Source of the DNA: Alphaproteobacteria bacterium
Lineage (GTDB): Bacteria; Pseudomonadota; Alphaproteobacteria; Bin95
Direction: 5' to 3'
NCBI GenBank assembly: GCA_022827685.1
Contig: JAJEIH010000014.1
Coordinates: forward strand, 67,801 to 131,800
Length of the DNA: 64,000 nucleotides
Shown piece after piece: positions 1 to 64,000 of this stretch. Under the pieces are notes generated by a model that did no database searches, was not told where the DNA came from, and worked only from the letters and a program-made list of their open reading frames with translations. Within the stretch, counting starts at the first letter, position 1. Every line of letters begins with the position of its first letter. Position numbers and translations under genes: made by a program.

Positions 1-339
1 GGCAATGTTCGCGATTTCCTCGTCGATATGGGAGGTTTCGATGCTGAAATCCGGCCCTTCCGGCGCCAGGTAGCCGATGTCCGCGAGGAAAGCCCGGTAG
101 GCGTCCGCGTCGATGGGCTGGCCGCGCCGGGCCTTGTGCCAGGCGTCGATCTCTGCCTGCAGCGCCTCGCGGCGGGCCAGCAGGCCGCGGTTGACGGGTG
201 CGAGATCGTGCAGCAGGGCGTCGAAGCCGCGCCAGAACGCATCGCTTTCGATGCCGAGGCCCGGCAGAACCTCGTTCTCGACAAAGGCGTGCAGCTCGGC
301 GGCGACCTGGCTTTGTCCGACTCGCACTCGTTCAACCAT
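1..339 (-). CDS. glcB: Malate synthase G, N-terminal part (cut by window edge)
   Basis: Only the first 113 codons are inside the window; the frame is open through base 1. Malate synthase G condenses glyoxylate with acetyl-CoA to malate in the cytoplasm. The visible segment has the family's N-terminal clasp: MVERVRVGQSQVA at the start, LLARREALQ at residues 53-61, IDAWH at 64-68 and YLAPEGPDF at 90-98, followed by an acidic DEE stretch. The ATG is the complement of 337-339. The catalytic TIM barrel is not visible, so identity rests on this N-terminal resemblance. Confidence 0.85.
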   Translation of the reverse strand, partial: MVERVRVGQSQVAAELHAFVENEVLPGLGIESDAFWRGFDALLHDLAPVNRGLLARREALQAEIDAWHKARRGQPIDADAYRAFLADIGYLAPEGPDFSIETSHIDEEIANIA

Positions 340-377
340 GGAATTCAAGGCTCCGGAATGACGGGGTTGCCGGTCTA

Positions 378-1907
378 TCAGGACCGATTGCCGGCGGCAA
401 TCGCATTGGCGCGGCGGGAAGCGAACAGGAAGGCGAGCGGCGCGGCGGCGACCGGCGCCAGCGTCAGCAGGTGGAAGGTGTTGAGATAGCCGATCATGCT
501 GGACTGGAGAAACAGCGCGCGGTCCAGCCGGCCGAGATCGGCGCTGCCGGCTGCATCCGCGAAGGGCGCCAGCCAGGGGGCTCCGAGGCCGAAGTCGAAC
601 ACGCTGATGATGCTTGTCAACGCTACCCGCGCCTCCGCGGCCGTGTGTGCGAAAAGCAGCAGGATGAGCGAGATGAAGATGCTGCTGCCCAGCATCCTGA
701 GCAGGCTGAAGACGGCATTGCCCTGCGTCAGATAGGCCGGCGGCAGGGTGGAGAAGGTCAGGATCGCCAGCGGCGTGTAGGAGAGGCCGAATCCGAAGCC
801 GTGCATCAGGTTCGACCAGAACACGTCCTCGCTTCTGAGGTTGATGTCGAGCGATCCCATCCACACGCCTGCGCCCGCCTGTATGACCATGCCGGTCGCC
901 AGGCAGAGCCGCGGGGCATGGCGGGTGAATTGCGCCACGATGAGGAAACTCAGCAGGTTGCCCACCCCGCGCGTCGCGATGAGATAGCCGACCACCGCCT
1001 CCGGATAGCCGCGCAGCTCCTGCAACAGCGGCGGAAACAGGATCATGGGCGTGAACTGCAGCATGCCCATGACGAAGGCGAAAACGAGGCCCAGCACGAA
1101 ATTGCGGTCGGTAAAGGCCGCCGGGGCGAAAAGCGGCGCCCGCGCGAGCCAGCTATGGACCAGGAAGAGGTAGAAGCCCGCCGCCGCTAGGGCGGCCATG
1201 ACCGTGATTTCCAGCGAGTCGAACCAGTCATTGCGCTGGCCGCGGTCGAAGAAGAGCTGCGTGGCGCCTATGGCGACGGCGATCATGACGAAGCCCGCGG
1301 CGTCGAAACGCCGCGCCGTGCCCCGCTCCTTGTGGTCGATGGCCAGCAGGATCGGGATGCAGGCGGCAAGGCCCAGCGGCAGGATCAGGAAGAAGGCCCA
1401 GCGCCAGTCCAGCAGTTCGCCGACAATGCCGCCGAAGGTGGGTCCCAATATGGGCCCGAATACGCCTCCGACGCCCCACATCATCACGACGAAGGGCTGC
1501 TGCTCCCGGTTGAAGCTGCCGAGCAGGATCGCCTGGCCCAGCGGAAAGATCGGTGCGCCGCACGCGCCCTGGACGACACGGATCGCGATCAGGGTTTCCA
1601 GCGAGTCGGCGAAGCCGCAAAGCACGGACGCGCCGGTGAAGCCGAGCACGGACGCGAGCAGCAGATTGCGCTGGCCGAGCTTGCCGGAGAGCCAGCCGGT
1701 GAGCGGCGTGGCGACGGCGGTGGCGACGAGGTTGAGGGTGAGCACCCAGGAAATCTGGTCCTGCGTCGCCGACAGCGCTCCCTTCATCTGCGGCAGGATG
1801 ACGGCGACGCTGGTGAGCGTGATGCCGAAAAGCAGGGTGACGGACTGCACCGTCACGACGATCAGCCACTGCCGGCCGGTGATCCGCGCGGGTGAGTCGG
1901 CGTTCAC
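378..1907 (-). CDS. DHA2-family MFS drug/solute exporter
   Basis: A 509-residue integral inner-membrane protein with about 14 hydrophobic segments, the size and layout of the 14-helix DHA2 (EmrB/QacA) branch of the major facilitator superfamily. The motif A loop is at residues 71-80 (GWLSGKLGQR). An antiporter-type motif C is at about 148-160 (GGVFGPILGPTFGG), followed by WRWAFF. Such proteins export drugs or metabolites by proton antiport. The ATG overlaps the stop of the upstream MFS gene by 4 bases (ATGA), so the two are probably co-translated. No HlyD/EmrA partner is adjacent. Substrate unknown. Confidence 0.85.
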   Translation of the reverse strand: MNADSPARITGRQWLIVVTVQSVTLLFGITLTSVAVILPQMKGALSATQDQISWVLTLNLVATAVATPLTGWLSGKLGQRNLLLASVLGFTGASVLCGFADSLETLIAIRVVQGACGAPIFPLGQAILLGSFNREQQPFVVMMWGVGGVFGPILGPTFGGIVGELLDWRWAFFLILPLGLAACIPILLAIDHKERGTARRFDAAGFVMIAVAIGATQLFFDRGQRNDWFDSLEITVMAALAAAGFYLFLVHSWLARAPLFAPAAFTDRNFVLGLVFAFVMGMLQFTPMILFPPLLQELRGYPEAVVGYLIATRGVGNLLSFLIVAQFTRHAPRLCLATGMVIQAGAGVWMGSLDINLRSEDVFWSNLMHGFGFGLSYTPLAILTFSTLPPAYLTQGNAVFSLLRMLGSSIFISLILLLFAHTAAEARVALTSIISVFDFGLGAPWLAPFADAAGSADLGRLDRALFLQSSMIGYLNTFHLLTLAPVAAAPLAFLFASRRANAIAAGNRS

Positions 1908-3106
1908 AAACGGTGGCTTTCTCGCGCGAAGCCCGCGAATGCGAGCGCCGCGGCGACAAGCAGGCCGGAGGCGAGGTAAAGCGCCATGCGGTCGCCGCCG
2001 GCATCCACCGCGAAGCCGAGCAGGACGGGGCCCAGCACATAGCCCGCGTCGCCCAGCATGCGATAGCTGCTCATGGCGGCGGCGTTCATGCCGGGAGGCG
2101 CGTTGTCCGCCGCATAGGCTGCCGGAGCCGCGCCGCCGACCGAAGTCGCAACGCTCCAGAGGGCGCAGGCCGAAGCGAACCAGAAATAGGAGGGCGCGAG
2201 CGCAAACAGCAGCATTGCACCTCCCGAAATCGCGGTCGCGGGCACGATCACGTTCTTGCGGCCGAACCTGTCCGCGACCATGCCCGCAGGCCAGGCGGCG
2301 AGCAGGCCGAGAACGCTGCCGAGCGCGATGCCGAACCCGATCTCGTCCGGACCGAGCCCAAGGCGGGAGACGCCGAGCAGCGGCACGATGGTGAACAGGC
2401 CGCCGGTCCGCGAAAAGGCGTTGACGAAGCCGACCCAGCTCACCAGCAGGAAGGCGCGGTTGGAAACGACAAGCCGCAACTGCTGCAGGAAGTCCGGGGC
2501 CGGGCCCTGGCCGGCGGCCTTTCCGTTGCCTGCCATGTCGCGGGTTTCGCCGACCGCGAACCAGGCGATGGCCCCGGCCAGGAGGCTGGCGAGCCCGCAG
2601 GCGACGAAAGGCGCTTCAAGACCCCAGTTGTTCGCCAGCCACCCGCCGGGGAACGGCCCGATGCCGACGGAAAAGATGAATGTGCCCTGATAAATGCCGA
2701 TGGCGCGCCCGCGCCATTCGGGCCGGGTGATGTCGGCGAGCACGACATGGCCGGTCGTGATGACCGCGCCCGCGCCTGCGCCGGCGATGAAGCGCGCCGC
2801 CACGAATTCCGGGAAATCGGCAGCCCAGGCGCACCAGAGATTGCCGGTCGTCGAAAGCAGGCCGCCGAGGGCCAGCGCCGTGCGGCGCCCGAGCATGTCG
2901 GACAGCCGTCCGATGGGCATGGCGATGAGGAAGCGCGCGAGGCCGTATATGGCGACAGCCATGCCGACGGCGGATGCGGTGACGCCGAAGGCCTGCGCGT
3001 AAAGCGGCAGCACCGGCACGATGGCCCCGAAGCCGAGCTGGTTGACGCCGATCAGCACGCACATCCAGAACAGGCAGCGTCGCTCGGCTGGTGAAGGTCG
3101 CGGCAT
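1904..3106 (-). CDS. MFS transporter, 12-helix (DHA1-like)
   Basis: A 400-residue polytopic membrane protein of the 12-helix MFS type. The motif A loop is GRLSDMLGRR at residues 66-75, and a second copy (GMVADRFGRK) lies at the start of the C-terminal half, as expected from the internal duplication of the fold. It is the first gene of a two-gene unit with the DHA2 transporter, which it overlaps by 4 bases. Two different exporters in one transcript suggests efflux of related compounds, but nothing in the sequence names the substrate. Confidence 0.82.
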   Translation of the reverse strand: MPRPSPAERRCLFWMCVLIGVNQLGFGAIVPVLPLYAQAFGVTASAVGMAVAIYGLARFLIAMPIGRLSDMLGRRTALALGGLLSTTGNLWCAWAADFPEFVAARFIAGAGAGAVITTGHVVLADITRPEWRGRAIGIYQGTFIFSVGIGPFPGGWLANNWGLEAPFVACGLASLLAGAIAWFAVGETRDMAGNGKAAGQGPAPDFLQQLRLVVSNRAFLLVSWVGFVNAFSRTGGLFTIVPLLGVSRLGLGPDEIGFGIALGSVLGLLAAWPAGMVADRFGRKNVIVPATAISGGAMLLFALAPSYFWFASACALWSVATSVGGAAPAAYAADNAPPGMNAAAMSSYRMLGDAGYVLGPVLLGFAVDAGGDRMALYLASGLLVAAALAFAGFARESHRL

Positions 3107-3154
3107 GGCAGGGATTGTAGCGGCGGAAATGCGTCTTCCGCGCGGGCCTCCGGG

Positions 3155-4108
3155 TCAGAGGAGTCCGGCGGTATCCGCCCGCAGCGTCACGATGGCCCTC
3201 ATGGCGTCGATCAGCGGCGTCGGCACGCCTTCCGCCGCGCCGATTTCGCTGACGCAGGTGAGCAGTGCCGCAATCTCAGGCGGCTTGGCGTTTTCGAAGT
3301 CCTGGAGCATGGAGGTCTTGAAGGCGCCGAGGCTGCGGCCCAGCTCGACCCGGGCTTCGAGCGAAATGACCGGTTCGATGCCAATGGCGCGGCCGACGGC
3401 CGTGGTCTCCGCCATCAGCGCCATGGCGGCGTCCAGCGCGCCGTCGGGCGAGAGAATCCGGTCGAGCGTCGCGCCCGTGACCGCGCTGATCGGGTTGCCC
3501 GAGAGATTGCCGAGCAGCTTGCTCCAGACTTCCGCGCGGATGTCGTCCGAGCGCTGCACCTGGAAACCGCCGGCCTCGAAGGCGGCGGCGAGCGAAGACA
3601 GGTCCATGGCGCCCGGACTGCCGAGGATCACGCGGTCTCCGGGGCCGGCGTCGATACGGCCGGGCTCCGGCACGGTCGCCCAGAGATGCAGCACGGCGCC
3701 GACCGCCTGGCGCGAGGGGAGCGCGGCCTCGATCCGGCCCTCCGGATCCAGGCACGCGATCCGCCGGCCGCCGAGGCCGTGAAAGAACCACCAGGACAGG
3801 CCGTTCATGGCGGTGACGATGGCGGTTTCGGGGCCGATCATCGGCGTCAGCGACGGCGCGAGTCCCGCAAGGGCCGGCTCCTTGACGGCGATGATCACCG
3901 CATCCTGGACGCCGAGCGCGGCGGGGTCGTCATCGACGGCGATCCGGGCCTCGTGCCGCTCGCCCCTGAAGTCCAGAACCAGGCCGCGCGACCGCACCGC
4001 CTCCAGGGTTGCGCCGCGCGCGAGCCCGGATACCTCCGCGCCGCCGCGCGCAAGCAGGGCGGCGATCATGCCGCCCATGGCGCCAAGTCCGGCAACGGCG
4101 ATTTTCAT
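3155..4108 (-). CDS. Ketopantoate reductase-like NADP-dependent oxidoreductase (ApbA/PanE family)
   Basis: A 317-residue protein with an N-terminal Rossmann fold (GLGAMGG at residues 7-13) and a helical C-terminal domain, the ApbA/PanE arrangement. The region around VWSKLLGN (K197, N201) matches the catalytic Lys/Asn segment of ketopantoate reductase, which makes pantoate for coenzyme A. The frame stays open upstream into the SDR gene, but the ATG at 4108 opens directly on the nucleotide-binding motif and lies 7 bases after the SDR stop. A second paralogue occurs at 41204-42136, so at least one may act on another 2-oxo acid. Confidence 0.75.
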   Translation of the reverse strand: MKIAVAGLGAMGGMIAALLARGGAEVSGLARGATLEAVRSRGLVLDFRGERHEARIAVDDDPAALGVQDAVIIAVKEPALAGLAPSLTPMIGPETAIVTAMNGLSWWFFHGLGGRRIACLDPEGRIEAALPSRQAVGAVLHLWATVPEPGRIDAGPGDRVILGSPGAMDLSSLAAAFEAGGFQVQRSDDIRAEVWSKLLGNLSGNPISAVTGATLDRILSPDGALDAAMALMAETTAVGRAIGIEPVISLEARVELGRSLGAFKTSMLQDFENAKPPEIAALLTCVSEIGAAEGVPTPLIDAMRAIVTLRADTAGLL

Positions 4109-4115
4109 GGGTGCA

Positions 4116-4901
4116 TCAGACAACGGCGGCGCCGCCGCAGACATTGATGACCTGCCCGGTGACATAGGACGCCGCCCGGCTGGCCAGGAAGACCGCGACC
4201 GAGCCGATCTCGTCCGGATCGCCGATGCGCCTGAGCGGCAGCGCATTGTTGACGCCTTCCAGCCGCACCGGGTCCGTCCACAGCGCCTTGGCGAAATCGG
4301 TCTTGATGAGGCCCGGCGCAATGGCGTTGGCGCGGATGTTCTTCGGTCCGTATTCCACGGCCACATTGCGCGCGATCTGGTGCTCGGCCACCTTCGAGAT
4401 CGCATAGGCGCCGAGCGTGGTGTTGCCCTTCAGGCCCGCAATCGAGGCGATGATGATGATCGATCCCCTGCCGGCGGCCTCCATATGCGGCAGGGCGAGC
4501 ATGCACAGCCAGTGGGTGGAGCGGATATTCGTCTCCATGATCTTGTCGAACGCCGAGTCCGGGATTCCAGCTATCGGCCCGTAATAGGGGTTGGCGGCGG
4601 CATTGGGCACCGCGATGGTGAGCTTGCCCCAGCGGTCCACCGCGCAATCGACCAGTTTCTGCAGCTGGTCCTTGTGGCCGACATGCGCCGGGCAGGACAC
4701 GGCTTCCGCCCCGTTGCGGGCCCACTTCTCGTTGATTTCCGCCGTCACCGCCTGGCAGGCGTCCGCCTTGCGTGAGGAGACCACGACATGCGCGCCCGCC
4801 TCCGCCATGCGGCAGGCAATTGCCTTGCCGATACCCTTGGTGGAGCCCGTGACGACGGCGACCTCGCCCGTGAGATCGAACAGCGAATCGGATTGCGACA
4901 T
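4116..4901 (-). CDS. Short-chain dehydrogenase/reductase (SDR)
   Basis: A classical SDR of 261 residues. The cofactor motif TGSTKGIG is at residues 18-25, an NAA variant of the NNAG motif at 100-102, and the catalytic triad is S153, Y166 and K170 (YAISK). It should oxidise an alcohol or reduce a carbonyl with NAD(P)H in the cytoplasm. It is transcribed with the PanE-like reductase (7-base gap). A divergent MFS gene starts 32 bases upstream, so the two promoters must overlap. Substrate unknown; proximity to transporters hints at use of an imported compound. Confidence 0.85.
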   Translation of the reverse strand: MSQSDSLFDLTGEVAVVTGSTKGIGKAIACRMAEAGAHVVVSSRKADACQAVTAEINEKWARNGAEAVSCPAHVGHKDQLQKLVDCAVDRWGKLTIAVPNAAANPYYGPIAGIPDSAFDKIMETNIRSTHWLCMLALPHMEAAGRGSIIIIASIAGLKGNTTLGAYAISKVAEHQIARNVAVEYGPKNIRANAIAPGLIKTDFAKALWTDPVRLEGVNNALPLRRIGDPDEIGSVAVFLASRAASYVTGQVINVCGGAAVV

Positions 4902-4933
4902 GGAGATGCGCCCGTTTCCTCGTTAGCTTTTGC

Positions 4934-6169
4934 GTGCGGGCCGGTTATGGCTTGTCGACGCTTCCGATACAACCGGGCAAGCCCTTGGCCTCCTATTTCC
5001 GCTTCGTCGCCGCGAACGCGCCCTTTCTCGGGTTCGGCCTGCTGCTCGCCTGTTTTTCGAGCTTCGGGCAGACTTTCTATATCGGCCTGTTCGGAGCGCC
5101 GATCCGCGCCGAATTCGGGCTCGACCATGCGGGCTTCGGGTCCCTCTACATGGCCGGCACGCTGGTCAGCGGGTTTGCCTTCGCATTCGCCGGGCGCGCG
5201 ATCGACCGCATTGCGCTTCGCCGCTACGCGGCCTTCGCCCTCGCGGGCCTGGCTGCCGCCTGCGCCGTCATGGCAAGCGCGGCGAGCGTGGTCCTGCTGA
5301 CGGCGGCGCTCTGCGGGCTGCGCTTTTTCGGCCAGGGGCTCGTCACCCACACCGCCCATACCGCGACGGCGCGGCATTTCGAACGGGACCGCGGCAAGGC
5401 GCTCAGCGTCGTCATGCTCGGCCATCCGCTGGGCGAGGCCCTCCTGCCGCCCATCGCCGTGGCGGCGGCCGCGTGGCTCGGGTGGCGCGAGGTCTGGTGG
5501 GCCGCCTCGGTCCTGCTGATCGTCGCGATCCTGCCGTCGGCCATGCTGCTGCTTCCCAGGATGCCGCCCCCGGCCCGCTCCGCGTCCGCACGCGCCGGGG
5601 CCTGGAGCATGCTGTTTCGCGACAGGCGGTTCCTGCTGACCCTGCCGGCGGTGCTGGTGCCTGCCTTCGTATCCACGGGATTCGCCTTCCACATCGCGCC
5701 GCTGGCCGCCGAGCGGAGCTGGGACATGAAGCTCGTGGCCGCCGCCTTCAGCGCCTTTGCGGTCGTCAAGGTCGCGACGTCGCTCGCCATGGGCCCCGCA
5801 ATCGACCGCTTCGGCGCGCGTGCCCTGTTGCCGGCATTGCTGCTGCCGCTAACCGCCGCGTGCCTCACGCTCTCGGCGGGCGCGGCGCCCTGGATCGCGT
5901 TCCTCTTCATGGCCTTTCTCGGCATGTCGGGCGGCGTGACGCAGACCCTGCTGGGCGCCATCTGGGCGGAGGTTTACGGCGTCGGCCACCTGGGCGCGAT
6001 CCGCTCGGTCTATTTCGTCTTGATGGTGTTCTCGAGCGCGCTCGCTCCGGCCGCATTCGGCCGCGCCATCGACGCGGGCGCCGGCCTTGCCGAAATCGGC
6101 CTCGCCTGCGCCGCTGTCATGGCCGGCGCCAAGCTGTTGCTGCTGGCCGGCGGCTTCAACCGCCGGTGA
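4934..6169 (+). CDS. MFS transporter
   Basis: A 411-residue, 12-helix major facilitator. Hydrophobic helices alternate with short loops, and the first half has GRAIDRIALRR in the motif A position. The overall look is of the monocarboxylate/oxalate-formate type branch, but I cannot assign a substrate. The GTG at 4934 gives the full first helix; a TTG lies six codons on. The gene is divergent from the SDR/PanE-like pair and its 3' end overlaps the convergent bcp gene by 14 bases. Confidence 0.8.
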   Translation: MRAGYGLSTLPIQPGKPLASYFRFVAANAPFLGFGLLLACFSSFGQTFYIGLFGAPIRAEFGLDHAGFGSLYMAGTLVSGFAFAFAGRAIDRIALRRYAAFALAGLAAACAVMASAASVVLLTAALCGLRFFGQGLVTHTAHTATARHFERDRGKALSVVMLGHPLGEALLPPIAVAAAAWLGWREVWWAASVLLIVAILPSAMLLLPRMPPPARSASARAGAWSMLFRDRRFLLTLPAVLVPAFVSTGFAFHIAPLAAERSWDMKLVAAAFSAFAVVKVATSLAMGPAIDRFGARALLPALLLPLTAACLTLSAGAAPWIAFLFMAFLGMSGGVTQTLLGAIWAEVYGVGHLGAIRSVYFVLMVFSSALAPAAFGRAIDAGAGLAEIGLACAAVMAGAKLLLLAGGFNRR

Positions 6170-6620
6170 GCGCGTCGAGAACAGCCCGGGCGTGGCCCTT
6201 GACGCGCACCTTGCGCCAGATGCGCGCAATCCGGCTTTCCTCGTCGATCAGGAAGGTCGAGCGCTCGATTCCCATGTAGGTGCGGCCGTACATCCGCTTC
6301 TCGACCCACACGCCATAGGCCTGCGCCATCGAATGGCCTTCGTCGGAGCCGAGAAGAAAGGGCAGGCCGTGTTTCGCCTTGAAGCGGTCGTGTTTCGCCG
6401 GCGTGTCGGGCGACACGCCGAGAATGGCGGCGCCGGCCCGGGCGAATTCCTCCGAAGCGTCGCGAAAGGCCTGCGCCTCCGTCGTGCAGCCGGGGGTGTC
6501 GTCGCGGGGATAGAAATAGAGCACGAGCTTCCGCCCGCGATAGTCTTGCAGCGCGGCTGTGTTCCCGCCGTCGGCGGGCAGCTCGAAATCCGGGGCGAGG
6601 TCGCCTTCGTTCAGGCTCAT
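6156..6620 (-). CDS. bcp: Peroxiredoxin, BCP/PrxQ type (thioredoxin-dependent peroxidase)
   Basis: A 154-residue cytoplasmic peroxidase that reduces hydrogen peroxide and organic hydroperoxides. The peroxidatic cysteine is C45 in the signature DDTPGCTTE, after the YFYPRD strand. Many BCP proteins carry a resolving cysteine five residues later (CTTEAC); here that position is Q50 and no other cysteine is seen, so this is a 1-Cys variant. It sits immediately 3' of glnE (6-base gap, same strand) and could be co-transcribed with it. Confidence 0.92.
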   Translation of the reverse strand: MSLNEGDLAPDFELPADGGNTAALQDYRGRKLVLYFYPRDDTPGCTTEAQAFRDASEEFARAGAAILGVSPDTPAKHDRFKAKHGLPFLLGSDEGHSMAQAYGVWVEKRMYGRTYMGIERSTFLIDEESRIARIWRKVRVKGHARAVLDALTGG

Positions 6621-6626
6621 TTGGCT

Positions 6627-9467
6627 TTACCCTTCCTCTAGATGATGCCGGAAGAACCGGCGCGTCAGAACGCCGTCCTGCTCGATCCGTTCGCAAACGC
6701 CGGCGAAGTCCGCGCAACCGCATCGTTCCGCCGCCAGCCGGGCCAGCGCCGGCATGTGCTCCGGCGGGGAGTCGCCGGACAGACGGAAGAGGGCCTGGAG
6801 GTCCGCGAGCCGCGCCGCCGTTGCGGCCAGTTCTTCCCAGGGCGCAGGGCCGCTCGCCAGCCCGGCCGTTTTCGCCGCGCGGAAGACCGCCGCCGCGGAG
6901 CGTTCCGCGACCGGCGGGTGCGCGGCCGCGTGTTTCAGCACCAGGTATTGCGCCAGGAATTCCAGGTCGATCAGGCCGCCCGGACGGTGCTTGAGGTCGA
7001 ACGGCTCGCTGGCCTTGCGCTGCGCCGCCATCTTCGCCCGCATGTCGCGGACGGCTTCGCGCAAGCCGTCATGCGGCTGCGCCAGGACTTCCATGCGCAA
7101 GGCGTCCAGCCGCGACGCCAGTTCCGGCGGGCCGACGGCGACACGGGACCGGACCAGCGCCATGTGCTCCCAGGTCCAGGCGTCTTCCTTCTGGTAGCGC
7201 TCGAACCCGTCGATATGGATGGCGAGCGGCCCGTCATTTCCCGACGGACGGAGACGCAGGTCGATCTCGAAGAGCCGCCCTTCTCCCGTCTGGGCCGTAA
7301 TCGCCGTTTGAAGGCGTTGCATCAGGCGATTGAAATAAGTCGAGGCCCATAAAGGCTTCGGGCCGTCCGAATGCGTCACTTCCTGGGGCGCGTCATAGAC
7401 GGCGACCATGTCGAGGTCCGAACCCAGCGTCAGGTCTCCGCTCCCCCATTTGCCGTAGGCCAGAACGGCGAAGCTGCCGCCGGGGAAGCTGCCGTGCAGT
7501 TCGCTGAATTCGTCGAGAGTCGCCGTCAGCAGGGCCTCGACGGCCGCATCCGCGATTTCCGAAAGACCGGCCCCGGCCTGGCGCGCGCTGCGTTTGCCCT
7601 GAAGCAGGCCGAGACCCGCATCGAAGCGCGCATCGTTCGCCCAGCGCCGCACGATATCGAGCACATCCTGGTAGGTCTGCGATGCGCGGAGCAGATGGCG
7701 GAGGTCCTGGCGCAACTGGCCGTCCTGGGCGCCGCCGCCGGCGAGAATGCCCTCGAGCACGCCCGGATGATGGGTCATGTGCTCGGCGAGATAGGGCGAG
7801 TTGCCGAGCACTTCGGCAACAAGGTCGATGAGCTGCGGATTGGTCTGGAACATTGCGAAGACGGGAACGCCGAGCGGCAATCGGGCCAGGAAGCGGTCGA
7901 AATCCACCAGGGCGCGGTCCGGCTCGCGGGCGCCGGCGAGCGACTTGAGCAGGTTCGGCACCAGTTCCGTCAGGATTTCCCGCGCCCTTGCGCTCCGGGT
8001 CGCCCGTATCGAGCCGGAATGCCATGCGCGGACGATTTCGAACACCCGCTGGGGATTGCCAAAGCCCAGCTCGGCAAGCGTCGTCGTGGTGCCGGGATCC
8101 GGGTCCGTGCCGGTGAACACCAGATTGCCCGGCCCGGCCAGCGTGTCCGCCTCCGAGAACAGGCTGTCGTAAAGCTGGCGGACATTGTCCAGATGGCCCA
8201 GCAGCACATGCGCAAAGGCATCCTGCCCGCCATGCCCCATGAAGCGCGCGAAGCCGGCAAGGCCCCCCGCTTCCGGCAGTTCATGGGTCTGCCGGTCGTC
8301 GATCATCTGGATGCGGTGCTCGACGCTGCGAAGGAACCTGTAGGCGTCCTGCAGGCTGTCGGCCGCGCGGCGCTCGACATGCCCCGCCGCGACGAGGGCC
8401 TCCAGCGCCTTGCAGGTGGGGCGCACGCGCAAGCTTACATCGCGGCCGCCCCAGATCAGTTGCTGCGTCTGGACGTAGAACTCGATCTCGCGGATGCCGC
8501 CGCGCCCGAGCTTCACATTGTGTCCGGCGACCGCCAGCCGGTCATGGCCGCGATGGGCATGTATCTGGCGCTTGATGGAATGGATGTCCTGTATGGCCCA
8601 GAAGTCGAGGCTGCGCCGCCAGATGAACGGACGGATATAGTCCAGGAAGGCCTGTCCGGCAGCGAGGTCGCCTGCCACCGGCCGGGCCTTCAGCATGGCG
8701 GCCCGTTCCCAGTTCTGGCCCATGCTCTCGTAATAGGCTTCCGCCGCCCGGATCGGCACCGCCAGCGGCGTGGAGGCCGGATCGGGGCGAAGGCGCAGAT
8801 CGACCCGCTGCACATAGCCGTCGGCGGTGCGCTCCTGCAGCAGGCGGACGAGGCCGCGGGCGAACCGGACCATCGACTGGCCGGCCCGGTCCCGCCGCTG
8901 CACGGGCAGGGCGGCATCGTCGTAGATCAGCACGATGTCGATGTCGCTCGAATAGTTGAGCTCGGCGGCGCCGAGTTTCCCCATTCCGAGAACCACGATA
9001 CCCGAACCGTCCGGCTCGGCGCTGGTGTATTCGCGTCCGGTGGCGAGCAGATGGCGAACGGCCGCGTCCAGAGCGGCTGCTGCGAACGAGCTCAGCGTTC
9101 CGGTGACCTGTTCCAGCGTCCATTCGCCGGCGACGTCGGCGACGGCGACCGCCGCCGCAAGCCGGGCGCGTTCCTCCCGCAAGGTCCGCATCCAGCCGGC
9201 GGTGTCGCAATCGGCCGGAAGCTCCCGGAGCCGCGCGAACAGCGCTTCGACCGACCCGTCCGGCCCTTCGGCGGCGAGATTCCGCGAAAAATCGGGGAAC
9301 CTCAGCAGGCAATCGGCAAGGAACGGGCTGGACCCCAGCACCGCCCGGATTGCGCGGCCCCGCGGGGTATCGCAGTCCAGCGGCCCGATCTGCGCCTGCC
9401 AGTCCTCCAGACGGCGGGCGGCCAATTCGGGATCAGCCGGAAGGGAGTGGTTCTCGACTGTCGTCAT
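6627..9467 (-). CDS. glnE: Bifunctional glutamine synthetase adenylyltransferase / adenylyl-removing enzyme
   Basis: GlnE adenylylates glutamine synthetase in nitrogen-rich conditions and removes AMP when nitrogen is scarce, under PII control. The protein (about 946 residues) has the expected two nucleotidyltransferase halves. The first carries SSDIDIVLIYD and a downstream LGRGGIREIEF segment. The second carries GSDLDMVAVYD and a matching RPGGLIDLEF segment. Several starts are possible: an in-frame TTG at 9503 and ATGs at 9485, 9476 and 9467. I chose 9467 because it leaves room for a promoter against the divergent gene at 9517. No start has a strong ribosome site. Confidence 0.93.
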   Translation of the reverse strand: MTTVENHSLPADPELAARRLEDWQAQIGPLDCDTPRGRAIRAVLGSSPFLADCLLRFPDFSRNLAAEGPDGSVEALFARLRELPADCDTAGWMRTLREERARLAAAVAVADVAGEWTLEQVTGTLSSFAAAALDAAVRHLLATGREYTSAEPDGSGIVVLGMGKLGAAELNYSSDIDIVLIYDDAALPVQRRDRAGQSMVRFARGLVRLLQERTADGYVQRVDLRLRPDPASTPLAVPIRAAEAYYESMGQNWERAAMLKARPVAGDLAAGQAFLDYIRPFIWRRSLDFWAIQDIHSIKRQIHAHRGHDRLAVAGHNVKLGRGGIREIEFYVQTQQLIWGGRDVSLRVRPTCKALEALVAAGHVERRAADSLQDAYRFLRSVEHRIQMIDDRQTHELPEAGGLAGFARFMGHGGQDAFAHVLLGHLDNVRQLYDSLFSEADTLAGPGNLVFTGTDPDPGTTTTLAELGFGNPQRVFEIVRAWHSGSIRATRSARAREILTELVPNLLKSLAGAREPDRALVDFDRFLARLPLGVPVFAMFQTNPQLIDLVAEVLGNSPYLAEHMTHHPGVLEGILAGGGAQDGQLRQDLRHLLRASQTYQDVLDIVRRWANDARFDAGLGLLQGKRSARQAGAGLSEIADAAVEALLTATLDEFSELHGSFPGGSFAVLAYGKWGSGDLTLGSDLDMVAVYDAPQEVTHSDGPKPLWASTYFNRLMQRLQTAITAQTGEGRLFEIDLRLRPSGNDGPLAIHIDGFERYQKEDAWTWEHMALVRSRVAVGPPELASRLDALRMEVLAQPHDGLREAVRDMRAKMAAQRKASEPFDLKHRPGGLIDLEFLAQYLVLKHAAAHPPVAERSAAAVFRAAKTAGLASGPAPWEELAATAARLADLQALFRLSGDSPPEHMPALARLAAERCGCADFAGVCERIEQDGVLTRRFFRHHLEEG

Positions 9468-9516
9468 CGTTCCCATAGGTCCCATATAGTGAGGGACGGT
9501 CAAGCGGAGCGGATTA

Positions 9517-12500
9517 TTGCGGGTAAGGCCTCGGCATGTCCTGTGGATATTGGCGGTCCTCGCGGTCTTCGTTTCGGCGCTGGCGGCTCTCGCGGTCTGG
9601 CGGCTGTCCCAGGGGCCGGTGAACCTCGCCTTGCTGGCGCCGCGCGTCGAGGCGGCGCTTTCCCGTCCCGAAGCCGGCTACCGGGTGGAGGTAGAGGCGG
9701 TCGAGGTCGCATGGGCCGGCTGGAGCCGGCTGCTGCGCTTCAAGGTTTCGGATGCGCGGCTCGTGACCCTGGAGGGCAGGCCGCTGGTGGAGACGCAGGG
9801 GCTGGAATTCGCCCTGGGCGCTAGCGATGTCCTGAGAGGCCGGATCGTGCCGAGGGAAGTGGAACTGCTCGGCGTCAGCGCCACGGTGCGCCGGCGGACC
9901 GACGGTGCGATCGGCCTCCTGGCCGCGGCGAACGCGGAAACGGAAGGCGGACCCCAGGAAATCGACCTCGGCGGACTGCTTGCCGCAGGCGCGGCGGACG
10001 GCGGACCCGGCCTTGCGGGCTTTGGCGTGCGCGGGGCGGTGCTCACGGTCGTCGATGACATCATGGGAATGGAATGGAGCGTGCCCCGGCTCGACCTTGC
10101 CTTTCGCGGCGACGGCAGGGAAACGGTCGCGGAAGGCACGGCGTCCCTGCGCCTCGGAGAGGCGGAAACGGACATCGGGTTCACGCTGTCTCCATCGGGA
10201 AACGCCGGCGGGCCGTCGCTTTCCGCCCGGTTGCACGGACTGCGCCCCCAGGACATCGCCGGACTCCATCCGCTGCTGACATGGCTCGGCTACCTGACCA
10301 CGCCGCTGAGCGGCAGCGTCGCCGTCCATCTTGCGCCGGATTACGCCGTCATGGCGCTCGAAGCGGACCTGCAGGGCGCCGGCGGGGCCCTCGCCGATCC
10401 GCAGGATGCCGGGCGCGGCGTTCCGGTGGACGGGCTCATCATACAGGCTCGCGCCGTCGATGGTCTGACGCGGCTTGAGATCGAGACAGTCGAAATCAAG
10501 GCGCTCGGCCATACCGCGCGCCTGTCCGGCGGGGGCGCGCGGCAGGAGGAGGCGGTTTCGGCCTTCACGCATCTGGAGGACGTGCCGCCCGCCCTGCTGG
10601 CGCCGCTGCTGCCGCCGCGCCTTGCCGGGGCAGCGGCTTTGGACGCGGCCGTTTCGGGCACCGTGGCATGGACGCTCGATCCCGACTTCCGGCCCCGGAC
10701 CCTGGACCTCGGACTGACGCTCGGCGCCGGCAGCCTGCATGTCGCCGGTCCGCAGTCGGAAGCCGTCGCCCTGGAGGGCGGCAGCGCGCTCGTTCAGGCG
10801 GACTTCCAGGCCGGGCAGATACTGGTCGAGGCGGTGAAGCTGGAGTTGAGCCGCGGCAGCATCGAGGCCAGAGGCAGCGGCAAGCGCGGCGAAGCCGGAT
10901 GGAGCGTGCATCTGGAGGGCGAGGCCGCTGCGGTTCCGGTGGATGATCTTCGGCTCCTTTGGCCCCCGGATGTCGGAGCCCCCGGCCCCCGCCAGTGGGT
11001 GCTTTCGAACCTGAGCAAGGGCCTGGTGGATAGAGTCCGGATCGTTGCCGATGCCGAACTGGACCCCGAGGCCGACCTCGTGTTCGGGTCCCCGGCAATA
11101 GACGGCAGCCTGTCCTTTTCCGGGGTCACGGCGCGCTACTGGCATCCGCTTCCGCCGTTCGAGGACATCGACGGCAAGGCGGTCTTCGACTCGCGGTCGT
11201 TCCGGCTGACACTGTCCGGCGGCAAATACCGGGACATCGCGGTTGCGGGCGCAACGGTGGACTTTCTGGGGCTGGACCGCGAGAAGCCGCCTTCCAGACT
11301 GGCGGCGGATGTCGGTTTCGAGGGGCCGCTCGGCCAGGTGCTGGAAGTTCTGGACCGCGAGCCGCTCGGATACGCCGGCTACCTCGGAATGGAACCCGCG
11401 AGGCTCGGCGGCGATGCGGCGTTCCGCCTTCGGGTCGGCCTGCCTCTGCTTGCCGCGCTGGCCTTCGACGATATCGCGCTGGAAGCGGAAGGAGAGGCCT
11501 TCAATGCGCGCCTGCCGGTCGCCGCGCTCAGGATGAACCTCGAAGACGCCCGGATCGGCGTAAAGGCGGACAAGAAGCATCTCACCGTTTCGGGGGGCGG
11601 GTCACTCGGCGGGCAGCCGGCGACATTCGACGTCGAGCAGCGGTTTTCGGGCAACAGCCCGGTCGAAGCCATTTACAGGCTGCGCACGACCTTCGATGAA
11701 GAGGGGCAGGCGCGTCTCGGCTTCCGGCTCGCCCCCTATGTGAGCGGCCCCGTCGAGATCGACCTGACCGCAACGCAGAACCGGGACGACACAACCGAAA
11801 TCAAGGTGAAGGCGGGCCTCGGGGCCAGCGGAATTCAGCTGCGGCGTCTGCGCTGGACGAAACCCGCCGGCGAGCCCGCCTGGCTGGAGGCAAGCCTTCG
11901 CACCGGGCCTGACGGACTGCTCGAAGCGTCGTCGATCGCCGCCGCCGGGCCGGGTCTGGAACTTGCCGGCCGGGCCCGTTTCGATATCGCCGACGCCAGG
12001 CTCCTCGAAGGCTCGCTGGACCGGTTGCGGCTGGGCGAGCGAACCGATCTCGCCGTCCATGTCGAGCCGCTGTCCGACGGTGCGGTCTCGATCGGGGCGA
12101 AAGGACCGAGTGTCGATCTTTCGCCCTTCCTGGACGGCGCGGACGGCGAGCCGGACGGGCAAGGAGGCCTCGACCGTCTCGACATTCGCCTGGATGCGGA
12201 CCGCGCCTGGTTCGGGGGAGAGGCGCCGCTGCACGGCTTCGCCGCCGGACTCGGGTTGGAAGGGGGGCGGGTATCGGAAGCTGCGGTGAATGCCCGGACG
12301 GCCAATGGGCGGGCCGTTTCGCTCTCCCTTCAGCCGGATGGCGGCGGGGCCGCCCTGAAGATCGATGCGGAGGATACGGGCGCGCTGCTTTCCGCGCTCG
12401 GCTGGTACGACAATATGCGGGGCGGCCTGTTGCGCCTGACCGCCAGCGGCTCCGCCGGGGCGCCGGAGGACTATCGGGGCTCGCTGATCGTCAAGCGTTT

Positions 12501-12990
12501 CCGGATAAAGGACGCGCCGGTTCTGACCCGCCTCCTCGCAGCGGCGTCGCTCACCGGCATCGGCGATGCCCTGTCGAGCGATGCGGGCCTCCAGTTCGAA
12601 CGGCTGGAGACGCCGTTCAGGATACAGGACCGCCGGATCGGCCTGGGTCCGGGGCGGGCCTTCGGCAATTCCATCGGTGTCACATTTCGCGGTGAATTCG
12701 ACCGGGACCGGGAGACCGTCGCCCTCAACGGCGTGCTGGTGCCGGTCTATTACGTCAGCCGGGTGCTGAGAAAAATTCCCCTGATCGGGGACCTTCTGAC
12801 GGGCGGCGGCGAAGGCCTGTTCGCCGCGAATTACGAGATGTCGGGCCCGGCGGACGACCCCAAGACCACGGTGAATCCGCTGTCGGTTCTCGCTCCCGGC
12901 TTCCTCCGCGGCCTCTTCGGGCCCCTTCTCGGTGCGGAAGGGCGCGACTGGGACCCGGAGGAAGACCCCGTCGGCAGGACGGACCAGTAG
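9517..12990 (+). CDS. AsmA/YhdP-like envelope protein (DUF3971, AsmA-like C-terminal region)
   Basis: A 1157-residue protein with one N-terminal membrane helix (VLWILAVLAVFVSALAALAV) and a long, beta-rich periplasmic body. The C-terminal region, with its GNSIGVTFRGEFD and NPLSVLAPGFLRGLF stretches, is typical of the AsmA-like C-terminal domain of YhdP proteins. These proteins are thought to bridge inner and outer membranes and move phospholipid. The TTG start at 9517 follows GCGGAG at 9504-9509, and a stop at 9490 excludes earlier starts. It is divergent from glnE with almost no spacer. Confidence 0.8.
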   Translation: MRVRPRHVLWILAVLAVFVSALAALAVWRLSQGPVNLALLAPRVEAALSRPEAGYRVEVEAVEVAWAGWSRLLRFKVSDARLVTLEGRPLVETQGLEFALGASDVLRGRIVPREVELLGVSATVRRRTDGAIGLLAAANAETEGGPQEIDLGGLLAAGAADGGPGLAGFGVRGAVLTVVDDIMGMEWSVPRLDLAFRGDGRETVAEGTASLRLGEAETDIGFTLSPSGNAGGPSLSARLHGLRPQDIAGLHPLLTWLGYLTTPLSGSVAVHLAPDYAVMALEADLQGAGGALADPQDAGRGVPVDGLIIQARAVDGLTRLEIETVEIKALGHTARLSGGGARQEEAVSAFTHLEDVPPALLAPLLPPRLAGAAALDAAVSGTVAWTLDPDFRPRTLDLGLTLGAGSLHVAGPQSEAVALEGGSALVQADFQAGQILVEAVKLELSRGSIEARGSGKRGEAGWSVHLEGEAAAVPVDDLRLLWPPDVGAPGPRQWVLSNLSKGLVDRVRIVADAELDPEADLVFGSPAIDGSLSFSGVTARYWHPLPPFEDIDGKAVFDSRSFRLTLSGGKYRDIAVAGATVDFLGLDREKPPSRLAADVGFEGPLGQVLEVLDREPLGYAGYLGMEPARLGGDAAFRLRVGLPLLAALAFDDIALEAEGEAFNARLPVAALRMNLEDARIGVKADKKHLTVSGGGSLGGQPATFDVEQRFSGNSPVEAIYRLRTTFDEEGQARLGFRLAPYVSGPVEIDLTATQNRDDTTEIKVKAGLGASGIQLRRLRWTKPAGEPAWLEASLRTGPDGLLEASSIAAAGPGLELAGRARFDIADARLLEGSLDRLRLGERTDLAVHVEPLSDGAVSIGAKGPSVDLSPFLDGADGEPDGQGGLDRLDIRLDADRAWFGGEAPLHGFAAGLGLEGGRVSEAAVNARTANGRAVSLSLQPDGGGAALKIDAEDTGALLSALGWYDNMRGGLLRLTASGSAGAPEDYRGSLIVKRFRIKDAPVLTRLLAAASLTGIGDALSSDAGLQFERLETPFRIQDRRIGLGPGRAFGNSIGVTFRGEFDRDRETVALNGVLVPVYYVSRVLRKIPLIGDLLTGGGEGLFAANYEMSGPADDPKTTVNPLSVLAPGFLRGLFGPLLGAEGRDWDPEEDPVGRTDQ

Positions 12991-13005
12991 CCCGCGGCTT
13001 CGGCG

Positions 13006-13812
13006 TCAGGTCCCGACCCTGAGCGTTTGCGTCAGGCTCTTCAGGCAGGCGATCACGCTCGGGGCGACGATTTTTCCCGTCCGGGGATTTTCCTCCGAGG
13101 GCACGCCGGCGATCTCCAGCGTAAAGCGGACCGCCTCGGCCTCGACCTCGATCCTGTGCTGGTTGCGGTCCACGGCCGGGTCCGCCCAGATTTCCAGCTC
13201 CGTGCGGTCGGGCCCGATGCCGGCGAGCGACAGCGCGGCGGCGACATTGACGTTGGCGGGGAAGCCCCGCGCGCCGTCGCGGGCGCTGCCCCTGAAGACG
13301 CATTTCGCCTCGGTCAGGCCGTCCACCCCGATCCCGTTCTCGACCAGATGAGGCGCGCCGGCGAGCCCGCCGGGCGGTTTCCGCGTGACCATCGTGACGC
13401 GGTGGATGGTCCCCTCCGCCGCCGCCTTGACGGCGTCGAGGCCGAGAAGCGCGCCGGTCGGCACCACGATCCGGGCCCCGGTCTCCTTCGCCCGGTCGAC
13501 GAGGTGCATGCGCGGCAGCAGCGCGCCGACGCTGGTCGGCATGAAGATCCGCGCCCGCTCGATGGCGGGCAGGGCGACCTCTTCGAAAACGGCGGCCGGC
13601 GCGCATTCCAGCACCAGGTCGGAGCAGGCCGCGAGGTCCGCTAGCGGAACGACCGGTACGGGTGCGCGAAACTCCGTCTGCCGCGCCTTTGCGCGAGCGG
13701 CGTCCCGCGCCGATACGGCGGCGAGCGCCAGGCCTTCGATGCCGGTGTCGATGGCGGCGGCGACCTGCCGGCCGATCGTGCCGAAGCCGCCTATGCCTAC
13801 CCTGAGCGCCAT
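13006..13812 (-). CDS. nadX: L-aspartate dehydrogenase
   Basis: A 268-residue NAD(P)-dependent enzyme. The Rossmann motif GGFGTIG is at residues 8-14. The middle (PTGALLGLDAVKAA, then ANVNVAAALSLAG) and the C-terminal NQHRIEVEAEA segment match the aspartate dehydrogenase family, which converts aspartate to iminoaspartate/oxaloacetate and can feed NAD synthesis or aspartate catabolism. The start at 13812 opens on the cofactor motif; the longer open frame upstream is antisense to the lyase gene. It is divergent from that lyase, 78 bases away. No nadA or nadC is nearby, so a catabolic role is as likely as a biosynthetic one. Confidence 0.8.
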   Translation of the reverse strand: MALRVGIGGFGTIGRQVAAAIDTGIEGLALAAVSARDAARAKARQTEFRAPVPVVPLADLAACSDLVLECAPAAVFEEVALPAIERARIFMPTSVGALLPRMHLVDRAKETGARIVVPTGALLGLDAVKAAAEGTIHRVTMVTRKPPGGLAGAPHLVENGIGVDGLTEAKCVFRGSARDGARGFPANVNVAAALSLAGIGPDRTELEIWADPAVDRNQHRIEVEAEAVRFTLEIAGVPSEENPRTGKIVAPSVIACLKSLTQTLRVGT

Positions 13813-13890
13813 GCCGCTGCCGCCTTCCCCTGCTTGCCGCGCGGGCCAGTCTAGCGCATCGTCCGGCCCGGCTGAACGAAGGAGCCCCGG

Positions 13891-15252
13891 ATGACCGCGA
13901 CCGTCAACCCGACCGACATGCGCATCCCGGACCCGGGCATTCGCGCGCTCTTCCATATCGAGGCGCGGTGGCAGGCCTGGCTCGACGTGGAGGCGGCGCT
14001 CGCCCGCGCGGAAGCCGATCTCGGGATGATCCCGCAGGCGGCGGCCGAAGAGATCGCGGCCAAGGCGAAGCTGGAACTGATCGACAGGGAAAGCCTGGAC
14101 GAAGGCTTCCGGCGGACGGCGCACCAGTTGGTGCCGCTCGTCTGGGAGCTCTCTGAACTGTGCGAGGGCGACGCCGGCAAGTATGTGCATTGGGGCGCGA
14201 CGACGCAGAACATCGTGCAGACGGGCGACCTGCTGCTGCTGCGCCGGGTACACGGGGTGCTGCTCGGCCAGATAGGCCGCGCGCTCGACGCGATGGCGGG
14301 GCTTGCGGAGACCTGGGCCGATGCCGCGCTTCCGGGCCGCACCCACGGCCAGCATGCCGTGCCCACCACATTCGGCGCCAAGGTTGCGGTCTGGATCGAC
14401 GAGCTGGCCCGCCATGCGGAGCGGCTGCGGGGCCTCGAGGGGCGCACCTTCGTCGCCATGCTGGGCGGGGCGGCCGGCACGCTGGCCTCCTTCGGCGCGC
14501 ATGGCTTCCGGGTGCAGGAGCGCATGGCCGCGCATCTCGGCATGGGCTCGATGCCCGTGCCGTCCCGCACCCAGGGCGACCATTTCGGCGAGTATGTGGC
14601 GATGCTGGCCCTGCTGGCATCGACCTCGGCCAAGATCGGGCGCGAGGTCTATACCGGCATGAAGCAGGAATTCGGGGAGCTGGAGGAGCCGGTGCCGCGC
14701 GGCACGGTCGGCTCTTCCACCATGCCGCAGAAGCGCAACCCCATCCTCAGCCAGGACGTGGTTGCGGCCGCCGCACAGGTGCGGGCCGCCCTTCCGTTGG
14801 TGCTGGAGGGCATGCAGACCGAGCACGAGGCGGACCGCGCGACCTCCATGCTCATCCGGCGCGGGCTGGAGCAGGCCTGCGTCGGGGCGGGCGACATGCT
14901 TTCGCGCCTCGTCGCGATCATGGAGGGCCTGACGGTGAAGCCCGAGCGGATGCGCGCCAATCTCGACCTCTCGGACGGCCTCATCATGGCGGAGCCGCTG
15001 ATGCTGGCGCTCGGCGAGACGCTCGGCCGGCAGGAGGCGCATGATGTCGTCTATGAGGCCGCGCAGGCGGCGGCGCGGGGCGAGGGCCGGTTCCGCGACC
15101 TGCTGGCCGCCGACCCGGAAATCGCCGCCCATCTGGACGGGCCGCGCATCGCCGCGCTGCTCGACCCGGCGCGCTACACCGGCGAGGCCCCGGCCATGGC
15201 GCGGGCGCAGGCGAAGGCGGCCCGTGCGCTCAGCCTCGAACTGCGGAAGTGA
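13891..15252 (+). CDS. Fumarase/adenylosuccinate-lyase superfamily lyase
   Basis: A 453-residue all-helical lyase. The superfamily signature GSSTMPQKRNP is at residues 274-284, the THGQHA segment holding a catalytic His at 151-156, and GATTQN at 102-107. Members eliminate fumarate or a related product from an N- or C-substituted succinate; the closest styles are adenylosuccinate lyase and 3-carboxymuconate cycloisomerase. A clear AAGGAG at 13879-13884 fixes the ATG. Its divergent neighbour is aspartate dehydrogenase, so release of aspartate or fumarate from an N-substituted aspartate is a reasonable guess. It overlaps the convergent flavin enzyme gene by 23 bases. Confidence 0.8.
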   Translation: MTATVNPTDMRIPDPGIRALFHIEARWQAWLDVEAALARAEADLGMIPQAAAEEIAAKAKLELIDRESLDEGFRRTAHQLVPLVWELSELCEGDAGKYVHWGATTQNIVQTGDLLLLRRVHGVLLGQIGRALDAMAGLAETWADAALPGRTHGQHAVPTTFGAKVAVWIDELARHAERLRGLEGRTFVAMLGGAAGTLASFGAHGFRVQERMAAHLGMGSMPVPSRTQGDHFGEYVAMLALLASTSAKIGREVYTGMKQEFGELEEPVPRGTVGSSTMPQKRNPILSQDVVAAAAQVRAALPLVLEGMQTEHEADRATSMLIRRGLEQACVGAGDMLSRLVAIMEGLTVKPERMRANLDLSDGLIMAEPLMLALGETLGRQEAHDVVYEAAQAAARGEGRFRDLLAADPEIAAHLDGPRIAALLDPARYTGEAPAMARAQAKAARALSLELRK

Positions 15253-16252
15253 ACGCCTGCCAGCGCTCGGCCTGGTCGCTGTCAGGGATCGGGCGGTAAG
15301 GCGCCACGCGGTCCACCAGCCCGTCATAGCGGCTGCGGAGCCTGTCGCCGATCTCGCCCGGCTTGCCGATGATCGCGATGTCCTCGACCAGGCTGTCGGG
15401 CACGAGCGCGGCCATTTCGTCGAACGCGCCCTGGCGCACCAGCCCGCTCAGCGTCCTGCCGAGGTCGGCGAGGCCGTGATGCTCCAGCATGCGCCGGTAG
15501 TTCGGCGTCGAGCCGTAGAACGAGATGTCGCGCCGGACCTGCTCGAAGGCCGCGTCCATCTCATCCTGGCTGTCTCCGGTAACCAGCCAGACCATCGTTT
15601 GCAGGTCCAGGTCGTCCACCGTCATGCCGCGGGTCTTTGCGCCTTCGTCGATGGCCGGCTTGACCACTTCGTTCAGGTAGGAGACCGAGTGCATGGGATG
15701 GATGTGGAAGCCGTCCGCCGCTTCGCCCGCCGCCCGGCACATGCGCGGATTGACGCCGGCGAGGTAGATCGGGATATGCGGATGGTCGATGGGGCCGGGG
15801 TTGAAGAACGGGTTCATCAGCCGGAATTGGTAGAAGGGGCCTTCATAGCTCGGCCGCGCGTCCGTCTGGAAGGTGTCGAAGATCGCGCGCATGCAGCGGA
15901 TATAATCGGTGACGCGCGCCGCCGGCCGGTCGAACGGCATGGAGAAGCGCCGCTCGACATGGGCGCGCACCTGCGTGCCGAGGCCCAGATGCAGCCGCCC
16001 GCGAGAGGCGCGCTGGATGTCCCAGGCCGTGCCGGCCATCGAGAAGGGACTCCGCGCGAAAGCGACCGCGATATTGGTGCCGAGCTCCAGCTTCTCCGTC
16101 GCCGTAGCCGCCACGGCCAGCGGCAGGAAGGGGTCCTGCGCCGCCTCGAAGGTCCAGGCGGCGTCGAATCCCAGCTCCTCCAGGCGCTGCGCCTGCGCGG
16201 GGACGCGGGTCAGGTCGAAACCGCGCAATTGCGCGTCGATCTTCAGGGCCAT
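15230..16252 (-). CDS. LLM-class (luciferase-like) F420/flavin-dependent oxidoreductase
   Basis: A 340-residue TIM-barrel protein of the bacterial luciferase-like group, recognisable from the LEELGFDAAWTFEAAQDPF opening, LGTNIAVAFARSP, and the LHLGLGTQVRAHVERRF segment. It resembles the branch often annotated as F420-dependent (MSMEG_2256-like). Whether F420 or FMN is used cannot be told. The ATG at 16252 follows GGGAGG by 7 bases; the longer frame upstream has no coding character. It is transcribed in the same direction as the RraA-like gene, 37 bases downstream of it. Confidence 0.78.
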   Translation of the reverse strand: MALKIDAQLRGFDLTRVPAQAQRLEELGFDAAWTFEAAQDPFLPLAVAATATEKLELGTNIAVAFARSPFSMAGTAWDIQRASRGRLHLGLGTQVRAHVERRFSMPFDRPAARVTDYIRCMRAIFDTFQTDARPSYEGPFYQFRLMNPFFNPGPIDHPHIPIYLAGVNPRMCRAAGEAADGFHIHPMHSVSYLNEVVKPAIDEGAKTRGMTVDDLDLQTMVWLVTGDSQDEMDAAFEQVRRDISFYGSTPNYRRMLEHHGLADLGRTLSGLVRQGAFDEMAALVPDSLVEDIAIIGKPGEIGDRLRSRYDGLVDRVAPYRPIPDSDQAERWQAFTSAVRG

Positions 16253-16289
16253 GAGCGGCCTCCCTGTTCGATTCGGTTGAAACGCCCGG

Positions 16290-16994
16290 TCAGCTTCGGG
16301 GCTGTTTCCAGACCTCGTAGGCCGCCAGCGTTTCCTCATTGGGCGGATAGGTCCCGGCGACGGGGTGGCCGGCGCGGATGCGCTCCTGGACGAAGGTCTC
16401 CAGCCGCTCCTGCTCGATGCCGTCGGCCGCCACGCTCTCCGCCATCGCCTTCGGTATCACCACGACCCCGTCGCCGTCGCAGACCACGACATCGCCGGGA
16501 ATGACCGCCACGCCGCCGCAGCCGATCGGGGTCTGCAGGTCGCCCATGGCGAGGCCGGTGATATTGGGCGGCGCCGCCCTGCCATTGCTCCAGACGGGCA
16601 GGCCGGTCGCGATCACGGCCTCGGCGTCCCTGACCGCGCTGTCCGTCACGCAGCCGGCGACGCCGCGCACCCGGAGGCGTTCGGCCAGAATGTCGCCGAG
16701 CGTGCCGACATTGCCATTCCCGAGCCCGTCCATGACGAGCACGGCGCCCTCCGGGCATTCGTCGATGGCGCGGCGCTGCGGATTTTCCCCCGCGCTCAGG
16801 ATTGCGGGATCGGACAGGTCCTCGCGCATGGGGATGAACCGCACGGTATAGGCCTCGCCGACGACGCGCCCTTGCCCCGGAGCAAGCGGCGCCACGCCGC
16901 GCATTGCCGTCGCGCGCAAGCCGCGCTTGAGCAATTGCATGGTGATCGTGGCTGTCGAGCAGCCGGCCAGCGCATCGCGAATCCCGGCGTCCAT
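16290..16994 (-). CDS. RraA-family protein (HMG/CHA aldolase-like)
   Basis: A 234-residue protein of the RraA fold, which includes 4-hydroxy-4-methyl-2-oxoglutarate/4-carboxy-4-hydroxy-2-oxoadipate aldolases and the RNase E inhibitor RraA. The GNVGTLGDILA loop (94-104), followed about twenty residues later by R122-D123 in TDSAVRD, is the metal and pyruvate-binding motif of the aldolases, so a catalytic role in a ring-cleavage or sugar-acid pathway is more likely than RNase E control. The ATG at 16994 has GGAGAAGGA just upstream. It shares direction with the LLM enzyme gene. Confidence 0.75.
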   Translation of the reverse strand: MDAGIRDALAGCSTATITMQLLKRGLRATAMRGVAPLAPGQGRVVGEAYTVRFIPMREDLSDPAILSAGENPQRRAIDECPEGAVLVMDGLGNGNVGTLGDILAERLRVRGVAGCVTDSAVRDAEAVIATGLPVWSNGRAAPPNITGLAMGDLQTPIGCGGVAVIPGDVVVCDGDGVVVIPKAMAESVAADGIEQERLETFVQERIRAGHPVAGTYPPNEETLAAYEVWKQPRS

Positions 16995-17157
16995 TCCGTC
17001 CTTCTCCGCCGCAGTGTGAAGGGCGGCATGATTAGGCAGGAACGCGGGGCGGGACAAGCCCTGCCGCGCCCGGACGCGCCGATGTCGCAGGGGCCGGCAG
17101 GCCGCGGGCGATGGGTTAGAATGGCGCCTTCCCCGAGACCAGCGGAGGCCCGCGCCC

Positions 17158-17862
17158 ATGACCGCCGCCATCGACCTCTACACCTGGCCGACGCCCAACG
17201 GCCACAAGGTCCACATCATGCTGGAGGAGACGGGCCTCGGCTACAATGTCATCCCGGTCAATATCGGCAAGGGCGAGCAGTTCGCCCCCGACTTCCTGAA
17301 GATCAGCCCGAACAACAAGATGCCCGCCATGGTCGATCCGGAGGGGCCGGGCGGCAGGCCCTTCGCGCTCGCGGAATCCGGCGCAATGCTGATCTACCTC
17401 GCCGAGAAGACGGGCCAGTTTCTCTCGACCGACCCGGCGGAGCGCTACCGCACCCTGCAATGGCTGATGACCCAGATGGGCCATGTGGGCCCGATGCTGG
17501 GCCAGATAAACCATTTCCGGAACTATGCGGTCGAGAAGATCCCCTACGCCATCGACCGCTATGTCAACGAAGGCACGCGGCTCTACAACGTGCTCGACGG
17601 CCGCCTCGGCGAAAGCGAATGGCTCGGCGGCGCCGACTATTCCATCGCCGACATGGCGACATATCCCTGGCTCCGCAGCTGGGAGAACCAGGGCCAGAAC
17701 CTCGAGGCGCATCCCAACCTCGCGCGCTGGTTCCGGGAGATCGAGGCGCGCCCGGCCGTGGAGCGCGGCTGCGCCGTGCTGGCCGACCGCCGCCGGCAGG
17801 GCGCGATGACGGACGAGGAGCGCGAGAACATGTTCGGCGCGACGCAATACCGGAAGCGCTGA
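17158..17862 (+). CDS. Glutathione S-transferase (YghU/Ure2p-like)
   Basis: A 234-residue GST with the thioredoxin-like N-terminal domain (LYTWPTPNGHKVHIMLEE at residues 7-24, N-N-K-M-P-A cis-proline segment at about 52-57, ESGAMLIYLAEKTG) and an all-helical C-terminal domain containing WLGGADYSIADMATYPW, the usual N-capping motif. The TPNGHK form at the start is typical of the nucleophilic YghU/Ure2p group, which uses bound glutathione for disulfide reduction. Cytoplasmic. It stands alone on + between the divergent RraA-like gene and a palindromic repeat. Confidence 0.88.
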   Translation: MTAAIDLYTWPTPNGHKVHIMLEETGLGYNVIPVNIGKGEQFAPDFLKISPNNKMPAMVDPEGPGGRPFALAESGAMLIYLAEKTGQFLSTDPAERYRTLQWLMTQMGHVGPMLGQINHFRNYAVEKIPYAIDRYVNEGTRLYNVLDGRLGESEWLGGADYSIADMATYPWLRSWENQGQNLEAHPNLARWFREIEARPAVERGCAVLADRRRQGAMTDEERENMFGATQYRKR

Positions 17863-17912
17863 GGCGAAGAAGACTGCCGGTGTCCCGCCCCACATCCCGT
17901 GATGCTCTCTTC

Positions 17913-18047
17913 TCCCCTCCCGCTTGGCGGGAGGGGTTGGGGGAGGACCTCTCAGCGGGTACGGGCCGTTGCCGGACTTCGCCCGCCGCTTCCGCTGGCG
18001 CGAAAGCGGGCCCCCACCCGGCCTCCCCCGCAAGCGGGAGAGGAGGG
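17913..18047. repeat. GC-rich palindromic intergenic repeat, copy 1
   Basis: An intergenic block between the GST and MaoC genes, bounded by two strong palindromes. The left one is a perfect 10-bp stem (CCCCTCCCGC at 17914-17923, loop TTG, complement at 17927-17936). The right one is built on CTCCCCCGCAAGCGGGAG near 18023-18040. The same type of block occurs at 23943-24066. Such CCCTCCCGC/GCGGGAGGG elements are common between genes in alphaproteobacteria. It may also act as a bidirectional terminator for the GST gene. Confidence 0.75.
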
Positions 18048-18123
18048 TTTCGGTAGCTGGCGGCACAGGTTCCAATGGACGACCGCTGGTATGAGACAAG
18101 CACGACAGGGAGGGAACGCGGCG

Positions 18124-18579
18124 ATGGCCGGCCTTTGGTATGAGGAATTCGAGATCGGGAGGGAGTGGAAGCACCCGATCACCCGCACGGTGACGGAGAT
18201 GGACAACATCCTGTTCACGGCGCTCACCCACAACCCGCAGCCGCTGCATCTGGACGAGGAATTCGCGAAGGAAAACTCGCAATTCGGCCAGCGGATCGTG
18301 AACTCGATCTTCACGCTCGGCCTGATGATCGGCGTGTCGGTGGAGGAAACCACGCTCGGCACCACGGTCGGCAATCTCGGCATGACCGACTGCGTCTTCC
18401 GCAGCCCCGTCTTCCACGGCGACACCATCACCTCCTTCACGAAGGTCCTCGACAAGCGCGAGAGCCGGTCCCGCCCGGAGGTCGGCATCGTCACCTTCGA
18501 GCACTGGGCGGTGAACCAGCGCGGCGAGGAAGTGGCCCGCTGCAAGCGCCAGGGCATGATGAAGAAGCGCCCGTCATGA
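18124..18579 (+). CDS. MaoC-family (hot-dog) enoyl-CoA hydratase
   Basis: A 151-residue single hot-dog domain. The hydratase segment THNPQPLHLDEEFA (residues 35-48) fits the MaoC pattern N-P-x-H-x-D, and NSIFTLGLMIG is the hydrophobic helix. It hydrates or dehydrates a CoA ester. The ATG at 18124 follows GGGAGGG; the open frame upstream belongs to the repeat. It overlaps the CitE-like lyase gene by ATGA, so hydratase and lyase are probably co-translated and act in sequence, as in mesaconyl/itaconyl-CoA to malyl/citramalyl-CoA pathways. Confidence 0.82.
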   Translation: MAGLWYEEFEIGREWKHPITRTVTEMDNILFTALTHNPQPLHLDEEFAKENSQFGQRIVNSIFTLGLMIGVSVEETTLGTTVGNLGMTDCVFRSPVFHGDTITSFTKVLDKRESRSRPEVGIVTFEHWAVNQRGEEVARCKRQGMMKKRPS

Positions 18580-19466
18580 CCGGCGCGCTCAGATGCTTCC
18601 TGTTCGTGCCGGGCGACAGCGCGCGCAAGTTCGAGAAGGCGCGCGGGGTGCCGGCCGACGCGCTGATCCTCGACCTGGAGGACTCGGTGGCGCAGGCCAA
18701 TCTGCCTGTGGCGCGGCGGATGGTGCGGGAACGGCTCGAAGCCAGCCGGGACGACCGCGCCCAGCAGCTATGGGTCAGGATCAACCCGCTCGACACGGAC
18801 CTCGCGCTGCCGGACCTCGCGGCGGTGATGGCCGGCGCGCCGGACGGCATCGTGCTGCCCAAGACCTTCTCCGCCGCCGAGGCGGTGAAGCTCGACAACT
18901 ATCTCTCGGCGCTGGAAGCGCGGGAGGAGGTCGCGCCCGGCTCGACGCAGATCCTGGTCGTCGCCACCGAGACGGCGCGCTCGCTCTTCACCATGGACAG
19001 CTTCACCGGCGCGAGCCCGCGCATCTACGGCATGACCTGGGGCGCGGAAGACCTCTCGGCCGCGCTCGGCGCGTCCACCAACCGCGCGCCGGACGGCCGA
19101 TATGAGGACGTGTACCGGCTGGCGCGCGCGCTCTGCCTGGCGGCCTGCAAGGCGGCGGGCACGGAGCCGGTGGATTCGGTCTATCCCGATTTCCGTGACC
19201 TGGACGGCCTGCACGCCGAGGCGCTGCAGGGCCGCCGGACGGGCTTCACCGGCAAGGTGGCGATCCACCCGGCGCAGGTGGACCCGATCAACACCGCCTA
19301 CGCGCCGACCGCAGACGAGATCGCCCACGCCCGCCGCGTCGTCGAGGCGATGGAGAACGCCGGCGGCGCCGGCACTGTCGGCCTGGACGGCAAGATGCTC
19401 GACATGCCCCACCTCAAGGCCGCCCGCCACGTGCTGGCGCTGGCCGAGCGGGCGGGCGCGGGGTAG
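18576..19466 (+). CDS. CoA-ester lyase, CitE/HpcH family
   Basis: A 296-residue TIM-barrel lyase of the citrate-lyase-beta-like type that cleaves beta-hydroxyacyl-CoA esters such as malyl-CoA or citramalyl-CoA to acetyl-CoA plus an oxo acid. Visible motifs are FVPGDSARKFEKA (10-22), LDLEDSV (32-38, metal-binding acidics), VRINPLD, VVATETARSLF with a catalytic Glu, and YGMTWGAEDLSAALG. A CoA transferase is not in the window, so the activating step must be elsewhere. It is translationally coupled (4-base overlap) to the MaoC hydratase. Confidence 0.85.
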   Translation: MTGALRCFLFVPGDSARKFEKARGVPADALILDLEDSVAQANLPVARRMVRERLEASRDDRAQQLWVRINPLDTDLALPDLAAVMAGAPDGIVLPKTFSAAEAVKLDNYLSALEAREEVAPGSTQILVVATETARSLFTMDSFTGASPRIYGMTWGAEDLSAALGASTNRAPDGRYEDVYRLARALCLAACKAAGTEPVDSVYPDFRDLDGLHAEALQGRRTGFTGKVAIHPAQVDPINTAYAPTADEIAHARRVVEAMENAGGAGTVGLDGKMLDMPHLKAARHVLALAERAGAG

Positions 19467-19477
19467 AGTGGTTCATC

Positions 19478-19663
19478 ATGTCGGACCTGTCTCATGTGAC
19501 GATGCGGCTCGGCGGGTATTACGCCCCGGAGGAGGCGCGGGCTTGGCTCCACGCCCCGCACCCCCAACTTGGCGGCGAGCGGCCGGTCGATCTGGTCCAG
19601 GAAGGCCGCACGGAGGAGGTAACCGCCATCCTCGACCGCCTCGACGCGGATGCCTATCTCTGA
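19478..19663 (+). CDS. Orphan MbcA/ParS/Xre-type antitoxin C-terminal domain (61 aa)
   Basis: A 61-residue protein that matches only the toxin-binding C-terminal part of Xre/MbcA/ParS antitoxins (DUF2384-like). The pattern ARAWL, G-x-RP-x-DL, QEGR-x-EEV-x-AI is shared residue by residue with residues 79-110 of the full antitoxin at 20755-21114. There is no helix-turn-helix. It starts 12 bases after the CitE-like gene's stop and may ride on that transcript. It could be a remnant of an older antitoxin or a free-standing RES-binding domain. Confidence 0.6.
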   Translation: MSDLSHVTMRLGGYYAPEEARAWLHAPHPQLGGERPVDLVQEGRTEEVTAILDRLDADAYL

Positions 19664-19806
19664 CTGCGGCCGCAGGAGCGGCGCGGGGCGGGCCGCTATT
19701 GAGGAAACCTTAACGGGATGGCGGCGGCCTGCGGCGCGGGGGGACCGGCGCACAGGAGAACGCGGCCTCCGGTGACAAGCCCGCCCTGCGCCCGTAGCCT
19801 GGGGCC

Positions 19807-20649
19807 ATGCGGAGCGCGCCCTGGACGGAGGAGGAGAACGACCTGGTCGTCGCGGACTATTTCGCGATGCTGGCCGACGACCTCGCCGGGCGGGACTACA
19901 GCAAGACCGGAAGCCGGCGCGCCTTGGTGCCCCGCCTGCGGGGCCGGTCGGAAGCGTCGGTCGAGTTCAAGCGCCGGAACGTCAGCGCGGTGCTCAAGGG
20001 TCTTGGCGAGGACTGGATACCCGGCTACAGGCCCGCGTTCAATTTCCAGGCGGCGCTCGCCGATGCGGTGGCCCGCTGGCTGGCGGCGAACCCGGCCTGG
20101 CTGGAGCGGATGCCGGCCGGGCGCCGCGCCGAGGCGGGCGGCATGGCCGAGGCGGCGTCGCTCTGGGTGGGGCCGCCGCCGACGCTCTCCAACCGCCCGC
20201 CGCCGGAGGAGCTCGGGCAGATGCTGGCCGTCGCGGCCCGGTTCGACGCGGCGGGCCGGGACGAGCGCAACCGCGCGCTCGGCCGCGCCGGCGAAAGGCT
20301 CGCGCTGGCGCACGAGCGCGCGGCGCTGGCGGGCGCGGGCCGCAGCGACCTTGCGGAGGCGGTGCGCTGGGTGGCGCAGGAGGAGGGCGACGGGGCCGGC
20401 TACGACATCGCCAGCTTCCAGCCCGACGGCCGCCCCCGGCTCATCGAGGTGAAGACCACGAACGGCTGGGAGCGCACGCCCTTCCACATCTCGCGCAACG
20501 AACTGGCGGTGGCCGAGGAACGGCGCGAGGAATGGCGCCTGTTCCGCCTCTGGAACTTCTCGCGCGAGCCGAGGGCGTTCGAGCTTGCCCCGCCGCTGGA
20601 ACGGCATGTGTCCCTCATGCCGACGGTATTTCAGGCGAGTTTTTCATAG
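19807..20649 (+). CDS. DUF3883 protein, restriction-endonuclease-like fold
   Basis: A 280-residue soluble protein. The N-terminal third (WTEEENDLVVADYFAML, then GRSEASVEFKRRN) is a helical domain often found before nuclease-like modules. The C-terminal part has GAGYDIASF with D200, then LIEVKTTNG with E214 and K216. This D...ExK arrangement is the PD-(D/E)xK nuclease core seen in DUF3883/NO VEIN-type domains, which occur in restriction and anti-phage proteins. Function is unproven. It lies 30 bases upstream of the antitoxin's possible early start and is in the same direction as the toxin-antitoxin pair. Confidence 0.7.
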   Translation: MRSAPWTEEENDLVVADYFAMLADDLAGRDYSKTGSRRALVPRLRGRSEASVEFKRRNVSAVLKGLGEDWIPGYRPAFNFQAALADAVARWLAANPAWLERMPAGRRAEAGGMAEAASLWVGPPPTLSNRPPPEELGQMLAVAARFDAAGRDERNRALGRAGERLALAHERAALAGAGRSDLAEAVRWVAQEEGDGAGYDIASFQPDGRPRLIEVKTTNGWERTPFHISRNELAVAEERREEWRLFRLWNFSREPRAFELAPPLERHVSLMPTVFQASFS

Positions 20650-20682
20650 AGGGCGGCAGGCCCGGAAGCGGTTCAGTCCATG

Positions 20683-20718
20683 AACGTCATTAGCAACGTC
20701 AACGTTTTCGTCTATGAT
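20683..20718 (+). promoter_or_regulatory. Promoter with AACGTY repeats before the Xre-RES pair
   Basis: A sigma-70-like promoter reads TTAGCA (20690-20695), 17-base spacer, TATGAT (20713-20718). Three hexamers, AACGTC at 20683, AACGTC at 20695 and AACGTT at 20701, flank and fill it, spaced by 12 and 6 bases. This is where an autoregulating Xre antitoxin would bind. The promoter makes transcription begin near 20725, which favours the ATG at 20755 over the one at 20680. Confidence 0.5.
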
Positions 20719-20754
20719 TCCATCTATCGGAGCGTCTTTGCGCGGGGTCGGAAA

Positions 20755-21114
20755 ATGCCGGGTGCGGTAGCGGAAAAGAACGCCGTGGCGGAAAAGCTGG
20801 AGCTTTTGAGGAAGCGAGCCGCCATCCGGGCGGTCGATGTGGCCAACATGCTGGGGACCACGCCCGAGACGGTGTCCAGATGGAAGCAGGGGCGCGCCTG
20901 GCCCAGGCCGGGCAAGGAGAGCCTGCTTGTCGATCTCGAATATATCGTAGAACGGCTTTCGGAATTCTATACCGAGCCGACGACCGCGCGGGCATGGTTG
21001 TATTCGAGGCACAAATATTTCGACGGCCTTCGGCCCGCCGATTTGATTCAGGAGGGACGAATCGAGGAGGTCCTGGCAGCCATCCAGACGATGGCCGCGC
21101 CCACATACACGTAG
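20755..21114 (+). CDS. Xre/MbcA-type antitoxin of a RES toxin
   Basis: A 119-residue protein. Residues about 14-48 form a helix-turn-helix (VDVANMLGTTPETVSRWKQG), and residues 60-112 form the MbcA/ParS-like toxin-binding domain (TARAWLYSRH, LRPADLIQEGRIEEV). Such antitoxins block the NAD-degrading active site of RES toxins and repress their own operon. An ATG at 20680 would add 25 residues, but it lies inside the -35 region of the visible promoter, so 20755 is preferred. The toxin gene follows after 18 bases. Base composition becomes visibly more A/T-rich here. Confidence 0.8.
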   Translation: MPGAVAEKNAVAEKLELLRKRAAIRAVDVANMLGTTPETVSRWKQGRAWPRPGKESLLVDLEYIVERLSEFYTEPTTARAWLYSRHKYFDGLRPADLIQEGRIEEVLAAIQTMAAPTYT

Positions 21115-21132
21115 GTTCGGGACCGGACGCCG

Positions 21133-21654
21133 ATGCTGGAACGCGACCCGGAGCTGTTGGAGTATCTGGAGGGCTGCCGTCATGGGCGGTTCGATGAAAT
21201 CGTTAACAGGGTCGTATGGGCCGATGGAAGTTCGATTCAAGGCAGTAGTAGCGCGCGGGGGCGCTGGAATAGTCCAGAAGGTCAATTCGAGATATTGAAT
21301 ACGTCGTTGACGGCAGACGGAGCCGACGCGGAGTTCGAAGCGTTCTGGTCGCTGTTCGAGCAAAGACCCGACAGGCGGGCGTTGAACTGGAAATTGCGGG
21401 TTCGTCTCCGGCGCGTTGTGGAATTGGGTTTCGAGGAATTAGGACAACTGGGCGTGAGACAAACGGACTATCGAAGCCGGAATTATTCGCGCACCCAAGA
21501 AATTTCAGATGGCCTGAATTATCTTGGATGCGATGGTCTGATCGTTCCTTCGGCGCGTTATGATTGCAATAATCTTATTGTCTATATGCAGAATTTGAGC
21601 AGGGATTGTATCCTCGAAGAGGTGGAGTCGAAGGAATTTTTATGGTCAGAATAA
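21133..21654 (+). CDS. RES-domain toxin (NAD+-degrading type)
   Basis: A 173-residue RES-domain protein. The arginine is in ARGRWNSPEG (R44), the middle acidic residues in ADAEFEAFW (E67/E69), and the serine in IVPSARYDCNNLIVY (S140), the classic R-E-S set. Characterised members use NAD+ as substrate (NAD+ phosphorylase or glycohydrolase) and stop growth when the antitoxin is lost. It directly follows its Xre antitoxin. Codon use and base composition are more A/T-rich than in the flanking genes, which suggests horizontal acquisition. An IS630 remnant lies 37 bases downstream on the other strand. Confidence 0.78.
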   Translation: MLERDPELLEYLEGCRHGRFDEIVNRVVWADGSSIQGSSSARGRWNSPEGQFEILNTSLTADGADAEFEAFWSLFEQRPDRRALNWKLRVRLRRVVELGFEELGQLGVRQTDYRSRNYSRTQEISDGLNYLGCDGLIVPSARYDCNNLIVYMQNLSRDCILEEVESKEFLWSE

Positions 21655-21691
21655 GTGTACATGCCGAAGATTGGCAGAACGCAGATTTCTT

Positions 21692-22123
21692 CTAAGGGTC
21701 CGTTTGAGCACTGGTTCCTCGCGGTATCCGCCGCGCGCGGCGTTGCTTGCGTTGCAGGTCGTTGAGTTTCAGGAAGCGCGCTACGGTGGAGAGGCTGACG
21801 GCGACGCCCTCGGCGGCCAGCGCGGCGTGGAGGCCGCGGGTGCCGATGTCCGGGTGCTTTTCCAGGAGGCGGAGGACCCGCGCGCGCTCCGCTGTGATGA
21901 GCGACGGGCGGCCGCCGTCCCGGTCCGCCCGGACATGACCGCGCGCCCGGAAGCGCCCGAGCCACCGCCACACGCTGCCGGCGGCCACATCGTATTTCCG
22001 CGCGGCGGCGCGGATGGTCATGCCGCGCTCCAGCACTGCCGCCACCGCCCGGCGCCGCAGGTCCTCGCTGACCGCCTTGCCCTGCCGCGAGCCTCCCAGC
22101 CCGCCCGCTGCGGCTTCCGTCAT
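21692..22123 (-). pseudogene. IS630-type transposase, N-terminal helix-turn-helix part only
   Basis: A 143-residue frame matching the DNA-binding part of IS630-family transposases: SEDLRRRAVAAVLERGMTIRAAARKYDV, SVWRWLGRF, GGRPS, then EKHPDIGTRGLHAAL and STVARFLK. The DDE catalytic domain that should follow is absent: the frame ends in TSAQTDP at 21692 and the RES toxin gene lies immediately beyond. The ATG at 22123 has GGGAGGAGG upstream; an ATG at 22192 would lengthen it. Most likely the stump of an insertion sequence, although some IS630 elements are split into two frames. Confidence 0.65.
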
Positions 22124-22751
22124 CCCTCCTCCCGGCCGCTTTGTGCGCGGCTTCCGTTTCAGGTGTTTTCGATTTCCAGCGTCGTCTGTCACGCGCCCGG
22201 CCGCCCGCTGGACGCACCTATCTCGTTGGGCGGCCGCCGGCCTCCGCCCCCGATAGGCATGGGGGTGCCCGTCGGGCGCTGGCGCGCGCCCCGGGCTGCA
22301 TTCAGGTCATCGCTTCGCTCGCTTGCCGAGTGTTATGGATTTGGGGTATATAGAGAACAAATAGGGTGAATACAAGTCAAAAAAGAGAAAATATCCTGAT
22401 TTCGTGCATTTGCCCGGAGCGCGGGCCGTCTCCGGGGGCGCGATCCGTTCCGATAGAACCGCATTTCGGTTCAAGTCCGAAACCGTCACCCCGGCCTCAG
22501 AGCCGGGGCCATCCGTGGCTCCCGATATGCCGCAGCGGGCGGAGAGCAGGACAAACCGCCCGTGCCCGCCGGGAAAGCCGGGGCTGGACCCCGTATCAAG
22601 TCCGGGGTGACAGTTTGGGGCAGGCCGGCGCTGTTTCCCGTCGAACGGGCGGTGCTACGCCCGACAGGTCCGATTCCTTCACAGGCTCCTTCGCCGGGGT
22701 GACGATCGGGCCTTGCGGCCGCCGCCCGTTTCAGAACGCCGGATACCGCGC
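22124..22751. other. Gene-free stretch: IS630 upstream region, AT-rich patch and an interspersed repeat
   Basis: No supportable gene. From 22124 to about 22310 it is GC-rich and probably belongs to the IS remnant. From about 22330 to 22405 it is sharply AT-rich without a clear promoter pair. An interspersed repeat follows at 22443-22612. The remainder (22613-22751) is downstream of the convergent sugar dehydrogenase gene and holds nothing I can name. Confidence 0.5.
22443..22612 (+). repeat. Interspersed repeat, copy A
   Basis: An intergenic element read on +: ATCCGTTCCG at the left end, GTCCGAAA, then GTCACCCCGGCC, GAGCCGGGGCC, CTGGACCCCGTAT and GTCCGGGGTGACA at the right end. GTCACCCCGG and the terminal CCGGGGTGAC form an inverted pair, so the element can fold. 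The same ordered blocks occur on the minus strand at 55966-55821. Repeats of this CCCCGG...CCGGGG kind are scattered in many alphaproteobacterial genomes. Confidence 0.7.
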
Positions 22752-23927
22752 CTAAAGCGGCTCCAGGCGCCAGATCCGGGCGTCGTTCTCGTCCAGCAGC
22801 AGGTAGATCAGGCCGTCCGGGCCGGTGCGCACGTCGCGGATGCGGTTGCTGAAGTCCGTCAGCAGGCGCTCTTCGTGGACCACCCTTTCCCCGTCCAATT
22901 CCAGCCGGACGAGGAGCTGGGCGCGGAGCGCGCCGACGAAGAGGTTGCCGTCCCAGCGCGGGAACCCGGCGCCGCGATAGACCGTCAGCCCCGACGGCGC
23001 GATGGAGGGCGTCCAGTATGTCGCGGGCTGCTCCATGCCCGGCCGGGCGGTCTCGTCGGTGATCTTCGTGCCGCTGTAATTGCGCCCGTGGGTGATGACC
23101 GGCCAGCCGTAGTTCCGCCCGCGCCGCACCAGGTTGACCTCGTCGCCGCCGCGCGGCCCGTGCTCCTGCGACCAGAGGTGCCCCGTGGCGGGGTCGAAGG
23201 CGAGGCCCTGCGGATTGCGGTGCCCGTAGGACCAGATCTCCGGCAGCGCCCCCGCCCGCCCGGCGAAGGGGTTGCCGGGCGCCGCCGCGCCGTCGGGATC
23301 GAGCCGCAGGACCGCGCCGGCATGGTTGCCGAGGTCCTGGGCGCTCGGCCGGTAGCCGCGGTCTCCGACGGTGACGAACAGCCTGCCGTCATTGGAGAAC
23401 CGCAGCCGCGAGCCGAAATGCCGGCCACCGCGGGCCGCCGCGCGGGCGGTGAAGACGGTCTCGAACCCGTGGAGCCGGCCGCCCTCCAGCCGCGCCGTGC
23501 TGACGGCGGTCGTCCAGCCGTTGGCCGTCTCCGCGATATGGCTCAGATAGAGCCTCCCGCTGGCCGCGAAGCCGGGGTCGAGCGCGATGTCCATCAGCCC
23601 GCCCTGGCCGTAGGCCTCGATACGGGGCAGGCCCGGAAGCGGGTCCGACGGCTTCCCGCCTGTCTCAAGGAGGCGGAGATTGCCGTCCAGCTCCGTCACC
23701 AGCAGGCGTCCGTCGGGCAGGAATGCCATGCCCCAGGCCTGGTCGAAGGGGCCGCCGACGGGAACTAGGCGGAAGGCGTGCTTTTCGGAGCGGTATTCGC
23801 GCGGTTCGGCGGCGTCGGCGGGGCCGCCCGCAGCCGCGCCCAGGCAGAGCAGGGCGGCGAGCGCAGCGGCCCGGATATGGCGGCCGGACCGGCAATGCCA
23901 ACGGTCATCGATCGGAACCCGCGCCAC
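22752..23927 (-). CDS. PQQ-dependent aldose sugar dehydrogenase-like protein (GSDH family), secreted
   Basis: A 391-residue beta-propeller of the soluble glucose/sorbosone dehydrogenase family. Signatures include WGMAFLPDGRLLVTE, QGGLMDIALDP, LYLSHI, GHRNPQGLAFDP, WSQEHGPRGGDEVN (His and Asp of the cofactor/calcium site) and NYGWPVITHG. The N-terminus has a hydrophobic export helix (RAAALAALLCLGAAAGG) ending in ADA, so it is periplasmic. The frame is open further upstream, but that part lies in a palindromic repeat; the GTG at 23927 gives a short n-region before the signal helix. Start is approximate. Confidence 0.8.
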   Translation of the reverse strand: MARVPIDDRWHCRSGRHIRAAALAALLCLGAAAGGPADAAEPREYRSEKHAFRLVPVGGPFDQAWGMAFLPDGRLLVTELDGNLRLLETGGKPSDPLPGLPRIEAYGQGGLMDIALDPGFAASGRLYLSHIAETANGWTTAVSTARLEGGRLHGFETVFTARAAARGGRHFGSRLRFSNDGRLFVTVGDRGYRPSAQDLGNHAGAVLRLDPDGAAAPGNPFAGRAGALPEIWSYGHRNPQGLAFDPATGHLWSQEHGPRGGDEVNLVRRGRNYGWPVITHGRNYSGTKITDETARPGMEQPATYWTPSIAPSGLTVYRGAGFPRWDGNLFVGALRAQLLVRLELDGERVVHEERLLTDFSNRIRDVRTGPDGLIYLLLDENDARIWRLEPL

Positions 23928-23942
23928 CGGCTGCGCCGATCC

Positions 23943-24066
23943 CCTCTCCCCGCTTGCGGGGAGAGGCCGGGAGAGGGGCCCGGCCGCAGGCCGGCGGGCG
24001 AAGCCCCGCAGGCACCCGTCACGCCGAGAGGCCCTTCCCCGACCCCTCCCGCCGGGCGGGAGGGGA
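23943..24066. repeat. GC-rich palindromic intergenic repeat, copy 2
   Basis: The block lies between clpA and the sugar dehydrogenase. It begins with a perfect palindrome (CTCTCCCCGC, loop TT, GCGGGGAGAG at 23944-23965) and ends with CCCCTCCCGCC...GGCGGGAGGGG near 24043-24065. It has the same architecture as 17913-18047. It sits in the 5' region of the dehydrogenase and makes the open frame there misleadingly long. Confidence 0.7.
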
Positions 24067-24143
24067 GAAAGACCGAATGCCCTCAACATGGGTCCTGCAT
24101 GGCGTGCCCCGGCATAAAGGAGGCGCCCGGCGGCTTTCGCCGG

Positions 24144-26465
24144 TTACAGCGCCGCGGGCTCCTTCTTCCGGGCCTTCGCCTTCGGTTTCGGCGGGGCAGG
24201 GGCCGGGTCGGGATAGGCGAAGGTGAGGCCGTCCTCGCCGGCGTCCACCTCCACCGTTCCGCCCTTGGCGAGGCGGCCGAACAGCAGCTCCTCGGCGAGC
24301 GGCTTCTTGATGTGTTCCTGGATGATGCGGGCGAGCGGGCGGGCGCCGTATTCGGTGCTGTAGCCCTTTTCGGCCAGCCATTCGCGGGCCGCGTCGGTCA
24401 GCAGGATTTCGACCTGGCGGTCGTCGAGCTGGCCTTCGAGCTCGGCCACGAATTTGTCGACCACCCGGTGCACGACCTCCATCGGCAGGTTGCCGAAGGA
24501 GATGATGGCGTCCAGCCGGTTGCGGAACTCCGGCGAGAACAGCCTGTCGATGGCCTCCTTGTCGTCGCCCTCGCGGACATTGCGCCCGAAGCCGATCGCC
24601 GCCTTTGCGAGGTCCGACGCGCCGGCATTGGTCGTCATGATGACGATGACATTGCGGAAATCGACCTGCTTGCCGCTGTGGTCGGTCAGCTTGCCGTGGT
24701 CCATGATCTGGAGCAGCACGTTGAACACGTCCGGGTGCGCCTTCTCGATCTCGTCGAGCAGCAGCACCACATGCGGGTTCTTGTCCACCGCGTCCGTCAG
24801 CAGGCCGCCCTGGTCGAAGCCGACATAGCCGGGCGGCGCGCCGATCAGCCGCGAAACGCTGTGGCGCTCCATGTATTCCGACATGTCGAAGCGCACGAGT
24901 TCGACGCCGAGGCAGCGCGCAAGCTGGCGGGCGGCCTCCGTCTTGCCCACGCCCGTCGGGCCCGAGAACAGGTAGCTGCCGATGGGCTTCTCCGGCTCGC
25001 GCAGGCCGGCGCGCGCCAGCTTGACCGCGCTCGCCAGCGCCTCGATGGCGGGGTCCTGGCCGAACACGACCGTCTTCAGGTCGCGCTCCAGCGTCTGCAG
25101 CGATTCGCGGTCGTCGCGGCTCACGCTCTTCGGCGGGATGCGGGCGATCTTGGCGACGATGCCCTCGACATCGCGCACGCCCACGGTCTTCTTGCGCCGG
25201 CTGGGCGGCAGCAGGAGCTGGGCGGCGCCGACCTCGTCGATGACGTCGATGGCCTTGTCCGGCAGCTTGCGGTCGTTGATGTAGCGCGCCGACAGGCTGA
25301 CCGCCGTGCGGATCGCCTCGGTGGTGTAGCGGACGCCGTGATGCTCCTCGTAATAGGGCTTGAGGCCCATCATGATCTTGATGGCGTCCGGCACCGACGG
25401 CTCATGCACGTCGATCTTCTGGAAGCGGCGCACCAGCGCCCGGTCCTTCTCGAAATAGTTGCGGTATTCCTTGTAGGTGGTCGAGCCGATGCAGCGCAGC
25501 GTGCCGCTGGCGAGCGCGGGCTTGAGGATGTTGGAGGCGTCCATCGAGCCGCCGCTGGTGGCGCCGGCGCCGATGACGGTGTGGATCTCGTCGATGAACA
25601 GGATCGCGCCTTCCAGCGCGTCGAGCTCCGCCAGCACCTGCTTCAGCCGCTCTTCGAAATCGCCGCGGTAGCGCGTGCCCGCGAGCAGCGAGCCCATGTC
25701 GAGCGCGTAGATCGTGGCGTCGGCCAGGACTTCCGGCACGCCGCCCTCGACGATCTTGCGCGCCAGGCCCTCGGCGATGGCGGTCTTGCCGACGCCCGGG
25801 TCGCCCACATAGAGCGGGTTGTTCTTGGTCCGCCGGCAAAGGATCTGGATCGTGCGCTCGACTTCCAGCTCGCGCCCGATCAGCGGGTCGATCTTGCCGG
25901 CGTCGGCCTTCTCGTTGAGGTTGACGCAATAGGCCTGCAGCGCCTCGGCGGGCTTGCGGCCGCCCGGCTCGCCGCCCTCGTTCTCCTGCCGCTCCTCCGC
26001 GCCGCGCACCCGCCGGGGCTCCGACTGGCCGGCGCTCTTGGCGATGCCGTGGCTGATGTAGTTGACGGCGTCGAGGCGCGTCATTTCCTGCCCCTGCAGG
26101 AAGAAGACGGCGTGGCTCTCCCGCTCCGAGAAGATCGCCACCAGGACATTGGCGCCCGTCACCTCCTCGCGCCCCGACGACTGCACGTGGATCGCCGCGC
26201 GCTGCAGGACCCGCTGGAAGCCGGCGGTCGGCTTGGGGTCCCCGTCGCGCTCCACGACGAGGTTGTCGAGCTCCTCGTCCAGGTAGCCGGTCACCTCCGA
26301 GCGCAGATTGTCCACATCGACCGAGCAGGCGCGCAGCACCGCCATGCAGTCCCGGTCCTCGGTGAGCGCCAGCAGCAGGTGCTCCAGCGTCGCATATTCG
26401 TGCCGGCGCTCCTTGGCGTAGGAGAGCGCCCGGTGAAGCGTCTGTTCGAGGGTGCGCGACAGCAT
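24144..26465 (-). CDS. clpA: ATP-dependent Clp protease ATP-binding subunit ClpA
   Basis: A 773-residue AAA+ unfoldase that feeds substrates to ClpP. It has the Clp N-domain repeat ([16 protein letters not shown]...EHLLLAL), two ATPase modules (first Walker [10 protein letters not shown] with ILFIDEIH; second GPTGVGKTE with [13 protein letters not shown]) and the C-terminal D2-small domain ([11 protein letters not shown]). There is no ClpB-type middle coiled coil, so ClpA rather than ClpB. The ATG at 26465 has AGGAGT nine bases upstream and lies 7 bases after clpS. It ends in a basic, proline-rich tail. Confidence 0.96.
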
Positions 26466-26472
26466 CGACCGG

Positions 26473-26799
26473 CTACTCCTTCTCAAGCGTCAGCTGCAGG
26501 GGGTGTTCGTGCCGCCGCGCGAAATCCACGACCTGCGTCACCTTGGTCTCGGCGACTTCGTAGGTATAGACGCCGCAGACCCCGATTCCCCGCTGGTGGA
26601 CCATCAGCATGATATTCGTCGCTTCCTCGCGGCCCTTGTTGAAGAAGGCTTGCAGGACGTGGACGACGAACTCCATCGGCGTGTAGTCGTCATTGAGCAT
26701 GATGACCTTGTACAACGACGGCTTCTTCGTCTCCGGCTTGGTCCTGACGAGTACGCCCGTATTCGGGCCCTCGTCTCCGCCTCGCCGTTCGTCGCTCAT
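26473..26799 (-). CDS. clpS: ClpS adaptor (N-end rule)
   Basis: A 108-residue adaptor that binds N-degron residues and the ClpA N-domain. It has a flexible N-terminal tail of about 25 residues and the core [16 protein letters not shown] with the N-D-D binding pocket, followed by [22 protein letters not shown]. It is immediately upstream of clpA with a 7-base gap, the standard operon. The next gene upstream, the D,D-carboxypeptidase, is divergent. Confidence 0.97.
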
Positions 26800-26972
26800 C
26801 CTTTCATCTCCCGCCCCGGGGGCCGCATCCGCGAGCCTAGCATAACCCAGCTATCGAAGTAGGAGTAAGCCGTATCCGTTCAAGGTCTCGCGGAGGTTTC
26901 GGGTGAAGGAAAAAAATACCATCCGGCATTGCGGCGAACCCGGATTGACTTTATGTGGGCCAAGGAGGGCCC

Positions 26973-28514
26973 ATGAAGGCGATTCTCTCTGTTCTGCTTC
27001 TGGCGGCGGCCATTCTGGCGGCCGGCCCCGCGCCGGCGGCGCGCTATGCCGCGGTCGTCATCGACGCCGACAGCGGCGCCGTGCTCCACGGCGAGCGGTC
27101 CACGGCGCGGCGCTATCCGGCATCGCTGACCAAGATGATGACGGTCTATCTCATTTTCGAGCGGCTTCGCAGCGGCAAGTACAAACTCTCGACCCGCATG
27201 AAGGTGCCGCACCGCGCGACCCTGCAGCCGCCGTCCCGGCTCGGCCTCAAACGGGGTTCGACGATCACCGTCCGCGACGCCATCAGGGCCCTTGTCGTCA
27301 AGTCGGCGAACGACGTCGCCACGACCGTCGCCTACTTCATCGCCGGCAGCGAGCGGAAATTCGCGAAGGTGATGAACCGCAAGGCGCGAGAGCTCGGCAT
27401 GCACCGCACCTCGTTCCGCAACGCCTCCGGGCTCTGGCATTCGAAGCAATGGACCACGGCCCGCGACATGGCCCGGCTGGCGCGCGCCCTCATGCGGAAT
27501 TTCCCGCAGTATTACGACTATTTCTCCCTGAAATCGTTCAAGTTCAGGGGCCGCACCTACCGCTCGCACAACCGCCTGCTGCGGCGCTATTCCGGCGCTG
27601 ACGGGCTGAAGACCGGCTACATCTCCAAATCGGGATTCAATCTGGCCTTTTCGGCCGTTCGCAAGGGCCGCCGGCTGATTACCGTGGTCATGGGCGGGCG
27701 TACGGCCCGCTCGCGCGACCGCCATGTCGCGAAGCTGACGGACCGCATCTTCGCCCGGCTGAAGCCGCGTCCGGCCGTTAGTGAAAGCGGCCTCGTCTGG
27801 GCCGTGCAGGTGGGCGCAGTGCGGAACAGGTCCGCCGCCCGCGGCCTTGCGCGCGCCGCAGCGCTGAAAGTCGGCACACCGCAGGGAGGCGCCTGGGGAG
27901 CCTGGCCCAGGGCGCGCCGCAATGGCGGCACGATCTACCAGGCGCGCCTGGTTGGCTACAGCAAGCGCGATGCCCGGCAGGCCTGCCGCAGCCTCAAGAA
28001 GCGGCGCACGGACTGCTTCGTCGTCCGCCATGGCGCAGCTCCCGCCATGGCGCCGCTGCCAGTGCCGTCGCCCGGGGCCGCGCCGCCGCCGGCCTCGACG
28101 GCGACTGCTGCCGCCGCGCCTGCGCCTGCGCCCGGTTCGCCTTCGCCGGCGAAGGCGAAGCAGGCCGCGCCGGCCACGCCGGTATCCAGGCTGCCCGCCA
28201 TGGCCGCGGTGCCGAAGCTGCCGCCGGCGCAATCGGCGCGCGCGGGAGGATACGCGGTGCAGGTCGGCGTCTATGCCAGCCAGAAACGGGCGCGCCGGCA
28301 GGCGCTGGCCGCTGCGGACCTGCTGCGCGGCCTGCCGAGCGGGGTTTATGCCGGCGCCTGGCCGATGAGGGCGTCCAGCGGGCGCAAGCTCTATCGGGCC
28401 CGCCTTACCGGGTTCGTGGAAGACGACGCCAGACGCGCCTGCGCCGACCTCCGGCGCAAGAACCGCGACTGTCTGGTCCTGCTTCACCGCACGGGGCGCA
28501 AGGCGCGCGCGTGA
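26973..28514 (+). CDS. Serine-type D-Ala-D-Ala carboxypeptidase (S11) with two SPOR-like repeats
   Basis: A 513-residue periplasmic penicillin-binding protein. A signal peptide (residues 1-23, ending APAA) precedes the S11 domain with SLTK at 51-54 (nucleophile S51), SAN at 111-113 and KTG near 213. It trims pentapeptides in peptidoglycan. The C-terminal part holds two SPOR-like repeats (VWAVQVGAVRNRSAARG... and YAVQVGVYASQKRARRQA...), each about 75 residues, joined by an Ala/Pro-rich linker. SPOR domains bind denuded glycan at the septum. RBS AAGGAGGG precedes the ATG. The downstream hydrolase overlaps by 4 bases. Confidence 0.9.
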   Translation: MKAILSVLLLAAAILAAGPAPAARYAAVVIDADSGAVLHGERSTARRYPASLTKMMTVYLIFERLRSGKYKLSTRMKVPHRATLQPPSRLGLKRGSTITVRDAIRALVVKSANDVATTVAYFIAGSERKFAKVMNRKARELGMHRTSFRNASGLWHSKQWTTARDMARLARALMRNFPQYYDYFSLKSFKFRGRTYRSHNRLLRRYSGADGLKTGYISKSGFNLAFSAVRKGRRLITVVMGGRTARSRDRHVAKLTDRIFARLKPRPAVSESGLVWAVQVGAVRNRSAARGLARAAALKVGTPQGGAWGAWPRARRNGGTIYQARLVGYSKRDARQACRSLKKRRTDCFVVRHGAAPAMAPLPVPSPGAAPPPASTATAAAAPAPAPGSPSPAKAKQAAPATPVSRLPAMAAVPKLPPAQSARAGGYAVQVGVYASQKRARRQALAAADLLRGLPSGVYAGAWPMRASSGRKLYRARLTGFVEDDARRACADLRRKNRDCLVLLHRTGRKARA

Positions 28515-29395
28515 CCCGCCGGGGCAAGGCGCCGGTGAGCCCGCCGTCCGCGGTGGCCGCTGCCATCCGCGCCGTCGAGGCGGAAGCGGCGGTCAGGACT
28601 TCGCCATGCGGCGACGGCGAGATGGTCTGGCGGGTCTTCGGCGAGCCGGGTGCGCCGCCGCTCATGCTGATGCATGGCGGCTACGGCTCCTGGTGGCACT
28701 GGTTCCGCAATGTCCGCTCGCTCGCGCGGGGCCGCCGGGTCTATGCCTGCGACACGCCCGGCCTCGGCGAGTCCGCCCCGCCGCCCGACCGGAGGGACAT
28801 CGACTCGATCGGGAGAATCGTCGCCGACGGCCTGCGGCATGTCCTTGAGGAGCGCGGCCAGCGGGTCGATCTCGTGGGATTTTCCTTCGGCGGCATTGTG
28901 GGCGGCCATGCTGCGCCCTACTTGCCGGACCTGCTGAACAGCTTCACCATGGTCGGCGTCGGCGCGATGGGGCTGCGCCGGGCGCGGGGGCCGGCGCTGG
29001 AGCGGTTCCGACGGGACATGACGCCGGCCCAGCTGAGGAGCCTTGCGCGGCGCAATCTCGAAATCCTGATGCTGGCCGACCCGCGCGCCGTGGACGACTT
29101 CGCGGTCCACATGCAGGTCACCAACACGATGCGCGCCGTCACCAAGAGCCGCTGGGTGAGCGCGACGCCGGCGCTTCGCGGCCGCCTGCCGCTCATCGAG
29201 GCGCCGCTGGCCGCGATGTGGGGTGAATGGGACTGGACCGCATGGCCGTTCTTCCGCGAGCGCGTCGCCGCCGTTCGCGCCATCCGGCCGGACGCGCGCA
29301 TCGCCATGGTGCCGCGCGCCGGGCACTGGGCCATGTACGAACAGCCGGAGGCCTTCGAGCAGGCGCTCCGGGAGGTTCTGCCCGAGCGGCATTGA
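28511..29395 (+). CDS. Alpha/beta hydrolase
   Basis: A 294-residue alpha/beta-hydrolase. The oxyanion segment HGGYGS is at 55-60, the nucleophile elbow GFSFGG at 123-128 (S125), and the catalytic His in the C-terminal AGHWAMYEQP. An acidic residue before it (WDWTAW region) could complete the triad. No signal peptide, so cytoplasmic. The GTG start overlaps the carboxypeptidase stop (GTGA), implying coupled translation, but no substrate can be inferred. Confidence 0.82.
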   Translation: MTRRGKAPVSPPSAVAAAIRAVEAEAAVRTSPCGDGEMVWRVFGEPGAPPLMLMHGGYGSWWHWFRNVRSLARGRRVYACDTPGLGESAPPPDRRDIDSIGRIVADGLRHVLEERGQRVDLVGFSFGGIVGGHAAPYLPDLLNSFTMVGVGAMGLRRARGPALERFRRDMTPAQLRSLARRNLEILMLADPRAVDDFAVHMQVTNTMRAVTKSRWVSATPALRGRLPLIEAPLAAMWGEWDWTAWPFFRERVAAVRAIRPDARIAMVPRAGHWAMYEQPEAFEQALREVLPERH

Positions 29396-29414
29396 GCCGA
29401 TTTCGAGGAGGGTC

Positions 29415-29489
29415 TGGAGCGGGAGACGAGATTTGAACTCGCGACCCTCACGTTGGCAACGTGATGCTCTACCTCTGAGCTACTCCCGC
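29415..29489 (-). tRNA. tRNA-Gly (anticodon GCC)
   Basis: On the minus strand the 75-nt sequence begins GCGGGAGTAGCTCAG and ends CTCCCGCTCCA. The acceptor stem GCGGGAG pairs with CTCCCGC. The D-arm has AGAGGTAGAGC, the anticodon stem TCACG/CGTGA encloses the loop TTGCCAA with anticodon GCC (29455-29457), and the T-loop reads GTTCAAATC. CCA is encoded at 29417-29415. Confidence 0.97.
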
Positions 29490-29607
29490 GTCAGGCTGCG
29501 CAACATAGGCAAAATCGCGCCGGGCGCAAGCGCAAAGTCCGGATGCGTTCCGGCGTGGGGACGGGGGAGCGCGGAAAGTCGGGAGCAGGGCAGGCAGGGG
29601 CATAAGA

Positions 29608-29636
29608 TTAACATTGTTTTTTTGTAAAAATGTAAT
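29608..29636 (+). promoter_or_regulatory. Promoter and probable operator of the PIN toxin-antitoxin operon
   Basis: A near-consensus promoter: TTAACA (29608-29613), 17-base spacer, TGTAAT (29631-29636), in a short AT-rich island. Inside it, ACATT (29611-29615) and AATGT (29629-29633) form an inverted repeat that continues two more pairs inward with one mismatch, a fitting site for autorepression by the antitoxin. Expected transcription start is near 29643, about 30 bases before the ATG. Confidence 0.55.
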
Positions 29637-29673
29637 TTATGGTAATGGAATTAGGCGGTGAGGGAGGTTCGTC

Positions 29674-30207
29674 ATGGCGGTCATCAAGGTTGCGGACGAA
29701 GTCTGGCTGGCGGCGGCTTCGCTTCATCGCCGGCATCCGGACAGGGAAGACTTCTCGGTCTCGGAGATCGTCGCGCAGGCGGAGGCCGGGAACGCGACCG
29801 GCGCCGGCTCCCTGCGGCCAGGCGTACAGATTCACGCCTATCAGCATTGCGTCGCCAACCGCAGGCCCAACCCGGCCCGGTTACGCATGCTGACGGAGAC
29901 ATCGAGGGGGCGCCGCCGTCTCTACCGGCCGGGCGACGACTGCCATCCGGACCGGCTTTCCGGCGCGTCGCTTCCCGAGCGGGAGGCGCTGCCGCCTGCC
30001 TGTCGGGAACTGCTCGATTGGTATCATGACGACTATCTGACGCGGGAAACCCACGGCGCCGGCGAGGAGGCGTTATCCATGAACGAAGCGGCGAGCGAGT
30101 GGCCCGTTGCCGACCCGATTCTCGCCCTGGCGGGCAGCGGCAGGGAGATATGGGCGGATGAGGACGCCGACGCCTATGTCCGGCGCCTTCGCGAGGGTTG
30201 GGAATGA
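29674..30207 (+). CDS. Putative antitoxin paired with a PIN-domain toxin
   Basis: A 177-residue protein I do not recognise as a classic antitoxin class. Residues about 5-95 look like a compact, basic winged-helix-like domain (SVSEIVAQAEAGN, IHAYQHCVANRRPNPARLRML). The C-terminal tail, DPILALAGSGREIWADEDADAYVRRLREGWE-like at 147-177, is the short segment commonly seen at the end of antitoxins that wrap around PIN toxins. It overlaps the toxin gene by 4 bases (ATGA) and has a GGGAGG ribosome site. Cytoplasmic DNA-binding role inferred. Confidence 0.68.
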   Translation: MAVIKVADEVWLAAASLHRRHPDREDFSVSEIVAQAEAGNATGAGSLRPGVQIHAYQHCVANRRPNPARLRMLTETSRGRRRLYRPGDDCHPDRLSGASLPEREALPPACRELLDWYHDDYLTRETHGAGEEALSMNEAASEWPVADPILALAGSGREIWADEDADAYVRRLREGWE

Positions 30208-30626
30208 GCCGGATCTTCTGGGACACCAACCTGTTCATCTACCTTTTCGAGGGCGCGGACGAAGAAGCCGAGCGCGTTGCGGCGCTTCGCAGGCGAATGA
30301 TCGAGAGGCGGGACCAATTGCTCACCTCCACGCTCACGCTTGGCGAGCTTCTCGTCAAACCTCTCGATGCGGGGCGCAGGGACCTGGCGCGCCGCTATAC
30401 ACAGGCGATTGAAACGGCGGCCGCGATATTGCCCTTCGACCGGGCCGCGGCCCGTGCGTTTGCCGAAATTCGCCGGGACCGCTCGATCCGGCCGCCGGAC
30501 GCCATCCAGCTGGCTTGCGCGGCGGCGGTGGGCACGGACCTGTTTCTTACGAACGACAGACGCCTTGCCCGCAAGCATATCCAGGGCATTCAGTTCATCC
30601 AGTCGCTCAACGAGGCGGTGATCTAG
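30204..30626 (+). CDS. PIN-domain ribonuclease toxin (VapC-like)
   Basis: A 140-residue PIN domain. The four conserved acidic positions are visible: D7 (WDTNLF), E48 (TLGELL), D99 (PPDAIQLA) and D118 (LTNDRRL). These bind Mg/Mn for endoribonuclease cleavage, typically of tRNA or rRNA in VapC toxins. Translation is coupled to the upstream antitoxin by the ATGA overlap. A TTG six bases earlier is in frame but less likely. The operon ends here, before a GC-rich palindrome and the TPP riboswitch. Confidence 0.85.
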   Translation: MSRIFWDTNLFIYLFEGADEEAERVAALRRRMIERRDQLLTSTLTLGELLVKPLDAGRRDLARRYTQAIETAAAILPFDRAAARAFAEIRRDRSIRPPDAIQLACAAAVGTDLFLTNDRRLARKHIQGIQFIQSLNEAVI

Positions 30627-30718
30627 CCCGCATTTCTCCCCAGGGTCTTGGAAACGCGGCGATGGTGTGGCGGGGGCAAGGCCTTGCCAAAGCCCCGGGC
30701 GGCGTCCATTTTGACCGT

Positions 30719-30811
30719 TCCACTCGGGGGAGCCGCCATCCCGCGGCTGAGAGGTCCCGCAATCGGGACGACCCCAGGAACCTGATCCGGTTAGTACCGG
30801 CGGAGGGAGCG
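30719..30811 (+). promoter_or_regulatory. TPP riboswitch (THI element)
   Basis: The conserved THI-box parts appear in order: CACTCGGGGG, GGCTGAGAGG, ACCCCAGGAACCTGATCCGG, TTAGTACCGGCG and GGAGGGAGC. CTGAGA and ACCTGATC are the pyrimidine- and pyrophosphate-binding elements. The 3' strand contains the GGAGGGAG that also serves as the ribosome site of the next gene, which starts at 30813, so ligand binding would block translation. It controls the thiamine-precursor ABC transporter operon. Confidence 0.95.
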
Positions 30812-30812
30812 T

Positions 30813-31529
30813 GTGGGCGAGGCTGCGCCGGACATAGAATTTGCCGTCGATATTCGCGGCGCCGCGCTTTCCTATGGGGGAGCGCCGCTGTTCGACGGGC
30901 TCGACATTCGCCTGGAGGCCGGGCTCTGGACCTGCCTGCTGGGTCCGAGCGGTGTCGGCAAGACGAGCCTGCTGCGGCTGATCGCCGGTCTTGACGGCGC
31001 AGCCGCCGGCCGGGTGCGCACCGGCCCTGTCGCTTATATGGGCCAGAACGATTTGCTGCTCCCCTGGGCCAGCGCGCTGGACAACGCGGTGCTGGGCGCC
31101 AGGCTGCGCGGCGAGAGGCCGGACTTCCAACGGGCGCGCCGCCTGCTTTCCGAGGTCGGCCTTGCGGCCTCTGTGGGGGCCCGCCCGGCGACGCTCTCGG
31201 GCGGCGAGCGCCAGCGGGTCGCGCTGGTCCGCACGCTGATGGAGGACCGGGCGGTCGTGCTGATGGACGAGCCGTTCGGCAGCCTCGATGCGATCACCCG
31301 CCACGCGGCGCAGGACCTCGCGGCGCGCATGCTGGCGGGGCGGACCGTGCTGCTCGTTACGCATGACCCGCTGGAGGCGCTGCGTCTCGGAGACCGTATT
31401 TATGTCCTGACCGGCCGGCCGGCGGCTCTGGAGGCGCTGCCGGCGCCGGACCTTGCACCGCCGCGCGATGTGCGCGACCCGGCGGTTCTGGTAGCGCAAG
31501 GCGACCTGCTTGCGAGGCTCGCGGCATGA
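30813..31529 (+). CDS. thiZ: ABC transporter ATP-binding protein, thiamine precursor uptake
   Basis: A 238-residue ABC ATPase: Walker A GPSGVGKT (44-51), Q-loop Q78 (YMGQND), signature LSGGERQR (128-135), Walker B VVLMDEP (148-154) and switch H184. It energises import of a thiamine precursor such as formylaminopyrimidine. Assignment comes from the TPP riboswitch in front and the ThiX/ThiY-type genes behind; alone it looks like any nitrate/taurine/aminopyrimidine-type importer ATPase. The GTG at 30813 lies right behind the riboswitch. It overlaps thiX by ATGA. Confidence 0.88.
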   Translation: MGEAAPDIEFAVDIRGAALSYGGAPLFDGLDIRLEAGLWTCLLGPSGVGKTSLLRLIAGLDGAAAGRVRTGPVAYMGQNDLLLPWASALDNAVLGARLRGERPDFQRARRLLSEVGLAASVGARPATLSGGERQRVALVRTLMEDRAVVLMDEPFGSLDAITRHAAQDLAARMLAGRTVLLVTHDPLEALRLGDRIYVLTGRPAALEALPAPDLAPPRDVRDPAVLVAQGDLLARLAA

Positions 31530-32305
31530 AAGCGGCCCTGCGCATGGGAATCGTTACGGCGGGGCTGCTGGTCGTCTGGCAGGCGATTGTTTCCGTCACC
31601 GGGGCGCAGCCCTTCATCCTTCCGGGACCGCCTGCCGTCGCGGCGGCGCTGGCCGGTCATTCGGGGCTTCTCCTGTCTCATGCCGGCACGACGCTGGCGG
31701 AAATCCTGCTCGGCCTCGTCCTCGGCGCGGCGCTCGGCGCATTTTCGGCGCTGGTGATCGCCCATGTCCGTCCGGCGCGGCTATGGCTGCTGCCCGTCCT
31801 GGTCGCAAGCCAGGCCGTTCCGGTGTTCGCCATCGCGCCGGTTCTGGTGCTCTGGCTCGGCTACGGCATGGCCTCCAAGGTGGCGATGGCGGTGCTCATC
31901 ATCTTCTTTCCGGTGACGGCCGCCTTCTATGACGGCCTTTCCCGCACAGACCCAGGCTGGCTCGACCTCGCGCGCAGCATGGGCGCCTCGCGCTGGCGCC
32001 AGCTGGTCCATCTGCGCATCCCCGCGGCCCTGCCGGCCTGCGCGTCCGGCCTGCGGGTCGCTACGGCGGTTGCGCCCATCGGCGCCGTGGTGGGCGAGTG
32101 GGTCGGGGCGTCCGCAGGGCTCGGCTATCTCATGCTGCACGCCAATGCGCGCATGCAGGTGGACCTGATGTTCGCCGCGCTGGTCGTGCTCGCGGCGATG
32201 GCGCTCATTCTCTACTTCACCGTCGACCGCCTGCTCCGCCTCGCGGTGCCCTGGCAAGCCGACACCCTTTGGCAAGATCAGGAAAAGGAGCCTGTTCAAC
32301 CATGA
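31526..32305 (+). CDS. thiX: ABC transporter permease, thiamine precursor uptake
   Basis: A 259-residue inner-membrane permease with about six helices and the ABC-coupling EAA-like loop (DLARSMGASRWRQLVHLRIPAALP) that contacts the ATPase. Family: BPD-transport-type permease of the nitrate/taurine/pyrimidine-precursor group. It overlaps the ATPase gene by 4 bases upstream and thiY by 4 bases downstream. Substrate specificity is inferred from riboswitch control and the NMT1-like binding protein. Confidence 0.88.
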   Translation: MKAALRMGIVTAGLLVVWQAIVSVTGAQPFILPGPPAVAAALAGHSGLLLSHAGTTLAEILLGLVLGAALGAFSALVIAHVRPARLWLLPVLVASQAVPVFAIAPVLVLWLGYGMASKVAMAVLIIFFPVTAAFYDGLSRTDPGWLDLARSMGASRWRQLVHLRIPAALPACASGLRVATAVAPIGAVVGEWVGASAGLGYLMLHANARMQVDLMFAALVVLAAMALILYFTVDRLLRLAVPWQADTLWQDQEKEPVQP

Positions 32306-33243
32306 AAATCCGCCTCCCGGCGCTTGTCGCCGCGTGCCTGCTCGCCGCTCCTCCGGCGGCGGCGGAGGAGAAGCTCACCGTGCTGCTCGACTGGTTCATC
32401 AATCCGGATCACGGGCCGCTCTATGTGGCGCAGGAGCGGGGCTATTTCGCCGAGGCCGGCCTGTCGGTGGAGTTCGTGCCGCCCGCCGACCCGAACGATC
32501 CGCCGAAGATCGTGGCGGCCGGCAAGGCGGACCTCGCGGTCTCCTACCAGCCGCAATTGCACATGCAGGCGGCCGCGGGCCTGCCGCTGGTGCGCATTGC
32601 TACCCTGGTGGCCACGCCGCTCAACACGATCGTGGTGCTTGAGGACAGCCCGATCCGCACGATCGCCGACCTCAAGGGCAAGCGGGTGGGCTATTCCGTG
32701 GCGGGGCTGGAAGACGCCCTGCTCGAAGGCGTGCTCCAGCCCCACGGGCTCACGATGGACGATATCGAGAAGGTGAACGTCAACTGGTCGTTGTCGCCGT
32801 CGCTCATCGCGGGCCAGGTCGATGCCGTGATCGGCGCGTTTCGCAATTTCGAGCTGAACCAGATGGATATCGTGGGCCATCCGGGCCGCGCCTTCTATCT
32901 CGAAGAAGAGGGCGTGCCGCCCTATGACGAGCTGATCGTCGTCGCGCACAAGGACACGCTCGACCGTCCCGCCTACCGCGCCTTCGTGGACGCCGTGGAG
33001 CGCGGCGTCCAGTACATGATTAACCATCCCGAGGAGTCCTGGGCGCTGTTCATCGCCGGCGACCGCAAGGACCTCGATGACGAACTCAACCGGCGCGCCT
33101 GGCGGGACACGCTGCCGCGTTTCGCGCTCAGGCCGGCGGCGCTCGACCGGCGGCGCTATGAGCGGTTCGCCGAATTCGTCGTGGAGCGCGGCCTGGTGGA
33201 AGCCCTGCCGCCGGTGGAGACCTACGCGGTGGAGCTGCAATAG
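32302..33243 (+). CDS. thiY: Substrate-binding protein, NMT1/THI5-like, thiamine precursor uptake
   Basis: A 313-residue periplasmic binding protein. The signal peptide is residues 1 to about 22 (LVAACLLAAPPAAAEE). The mature protein begins KLTVLLDWFINPDHGPLYVAQERGYF, the hallmark of NMT1/THI5-like proteins that bind formylaminopyrimidine-type precursors, followed by VAAGKADLAVSYQP. An AAAAGGAG ribosome site precedes the ATG at 32302. It is the last gene of the riboswitch-controlled operon. Confidence 0.92.
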   Translation: MKIRLPALVAACLLAAPPAAAEEKLTVLLDWFINPDHGPLYVAQERGYFAEAGLSVEFVPPADPNDPPKIVAAGKADLAVSYQPQLHMQAAAGLPLVRIATLVATPLNTIVVLEDSPIRTIADLKGKRVGYSVAGLEDALLEGVLQPHGLTMDDIEKVNVNWSLSPSLIAGQVDAVIGAFRNFELNQMDIVGHPGRAFYLEEEGVPPYDELIVVAHKDTLDRPAYRAFVDAVERGVQYMINHPEESWALFIAGDRKDLDDELNRRAWRDTLPRFALRPAALDRRRYERFAEFVVERGLVEALPPVETYAVELQ

Positions 33244-33256
33244 CCGGCGTCGCCGC

Positions 33257-33892
33257 TCAGACCGTCGTCTTGCCCTTGAAGCCGCAGAGATCGGCGACCG
33301 TGCAGGCCGGGCAGTCGGGCTTTCGCGCCTTGCAGACATAACGTCCGTGCAGGATGAGCCAGTGGTGGGCATGCAGCTTGCGGTGCGCCGGCACGCGCCG
33401 CTCGAGCTTCTTCTCCACGTCCAGCGGCGTCTTGCCGGGCGCGAGGCCGGTGCGGTTGCCGACGCGGAAGATATGCGTGTCCACCGCGATGGTCGGCCGG
33501 CCGAAAGCCGTGTTGAGGACGACATTGGCCGTCTTGCGGCCGACGCCGGGCAGGCGTTCCAGCGCCTCCCGGCTATCGGGCACCGCGCTCCCGTGTTCCT
33601 CGACCAGGATGCGCGAAAGCCCGATGACATTGCGCGCCTTGGCGTTGAAGAGGCCGATGGTGCGGATATGGCGGCGCACGCCGTCCTCGCCGAGCGCGAG
33701 CATCGCCTCCGGCGTGTCGGCCTCGGCAAAGAGGGTCTTCGTGGCCTTGTTGACGCCCGCATCGGTCGCCTGGGCGGACAGCACGACCGCGACCAGCAGC
33801 GTGTAGGGGTTGACGTAGTGCAGCTCCCCCTGCGGCTCCGGCAGGGCGGCCGCCAGGCGGTCGAAGAAGGTGCCGATATCCGCCTTTTTCAT
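33257..33892 (-). CDS. nth: Endonuclease III
   Basis: A 211-residue base-excision repair glycosylase/AP lyase for oxidised pyrimidines. The helix-hairpin-helix [12 protein letters not shown] carries catalytic K120; D138 is in AVDTHIF. The [4Fe-4S] cluster ligands C187, C194, C197 and C203 follow the C-x6-C-x2-C-x5-C spacing. Its ATG overlaps the stop of trpS by 4 bases, so the pair is co-transcribed. Convergent with thiY. Confidence 0.97.
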
Positions 33893-34905
33893 GCGCCCGG
33901 GCGCGGGGTGAGGAAGCCGACGATCTCCCTGACCTCGCTCATCGTTGCAGAAGCGATGTCGCCCGCCCTCGCCGCCCCGTCGGCCAGCACGCCGTCGATA
34001 TAGCCGGGGTCGGCCGTCAGGCGGCGCATCTCGGAGGTGACCGGCGAGAGCACTTCCACCGCCAGCTCGGAGAGCGCGGCCTTGAAGTCGGAGAAGCCGC
34101 GTCCGCCGAACTCGCGGCAGACCGCCGCTTCATCCACTCCGGCAAGCGCGGCGTGGATGCCGATGAGATTTTCGGCTTCCGGCCGGCCTTCCAGTCCCCC
34201 CGGCTCGCTCGGCAGCGCCTCGGGGTCGGTCTTCGCCCGGCGGATCTTTTGCGCGATCGCGTCGGCGTCGTCCGACAGGTTGATGCGGGAATTGGCCGAG
34301 GGGTCGGACTTGCTCATCTTCGCGGTGCCGTCGCGCAGGCTCATCACCCGGGTCGCGGCGCCGAAAATGCGCGGCTCCGGCAGCACGAACGCGTCGCAAT
34401 CGTAGTGGCGGTTGAACGCGCCCGCGACATCCCGCGCGAGCTCCAGATGCTGCTTCTGATCCTCGCCTACCGGCACATCGCTTGCGCGGTAGAGCAGGAT
34501 GTCGGCGGCCATGAGCACGGGATAGGCGAAGAGCCCGACCGCGGCGGCGTCGCGGCGCTTGCCGGCCTTTTCCTTGAACTGGGTCATGCGGTTCAGCCAG
34601 CCCATCGGAGCATGGCAGTTCAGCACCCAGGCAAGCTCCGCATGGGCGGACACCATGCTCTGGTTGAACACGATGCAACGCTCGGCATCGATTCCGGAGG
34701 CGATATAGGCGGCGGTCACCTCGCGGGTGTTGGCGGCCAGTTCAACGGGGTCCTGCGGGACCGTGATGGCATGCAGGTCGACGATGCAGAAAATGCAATT
34801 GAAGTCGAAGTCCTGCTGCATCCCCACCCAGTTGCGGATGGCGCCCAGATAGTTCCCGAGATGCAGGTTTCCGGTCGGCTGGATGCCGGAGAAAATTCGC
34901 TTCAT
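33889..34905 (-). CDS. trpS: Tryptophanyl-tRNA synthetase
   Basis: A 338-residue class I aminoacyl-tRNA synthetase. The HIGH-equivalent is in [15 protein letters not shown] (residues 7-21) and the KMSKS loop in [13 protein letters not shown]. Length is normal. ATGs at 34962 and 34920 are also in frame, but the family almost always starts at MKR[10 protein letters not shown], which is the ATG at 34905. It is upstream of nth with a 4-base overlap. Confidence 0.97.
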
Positions 34906-35012
34906 GGTCCACCGTTCCATAATCGGCGGGCGGTTTATCCGCACGGGAAGGCCGGGGGTCAAGGGCGGCGCCGTCTCGACGGGGCAGGCGGGCGCGGCTA
35001 TATGGTGAAGCC

Positions 35013-35279
35013 ATGACCAGGGTCGAGATGTACTCCAGCTCGTGGTGCCCCTTCTGCCACCGGGCGAAACGGTTGCTGAAGAGCAAGGGCGTCGAGTTCG
35101 CCGAATACAATGTGGACGCCGCGCCGGCCCTGCGCAGCGAGATGATGAACCGGTCCGGCGGCCGGCGCACGGTGCCGCAGATCTTTATCGCCGGCGCGCA
35201 TGTGGGCGGCTCCGACGAGCTGGCGGCCCTGGAGCGGGCAGGGCACCTCGATGCGATGCTGGAGGGAGCCGCGCCATGA
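35013..35279 (+). CDS. grxC: Glutaredoxin 3
   Basis: An 88-residue thioredoxin-fold protein that reduces disulfides with glutathione. Active-site C12-P-F-C15, then the cis-proline TVPQIFI and the GGSDEL glutathione-binding segment. The ATG follows GGTGAAGCC and the stop overlaps the next gene's start (ATGA). Divergent from trpS. Confidence 0.96.
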
Positions 35280-36121
35280 GCGCCTTCACGGTCGCCTGTC
35301 TTCAGAACACGGCGGAACGGGACACGGAGCCGACGCTCACCGCGCTCGGCGACATGGTCCGCCGCGCGCGCGACATGGGCGCGGACCTGATTACCGCGCC
35401 GGAAGTCTGCTCCTATCTGGAGCCGCGCCGGCGCCTGGTGCTGGAAAAGGCGGAACCGCAGGACAGCCACCGGGGGCTTGCCGCGTTCCGGGAATGGGCC
35501 CGGGAGACGGGCGCCTGGCTGCTGGCGGGCTCGATGGTCACGCGCACCGAAGAGGAGCGGCTCGCAAACCGGTCATACCTGATCGACCCCGCCGGCGAAG
35601 TGGCAGCCACCTACGACAAGATCCACATGTTCGACGTGGATATCGGCGAGGGCGACCGCTACCGGGAAAGCCGGACATACAGGCCGGGGGAAAGCGCGGT
35701 GACCGTCGCCACGCCGCTGGCCGTACTGGGCCTCACGATCTGCTATGACATGCGCTTCCCGGCGCTTTACCGGGCGCTGGCGCAGGCCGGGGCGGAGGTG
35801 ATTACCGTGCCCTCGGCGTTCACGGTGCCCACCGGCCGGGCCCACTGGCATGTGCTGCTGCGCTCCCGCGCCATCGAGACCGGCTGCTTCATCGTGGCGC
35901 CGGCGCAGGTCGGCGAGCACGCCGAGGGCCGGCGCACCTTCGGCCATTCGCTGATCGTCGCGCCTTGGGGCGAGGTGCTGGCGGACGGCGGCGAGGAGCC
36001 CGGTATCGTGACTGCGGAAATCGACACGGCGCGCGTCGCGGAGGCCCGGGCCCGCGTGCCCTCCCTTTCCGGCGACCGCCCCTTCGACCTGCCACCGGCC
36101 TGGAGCGCGGCGGCGGAGTAG
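35276..36121 (+). CDS. Carbon-nitrogen hydrolase (nitrilase superfamily, Nit2-like)
   Basis: A 281-residue amidase with the complete catalytic triad: E43 (TAPEVCS), K115 (YDKIHMFD) and C156 (ICYDMRFP). The form CYDMRFP and the DKIHMFDVDI stretch are typical of Nit1/Nit2-type omega-amidases that act on deaminated glutathione or 2-oxo-acid amides. The link with grxC (ATGA overlap) fits glutathione-related repair. The exact substrate is inferred, not shown. Confidence 0.87.
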   Translation: MSAFTVACLQNTAERDTEPTLTALGDMVRRARDMGADLITAPEVCSYLEPRRRLVLEKAEPQDSHRGLAAFREWARETGAWLLAGSMVTRTEEERLANRSYLIDPAGEVAATYDKIHMFDVDIGEGDRYRESRTYRPGESAVTVATPLAVLGLTICYDMRFPALYRALAQAGAEVITVPSAFTVPTGRAHWHVLLRSRAIETGCFIVAPAQVGEHAEGRRTFGHSLIVAPWGEVLADGGEEPGIVTAEIDTARVAEARARVPSLSGDRPFDLPPAWSAAAE

Positions 36122-36171
36122 TTGCGGGCGGCGCATGACGCCCTTTTCCCGAAGTCTGGAGGCCTTCCCCC

Positions 36172-37212
36172 ATGAAGCTCGGTCTGTCGATCGGTTATTC
36201 CGGCGCCCGGCTCGATTTCCCGACGGAGTTGGTGAAGCTCGCCGACAGGATCGGCTATGACACGGTGTGGACGGCCGAGTCATACGGCACCGACGCCATG
36301 ACGCCGCTCGCCTATCTGGCGGCCGTCACGGAGCGGATCAAGCTCGGCACCGGCATCATCCAGCTTGCCGCGCGCACGGCGGCCAATGCGGCGATGCAGG
36401 CGCAGACGATCGACGCGCTGGCGGGCGGCGGGCGGATGATCGTCGGCATCGGCGTTTCCGGCCCGCAGATCGTCGAGGGCTGGTACGGGGAGCCCTGGGG
36501 GCGGCCCTACTGGCGGATCAAGGACTATGTCGCGATCATGCGGAAGATCTTCGCGCGCGAGGAGCCGGTGACCCATGAGGGCCGCGAAATCTCCTTGCCT
36601 TATTCGGGCGAGGGCTCCGCGGACATGGGCAAGGCGCTCAGGATGATCCTGCATCCCAATCCGGACATCCCGATCTATCTCGGCACCGGAGCCGAGTCGA
36701 CGGTGCGCCTGACGGGCGAGATCGCCGACGGCTGGCTGCCGCTCGGCTTCGTGCCCGGCTCGCTCGACGAATACCGGCCCTGGCTGGAGCAGGGCTTCGC
36801 GCGCGCCGGCAACGGCAAGGGCTTCCACAATTTCGAGATCGTCGCCTCGCCGCATGTCATCCTGGGCAACGACGTGAAGGCCGGCCTGGCGGAACTCAAG
36901 CCGCGCGAGGCGCTCTATGTCGGCGGCATGGGGCACCGGGACAAGAACTTCCACAACCAGATGATGTGCCGCCGGGGTTTCGCCGACGCGGCCGAGCGCA
37001 TCCAGGAACTCTACCTCGACGGCCGCAAGGAGGAGGCGGCCGCGGCCGTGCCGGACGAGTGGGTGGACATGAAGGCGCTCATCGGCCCGGCGGCGCGCAT
37101 CAAGCAGCGCTTCCGCGCCTGGGCCGACAGCGGCGCCACCGCCATCACCGTGCGCACCCGCAACGAGGAGGCCGTCCGCGTCGTGGCCGACGCCGCCCGG
37201 CTGAACCGGTAG
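36172..37212 (+). CDS. LLM-class F420-dependent oxidoreductase
   Basis: A 346-residue luciferase-like TIM barrel. It starts LGLSIGYSGARLDF, then DTVWTAESYGTDAMTPLAYLAA, IKLGTGIIQLAARTAANAAMQA and VGIGVSGPQIVEGWYGEPWG, the pattern of F420-dependent reductases related to methylenetetrahydromethanopterin reductase. It stands alone after the nitrilase gene with a 50-base gap. Use of F420 rather than FMN cannot be proved from sequence alone. Paralogous in fold to 15230-16252, but from a different branch. Confidence 0.8.
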   Translation: MKLGLSIGYSGARLDFPTELVKLADRIGYDTVWTAESYGTDAMTPLAYLAAVTERIKLGTGIIQLAARTAANAAMQAQTIDALAGGGRMIVGIGVSGPQIVEGWYGEPWGRPYWRIKDYVAIMRKIFAREEPVTHEGREISLPYSGEGSADMGKALRMILHPNPDIPIYLGTGAESTVRLTGEIADGWLPLGFVPGSLDEYRPWLEQGFARAGNGKGFHNFEIVASPHVILGNDVKAGLAELKPREALYVGGMGHRDKNFHNQMMCRRGFADAAERIQELYLDGRKEEAAAAVPDEWVDMKALIGPAARIKQRFRAWADSGATAITVRTRNEEAVRVVADAARLNR

Positions 37213-37236
37213 GGAGGTCCGGCTGTCCGCCGCGCT

Positions 37237-37692
37237 TCAGTCCCGCGCCTTCATCAGGCGCTGCTTGTCGCGCTTCCAGTCGCGTTCCTTGATGGCGTGG
37301 CGCTTGTCCACCTTGCGCTTGCCCCGGGCGAGGCCGAGTTCCAGCTTGGCGCGCCCGCGCTCGTTGAAATAGAGCCTGAGCGGCACGAGCGTCGCGCCCT
37401 CGCGCCGGACGGCGCCGGCCAGCCGGTCGATCTGGCGCTTGTGCAGCAGGAGCTTGCGGGGGCGTTTCGCCGTGTGGCCGAAATGGCGGGCCGGCTTGTA
37501 TTCCGGGATATGGGCGTTGACGAGGAAGACCTCGCCCGACCGCTCGACCGCATAGGCCTCGACGATGGAGCCGCGCCCCTCGCGCAACGACTTCACCTCG
37601 CTGCCGGAAAGCTGCATCCCGGCCTCGAGCACGTCCTCGATGAAGTAGTCGTGCCGCGCCCGGCGGTTCTGGGCGACCAGCCGGACGGGCAT
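37237..37692 (-). CDS. smpB: SsrA-binding protein SmpB
   Basis: A 151-residue OB-fold protein that binds tmRNA for trans-translation rescue of stalled ribosomes. Hallmarks are the [22 protein letters not shown]-type opening, [33 protein letters not shown] and the basic C-terminal tail ending [14 protein letters not shown]. It is 9 bases downstream of dapA on the same strand, a common alphaproteobacterial order. No ssrA gene was seen in the window. Confidence 0.97.
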
Positions 37693-37701
37693 CGGGTGAG
37701 G

Positions 37702-38577
37702 CTAGCCGATCAGTTCCAGGCCCGTCATGGCGCTGCGCACCTGGGCCTGCGTCGCCGGCGCGGCGGGCGTGAGCGGCAGGCGCGTGTCCGGCGCGCAATG
37801 CCCGAGCAGATGCGCGCCGTATTTGGCGCCCGCCGGGCTCGGCTGGAAGAACATCGCCTTGTGCAGCGGCATCAGGCGCTCGTTGATCTGCATCGCCGTT
37901 TCCAGCGCGCCCTGCTGCCAGGCGTCGTGCATCATCGAGCAGAGCTTCGGCGCGACATTGGCGCTGACCGAAATGCAGCCGACGCCGCCCTGGATCAGGA
38001 AGGGGAGCGCCGTGCCGTCCTCGCCGGAGAGCTGGCAGAAGTCCGGTCCGGCGGCGATGCGCGTCTCGAGCGGGCGCTGGAGGTCGGTGGTCGCGTCCTT
38101 GACGCCCACGACATTCGGCAGCTTCGCGAGTTCCGCCATGGTCTCGACGGTCATGTCCACCACGGAGCGCGGCGGGATGTTGTAGATGATCATCGGGATC
38201 TCGACGGCGTCGTTGATCGCCTTGAAATGCTCGTAGAGGCCGTCCTGGTTCGGCTTGTTGTAGTAGGGCGTCACCACGAGGATGCCGTCGGCGCCGGCCT
38301 GCTTGGCGTGCTCGGCGAGGTCGATGGCCTCCGCCGTCGAGTTGGAGCCCGCGCCCGCGACCACCGGCACGCGGCCCGCCGCCGCCTCGATGCAGAGTTC
38401 GGTCACGCGCTTGTGCTCGTCATGGCTCAGGGTCGGCGATTCGCCCGTCGTGCCGCAGGGCACCAGCCCGTGCGTGCCTTCGGCGATCTGCCATTCGACG
38501 AAGTCCTGAAACGCCTTCTCGTCCACCCCTCCGTTGCGGAACGGGGTAATCAACGCCACCAGCGACCCCTTGAACAT
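37702..38577 (-). CDS. dapA: 4-hydroxy-tetrahydrodipicolinate synthase
   Basis: A 291-residue lysine/diaminopimelate pathway enzyme that condenses pyruvate with aspartate semialdehyde. The Schiff-base lysine is K160 (VVGVKDATTD). T44-T45 are in GTTGESPTL, and Y132 in IYNIPPRS. The ATG at 38577 has AGGAGG at an 8-base spacing; an earlier in-frame ATG at 38619 lacks one. Cytoplasmic tetramer in the family. Followed by smpB. Confidence 0.97.
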   Translation of the reverse strand: MFKGSLVALITPFRNGGVDEKAFQDFVEWQIAEGTHGLVPCGTTGESPTLSHDEHKRVTELCIEAAAGRVPVVAGAGSNSTAEAIDLAEHAKQAGADGILVVTPYYNKPNQDGLYEHFKAINDAVEIPMIIYNIPPRSVVDMTVETMAELAKLPNVVGVKDATTDLQRPLETRIAAGPDFCQLSGEDGTALPFLIQGGVGCISVSANVAPKLCSMMHDAWQQGALETAMQINERLMPLHKAMFFQPSPAGAKYGAHLLGHCAPDTRLPLTPAAPATQAQVRSAMTGLELIG

Positions 38578-38678
38578 GGCCGGACCTCCTCTGCTTGCCT
38601 CGGCGAAACATAGTTTCACCCCCGGCGCGCGGCAAGCTAGTCTGGCGCCGGACAGGCCGCAACGGGAAGCCGCAACGC

Positions 38679-39368
38679 ATGCTGGGCGAGAACAACCTCC
38701 ACGACATCCGCGCCTGCGTCTTCGACGCCTACGGCACGCTGTTCGATTTCAACGCCCCGCTGGCCGCAAGGCGGGCGCGGATCGGGCCGGCGGCCGACCG
38801 GCTTTCCGCCCTCTGGCGGCAGAAGCAGATCGACTACACCTGGCTGCGCTCGCTGATGGGCAAATATGCGGATTTCTGGCAGGTCACGGGCGAGGCGCTC
38901 GACTATGCCCTGGCGGCCTGCGAGGTGGACGACCCGGCGCTCCGGGCCGAGCTGATGCAGCTCTATCTCGCGCTTGACGCCTTCCCGGACGCCCGGCCCT
39001 GCCTGGAGGCGCTGAAGGGCCGGCGGATGCGCACGGCGGTCCTCTCCAACGGCACGTCCACCATGCTGACGGCGGCGGTCAACGCCAACACGCTGACGCC
39101 CCTGCTGGACCGCGTCCTTTCCGTGGACGCCTGCGGCGTGTTCAAGCCGCACCCGTCCGTTTACCAGCTTGCGGTGGACGAGCTGGACGCGCAACCGGCC
39201 CAGGTCTGCTTCGTTTCGGCCAATGGGTGGGACGCCGCCGGGGCGGCCGCCTTCGGCTTCCGGGCCGTGTGGATCAACCGCGCGGGCGCGCCGGTCGAGA
39301 CGCTGCCCTTCCAGCCCGTGGCGGAAATCCGGGGGCTCGACGAGCTGGCGGGCCTGCTGCCGTCCTGA
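38679..39368 (+). CDS. Haloacid dehalogenase, type II (HAD superfamily)
   Basis: A 229-residue HAD hydrolase of the L-2-haloacid dehalogenase subgroup. The nucleophile D16 is in VFDAYGTLFD. The motif II pair S123-N124 is in VLSNGTS, K156 in FKPHPSVY, and SANGWDAAGAAAFG (180-193) replaces the usual phosphatase acidic motif, as expected for dehalogenases. It may hydrolyse 2-haloalkanoic acids, though many genomic members act on other substrates. The SDR gene follows after 41 bases. Confidence 0.85.
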   Translation: MLGENNLHDIRACVFDAYGTLFDFNAPLAARRARIGPAADRLSALWRQKQIDYTWLRSLMGKYADFWQVTGEALDYALAACEVDDPALRAELMQLYLALDAFPDARPCLEALKGRRMRTAVLSNGTSTMLTAAVNANTLTPLLDRVLSVDACGVFKPHPSVYQLAVDELDAQPAQVCFVSANGWDAAGAAAFGFRAVWINRAGAPVETLPFQPVAEIRGLDELAGLLPS

Positions 39369-39409
39369 GCGGCGGCGCACCGCATTCCCTTCTGAAGGAG
39401 CAAGGACGA

Positions 39410-40204
39410 ATGAACCGTGTGGACGGAAAGGTTGCGCTGGTAACGGGCGCGGGACGCGGCATCGGGGCCGGAATCGCGCGGCGTCTGGCGGAGGCGGGAG
39501 CGAAGGTCGTCGTCTCCGACCTCATCGAGGAGAACGGCCACCGGACGGTGGAGGAAATCGGGGCCGCGGGCGGCGAGGCGCATTTCATCGCCCAGGACGT
39601 GACCGACGAAGCCGGCTGGGAGAGCGTGGTCGCCGAAGCCGAAAGGCGTTTCGGCGCGCTGAACATCCTCGTCAACAATGCCGGCGTTTACAGCTACGCG
39701 AAACTTGAGGAGATGTCCGTCGGGGACTATCGCCGGCTGATGGATGTGAACGTCATGGGCGTCTTTCTCGGCATCAAATACGCCTTCCGCTCGATGAAGA
39801 ACACGCCCGCCGGCGCGGACGCCGCCAGCATCGTCAACATCTCTTCGGTCGCGGGCCTCGTCGGCTCGCCGCTTTCGGCGATCTACAGCGCCTCCAAGGG
39901 CGCGGTCCGCCTGCTGACCAAGTCGGCCGCGCTCGAGGCCGCGCAGCTCGGCTACAACATCCGGGTGAACTCCGTGCATCCGGGCCTGATCGAAACCGAC
40001 ATGGCGGACCAGGTGCTGGACCGCTGGATCAGCACCGGCATGTCGGACAATGCCGCGCGCCAGTTCGTCATGGACCAGCACCCGATCAAGCGCCTCGGCG
40101 ACCCGGTGGACATCGCGGCAGGCGTCCTCTTCCTCGCCTCGGCGGACAGCGCCTTCATGACCGGCGCGGAGCTCGTGATAGACGGCGGCTGGACCGCGCG
40201 TTAG
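39410..40204 (+). CDS. Short-chain dehydrogenase/reductase (3-beta/3-alpha-hydroxysteroid or cyclohexanol-type)
   Basis: A 264-residue classical SDR: TGAGRGIG at 12-19, NNAG at 89-92, S146, Y159 and K163. The C-terminal half (HPGLIETDM, ADSAFMTGAELVIDGGWTAR) is typical of SDRs on cyclic or hydroxysteroid alcohols, but this does not fix the substrate. GAAGGAG precedes the ATG. Same strand as the dehalogenase gene, so possibly co-transcribed. Confidence 0.85.
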   Translation: MNRVDGKVALVTGAGRGIGAGIARRLAEAGAKVVVSDLIEENGHRTVEEIGAAGGEAHFIAQDVTDEAGWESVVAEAERRFGALNILVNNAGVYSYAKLEEMSVGDYRRLMDVNVMGVFLGIKYAFRSMKNTPAGADAASIVNISSVAGLVGSPLSAIYSASKGAVRLLTKSAALEAAQLGYNIRVNSVHPGLIETDMADQVLDRWISTGMSDNAARQFVMDQHPIKRLGDPVDIAAGVLFLASADSAFMTGAELVIDGGWTAR

Positions 40205-40214
40205 CGCTCGGGCC

Positions 40215-41198
40215 TCACGCCGCCAGGCGGTCGGGCGGCGCCGCGAGGTTTGCGGCTGCGGCGAGCACCTCGGCGCCCGCGCCCGGCAGGTGCGCGTTCT
40301 CCGCCAGGTGGCGGCGGAAGGCGCGGGCGCCGGGGCAGCCCTGGAACAGCCCGTGGACATGCCGCGCGAGCGCGTGCAGGCGGACGCCCTCCGCCGCCAG
40401 CCGTTCCGCATAGGGCAGCAGGGCTTCCACCGCCTCCTGCCGCGCCAGCAGCGGGTTCTCCGCCCCGAACAGGCGGCGGTCCGCATCGGCGAGCAGCCAG
40501 GGGTCGGAATAGGCGGCGCGGCCCAGCATGACGCCATCGACTGCGCCGGCCGCCAGCAGCGCCTCGGCCTCGCCGAGATCGGCAATGCCCCCATTGATCA
40601 CGATGCAGAGGTCCGGGCGCTCGGCCTTCAGGCGGAACACCAGTTCGTAACGCAGCGGCGGCACTTCCCGGTTCTGCTTCGGGCTGAGCCCCTTCAGCCA
40701 CGCCTTGCGCGCATGGACGATGAAGACGGTGACGCCGGAAAGCGCATGGACCGTTTCGACGAACCGTTTGAGCGCCCCGTCGTCCTGGTCGTCGATGCCC
40801 ACCCGGCACTTGACCGTTACCGGGACCGGGACCGCCTCGCGCATGGCGGCGAGGCAGCGGCCGACAAGCTCCGGCTCTGCCATCAGGCCCGCGCCGAAGC
40901 GGCCCTTCTTCACCCGGTCGCTGGGGCAGCCGCAATTGAGGTTGATCTCGTCATAGCCCAGCCGCTCGCCGATGCGCGCCGCCTGCGCCAGCGCGGCCGG
41001 CTCGCTCCCGCCCAGTTGCAGCGCGACGGGATGCTCGGCCGGGTCGAACCCCAGCAGCCGGTCCCGGTCGCCGTGAATGACGGCCCCGGCCGTCAGCATC
41101 TCCGTGTAGAGGCGCGCGCGCCGCGAGAGCAGCCGGTGGAAGAAGCGGCAGTGCCGGTCCGTCCGGTCCATCATCGGCGCGACGCACAGGCGGTGCAT
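40215..41198 (-). CDS. dusA: tRNA-dihydrouridine(20/20a) synthase DusA
   Basis: A 327-residue FMN enzyme that reduces uridines in the tRNA D-loop. Visible are VAPMMDRTDRHCRFF at 7-21 and INLNCGCPSDRV, with C91 as the catalytic cysteine. KGRFGAGLM, KCRVGIDD, IVHARKAWLKGLSPKQNR and INGGI follow. The short MHRLCVAPMM start and HARKAWLKGLSP are DusA rather than DusB/C features. It is 5 bases after the PanE-like gene on the same strand and converges with the SDR gene. Confidence 0.95.
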   Translation of the reverse strand: MHRLCVAPMMDRTDRHCRFFHRLLSRRARLYTEMLTAGAVIHGDRDRLLGFDPAEHPVALQLGGSEPAALAQAARIGERLGYDEINLNCGCPSDRVKKGRFGAGLMAEPELVGRCLAAMREAVPVPVTVKCRVGIDDQDDGALKRFVETVHALSGVTVFIVHARKAWLKGLSPKQNREVPPLRYELVFRLKAERPDLCIVINGGIADLGEAEALLAAGAVDGVMLGRAAYSDPWLLADADRRLFGAENPLLARQEAVEALLPYAERLAAEGVRLHALARHVHGLFQGCPGARAFRRHLAENAHLPGAGAEVLAAAANLAAPPDRLAA

Positions 41199-41203
41199 GG
41201 CTG

Positions 41204-43422
<2,219 letters not shown>

Positions 43423-43540
43423 TCACCGATTTCACAACGGGCGCGGACCGGCCGCCCGGCGTGTGCGGCGAGCATTGACCTTATTCGGCTCCGAACTGGC
43501 GGTCAACGGGTTTGTTCATAAAATTTTGAAATATTTCTTA

Positions 43541-43990
43541 GAAAATCCTTGAAGCTTGTTGGTTGATTGCTATATGGAGCAGGGCAGGAAGCGGCATCCG
43601 CGGACCGCTTCCCACTCGTGCCGGCCCGGTGCGGAACGACCCCGATTCAGCCGACAGGCGAAGTGCGTCTTGTGCTTGCCTCGCGCGCGGGCAATCAGGC
43701 GCGCGAGCCGCGCCGCCGCGAAACGCGCGCTGGCGCGCGCACAGGCGCCCGCGCAGGATACGCGCGAATCAGGGTCCCGCCGGTCCGGGAAGCCGGGCGG
43801 CCGGAAGAACGGAACGAAGACGGATCGGGAGGACAAACCCATGCCGAACACGCAAGACGGGGGGACAGGATGGAATATCCAGGATGCTGTCCAGGACGGC
43901 GGCCCGTATGCCCGAACGGGCTGCCGGACATACGCCATGCGCATGCAGATCATGACATCGCATGACGGAACATGACATTTCATGACACTT
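43541..43990 (+). repeat. Two-copy intergenic element, copy 1 (promoter, hairpin, GC-rich core, iterons)
   Basis: This fills most of the gap between aatA and the MetE-like gene. In order on +: a promoter-like pair TTGAAG (43549) and TATATG (43571); a perfect 8-bp hairpin GGAAGCGG/CCGCTTCC (43587-43612) with loop CATCCGCGGA; a GC-rich core at 43681-43829 that contains CCGG-GAAG-CCGG hairpins; GCATGCAGA; then four CATGAC units at exactly 10-base steps (43951, 43961, 43971, 43981). The same order of parts occurs on the minus strand at 56440-55621. Reading frames exist in several phases, but no ribosome site or codon bias singles one out. Confidence 0.75.
43549..43576 (+). promoter_or_regulatory. 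Promoter-like pair at the head of element copy 1
   Basis: TTGAAG (43549-43554), 16-base spacer, TATATG (43571-43576), at the end of an AT-rich run that begins near 43510. The equivalent position in copy 2 also carries TTGACC and TATTAT on the minus strand, so the pair is preserved although the surrounding bases differ. It would start an RNA at about 43583 running through the element toward the MetE-like gene. Confidence 0.5.
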
Positions 43991-44035
43991 GCAGTGGAGT
44001 GGGCTCGTTGCGGGGTTCGAAAAGGAGGAAGCGGA

Positions 44036-45076
44036 ATGGATTTGCCGACAATGGGTGTGGGGTCCTACGCGGCGCCGGGCTGGCTGTTCCTGTTCCGGGA
44101 GGCCATGCGCGCGGGCCGGACCGGCGCCGAGGACGTCGAGGAAGCCTTTGACGACGCCACCCGCATCGCGATTGCCGACCAGATCGAAGCGGGCGTGGAC
44201 ATTCTGTCCGACGGCGAACTCCGCCGGAGTCGGTTCGTCTATGAGATGTATGACCGGCTGACCGGGATCGAGCGGGTTCCCGCCGGCCGGCGGCTCGGCG
44301 TGCCGGGCTATGACCGCGCGCCCCATTTCACCGCCAGGGAACGGTTGGCGGCGCCCGACGGACTCGGCATCGCGGCCGAATTCCGCCGCCTCAGGGAGCT
44401 GGCGCCGGGCAGGCGGCTCAAGGTTGCGTTTCCCGGTCCGCTTACCTTCATGCCGAAGATCGCGCCCGAAGGCCCCTATGGCGGCGACGCGGCGGCGCTA
44501 CTCGACGACATTGCCGGCATTGTGAGGGATGAACTCGACAGGCTCGCCGGCGAAGACGCGGAGCTCGTCCAGATCGACGAGCCGGGTTTTACCGACCTCT
44601 CGCACGGCCTGGACAGCAGGGCCTGCGCCGAAGCGATAAACACCGCCATCGCCGGCCATGCGGACCGTGTCGCGGTTCATGTCTGCTTCGGCAACAATGC
44701 GTCCCGCCCCTATTCGCCGCGCGGTTTCGCCCGCCTGCTGCCGGGCATGGCCATGCTGGACTGCTCGATGCTGGTGCTGGAATTCGCCAACCGGGAAATG
44801 GCGGACCTCGACACATTGCCGGCTTTGGCCGAGCGCTTCCGGATCGCGGCCGGCGTGATCGATGTGAAGTCGTTCCACATTGAAACGCCCGGGGAAGTGG
44901 CCGCGCGGCTCGAGAGGGTGCTGGAGGCGGTGCCGCGGGATCGCCTCTGGGTTACGGCCGATTGCGGCTTCTCGGCGCTGCCCCGCTGGCTGGCGCGGGA
45001 AAAGCTGCGTGCGATGGTCGCAGGAACCCGCCTCCTGCGGGGCGAAGTCGCGGATCAGGCCCAGCCGGAGAGATAG
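44036..45076 (+). CDS. MetE-type cobalamin-independent methyltransferase domain protein
   Basis: A 346-residue protein corresponding to the C-terminal (catalytic) barrel of cobalamin-independent methionine synthase, without the N-terminal half of full MetE. The zinc ligands are visible as H215-x-C217 (VAVHVCFGN) and C310 (VTADCGFS). QIDEP is at 179-183 and the substrate loop SDGELRRSRF at 58-67. Such short forms may methylate homocysteine from a non-folate donor or act on other thiols. AAAAGGAGG precedes the ATG at 44036. It lies 46 bases after the iterons of the upstream element. Confidence 0.8.
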   Translation: MDLPTMGVGSYAAPGWLFLFREAMRAGRTGAEDVEEAFDDATRIAIADQIEAGVDILSDGELRRSRFVYEMYDRLTGIERVPAGRRLGVPGYDRAPHFTARERLAAPDGLGIAAEFRRLRELAPGRRLKVAFPGPLTFMPKIAPEGPYGGDAAALLDDIAGIVRDELDRLAGEDAELVQIDEPGFTDLSHGLDSRACAEAINTAIAGHADRVAVHVCFGNNASRPYSPRGFARLLPGMAMLDCSMLVLEFANREMADLDTLPALAERFRIAAGVIDVKSFHIETPGEVAARLERVLEAVPRDRLWVTADCGFSALPRWLAREKLRAMVAGTRLLRGEVADQAQPER

Positions 45077-45828
45077 ATGACCTGGAACGTCGCCGTCTGC
45101 CGGGCGGTGTATTGCGAGGCGAGTTCGGCGAACAGCGCGCGGCGCGCGAAATGGCGGGGCCGCGCCGCCAGCGCATTGGTCTCGCCCATCGCGCGGAGGT
45201 CGGCCATCAGCTTGAAGGGCGACTCGTAAGTGACCCGGATGGTGTCCAGATCGGCGACCGGCAGCTCGAATCCGGCGCGCTGCAGCAGCCCGGCGGCGTC
45301 GCGCAGGTCCGCGAAAGGGGAAACCCGGGGCGCCGCGCCGCCGGACGCAGCGGCGTCGGCGGCGAGCAGGCCCTGGCGCAGCTCGGTCAGCGTTTCGCCG
45401 CCGAAAAGGCTTGCGAGGAAGAGGCCGCCGGGCCTGAGCGCGCGCTTTATCTGGGCGAGCGCGCCCGGAAGGTCCTGGGTCCAGTGCAGGGCGAGATTGC
45501 TTGCAATCAGGTGGAAGCTCCCGGCCGCGAAGGGCAGGTTGTCTTCCTCGCCGACGGCGCCGACGCCGCCCCCGGCGCGGCAAAGCGCCTCCGAGGCCTC
45601 CAGGCGGATGAGGGTCTCGATGCCGCCGCGCCCGCGCAGCGCGCGCGCCAGCACCCCGTCGCGCGCGCCGATATCGAGCGCGAGCGGGAAGCTGACGGTC
45701 ACATCGTCGAGGCGGTCAGCCAGCCGCTCCGCCACCTCGCGAAACAGGAAATCCGCGCCGGGGGGCGCAGCGGCGGCGCGGTCGCGGTGGCGGCGAAGGG
45801 CGCCCCGGTCGAAGAGTTGCGGTATCAT
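45055..45828 (-). CDS. SAM-dependent methyltransferase-fold protein (BioC/NDUFAF5-like)
   Basis: A 257-residue class I methyltransferase-fold protein. The SAM-binding strand reads ALDIGARDG, then EEDNLPFAAGSFHLIASNLALHWTQDLPGAL and ALRPGGLFLASLFGG. The opening MIPQLFDRGALRRHRDRAA and LHWTQDLPG are typical of the mitochondrial NDUFAF5 / bacterial BioC-like group; NDUFAF5 itself is an arginine hydroxylase for complex I. The start at 45828 is divergent from the rhodanese gene, 30 bases away. Its 3' end overlaps the MetE-like gene by 22 bases. Confidence 0.8.
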   Translation of the reverse strand: MIPQLFDRGALRRHRDRAAAAPPGADFLFREVAERLADRLDDVTVSFPLALDIGARDGVLARALRGRGGIETLIRLEASEALCRAGGGVGAVGEEDNLPFAAGSFHLIASNLALHWTQDLPGALAQIKRALRPGGLFLASLFGGETLTELRQGLLAADAAASGGAAPRVSPFADLRDAAGLLQRAGFELPVADLDTIRVTYESPFKLMADLRAMGETNALAARPRHFARRALFAELASQYTARQTATFQVIYLSGWA

Positions 45829-45858
45829 CGAAGCCCCGCTGCGCCGGAAGGAAGCCCC

Positions 45859-47391
45859 ATGAACGAGAACTATAGCGCGATCTCGGCCGAAGCGTTGCGC
45901 GAGGCACTGGAGGGAGAGGACGAACTGGCCATCATCGACTTTCGCGAGGAAGGCTCGTTCGCGCCGGCGCATCTGCTGCATGCCTGCAATGTCCCGCTCT
46001 CCCGGCTGGAGCTCGAAATCCGCGGCCTCGTGCCCCGTGCGGGGACCCGGATCGTCGCCACCGACAATGGCGAGGGACTGGCCGGGCGCGGCGCGGCGCG
46101 GCTTCGCGAGCTCGGCTACACCAATGTCGTCCTGTTCGCGAACGGCGTCGAAGCCTGGCGGCGGGCGGGCTACGAGGTCTTCTCCGGATTCAACGTGCCG
46201 AGCAAGGCGTTCGGCGAATATGTCGAGCACGCCTATGACACGCCGTCGGTTTCTGCCGACGAACTCAAGGAAATGCTGGACGGCCCGGACCCGGTGGTCG
46301 TGCTGGACAGCCGGCCGATGGACGAATTCCGCAACATGAACATTCCGACCGGGACCTGCTGTCCGGGGGCGGAACTGGTCTATCGCGTCCACGATCTCGC
46401 GCCGTCTCCGGATACCACGGTGATCGTCAATTGCGCGGGGCGGACGCGCAGCATCATCGGGGCGCAATCGCTTATCAATGCGGGCATTCCGAACCGGGTG
46501 GCTGCCCTCAGGAACGGCACGATGGGCTGGCATCTGGCCGGCCTGCAACTGGAGCGCGGCAATGAGCGCCCGGCGCCGGAGCCGAGCGCGGCCGGGCTGG
46601 ACGCGGCGCGCGCCTGCGCCGCGGCGGTCGCGGCGCGTTTCGAGGTGCCGGTCGTGCGCGAAATCCGGCCCGCGCCGGAACGGACGACCTATATCTTCGA
46701 CGTGCGCCATCCGCACGAATTCGAGGCGGGGCATCTCAAGGGCTCGCGTTCGGCGCCCGGCGGGCAGCTTGTGCAGGCGACCGACCGCTACGCGGCGGTG
46801 CGGGGCGCACGCATCTTCCTGGTGGACGACAACGGCGTTCGCGCCGCCATGACCGCGCACTGGCTGCGGCAGATGAACTGGGACGCGGCCGTGCTGGAAG
46901 GCGCGCTGGAGGGCGGCCCGCTGGAGACAGGGCCTGCCGCTCCCGACATTCCGGGTCTGGCCGATGTGCCGACGGTCGGCCCGGAGGCCGTCGAAGGCGC
47001 GGTCGTGGTCGATTTCGCCGACAGCCGCAGCTATGCCGAAGGCCATATACCGGGCGCATGGTTCGCGATCCGCTCGCGGCTTGCCTCGGCCCGCCTGCCG
47101 GACGCGGAACGCTATGTCTTCACCTCGCCGGACGGGCGGCTGGCGCATCTGGCCGCCGGCGATTTCGACCGCCCGGTCGCCGTGCTGGAGGGCGGCACGG
47201 AGGCATGGACCGGGCCGCTGGAAAGCGGCGCCCGGCATATGGCGGATACGGCCGACGACGTGTGGCTGAAGCCCTATGAGCAGGGCGGGACCGTCGAGGA
47301 GAACATGCAGGCCTATCTCGACTGGGAGACCGGCCTGGTGGAACAGCTGGACCGCGACGGCACGACGCGGTTCTGGAGCCGTCCCGCCTGA
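45859..47391 (+). CDS. Four-domain rhodanese-like sulfurtransferase
   Basis: A 510-residue soluble protein made of four rhodanese-like domains (about 1-110, 125-235, 255-365 and 375-470) and an acidic C-terminal tail. Only the second has an active-site cysteine: C192 in VNCAGRTRSIIG. The matching loops of the others read ATDNGEG, VDDNGVRA and TSPDGRLA, with Asp, Asp and Ser/Pro in place of cysteine. It likely moves sulfane sulfur from thiosulfate or a persulfide to an acceptor. GGAAGGAAG precedes the ATG. Genes for sulfur-donor partners are not adjacent. Confidence 0.85.
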   Translation: MNENYSAISAEALREALEGEDELAIIDFREEGSFAPAHLLHACNVPLSRLELEIRGLVPRAGTRIVATDNGEGLAGRGAARLRELGYTNVVLFANGVEAWRRAGYEVFSGFNVPSKAFGEYVEHAYDTPSVSADELKEMLDGPDPVVVLDSRPMDEFRNMNIPTGTCCPGAELVYRVHDLAPSPDTTVIVNCAGRTRSIIGAQSLINAGIPNRVAALRNGTMGWHLAGLQLERGNERPAPEPSAAGLDAARACAAAVAARFEVPVVREIRPAPERTTYIFDVRHPHEFEAGHLKGSRSAPGGQLVQATDRYAAVRGARIFLVDDNGVRAAMTAHWLRQMNWDAAVLEGALEGGPLETGPAAPDIPGLADVPTVGPEAVEGAVVVDFADSRSYAEGHIPGAWFAIRSRLASARLPDAERYVFTSPDGRLAHLAAGDFDRPVAVLEGGTEAWTGPLESGARHMADTADDVWLKPYEQGGTVEENMQAYLDWETGLVEQLDRDGTTRFWSRPA

Positions 47392-47400
47392 TCCCGGCCG

Positions 47401-48150
47401 GTGTTTCCCGGACCGGGGGCTGCGGCATTTGGGCGGCGGTTGCTGGACCTCGCGCTGCCGCCGCGCTGCGCCTTCTGCCGGGGCCCGGTCGCAGACCCGG
47501 CGACTCTCTGCGGGGCCTGCTGGTCGGACCTCGAGTTCATCGTCGAGCCGTTGTGCGACAGTTGCGGGCGGCCCTTCGCTTTCCAGGCGGAGGCCGGCTC
47601 GCTTTGCGGCGCGTGCATGGCGAAACACCCTGCCTATGACCGGGCAAGAAGCGCGCTGGTTTATGGCGGTAACGCAAGAAATCTCGTCCAGAACTTCAAG
47701 TTCCGGGACGAGACCGGCCTGGCGCCGCTGTTGTCGGCATGGGCGCGGGAAGCCGGCGCTGCGTTGCTGAAGGATGCGGACTGGATCGCCCCGGTGCCGC
47801 TTCACTGGATGCGGCTATACCAGCGGCGCTACAACCAGGCCGCGCTGCTGGCGGGACGGCTCGCCGCCGGAGGCGAAGCCGCCTTCGCTCCCGGCCTGTT
47901 GCGGCGCGTGAGGCGCACGCGCCCGCAAACGGAGCTCGGGCGCAACGAACGGGGGCGCAATGTCGCCGGCGCATTCCGCGTCGCGCCGGCCTGGCGGGAC
48001 CGGGTTCGCGGCGCGCGAATCGTCGTCGTGGACGATGTGTTGACGACCGGGGCGACGCTCGAGGCCTGCGCGCGGACCCTCAAGCGCGCCGGCGCGGCCC
48101 GTGTCGATGCCCTGACCGTGGCCCGTGTCGATAGCCCGGACCGGGTTTAG
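47401..48150 (+). CDS. comF: ComF-family phosphoribosyltransferase-like protein
   Basis: A 249-residue protein with an N-terminal double zinc-finger ([29 protein letters not shown]) and a type I phosphoribosyltransferase domain with the PRPP loop [12 protein letters not shown]. The [10 protein letters not shown] and [21 protein letters not shown] stretches are hallmarks of ComF/GntX, associated with DNA uptake or carbon use. GTG start, 9 bases after the rhodanese gene. Convergent with ndk (4-base overlap). Confidence 0.92.
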
Positions 48151-48569
48151 CCGACGACTTCGCAGGCGCTGAAGAAATAGGCGATCTCGCGCGCCGCGCT
48201 CTCGGGAGAGTCGGAGCCGTGGACGGAATTCGCCTCGATCGATTCGCCGTAGTCCTTGCGGATCGTGCCCTCGGCCGCATTGGCCGGGTTGGTGACGCCC
48301 ATGATCTCCCGATTGAGTTCGATGGCGCCCTCGCATTCCAGCACCTGCACTACGACGGGCCCCGAGGTCATGAAGGTGCAGAGATCGTCGAAAAAGGGCC
48401 GCTCGCTGTGCTCGGCGTAGAAGCCTTCCGCCTGCTCCCGCGTCAGCCGGATGCGCTTCTGGGCCACGACCCTGAGCCCGGCCTTCTCCAGCCGGGCGGT
48501 GATCTCTCCCGTCAGCTGGCGTCGGGTCGCGTCGGGCTTCACGATGGACAATGTGCGTTCGGTCGCCAC
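48147..48569 (-). CDS. ndk: Nucleoside diphosphate kinase
   Basis: A 140-residue enzyme that equilibrates NTP pools by phosphate transfer through H117 (NSVHGSDS). The opening [12 protein letters not shown] and the [15 protein letters not shown] segment are diagnostic. The GTG at 48569 has GGGAGGAG at an 8-base spacing and gives the standard length; the longer frame to 48728 does not look coding. Confidence 0.97.
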
Positions 48570-48636
48570 TTCAGGTCTCCTCCCCAGCATGGCGGGCGCG
48601 GCGTTATAGCCATGCCGCCTTGCCCGCACAACGGCG

Positions 48637-49089
48637 CTATTCGGACTGCGGCCAGCCCTGCGGCCCGAACCGCAGATATGCGGGCCGGCTTCCCTCGTCG
48701 CGGAATGCGGCAAACCGGTCGCGGGCAATGTCGCGCATTGCGGGGTCGCGCCGGTCGAACAGGTATGCGGTGCCGGCGAATCCCTCGCGTCCGTCCAGCG
48801 GCGCGTCGTCCACCAGGACGAGCAGGTCGGCCGCGTTGGGATTTCCGGGCGCCGCCGTCAGCCATACCGGATGCTCGGCGGGGTCGCCCTCGCATCCATG
48901 CGGCAGGAAGCTGTCATTGCGGTAGGTCCACAACCCCTGGTCGAGCGCCGCCACCCGTTCGTCCTGGCCGAGGCGGACGCAGACCCGCCGGCCCTCGGCC
49001 AGCGCAGCTTCCAGCAGCCGGCCGAGGCCGAGGTCCAGCGGCGCGCCGTCTAGGTCGTAGAAGACCGGCGGGTCAGCTTTCGCAGACAT
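48637..49089 (-). CDS. holC: DNA polymerase III chi subunit
   Basis: A 150-residue clamp-loader accessory that contacts SSB. The family pattern is present: [54 protein letters not shown] and [12 protein letters not shown]-like segments. Its start overlaps the 3' end of pepA by 17 bases, so the two are coupled; pepA-holC is a common pair in proteobacteria. Confidence 0.92.
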
Positions 49090-50530
49090 CCCGGACCAGC
49101 CGGTCGAGCAGGCGCACGCCGTAGCCCGTCGCTCCCTTTGGCACCGTCGGACGCGCCTTGTCGGTCCAGGCCGTGCCGGCGATGTCCAGGTGAGCCCAGG
49201 GCGTATCGCCGACGAAGCGCTTCAGGAACTGCGCCGCGGATATCGCGCCCGCCTCGCGTGGACCGATGTTCTTCATGTCGGCGATGTGGGACTCGAGCAT
49301 CTTGTCGTAGGCGTCATGGAGCGGAAACTGCCACAATTTTTCGTCCACGGCCGCGCCTGCCGACATCAGCGACTCTGCCAGCGCGTCGTTGTTGGAGAAC
49401 ATGCCGGCATATTCGTGGGCAAGCGCCATCACCATGGCGCCGGTGAGCGTTGCCAGATCGACCACGGCATGCGGTTCATATCGCTCGATGACATAGGCCA
49501 GCAGGTCCGCCAGGACGAGGCGGCCCTCAGCATCGGTGTTGATAACCTCGACGGTCTGTCCGGAGTAGCTCGTCACGACGTCGCCGGGCCGCTGGGCCGT
49601 CGCCGAAGGCATGTTTTCCACCAGGCCCACGATACCGACGACATTCGCGGCCGCCTTGCGCCCGGCTATGGCCTTCATGGCTCCGGCCACGGCGGCGGAT
49701 CCCCCCATGTCCCATTTCATCTCTTCCATGCCGCCGCTAGGCTTGATCGAGATGCCGCCGGTATCGAACGTGACGCCCTTGCCGACGAGGGCGATCGGCG
49801 GCTCCTCCCCGCCCTGCCAGCGCATGACGACGACCCGGGCCTCGCGCGCGCTTCCCTGCGCCACGCCCAGCAGTGTCGCCATTTTCAGGTCTTCAAGCGC
49901 CGCCTGGTCGAACACCTCCACGGAAACGCCGAGCGCCTCCAGTTCGCGAAGCCCGTCCGCATAGCTCTCCGGATAAAGGACATTGCCCGGCTCCGAGACG
50001 AAGTCGCGCGCGAAGGCAACGGCCTCGACAATCCTGGCGCCGTCCTGCTCGTAGGACCGGCGTGCTTCTTCGGCGTCCGGCGCCGCGACCACAAGTTCCG
50101 CGAGCGCCGGCTTGTCCTTGTCCTTCAGTGTCGTGCGGTATTTGTCGAACCGGTAGGCGGCAAGGGCTGCGCCGAGGCCGGCAGCGGCAGCGGAGCCGGT
50201 CTGCGGCCAGACCAGTGTCGCCGAACTGGAACCCGACCTGGCGAGCGCGGAATAGACGGTGCCGCCCACATCTTCAGCGAGCCGGGCATCCAGCTCCTCT
50301 CCGACACCGACGACCAGCACCCGCTCCGCGTCCAGGCCGAAAGGTGCCATCACCTCGATCGTGGCCTTCGCCTCGCCGTCGAAACGAGAAGCCGCCATCG
50401 CTTGCGAAAGGGCGCCGGATGCGGCGGCGTCCGCCTCGGCCGCCAGGCCATCCAGGGCCCCTCCCTTTGCAACTGTGAGCACCAGGGCTCCCGAGCGGGG
50501 CAGGGCGGGAGCGGCGAAAGAAACCTTCAT
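49073..50530 (-). CDS. pepA: Leucyl aminopeptidase
   Basis: A 485-residue M17 metallopeptidase that removes N-terminal residues from peptides. The two-metal site is in VGKGVTFDTGGISIKP, MKWDMGGSA and the signature NTDAEGRLVLADLLAY. The C-terminal PWAHLDIAGTAW is also typical. The ATG at 50530 has GAGGG 6 bases upstream; a second ATG at 50542 is possible. In some bacteria PepA also binds DNA. Divergent from lptF, 54 bases away. Confidence 0.95.
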   Translation of the reverse strand: MKVSFAAPALPRSGALVLTVAKGGALDGLAAEADAAASGALSQAMAASRFDGEAKATIEVMAPFGLDAERVLVVGVGEELDARLAEDVGGTVYSALARSGSSSATLVWPQTGSAAAAGLGAALAAYRFDKYRTTLKDKDKPALAELVVAAPDAEEARRSYEQDGARIVEAVAFARDFVSEPGNVLYPESYADGLRELEALGVSVEVFDQAALEDLKMATLLGVAQGSAREARVVVMRWQGGEEPPIALVGKGVTFDTGGISIKPSGGMEEMKWDMGGSAAVAGAMKAIAGRKAAANVVGIVGLVENMPSATAQRPGDVVTSYSGQTVEVINTDAEGRLVLADLLAYVIERYEPHAVVDLATLTGAMVMALAHEYAGMFSNNDALAESLMSAGAAVDEKLWQFPLHDAYDKMLESHIADMKNIGPREAGAISAAQFLKRFVGDTPWAHLDIAGTAWTDKARPTVPKGATGYGVRLLDRLVRDVCES

Positions 50531-50584
50531 CGTGACCCTCATGCGGCTTGTCTGATTTTCGGTAAAGCAGCATACAGGCACGCG

Positions 50585-51679
50585 ATGCGCCAGACCGATC
50601 TTTATGTCCTGCGGCGTTTGCTTGTCGCGCTCGGCGCCGCGGCCGGCGCTCTGGCCCCTCTGCTGCTGCTGGCGACAGCGCTGCGTTTCGTCGATGACAT
50701 CGTGGAACGCGGCATTGCCATCGAGATGTTCGCGGCGCTCGTGATGCTGGCGCTGCCGTATCTCGCGAGTGTGGGGCTGCCTTTGGCGCTGCTGATTTCC
50801 GTCCTGCTCGTCTATGTCCGGATGGCTTCCGACAGCGAGGTGATCGTGATGCGCGCGGCCGGCGTCAGCGACCTGCGTCTGGCGGCGCCCGCATTGCTGC
50901 TGGGACTGGTGGTGATGGGAATCGTCACCTGGAATGCGCTCGTGTTGGCGCCCGCCTCGGAGAGGGAGCTTCGAGACCTCCAGTCGATCCTGAGGGACCG
51001 TTTTTCGGTGCTGTTCGTCCGGCCGGGCGTCTTCCGGCAGATCGGCCGGGACATGACGCTGTTTGTCCAGGACGGCGTCGGCACCAGCGAGTATTCCGGA
51101 ATTCTGCTGCAGGACGACAGGAACCCCGACCGGCGCATAACCTACCTGGCCGAAAGGGGGACCGCGACGATAGCGGACGGCGTGCCGACGCTGGTCGCAT
51201 TCAATGGAAGCCGGCAGGAAATCGACCGAAAATCCGGCCGCCTGACCCTCATATATTTCGATCGCAACACGATTGAACTGAACTTGCCGGCCATTCCGAA
51301 GAGGTCGCGCAGCCGGCGGGAGCGGAGTTTGGGCGAGCTTCTGAATCCGTCCGTCGAAGAGGTCGGACAAGCAAATGTCGCGAAGCACAAGGCGGAGGGG
51401 CATTTTCGACTCGCCAGCGGCCTTATGCCCGGCGCCGTGACCGCCGTCGCGCTTGCATGCCTGCTTTTGGGGGGCATAAATCGCCGCGGCCAGTCCTTCA
51501 GGCCGGCCCTGGCTGGCGCGCTTGCCTTCGGCCTTCTTGTGGGAGCTTTCGCAGTGAAGGCGGCGGTGGCGAAGCTGCCGGCGCTTGCGGGCCTCCAATA
51601 TGCGATCGGGGCGGTGCCTATCCTGGTCGGGTTCGCGCTCCTGGCAATGGGCGGTCGCCGCCGTCCGCTGCCCGTCTGA
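50585..51679 (+). CDS. lptF: Lipopolysaccharide export permease LptF
   Basis: A 364-residue inner-membrane permease of the LptBFGC lipopolysaccharide extractor. It has helices at the N-terminus (LLVALGAAAGALAPLLLLATALRFVDD) and C-terminus and a periplasmic beta-jellyroll between them (residues about 130-240). VMRAAGVSD is the coupling-helix region contacting LptB. It starts the lptF-lptG-surA-like-pdxA-rsmA run and is divergent from pepA. Confidence 0.93.
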   Translation: MRQTDLYVLRRLLVALGAAAGALAPLLLLATALRFVDDIVERGIAIEMFAALVMLALPYLASVGLPLALLISVLLVYVRMASDSEVIVMRAAGVSDLRLAAPALLLGLVVMGIVTWNALVLAPASERELRDLQSILRDRFSVLFVRPGVFRQIGRDMTLFVQDGVGTSEYSGILLQDDRNPDRRITYLAERGTATIADGVPTLVAFNGSRQEIDRKSGRLTLIYFDRNTIELNLPAIPKRSRSRRERSLGELLNPSVEEVGQANVAKHKAEGHFRLASGLMPGAVTAVALACLLLGGINRRGQSFRPALAGALAFGLLVGAFAVKAAVAKLPALAGLQYAIGAVPILVGFALLAMGGRRRPLPV

Positions 51680-51696
51680 AGAGAGGCGCGGCGAGA

Positions 51697-52788
51697 ATGG
51701 GACAATTCGGAGTGCTCTCCCGTTATCTGGCCCGGCGGTTTTTCCTGTGGGTCTGCATCGTGCTGGTCGTATTGGCTGCCCTCGTCTGGCTGATCGGCAT
51801 GATTGAGCTGTTGCGCCGGTCCGGGTCCAGAGACGAAGCGACGTTTGGAATCGTGCTGGAGATGGCGGCGCTGGAATTGCCGGCAATGCTTGAACTCCTG
51901 CTGCCGTTCGCAGTGCTCTTCGGCGCCTTGTTCGCGTTCGACCGTCTTGGACGGCACAACGAATTGACGGCTGCGCACGGGGCCGGCGTCTCGGTCTGGA
52001 AGGTATTGTTGCCGGCGCTGGCGGTCGCATTCGTGCTGGGCGCGGGAGCGGTGGTGTTTTACGGCCCGCTTGCAGCGGCCGCCCAGGGGCGCTTCGATCG
52101 GCTTGAGGCGCGGTATTTCGGCAGCGCCGCTCCCGTGTCGTCGATTTCCCAATCCGGACTCTGGCTGCGGGAAGTCGATGACGGGGACCTGACCATTCTG
52201 TTTGCCGACCGGGTCGACAAGGAACGCATTCTGCACGATGTCGTGGTCTATCGTTTCGAGGGGCTGCGCCACTTCCGCAACCGCCTGGATGCCGGCTCGG
52301 CGGAATTGCGCGATGGATACTGGTTCCTGAAGGGCGTTTGGGACGCCGGCTCCGGCGGTGCGCCTGCCCGCCGGGTTGCGGAGAGGATTCCTACAACGCT
52401 CAGCTGGGAGCATATCGAAGACGGTCTGACAGGCCCGGCGACCATGTCGGTCTGGAGATTGCCGGCATATATCGAAGCGCTGGAGGAGGCGGGCTTTCAG
52501 GCGCGAAAGCACCGGCTCCGGTTTCATGCCCTGCTCGCGTCCGTCGTCCTGACTGCGGCGATGCTCCTGATCGGGGCGGCGGTCTCGATCCGGTCGCGGC
52601 GGCGCGGCGGGACAGCCGTAATGCTCTCCGCCGGCGTCGGGGCCGGTTTCCTGCTGTTTATCCTGTCGGATGTCGTGTTTGCGCTTGGCCTGTCGGGGCG
52701 GGCGCCGGTCGTGCTGGCGGCCTGGACGCCGGCAGCGGCGGCGGTGATGCTGGGCTGCGCTGCGCTCTTGCATCTGGAGGACGGCTAA
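51697..52788 (+). CDS. lptG: Lipopolysaccharide export permease LptG
   Basis: A 363-residue partner of LptF with the same helix/jellyroll/helix plan. Its opening is LSRYLARRFFLWVCIVLVVLAALVWLIGMIELLRRS, a textbook LptG start. RLGRHNELTAAHGAGVSVW is the LptB-coupling segment, and the last helices hold GAGFLLFILSDVV. The ATG at 51697 is 17 bases after lptF. The two form the transmembrane channel of the LPS exporter. Confidence 0.93.
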   Translation: MGQFGVLSRYLARRFFLWVCIVLVVLAALVWLIGMIELLRRSGSRDEATFGIVLEMAALELPAMLELLLPFAVLFGALFAFDRLGRHNELTAAHGAGVSVWKVLLPALAVAFVLGAGAVVFYGPLAAAAQGRFDRLEARYFGSAAPVSSISQSGLWLREVDDGDLTILFADRVDKERILHDVVVYRFEGLRHFRNRLDAGSAELRDGYWFLKGVWDAGSGGAPARRVAERIPTTLSWEHIEDGLTGPATMSVWRLPAYIEALEEAGFQARKHRLRFHALLASVVLTAAMLLIGAAVSIRSRRRGGTAVMLSAGVGAGFLLFILSDVVFALGLSGRAPVVLAAWTPAAAAVMLGCAALLHLEDG

Positions 52789-52829
52789 CGGCATAACTGC
52801 AACTGCCGAGACAGACGGAAACGGCGAAG

Positions 52830-53780
52830 ATGCGTAGCGTGTGCCTGCGGTTTGTTTTCTTGTTCTGCGGTCTGGCCGCCTGCAGTGTTGCCCAGGCCCA
52901 GCAGGCCGGTCGGATTGTCGCGGTCGTCAACGACGACATCATCACCCGATACGACGTGATTGCCCGGCTGGGCATCGCGTTGTCCTCCTCTAATGTCCGG
53001 GACACTCCGGAGATTCGCCGCCGGCTCGGATCCCAGATTCTGCGAACCCTTATGGATGAACGCCTGCAAAGCCAGGAAGCGGGGCGGCTCGGGGTCCGCG
53101 TGAGCGAACGCGAGATCGGGCGGCAGATCGAGAACATCGAGAAGCGCAACAATCTTCCGCCCGGAGGACTGGTCCAATTCTTCCGCAACAACAGGCTCGA
53201 TTTCGAGGCGCTGAAGGAGCATCTGCGGGTAGAGGCCGCCTGGAACACGGTCGTGGCCCGGCGGATCGCGCCGCGCATCGAGGTCGGAGCGGGCGAGATC
53301 GATGCGCGCCTTGCGGAACGGCGCGCCGCCGCCGGATCCACGGAATATGTCGCTTCGGAAATCTTCCTCGAGCTGGACGACCCGGCAAGGGAAAGCGAGG
53401 TCCGCGCCGCAGCGGACGGGATCGTGGCGCAATTGCGCGCCGGCGCCTCCTTTGACGGGCTGGCCAGACAGTTCTCGCAATCCTCTTCCGCGGCTATCGG
53501 CGGCGACCTCGGGCGGGTGCGGGCCGGGCAGCTCGACGCCCGTCTGGAGGCCGCGCTCGACGCCCTGACCCCAAATGGCGTTTCTGCCCCGGTTCGCCTT
53601 GAGGACGGGTTCTACATCCTCCTGCTTCGTGAGCGGAGCGTCGTCGAGAGCGCGGCGGGCGAAGACGCCACGGAACGGGCCGGTATTGAGCGGCGGTTGC
53701 GCGTGGAGCGCATCAGCCGGCGGGCTGACCGCTATTTGCAGGACCTGCGCCGGTCTGCACTGATATTTCGCCGGAGATGA
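52830..53780 (+). CDS. surA: SurA-like periplasmic chaperone / peptidyl-prolyl isomerase
   Basis: A 316-residue exported protein: signal peptide 1-23 (FLFCGLAACSVAQAQ), SurA N-terminal chaperone segment (AVVNDDIITRYDV), LMDERLQSQEA, then one parvulin-type PPIase domain (ASFDGLARQFSQSSSAAIGGDLGRVRAGQLD). E. coli SurA has two parvulin domains; one is usual in alphaproteobacteria. It assists outer-membrane protein assembly. It follows lptG, sharing the LPS/OMP biogenesis theme, and has the conserved surA-pdxA-rsmA order. Confidence 0.9.
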   Translation: MRSVCLRFVFLFCGLAACSVAQAQQAGRIVAVVNDDIITRYDVIARLGIALSSSNVRDTPEIRRRLGSQILRTLMDERLQSQEAGRLGVRVSEREIGRQIENIEKRNNLPPGGLVQFFRNNRLDFEALKEHLRVEAAWNTVVARRIAPRIEVGAGEIDARLAERRAAAGSTEYVASEIFLELDDPARESEVRAAADGIVAQLRAGASFDGLARQFSQSSSAAIGGDLGRVRAGQLDARLEAALDALTPNGVSAPVRLEDGFYILLLRERSVVESAAGEDATERAGIERRLRVERISRRADRYLQDLRRSALIFRRR

Positions 53781-53784
53781 CCCC

Positions 53785-54759
53785 TTGCAGCCGCTCGCGC
53801 TGACCATGGGCGAACCGGGCGGCGTCGGCGGAGAGCTTGCGCTCAAGGCCTGGGCTGCGCCCGGTGTTCCGGCCTTCTTCTTGGCAGGCGATCCTGGGTG
53901 GCTGGCCCGGATAGATCCCGCTGCTCCCGTCCGCGAGATAAGGCGCCCCGGCGAGGCCGCGCAGATATTTCCGGATGCCTTGCCGGTGCTGCCCCTGCCG
54001 CTTACGGCGCCGGTCAGGCCGGGAACGGCCGACCCCGCGCATGCGCCCGCGGTTGTCGCTTCCATCGAGCGGGCGGTGGCGGCGGTTCGCGCAGGCGAGG
54101 CTTCGGCGGTTGTCACGCTACCGGTCCAGAAGGAAAGCCTGATAAGCGCCGGCTTCGCCCATCCGGGCCACACCGAGTTCCTGGCCGAGCTTACCGGCGC
54201 CCGGCGCCCGGTCATGATGCTGGTCGGCAAGCACCTCCGAACGGTTCCGATGACCGTGCATATTCCGCTTTCGGAGGTCGCGGGCCGGCTGACGGCAACC
54301 CTTGTCGAAGACACGGCGCGCATCGTCGCGCACGACCTGCGGGCCGATTTCGGCATTGCCGCGCCGCGGCTCGCGCTGGCGGGGCTGAACCCCCATGCCG
54401 GGGAGGGCGGGGCACTGGGGCTGGAAGAGGACGCGATCATGGCTCCGGCTGCGGCCAGGCTCCGCCAGGAAGGATTCGACATTCGAGGACCGCTCCCGGC
54501 GGACACGCTCTTCCATGCTGAAGCGCGAGCCCGGTATGACGCCGCGCTTTGCCCCTATCACGACCAGGCGCTGATTCCGGTGAAGATGCTCGATTTTCAT
54601 AATGCGGTGAACGTCACGCTCGGCCTGCCGATCGTGCGGACCTCGCCCGACCACGGAACGGCGCTCGACATTGCCGGCGCCGGCCGCGCGCGGCCCGACA
54701 GCCTGATTGCGGCCCTGAAACTGGCCGGCCAGATGGCAGAGCGCCGGCAAGGTGTCTGA
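53785..54759 (+). CDS. pdxA: 4-hydroxythreonine-4-phosphate dehydrogenase
   Basis: A 324-residue enzyme of the DXP-dependent vitamin B6 pathway. Motifs are PLALTMGEPGGVGGELALKAW, GHTEFLAELTG with a metal His, LNPHAGEGGALGLEE, YDAALCPYHDQALIPVKML and RTSPDHGTALDIAG. The TTG at 53785 is preceded by CGGAGA at 8 bases and lies 4 bases after the SurA-like gene. It overlaps rsmA by 8 bases. Confidence 0.95.
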   Translation: MQPLALTMGEPGGVGGELALKAWAAPGVPAFFLAGDPGWLARIDPAAPVREIRRPGEAAQIFPDALPVLPLPLTAPVRPGTADPAHAPAVVASIERAVAAVRAGEASAVVTLPVQKESLISAGFAHPGHTEFLAELTGARRPVMMLVGKHLRTVPMTVHIPLSEVAGRLTATLVEDTARIVAHDLRADFGIAAPRLALAGLNPHAGEGGALGLEEDAIMAPAAARLRQEGFDIRGPLPADTLFHAEARARYDAALCPYHDQALIPVKMLDFHNAVNVTLGLPIVRTSPDHGTALDIAGAGRARPDSLIAALKLAGQMAERRQGV

Positions 54760-55567
54760 CGGCAAGCTGCCGCGCCCGCAGGACCTGATCCGCCGGTACG
54801 GACTGGGCGCCCGCCGCGCGCTTGGCCAGCATTTCCTGCTCGATCCCGGCATTGCCGACCGCATCGCCCGTGCGGCGGGTCCTCTGGAGGGACGGACGGC
54901 GGTCGAGATCGGGCCCGGACCCGGCGGCCTCACGCGCGCGCTGCTGGAGGCCGGCGCCGAACGGATCGTTGCAGTCGAGCGTGACGCCCGCTGCGTGGAG
55001 GCGCTCGCGGAACTGGCGGCGGCCGGCGAGGGACGGCTTCGGGTGCTGGCCGCCGACGCGCTTGAGGTGGACCTTGCCGCGCTCGGCCCCGCGCCGATCA
55101 AGGTCGTCGCCAATCTGCCATACAACATCGCAACGCCCCTGCTGGTCGGCTGGCTGCGACGCCCGGACGGTATCGAATCCATGACGCTGATGTTCCAGAA
55201 GGAGGTGGCCGACCGGCTGCTGGCATTGCCGGGCAGCAGGGCGCGGGGACGGCTCTCGGTTCTCGCGCAATGGCGCGCCGAAGTCCGCCACTGTTTCGAT
55301 TTGCCGCCCGGCGCTTTCACGCCGCCGCCGAAAGTCTCCTCCAGCGTGGTTGCGCTGACGCCGCGCCTTTCGCCGGTCCCGGCGCATCCGGGCGACCTGG
55401 AGACGGTCACGGCCCGCGCTTTCGGAGGACGGCGGAAGATGCTCCGGCGCACGCTCGGCGACCTGCCCGCCCGCGCAGGACTGGACGGAACCATGCGCCC
55501 CGAGGAGCTGACGGTGGACGACTTCTGCGCGCTTGCGGTGGCGCTGCGGGATACGGACCCCCAATAG
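54752..55567 (+). CDS. rsmA: 16S rRNA dimethyladenosine transferase (KsgA)
   Basis: A 271-residue methyltransferase that dimethylates A1518 and A1519 in 16S rRNA. It has ALGQHFLLDPGIADRI, the SAM-binding VEIGPGPGGLT, the catalytic NLPYNIATP and FQKEVADRLLA. The C-terminal helical domain has FTPPPKVSSSVV. GTG start inside pdxA (8-base overlap). It is the last gene of the envelope operon, followed by a repeat-rich gap. Confidence 0.96.
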   Translation: MSDGKLPRPQDLIRRYGLGARRALGQHFLLDPGIADRIARAAGPLEGRTAVEIGPGPGGLTRALLEAGAERIVAVERDARCVEALAELAAAGEGRLRVLAADALEVDLAALGPAPIKVVANLPYNIATPLLVGWLRRPDGIESMTLMFQKEVADRLLALPGSRARGRLSVLAQWRAEVRHCFDLPPGAFTPPPKVSSSVVALTPRLSPVPAHPGDLETVTARAFGGRRKMLRRTLGDLPARAGLDGTMRPEELTVDDFCALAVALRDTDPQ

Positions 55568-55820
55568 CGCCGCCGCATTCTGGCCTCGCGTTCGCCGCCG
55601 GAAAGGGAACACCCATCGAACACGTCATGCGATGTCATGTTTTGTCATGCGGGCCCGGCGGGACCCCCTGCGATGTGTCATGGAATGTCATGTTCTGCAT
55701 GCGCACGGTGCATATCCTGTGGTCCGTTCAGGCATGGCCTCAGGCCCTCTTGCTCCCTCCTTCGCCTGGCTGGCGCATGATCGGTTCGGGTTGAAACGGT
55801 GCCGAATGCGCAATCCCGAT

Positions 55821-55966
55821 TGTCACCCCGGACGGAGCGCAGCGGAGATCCGGGGTCCAGGGCGTCGAGGTTGCTGTCCGGTTGCGCCGCCAGTGCTGGG
55901 CCCCGGCTCGGGGGCCGGGGCGACAATTTCGGACCTGTCCCGGAATACGGTCCGGTCGGAACGGAT
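55821..55966 (-). repeat. Interspersed repeat, copy B (inside element copy 2)
   Basis: The minus-strand sequence has the same ordered blocks as 22443-22612: ATCCGTTCCG, a GTCCGAAA block, GTCGCCCCGGCC, GAGCCGGGGCCC, CTGGACCCCGGAT and GTCCGGGGTGACA. The central part between the CCGGGG blocks differs, while the ends agree. Its position inside the second copy of the larger element suggests it inserted there after that element had duplicated. Confidence 0.68.
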
Positions 55967-56412
55967 TCTTCGCTAAAGAAGGCTCGTCCTGGACATCGAC
56001 CCGAGGGCGAGCCGGGGCGACGAAGGGGACGCGCCGTCCGGAGCCGCCGAAGATATGTGCATACGGCAGCCTGCAGGCGGGAGAGGAGGGTCCGCGCGTC
56101 CTGCCGGTCTCCCAGAAGCCGTATCCATCTGCGTCCCGCATGTTGTTCACTCACCCCGTTTCGTTCCACTCCGTCTCGTTCTTCCCGCCGCCCGGCTTCC
56201 CGGAGCGGCGGGACCCTGTTTCGCGCGTATCCTGCGCGGGTGCCTGCGTGCGCGCCGGCGCGCGTTTCGCGGCGGCGCGGTTCGCGCGCCTGATTGCGCG
56301 CGCGAGACGCAGGGCGCACCTCTCCCGTGCGTTTCTCAGGGTTTTTTTCGCGCCGGCGCGAATGGCGAAACGAAGCGGCTCCGCGGATGCCGCCTCTCTC
56401 CTCCTGCTACCT

Positions 56413-56439
56413 ATAATAGCACAGAATTTCTCAGGTCAA
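56413..56439 (-). promoter_or_regulatory. Promoter-like pair at the head of element copy 2
   Basis: On the minus strand TTGACC (56439-56434), 15-base spacer, TATTAT (56418-56413), in an AT-rich run. Position relative to the downstream hairpin equals that in copy 1. The short spacer makes it weaker than consensus. Transcription would run toward the 3' end of rsmA, away from the acyl-CoA ligase gene. Confidence 0.42.
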
Positions 56440-56546
56440 GTATCTAATCAAGAATTATTTCTTGAACAGAAATCGGGATGCGGTGCAACCGCCCGGGATA
56501 TCAGCCCCGGGGCGCTCCAGGGTGACGAAGGGAACCGCGCCGCCGT

Positions 56547-58172
56547 TCAGTCCAGGTCGCGCGCCCGTTCGCGGAGGACGAATTTCTGCACTTTTCCGGT
56601 GGAGGTCTTGGGCAGGGGGCCGAACACGACATGGCGCGGGGCCTTGAAACGGGCCATGTTGTCCCGGCAGAAGGCAATGACCTCCGCTTCCGTCGGCTCG
56701 GCGCCCGACAGCGGCTCGACGAACGCGCAGGGGATCTCGCCCCATTTTTCGTCCGGCCTGGCCACGACCGCGGCTTCGAGCACCGCCGGGTGCCGGTACA
56801 GGACCTGCTCCACCTCGACGGACGAGATGTTCTCCCCGCCGGAAATGATGATGTCCTTCGACCGGTCCTTGAGCGCGATATAGCCGTCCTCGTGCATGAC
56901 GCCGAGATCGCCGGTGTGGAACCAGCCGCCGGCGAATGCCTCCGCGCTCGCGTCCTCGTTCTTCAGGTAGCCCTTCATGACGACATTGCCGCGCATCATC
57001 ACCTCGCCGATGGTCTCGCCGTCGCGCGGGGTTTCGGTCATCGTCGCGGGGTCCATCACCGTCAGGCCCTCGAGAACCGGATAACGCACACCCTGCCGCG
57101 CCTTCATCGCCGCGCGTTCGGCGCCGGGCAGTGCGTCCCAGTCCCTGTTCCAGGCCGAGACCACGGCGGGGCCGTAGCATTCCGTCAGGCCGTAGGTGTG
57201 GGTGATGTCGAAGCCCATCGCCTCCATGCCCTCGAGCGTCGAGGGCGGCGGCGGCGCGGCCGCAGTCATCACCTGGACGCGGTGGGCGAAGCTCCGGCGT
57301 TCGTCCTCCGGCGCATGCAGCAGCATGTTGAGCACGATCGGCGCGCCGCAGAAATGCGTCACGCCCTCGGCCGCAATCGCGTCGAAAATTCCTTTGGCCT
57401 CCACGCGCCGGAGGCAGACATGCGTGCCGGCCTGGGCGGTGATCGTCCAGGGGAAACACCAGCCGTTGCAATGGAACATCGGCAGCGTCCAGAGATAGAC
57501 CGGATGGAGTTGCATCTGCCACGCCATCGTGTTTCCGGTCGCGTTCAGCCAGGCGCCGCGATGGTGATAGACCACGCCCTTCGGATTGCCTGTCGTGCCG
57601 GAGGTATAGTTCAGCGAGATCGCGTCCCACTCGTCCGCCGGCGGCGCGTATGCGAAGCCGGGGTCGCCTTCGGCCAGAAACGCTTCGTAGTCGAGGCTGC
57701 CGATCCGGTCTCCCGGCCCGTCATATTCCGGATCGTCGATATCGACGGTCAGGATGTCCCGCCCGAGTTCGGCGAGCGCCTGCCGGACCGTACCCGAGAA
57801 CTCCCGGTCAACCAGAACGGCCTTCGCCTCGCCATGTGCCAGCATGAAGGCGATGGACGCCGCGTCGAGGCGGATATTCAGTGTGTTCAGCACGGCGCCC
57901 GTCATGGGTACGCCGAAATGGCATTCCAGCATCTCCGGCGTGTTTGCGGCCATGACGGCCACGGTATCGCCCTTGCCGATGCCGCGCCGGGCAAGCGCGC
58001 CTGCCAGCCTGTGGCAGCGTTCGCGCGTCTCTTTCCAGGTGAACCGGCGCGTTCCATGCACGACCGACGGATGCTCCGGGAACACCCAGGCGGTGCGTTG
58101 CAGGAATGAGAGCGGCGTCAGCGGCTCGTAATTGGCGCTCTGCCGGTCCAGGCCCCGGTCATAGGCGCTCAT
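56547..58172 (-). CDS. Acyl-CoA synthetase (AMP-binding; DmdB/medium-chain type)
   Basis: A 541-residue adenylate-forming ligase that activates a carboxylic acid to its CoA thioester. The P-loop is LNYTSGTTGNPKGVVYHH, and the adenylation signatures are THTYGLTECYGP, GWFHTGDLGVMHEDGYIALKDRSKD and IIISGGENISSVEVE. The catalytic lysine lies in the C-terminal TSTGKVQKF. The LNTLNIRLDAASIAFML opening resembles the DmdB (3-methylmercaptopropionyl-CoA ligase) and plant AAE group, but other acids are possible. It is 7 bases after rpsU on the same strand. Confidence 0.88.
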   Translation of the reverse strand: MSAYDRGLDRQSANYEPLTPLSFLQRTAWVFPEHPSVVHGTRRFTWKETRERCHRLAGALARRGIGKGDTVAVMAANTPEMLECHFGVPMTGAVLNTLNIRLDAASIAFMLAHGEAKAVLVDREFSGTVRQALAELGRDILTVDIDDPEYDGPGDRIGSLDYEAFLAEGDPGFAYAPPADEWDAISLNYTSGTTGNPKGVVYHHRGAWLNATGNTMAWQMQLHPVYLWTLPMFHCNGWCFPWTITAQAGTHVCLRRVEAKGIFDAIAAEGVTHFCGAPIVLNMLLHAPEDERRSFAHRVQVMTAAAPPPPSTLEGMEAMGFDITHTYGLTECYGPAVVSAWNRDWDALPGAERAAMKARQGVRYPVLEGLTVMDPATMTETPRDGETIGEVMMRGNVVMKGYLKNEDASAEAFAGGWFHTGDLGVMHEDGYIALKDRSKDIIISGGENISSVEVEQVLYRHPAVLEAAVVARPDEKWGEIPCAFVEPLSGAEPTEAEVIAFCRDNMARFKAPRHVVFGPLPKTSTGKVQKFVLRERARDLD

Positions 58173-58179
58173 GGCAGAA

Positions 58180-58383
58180 TTAGTATCCCTCGCGCTCCAG
58201 ACGCTTGCGCATCATCTTGCGATGGCGGCGGACGGCCTCCGCCTGTTCCCTTGCGCGCTTTTCAGAGGGCTTTTCATAAGAGCGGCGCAATTTCATTTCC
58301 CGAAAAATGCCTTCGCGCTGCATTTTCTTCTTCAGCGCCCTTAGCGCCTGATCGACATTGTTGTCACGAACGGTAACATGCAC
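58180..58383 (-). CDS. rpsU: Ribosomal protein S21
   Basis: A 67-residue, very basic 30S protein near the anti-Shine-Dalgarno region. The core [24 protein letters not shown] and [22 protein letters not shown] match the alphaproteobacterial S21. It is short and strongly hydrophilic as expected. Upstream a 117-base gap separates it from the divergent COQ9 gene. Confidence 0.96.
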
Positions 58384-58500
58384 GGGTGCTCACTGCTCCT
58401 TTGGCATTGGTTCGAAGGGGCGGGTTTATAGCACGGGGAATGGCATTGCAGAAGGCCGGTCCGGCATGCGCCATATGCCGGCCGCCGTGGCAGGGGCATC

Positions 58501-59142
58501 GTGGTTGAACAGGAAAGCAGGGAACGGCTGCGCGAGCTTGTGGTGGAGGCGGCCCTGCCTCATGTCGCTTTCGACGGCTGGACCATGGCTGCGCTTCGCG
58601 CCGGGGCCGGGACTGCCGGTCTCGACGAGAGCGAGGCCGCGGTGCTTTTCCCCCGGGGGCCGATGGAGGCCATCGAAGTGCATATGGCGCTCGCCGACCG
58701 GCATATGGTCGAGGAGGTATCGGCGCTCGATCCCCCGCCGGCGGGCGCGGCGGCGACCATCCGGGCCGCGCTCCGCGCGCGGCTGGAGCGAAACGCGCCG
58801 CATCGCGAGGCTATCCGGCGGGCCGCGGCACGGCTCGCCCTTCCGCACAACGCGCCGCTGGCGTTGAGGTCGCTCTACCGCACGGTGGACGCGGTCTGGC
58901 TGCTGGCCGACGACCGGAGCACGGACTTCAGCTACTACACGAAGCGCGCGACCCTGGCGGGTCTCTACACGGCGGTCCTCCAGGTCTGGTTGAACGACCG
59001 GTCCGAGGATCTGGAAGCGACCTGGGCGTTTCTCGACCGCCGGCTCGAGGATGTTGCGCGCATCGGCAAGGCGCGGGCGCGGTTGCAGCGATGCGGCGCG
59101 CGGCTGCCGCGCTTCCGGGCCTTCTCACCGCGATTTCGGTAA
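58501..59142 (+). CDS. COQ9-family ubiquinone biosynthesis factor
   Basis: A 213-residue protein of the COQ9 family, a lipid-binding TetR-like fold that presents the polyprenyl intermediate to the Coq7 hydroxylase in ubiquinone synthesis. The HVAFDGWTMAALRAGA opening, the amphipathic lipid-binding region LYRTVDAVWLLADDRSTDFSYYTKRATLAGLYTAVLQVWLND-like (about 122-163) and AWAFLDRRLEDV-like end are diagnostic. It is typical of alphaproteobacteria and mitochondria. GTG start. The 3' end overlaps purK by 18 bases. Confidence 0.9.
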   Translation: MVEQESRERLRELVVEAALPHVAFDGWTMAALRAGAGTAGLDESEAAVLFPRGPMEAIEVHMALADRHMVEEVSALDPPPAGAAATIRAALRARLERNAPHREAIRRAAARLALPHNAPLALRSLYRTVDAVWLLADDRSTDFSYYTKRATLAGLYTAVLQVWLNDRSEDLEATWAFLDRRLEDVARIGKARARLQRCGARLPRFRAFSPRFR

Positions 59143-60189
59143 GAGGCGGTTCACATGCCCCATCTTGCGGCCGGGACGGACATCGCGTTTCCCGTAGAGG
59201 TGTAGCCGGGCTCCCGGCTCGGCGGCCAGTCCGGCCCAGGCGAGGACATCGTCCCCGAGCAGGTTGACCATCTCGGCGTCGCTCAGCCGCGCCGGGTCGC
59301 CGAGCGGCAGGCCGGCGACGGCGCGGACGAACTGCTCGAACTGGTCGGTCCCGCAGGCGTCCTGGGTCCAGTGACCTGAATTGTGCGGCCGGGGCGCGAT
59401 CTCGTTGGCAAGCAGCCTGCCGCTCCGGGTGACGAAAAACTCCACCGCAAGCAGCCCGACAAGGTCGAGCGCCTCCGCCGCCCGCGCCGCCAGCGCCTGC
59501 GCCTCAGCTGCAATGGCCGACGGGACAGGCGCCGGCACGAGGGAGCGCCTCAATATGCCCTCCCGGTGGTCGTTCTGCGCGACATCGAACACGGCAATGG
59601 AACCGTCCGCTCCCCGCGCCGCGATCGCCGAGACCTCGGCCGAGAAATCGACCAGCGCCTCCGCCACGCCGCGTTCGGCGCCGAACGCCTGCCAGACGGC
59701 GTCGGCGTCGAAATCCTTGCCGAGCCGGACCTGCCCCTTGCCGTCATAGCCGAGCCTGGCGGTCTTCAGGATGCCGGGGCAGGGCGCGCGGCGGAGGTCG
59801 GCGGCCGAACGGACTTCGGTCCAGGCAGCCGTTTCGAGCCCGATGCTATTGAGAAAGCGCTTCTCCACGGCGCGGTCCTGGCTGGTCCGCAGCGCGTCCC
59901 AACCGGGCCTCACCGGCACTCTCGCGGCGACACGGGCCACGGCTTCGCAGGGGACGTTTTCGAACTCGAAGGTGGCCACGTCTATGGACGTGGAGAAGGC
60001 ATCGAGCGCTTTCTCGTCGTCGTATCCGGCAATCGTCGCCGCCGCCGAGACCTGGACCGCGGGGCTGTCCGCCTCGGGGCAGAAGACATGGCAGCGGTAA
60101 CCGAGGCGGGCGGCGGCAAGGGCGGTCATGCGGCCGAGCTGGCCGCCCCCGAAAATGCCGATGGCGCCGCCCGGCGCTATCCTTGTCAT
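59125..60189 (-). CDS. purK: 5-(carboxyamino)imidazole ribonucleotide synthase
   Basis: A 354-residue ATP-grasp enzyme that carboxylates AIR to N5-CAIR in purine synthesis. The N-terminus [29 protein letters not shown] is the dinucleotide-fold signature. [13 protein letters not shown] and [30 protein letters not shown] are typical ATP-grasp/substrate segments. It overlaps purE by 4 bases (ATGA), forming the standard purE-purK unit. Confidence 0.97.
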
Positions 60190-60674
60190 CGGGGCGTTTC
60201 AGCGACCGCGGCGGTCTGCCGGTCGCGCCAGGCCTGAAGCCGTTCCGCGAGCGCCGGATCGCCAAGCGCGACGACGCCGGCCGCGAGCAGCGCGGCATTG
60301 ACCGCGCCGGCTTCCCCTATGGCGAGCGTGCCGACCGGCACTCCGGCGGGCATCTGCACGATGGAAAGCAGGCTGTCGAGGCCGGAGAGCGCCCGGCTCG
60401 GCATCGGCACCCCGAAGACCGGCAGGATCGTCATGGAGGCCACCATGCCGGGCAGGTGCGCGGCACCTCCCGCGCCCGCAATCACGGCCATCAGGCCGCG
60501 GTCGCGGGCCGAGCGGGCATAGCTGTAGAGGCGGTCGGGGGTCCTGTGCGCGGAGACGATGAGCGACTCATGCGCCACTTCGAGCGCGTCGAGGGTTTCC
60601 GAGGCCCGCTTCATCACCGCCCAGTCCGACTGGCTGCCCATGACGATACCGATGCGAATAGCGGCCTCGCCCAT
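60186..60674 (-). CDS. purE: 5-(carboxyamino)imidazole ribonucleotide mutase
   Basis: A 162-residue class I PurE that converts N5-CAIR to [15 protein letters not shown] and [15 protein letters not shown] bear the phosphate-binding and catalytic residues. [10 protein letters not shown] and [20 protein letters not shown] complete the pattern. The ATG at 60674 gives the usual length; the frame upstream to 60731 is basic and unlike the family. First gene of purE-purK, 60 bases after the YdcH-like gene. Confidence 0.96.
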
Positions 60675-60734
60675 GATCCCGTCCCTCTCTCTGCTGGAAA
60701 TCCGCCGGCGGCGGGCCGGCGCAGGAAACACCCT

Positions 60735-60944
60735 TCAGGCGATCAGGTCCGGATGGCCCTGCGCCTCGAGTCTCGCAATCATGTCCCGCAGCCACAACTT
60801 TCGTTTTTTCAGCCGCTGCACCTGCAGCTGGTCGAACGGAACCTTCTCGGTGAGCGCGGCGATGGCATAGTCGAGATCGGCATGTTCGGAACGCAACGCA
60901 GCGAGCCTCGCGGCTTTTGCGTCGGCTTCCGTCAGACTGGACAT
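60735..60944 (-). CDS. YdcH/DUF465-family small coiled-coil protein
   Basis: A 69-residue helical protein with the DUF465 pattern LRSEHADLDYAIAAL, then DQLQVQRLKKRKLWLRDMIARLE. It is predicted to form an antiparallel helical hairpin. Function is unknown in the family; many alphaproteobacterial genomes carry several near purE or pfk. It is divergent from the phosphofructokinase gene, 47 bases away. Confidence 0.85.
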   Translation of the reverse strand: MSSLTEADAKAARLAALRSEHADLDYAIAALTEKVPFDQLQVQRLKKRKLWLRDMIARLEAQGHPDLIA

Positions 60945-60991
60945 TCCACCTATGCTCCGTCTCTCTATCCACTATAGCAGAGGCTGGAACG

Positions 60992-62089
60992 GTGAGCGAG
61001 ATAAGGCGCATTGGAATCCTGACCAGCGGCGGCGACTGCGCCGGGCTGAACGCCGCCGTCCGGGCCGTGACGCTGCATGCGCACGGGAACCTCGGATGGA
61101 CGGTGGTCGGCATCCAGAAGGGAACGCTCGGCCTGCTGTCGCGGCCTCTACAATACGAGACGCTGGACCCGAGGCGTTTTACGGGCCAGCTGCTCCGCAT
61201 GGGCGGCACGGTGCTCGGCACGACCAACAAGGGCGACGCCTTCGACTACCCCATGCCGGACGGCTCCCGGATCGACCGGTCCGGGGAGATCATCGAGGGC
61301 TACCGGCAGCTGAGGCTGGACGCGCTGATCGGCATTGGCGGCGACGGGAGCTTCGCGATATTGCGCCGGCTGGCGCAGCAGGGCGGCATCCGCCTGGTCG
61401 GCATTCCGAAGACCATCGACAACGATGTGGGCTCGACCGAGTCGGCCGTCGGCCATGCCAGCGCCGTTGCGGCCGCCACCGAAGCACTCGATCATCTCCA
61501 GCCGACGGCGGCGAGCCACGACCGGGTGATGGTGCTGGAAGTGATGGGCCGGGATGCCGGCCATATCGCGCTCTCGGCGGGCATTGCCGGCGGCGCGGAC
61601 GCCATCCTGATACCGGAGATTCCGGCCGACCTCGCGCATGTCGCCGCGAAGATCCAGGCGCTGAAGGCGCATGGACGCAATTTCGCGCTGGTGGTCGTTG
61701 CGGAGGCCGTGCGCACCGAGACGGGCGAGGCCATGCGCCAGGCCGCCGGCGAGACGGCGAGCTACGGTGGCATTGGGCACTGGGTGGCGGCGCGGCTCGA
61801 GGAACTGACGGGCGCGGAGACCCGCGTCGCCGTGCTGGGACACATCCAGCGCGGCGGCAAGCCGATTGCGCAGGACCGGCTCATCGCATCCGCACTCGGC
61901 GTCCACGCCGTGGACGTCCTGGCGGAAGGCCGCCACGACCGGCTGGTGGCGTGGCGCAACCGGATCGTTATCGACGTGCCACTGGAGGATGCGATCAGGA
62001 CCTATGCCGCCGTCGATCTGGAGGGCCCGCTGGTGCATACCGCGCGTTCGCTCGGAATCTCCCTCGGAGACGGCGCCTCTACGCCCTGA
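60992..62089 (+). CDS. 6-phosphofructokinase, group III-like
   Basis: A 365-residue PFK. It has GILTSGGDCAGLN (8-20), GIGGDGS (114-120), IPKTIDNDV (138-146), VMGRDAGH and HIQRGG. In E. coli numbering, the two specificity residues are Gly104 and Gly124; this protein has Gly (G119) and Lys (K140), the mix seen in group III enzymes, between ATP-type (G/G) and PPi-type (D/K). Phosphoryl donor is therefore uncertain. GTG start at 60992. The 3' end overlaps the flavoprotein gene by 11 bases. Confidence 0.88.
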   Translation: MSEIRRIGILTSGGDCAGLNAAVRAVTLHAHGNLGWTVVGIQKGTLGLLSRPLQYETLDPRRFTGQLLRMGGTVLGTTNKGDAFDYPMPDGSRIDRSGEIIEGYRQLRLDALIGIGGDGSFAILRRLAQQGGIRLVGIPKTIDNDVGSTESAVGHASAVAAATEALDHLQPTAASHDRVMVLEVMGRDAGHIALSAGIAGGADAILIPEIPADLAHVAAKIQALKAHGRNFALVVVAEAVRTETGEAMRQAAGETASYGGIGHWVAARLEELTGAETRVAVLGHIQRGGKPIAQDRLIASALGVHAVDVLAEGRHDRLVAWRNRIVIDVPLEDAIRTYAAVDLEGPLVHTARSLGISLGDGASTP

Positions 62090-64000
62090 GCCGCTCGTTT
62101 TCGGGGTCGTGCGGCGATTCCGGGATCACGCGGGCCGGTCTCTGCGCGCCCAGGATGTCGATGGTGAGCCCGGTGCCGACCGCTGCCGCCTCGGGATGCA
62201 CATAAGCCAGCGCCAGGCTCCGGCCGACGGTATGGCCGAAAACGCCGGAGGTCGCCCGGCCGACCATCTCTCCGTTCAGGTATAGCGGCTCGTTGCCCCA
62301 GGGGTCCGCGTCTTCCGCGTCCACTTCCAGCGTCACGAAGGCCTGCGGCACGCCTTCCTCCCGCTGCTGGACGAGCGCATCGCGACCGATGAAGTCCGGC
62401 TTGTTCAGCGCGATGAAGCGGTCCAGCCCGGCTTCGAAGGCCGAGTATTCGGTCGTCAGGTCCATGCCCCACATGCGGTAGGACTTTTCGACCCGGAGGG
62501 ACTCCATCGCCCGCATGCCGACGCCGCCCATGCCGAAGTCCGCGCCGGCCGCCATGAGCGCGTCGTAAAGCCCGGTCTGGTATTCGATCGGATGGTGGAG
62601 TTCCCACCCGAGCTCGCCGACAAAATTGACCCTGAGCGCGCGGACCGGGGCCATGCCGACGCGGATATGACGGCCGGTAAGCCAGGGGAAGGCCTCGTTG
62701 GAGAGGTCGGTTTCGGTCAACTTCTGCAGCACGGAACGGGATTGCGGACCGACCAGCACCAGGACGCCGTGGCGTTCGGTGATGTTGTCCAGGCTGACCG
62801 AACTGTCGCCGGGCAGGGCCTTGGCTAGGTAATCGTGATCGAAACGCTCCGCGGCCCCGGACGATACGAGATAGAACTCTTCCGGCCCGTCGCGCATGAT
62901 CGAGAATTCCGAACGGACGCCGCCGGTCGAGGTCAGCGCATGGCCGAGGCGGAGCGCGCCCGTTCTTTTCGGCATCCGGTTTGCGAGCAGGCCGTCGAGA
63001 AAGGCCTCCGCGCCGGGGCCCGAAACCCGGAACTTGGAGAAGCTGGTGATGTCGATCAGCCCGACGCGCTCGCGCGCGCACCGGCATTCCTCGCCGACGG
63101 GTCCGAACCAGTTGGTGCGCCGGAAGCTCCACTCGTCGCGCGCAGGAACGCCCGCCGGCGCGAACCAGTTGGGCCGCTCCCACCCGTAGCGCTGCCCGAA
63201 CACGGCACGGGCCGCCTCGTGCCGGCTGTGGACGGGGCTCGTCTTCGCCGGCCGGGCCGCCGGGCGCTCCTCGTCGGGATAGTGGACGGTGAAGACGTTG
63301 CGGTAGGCCTCCTCGTTCTTCTCGACCGCGTAACTCTTGTTGGCGTAGGCGCCGAAACGGCGGGGGTCCACGGCGAGCATGTCTATGGGAGGCTCGCCGA
63401 CTTCCATCCACTCGGCGAGAAAGCGTCCGGCGCCGCCCGCCGCGGTCACGCCGAAGCTGAACCCCTCGGCAAGCCAGAAGTTCCTGAGCCCGTAAGCCGG
63501 GCCGATCAGCGGGTTGCCGTCGGGCGTATAGGGTATCGCGCCGTTCACCACGTCCTTGATGCCGGCCTCGCCGAAAATCGGCACCCGCGCGATGGCGGCC
63601 TCGACATGGGGCTCGAGGCGTTCCAGGTCGCCGGGGAACAGCTCCTGGCCGAAATCGTCCGGCACGCCGTCCACGAAACAGGCCGGCGCGCCTGCCTCAT
63701 AGGGGCCGAGGATCAGCCCGTCGCGTTCCTCGCGCAGATAGTAGGAGGCGTCGCTTTCCCGCAGCACCGGCATCTCGGGCAGCCCCTCGGCATGGCGGGC
63801 CGTCAGCGCGGGGTGGGAGTCGGTGACGATATACTGGTGCTCTACCGGGATGACGGGCACGTCGATCCCGACCATCGCCAGCGTCTGGCGGCACCAGGCG
63901 CCCGTCGCCGTCACGACATGCTCGGCGACAATCTCGCCCTTGTTCGTGACGACACGCCAGGCGCCGTCCAGCTCCGGGCGGATATCCACGACCTTCGTGT
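62079..64000 (-). CDS. Dimethylglycine/sarcosine dehydrogenase-like FAD protein (cut by window edge)
   Basis: The visible 640 codons lack the N-terminus, which lies beyond base 64000. The first part is the C-terminal half of a DAO-type FAD domain (TATGAWCRQTL, YYLREERDGLILGPYE, NPLIGPAYGLRNFWLAEGFS). After residue about 240 come FAO-like and GcvT-type folate-binding aminomethyltransferase domains (EECRCARERVGLIDITSFSKFRVSGPGAEAFLD-like, GELGWELHHP, GMRAMESLRVEK). This layout is that of dimethylglycine or sarcosine dehydrogenases that pass a one-carbon unit to tetrahydrofolate in glycine betaine breakdown. The substrate is inferred. Confidence 0.88.
   Translation of the reverse strand, partial: TKVVDIRPELDGAWRVVTNKGEIVAEHVVTATGAWCRQTLAMVGIDVPVIPVEHQYIVTDSHPALTARHAEGLPEMPVLRESDASYYLREERDGLILGPYEAGAPACFVDGVPDDFGQELFPGDLERLEPHVEAAIARVPIFGEAGIKDVVNGAIPYTPDGNPLIGPAYGLRNFWLAEGFSFGVTAAGGAGRFLAEWMEVGEPPIDMLAVDPRRFGAYANKSYAVEKNEEAYRNVFTVHYPDEERPAARPAKTSPVHSRHEAARAVFGQRYGWERPNWFAPAGVPARDEWSFRRTNWFGPVGEECRCARERVGLIDITSFSKFRVSGPGAEAFLDGLLANRMPKRTGALRLGHALTSTGGVRSEFSIMRDGPEEFYLVSSGAAERFDHDYLAKALPGDSSVSLDNITERHGVLVLVGPQSRSVLQKLTETDLSNEAFPWLTGRHIRVGMAPVRALRVNFVGELGWELHHPIEYQTGLYDALMAAGADFGMGGVGMRAMESLRVEKSYRMWGMDLTTEYSAFEAGLDRFIALNKPDFIGRDALVQQREEGVPQAFVTLEVDAEDADPWGNEPLYLNGEMVGRATSGVFGHTVGRSLALAYVHPEAAAVGTGLTIDILGAQRPARVIPESPHDPENERLRA

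Follow-up and report, generated by a model that had tools for sequence, protein, structure and literature searches.

The window analysed here, a 64,000-nt stretch of an alphaproteobacterial contig, contains two intergenic blocks assembled from the same parts, raising the question of what kind of element they represent. The first-pass annotation had described them as a two-copy element that might be either a non-coding RNA or a mobile or protein-binding element. Both blocks lie where it placed them, each with a promoter, a hairpin, a GC-rich core and iterons in the same order.

The two blocks and their repeat family

The features of the two blocks and their neighbours are as follows.

~42133-43335, - strand: class I/II aminotransferase gene, neighbour of copy 1
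43505..44010, + strand: copy 1, gene-less (type B); outer ends approximate
43511..43537, + strand: copy 1 conserved 5' box, TTTGTTC-N10-GAAATATTTC, directly 5' of the promoter
43549..43576, + strand: copy 1 sigma-70-like promoter, predicted from sequence (-35 TTGAAG, 43549-43554; -10 TATATG, 43571-43576)
43587..43612, + strand: copy 1 first hairpin, GGAAGCGG..CCGCTTCC
43653..43778, + strand: copy 1 GC-rich conserved non-coding core (model R1), with the nearly invariant GGCAATCAGGCGCRCGARCCGCGCC
43841..43975, + strand: copy 1 short ORF, 44 aa, with a Shine-Dalgarno-like GGGAGGA ahead of it
43951..43987, + strand: copy 1 iterons, four CATGAC[AG] at 10-bp spacing (starts 43951, 43961, 43971, 43981)
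44036 (start), + strand: MetE-like gene, neighbour of copy 1
54752-55567, + strand: rsmA, neighbour of copy 2
55605..56475, - strand: copy 2, gene-less, with ~370 bp of extra sequence inside; outer ends approximate
55607..55621, - strand: copy 2 GTTC-N7-GTTC, the alphaproteobacterial LexA-box form, directly 3' of the last iteron
55623..55692, - strand: copy 2 iterons, five CATGAC[AG] (starts 55692, 55682, 55649, 55639, 55629)
56210..56328, - strand: copy 2 GC-rich core, found as a match to the core model
56412..56439, - strand: copy 2 promoter (-35 TTGACC, -10 TATTAT)
56547-58172, - strand: AMP-binding (acyl-CoA synthetase-like) gene, neighbour of copy 2

The extents first given for the blocks needed some adjustment: copy 1 (~500 bp, ending near 44006) starts slightly earlier, with the box at 43511-43537, and copy 2 (~870 bp) reaches ~55605 because its five iterons (55692-55623) come after the ~370 bp of extra sequence. 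This extra sequence, between core and iterons (window 55760-56130, - strand), includes a palindromic GTCGCCCCGGCCCCCGAGCCGGGGCC-type repeat. The two copies align well through the core, and the core model matched the window at 43653-43778 (+ strand, E 7e-26) and 56210-56328 (- strand, E 4.6e-28), with nothing of comparable strength elsewhere. Rfam models matched the window at a TPP riboswitch (RF00059, 30716-30825, + strand, 68.5 bits) and a tRNA (29418-29489, - strand), and at no other place.

The description of the element as two-copy did not survive a search of its own genome (4.3 Mb, 167 contigs), which holds at least 98 copies at E<=1e-5; this is a lower bound, since 150 of 11290 candidates were scored. 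Six of seven congeners also carry the element, with 115, 86, 79, 71, 62 and 29 copies at the same threshold, and the seventh, G001, has none. G001 is 100% complete and contains a single CATGACA pair; the family has therefore been lost from it or was never gained. Many contigs terminate within an element, as expected because repeats break assemblies.

We drew the anatomy of the element from copies taken out of seven genomes. It begins with an AT-rich box (TTTGTTC, ~10 bp, GAAATAATTC), and nearly all copies read out have the same box as copy 1 (TTTGTTC-N10-GAAATATTTC). The box is followed by a TTGACA/TATAAT-like promoter pair that is kept across copies, by the first hairpin, and by a GC-rich leader of ~250 nt that holds the nearly invariant GGCAATCAGGCGCRCGARCCGCGCC. 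The leader is followed by a ribosome-binding site with a start codon, then by a centre that varies between copies, and finally by CATGACA iterons spaced 10 bp apart. These iterons are, as originally claimed, a genuine feature: 30 own-genome elements contain 114 CATGAC where their flanks predict 6.5, and adjacent iterons mostly lie exactly 10 bp apart.

Copies differ in the centre. Several copies, which we refer to as type A, have a gene of 323-344 aa directly after the leader, giving a full-length element of ~1.3 kb with one gene; the protein, which resembles a small terminase (TerS; see below), starts MPIIDPAxALSTRQEAFCRHYAVSGNAA and ends ...HDIA, ...HDKT or ...HDIS at the iterons. The gene is found, for instance, at L101:1586-2566 and L034:73-1053. 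In type B, the window's kind and the commonest, the centre is reduced to a short ORF of 31-58 aa in most cases, with its stop codon inside the iterons; in copy 1 this ORF occupies the position of the TerS-like gene start in full-length copies. Pooled pN/pS for the short ORFs is 0.86, with no sign of selection on the peptide, so that no protein is evident in type B and the idea of a conserved peptide there is unsupported. Type C, found in congeners, has a different gene within the same element ends:

L152:441-1004, - strand: type C gene, 187 aa, MTATDPRPELAAMLLERLAPAAEAL..; also at L164:2562 onward and in L166, L176 and L218

The L152 protein matched no family over the Pfam cut-off and gave a weak match to PHROG 31793 (unknown function). 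Some elements (L033, L036, L090, L135 and L136) retain the gene start and the ...HDIS-type end and have lost the middle. Because these deletion derivatives keep both gene start and gene end, the best reading of type B is that it is the gene-less form of the element; judging from these sequences, every type B copy probably derives from type A. At two loci, a sequence that by eye resembles the start of a group II intron (GTGxGGGGGTAGCGGG) lies directly 3' of the iterons (L176, ~2950; L209, ~1300). For the element itself, we considered a group II intron because its conserved GTGCG is reminiscent of an intron 5' end, and rejected it because domain V, a maturase and an Rfam match are all lacking.

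Structure and coding potential of the leader

We considered whether the repeat could be an RNA-gene family, with the leader forming a structured non-coding RNA that acts in trans or as a leader. There are ~100 copies, the promoter is conserved, the GC-rich core is strongly so, and the indel pattern is that of non-coding sequence. The earlier view that the blocks lack one clear reading frame holds for the leader: its indels do not come in lengths divisible by three, and many copies have stops in all frames, so we discarded a coding leader. The leader is probably transcribed. Copy 2 folds well, with a z-score of -3.64, but copy 1, at -0.81, does not, and the mean z-score is -1.75 for the transcribed strand versus -2.01 for the complement. 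The complement thus folds as strongly, which is what inverted repeats in DNA would give.

Comparative evidence for base-pairing is similarly slight. The hairpin ahead of the core is real and present in most copies with a varying sequence, and 88.5% of its cells are paired, but covariation is weak and conserved pairing at the RNA level lacks statistical support. For a hand-made structure of the leader, 85.1% of cells are paired versus 84.3% in shuffles, and changes on both sides of a pair exceed the shuffles by cell count, not by pair count, so that covariation is hardly above that of shuffles; RNAalifold, applied to an alignment of 64 leaders, returned 15 pairs, mostly invariant. The covariance-model search was negative within the element, with no Rfam match at gathering score and a best chance match of E 0.9. 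Lastly, distant members of the family have no leader (see below). A structured RNA is possible, and the RNA half of the original proposal is undecided; as an explanation of the repeat itself, we consider an RNA-gene family very improbable.

The TerS-like protein and CATGACA repeats

The product of the type A gene matches Pfam Terminase_2 (3.8e-12) and also PHROG 51 (small terminase). AlphaFold models it as a confident helix-turn-helix and a long helix, followed by a disordered acidic tail, and Foldseek ranks first the SF6 small-terminase DNA-binding domain (0.8 A over 50 residues, 42% identity); as no other part of the model aligns, its E-value when taken whole is weak (0.039). The N-terminal part of the protein has a dN/dS of 0.14-0.24 within the genus, indicating purifying selection. 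In its DNA-binding domain the protein is thus like the small terminases of SPP1/SF6-type phages (Pfam Terminase_2, PHROG 51), both by sequence and by model; unlike them, it appears to be an orphan, and it has a long, acidic, low-complexity C-terminus that ends in the iterons. The small terminase of the Rhodobacter capsulatus gene transfer agent (GTA) may also be among the nearest known proteins (PMC6854486). The protein looks like an orphan because its own genome gave no match to the large terminase phrog_2 (one family) or to the HK97-type capsid (PF05065). We found no transposase, integrase or nuclease domain in the element, Terminase_2 being the only match of its gene. A search of IMG/VR found no close relative; the protein had three weak matches, all confined to the DNA-binding domain, and the core pattern had none, and on these grounds we rejected a phage origin.

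To ask how widely the protein occurs, its N-terminus from the window's own genome was scanned against one genome per species (84,980 genomes). Relatives with at least 55% identity over long stretches are all from Alphaproteobacteria, and some record names suggest sponges (Spongia_Bin9). The distant carriers are Rhodospirillaceae bin65, Spongia_Bin9, CO36386bin_9 and isolate p16x44bins.53, with 2-7 TerS-like matches each. CATGACA-N3-CATGACA pairs number 53-259 in seven carriers of the window's own genus and 44-56 in the four distant carriers. By contrast, genomes without the gene have one pair (G001) or none (G008, G009, G010, G014 and G017); G009 and G014 are counted among these because their TerS match is weak, with ~30% identity. 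The pairs are therefore abundant in 11/11 tested carriers of the TerS-like gene and essentially absent from 6/6 non-carriers, and the reversed pattern is absent from 17/17 genomes. The own-genus carriers are not independent of one another, making the four distant carriers the better evidence. This co-occurrence, and the position of the iterons at the end of the gene, suggest that the TerS-like protein binds the CATGACA iterons. We found no earlier description of such a pairing: literature searches on orphan TerS repeats, intergenic repeats of sponge symbionts, domesticated terminases and sponge-symbiont MITEs returned nothing relevant.

In the distant carriers, the TerS-like gene has a promoter and a short 5' region without the GC-rich leader; the shared core of the family is therefore the terminase gene, the promoter and the iterons, and the leader is, in the genomes compared, confined to the window's genus. 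In place of the leader, several of these distant members have a LexA-type box over the promoter. GAAC-N7-GAAC overlaps the promoter in 6/9 distant TerS-like copies when scored strictly, with two more as GAAC-N7-GAAT, and in 7/16 distant gene-less copies, as TTGAC..GAACATTATATGAAC. GTTC-N7-GTTC is the form bound by alphaproteobacterial LexA (PMC3323433; PMC8565304). The boxes lie at promoters of TerS-like genes and of many gene-less iteron elements, at L111, L112, L120, L122, L123, L126, L136-L138 and L241-L256. In the carriers represented by L241-L256 there are composite repeats, in which REP-like palindromes (ccgtcatttcgaccgg..ggtcgaaatgacgg, ccccggac..gatccgggg) and iteron arrays take turns. 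No LexA box was found in promoters of the window's genus. Within 204 kb of own loci there are five LexA-form motifs, four of them directly after an element's last iteron, including that of window copy 2; these four may be one inherited sequence.

These features raise the possibility of an SOS-controlled packaging parasite, in which the TerS-like protein and the iterons would serve as a portable packaging signal, redirecting the packaging motor of an infecting phage or GTA to chromosomal DNA bearing the element. The TerS fold of the protein, the iterons at the terS-gene end and the GAAC-N7-GAAC motifs over distant promoters would all suit this idea, since phage packaging sites are often within or beside terS. 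There is also a precedent, in that the TerS of SaPI directs packaging of its own element (PMC6092414). Nonetheless, we judge a packaging parasite to be distinctly unlikely: phrog_2 and HK97-type capsid matches are missing from the own genome, IMG/VR holds no close relative, the promoters of the window's genus lack the LexA box, and packaging alone would not explain new insertion sites.

Mobility, known systems and a proposed mechanism

The clearest sign of mobility is an empty site. The element at L028 (contig C90 of G000) is absent from G002, G003 and G005, in which the flanking genes abut; both flanks are collinear at 88-90% identity, the inserted segment is ~555-575 bp, and ~20 bp at the junction of the empty site have diverged. 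This is the only clean empty site found. An earlier candidate (G003 L099 versus G000 L025) turned out to reflect a rearrangement that breaks synteny. The promoter side of the aminotransferase gene also varies: G003 and G005 lack an element there, whereas G002 has one of type B and G004 one of type C. Direct-repeat flanks, suggested initially as a mark of a mobile element, did not appear: 49 copies have no target-site duplication of at least 5 bp at a consistent offset, and since the ends are not base-exact a shorter one could be missed. By eye, the ends (5' TTTGTTC.., 3' ..CATGACA) have no evident inverted repeats.

According to simple codon-usage gene calls, the 37 own copies examined are intergenic, except for L044, which was flagged as spanned, and slight overlaps with gene ends. 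Copy 1 lies just 5' of the MetE-like gene and in the same direction, as a cis-regulatory 5' leader for downstream host genes would. However, the next gene is co-oriented with the element in 16 cases and opposite in 9, which is close to random, the downstream gene differs from copy to copy, and G005 has the same MetE-like gene without the element. Orientation and neighbour data thus largely refute a cis-regulatory leader, which we regard as extremely improbable.

Recombination between element copies reshapes the chromosome. The 11.5 kb between the two inverted copies of the window (44006-55537) is inverted in G004 (L257): there the opposite end of the block meets the AMP-binding side, and element copies lie at each of the two joints. 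As G005 and G001 have the aminotransferase on the same side as in the window, it was probably G004 in which the block turned round.

The mobile or protein-binding half of the original proposal is thus supported, by the high copy number, the site that is empty in three congeners, the gene-deleted derivatives, and iterons that track the gene for a DNA-binding protein. We propose that the window blocks probably belong, as members lacking the gene, to a dispersed family of mobile repeats whose cognate TerS-like protein works in trans. A full-length member would be one transcription unit consisting of the AT-rich box, promoter, leader, TerS-like gene and terminal CATGACA iterons. The element would insert between genes and accumulate internal deletions that spare both ends, so that most copies would be non-autonomous, like the two in the window. 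TerS-like protein made from full-length copies would bind in trans to the CATGACA iterons of every copy. The bound protein might bring in a DNA-cutting enzyme, from the host or from elsewhere, to copy or move the element, or might regulate the element. We infer that the protein helps the element to spread, be mobilised or be maintained. As a more speculative extension, which we think unlikely, the family would represent a transposase-less class of mobile element in which an orphan small terminase and its iterons spread themselves, partly under SOS (LexA-type) control and possibly by borrowing the packaging motor of a phage or GTA.

The element shares features with several known systems. REPs are high-copy intergenic repeats accompanied by a low-copy gene, and their recognition and spread are attributed to its product (PMC8266576). 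The logic of a high-copy repeat with a low-copy cognate gene is the same in the element as in REPs and the REP transposase (REPtron, TnpA-REP; PMC8266576), but the REPtron protein is an HuH transposase rather than a TerS-like DNA-binding protein, and a REP is a short palindrome whereas the element measures ~300-1300 bp and contains direct iterons and a promoter. Palindromic REP units with an HuH transposase were not found; the element's gene is Terminase_2 and its iterons are direct. The element also resembles phage-inducible chromosomal islands (SaPI/PICI), which likewise have their own TerS homologue: sequence and model both point to a TerS DNA-binding domain in the element protein, and distant members have LexA-type boxes. 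Such an island is large, however, whereas the element is at most ~1.3 kb and present at ~100 copies per genome; its full-length form holds one gene and no integrase, replication, regulator or interference genes. Similarly, the partners expected for phage packaging, a large terminase (phrog_2) and a capsid (PF05065), were unmatched in the own genome. By the features tested, the element belongs neither to the REP/transposase systems nor to the TerS systems of phage satellites.

Bacterial MITEs provide the closest alternative. They are short, non-autonomous and intergenic, and are gene-deleted derivatives of a larger parent (PMC10969869), as the copies described here appear to be, and a site that is occupied or empty among relatives, typical of MITEs, was seen at L028 versus G002, G003 and G005. 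Like the element, MITEs, including Correia elements, can contain promoters. The repeat could therefore be an ordinary MITE-like passenger, with an unrelated IS transposase acting on its ends in trans and the TerS-like gene being cargo or a repressor. The different centres between the same ends (the TerS gene, the 187-aa type C gene or a short ORF) resemble cargo, and the copies are intergenic and numerous. On the other hand, terminal inverted repeats like those of MITEs were not evident by eye, no target-site duplication was found, the parent has no recognisable transposase, the TerS-like gene is under purifying selection, and the iterons track that gene even in distant, leaderless genera. We therefore consider a MITE-like passenger possible, if somewhat unlikely.

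The usual explanation of mobile repeats is a transposase that works on their ends; in this family, the one protein that can be recognised is a small-terminase-like DNA-binding protein. Such proteins are otherwise known from phage DNA packaging, and this one tracks an iteron with tens to hundreds of copies per genome. Should it mobilise or package these sites, phage packaging proteins would have a new way of becoming selfish elements, and genes might be transferred in a directed manner among sponge symbionts. Should it not, the repeats still make up a large and uncharted part of these genomes, one that contributes to their rearrangement.
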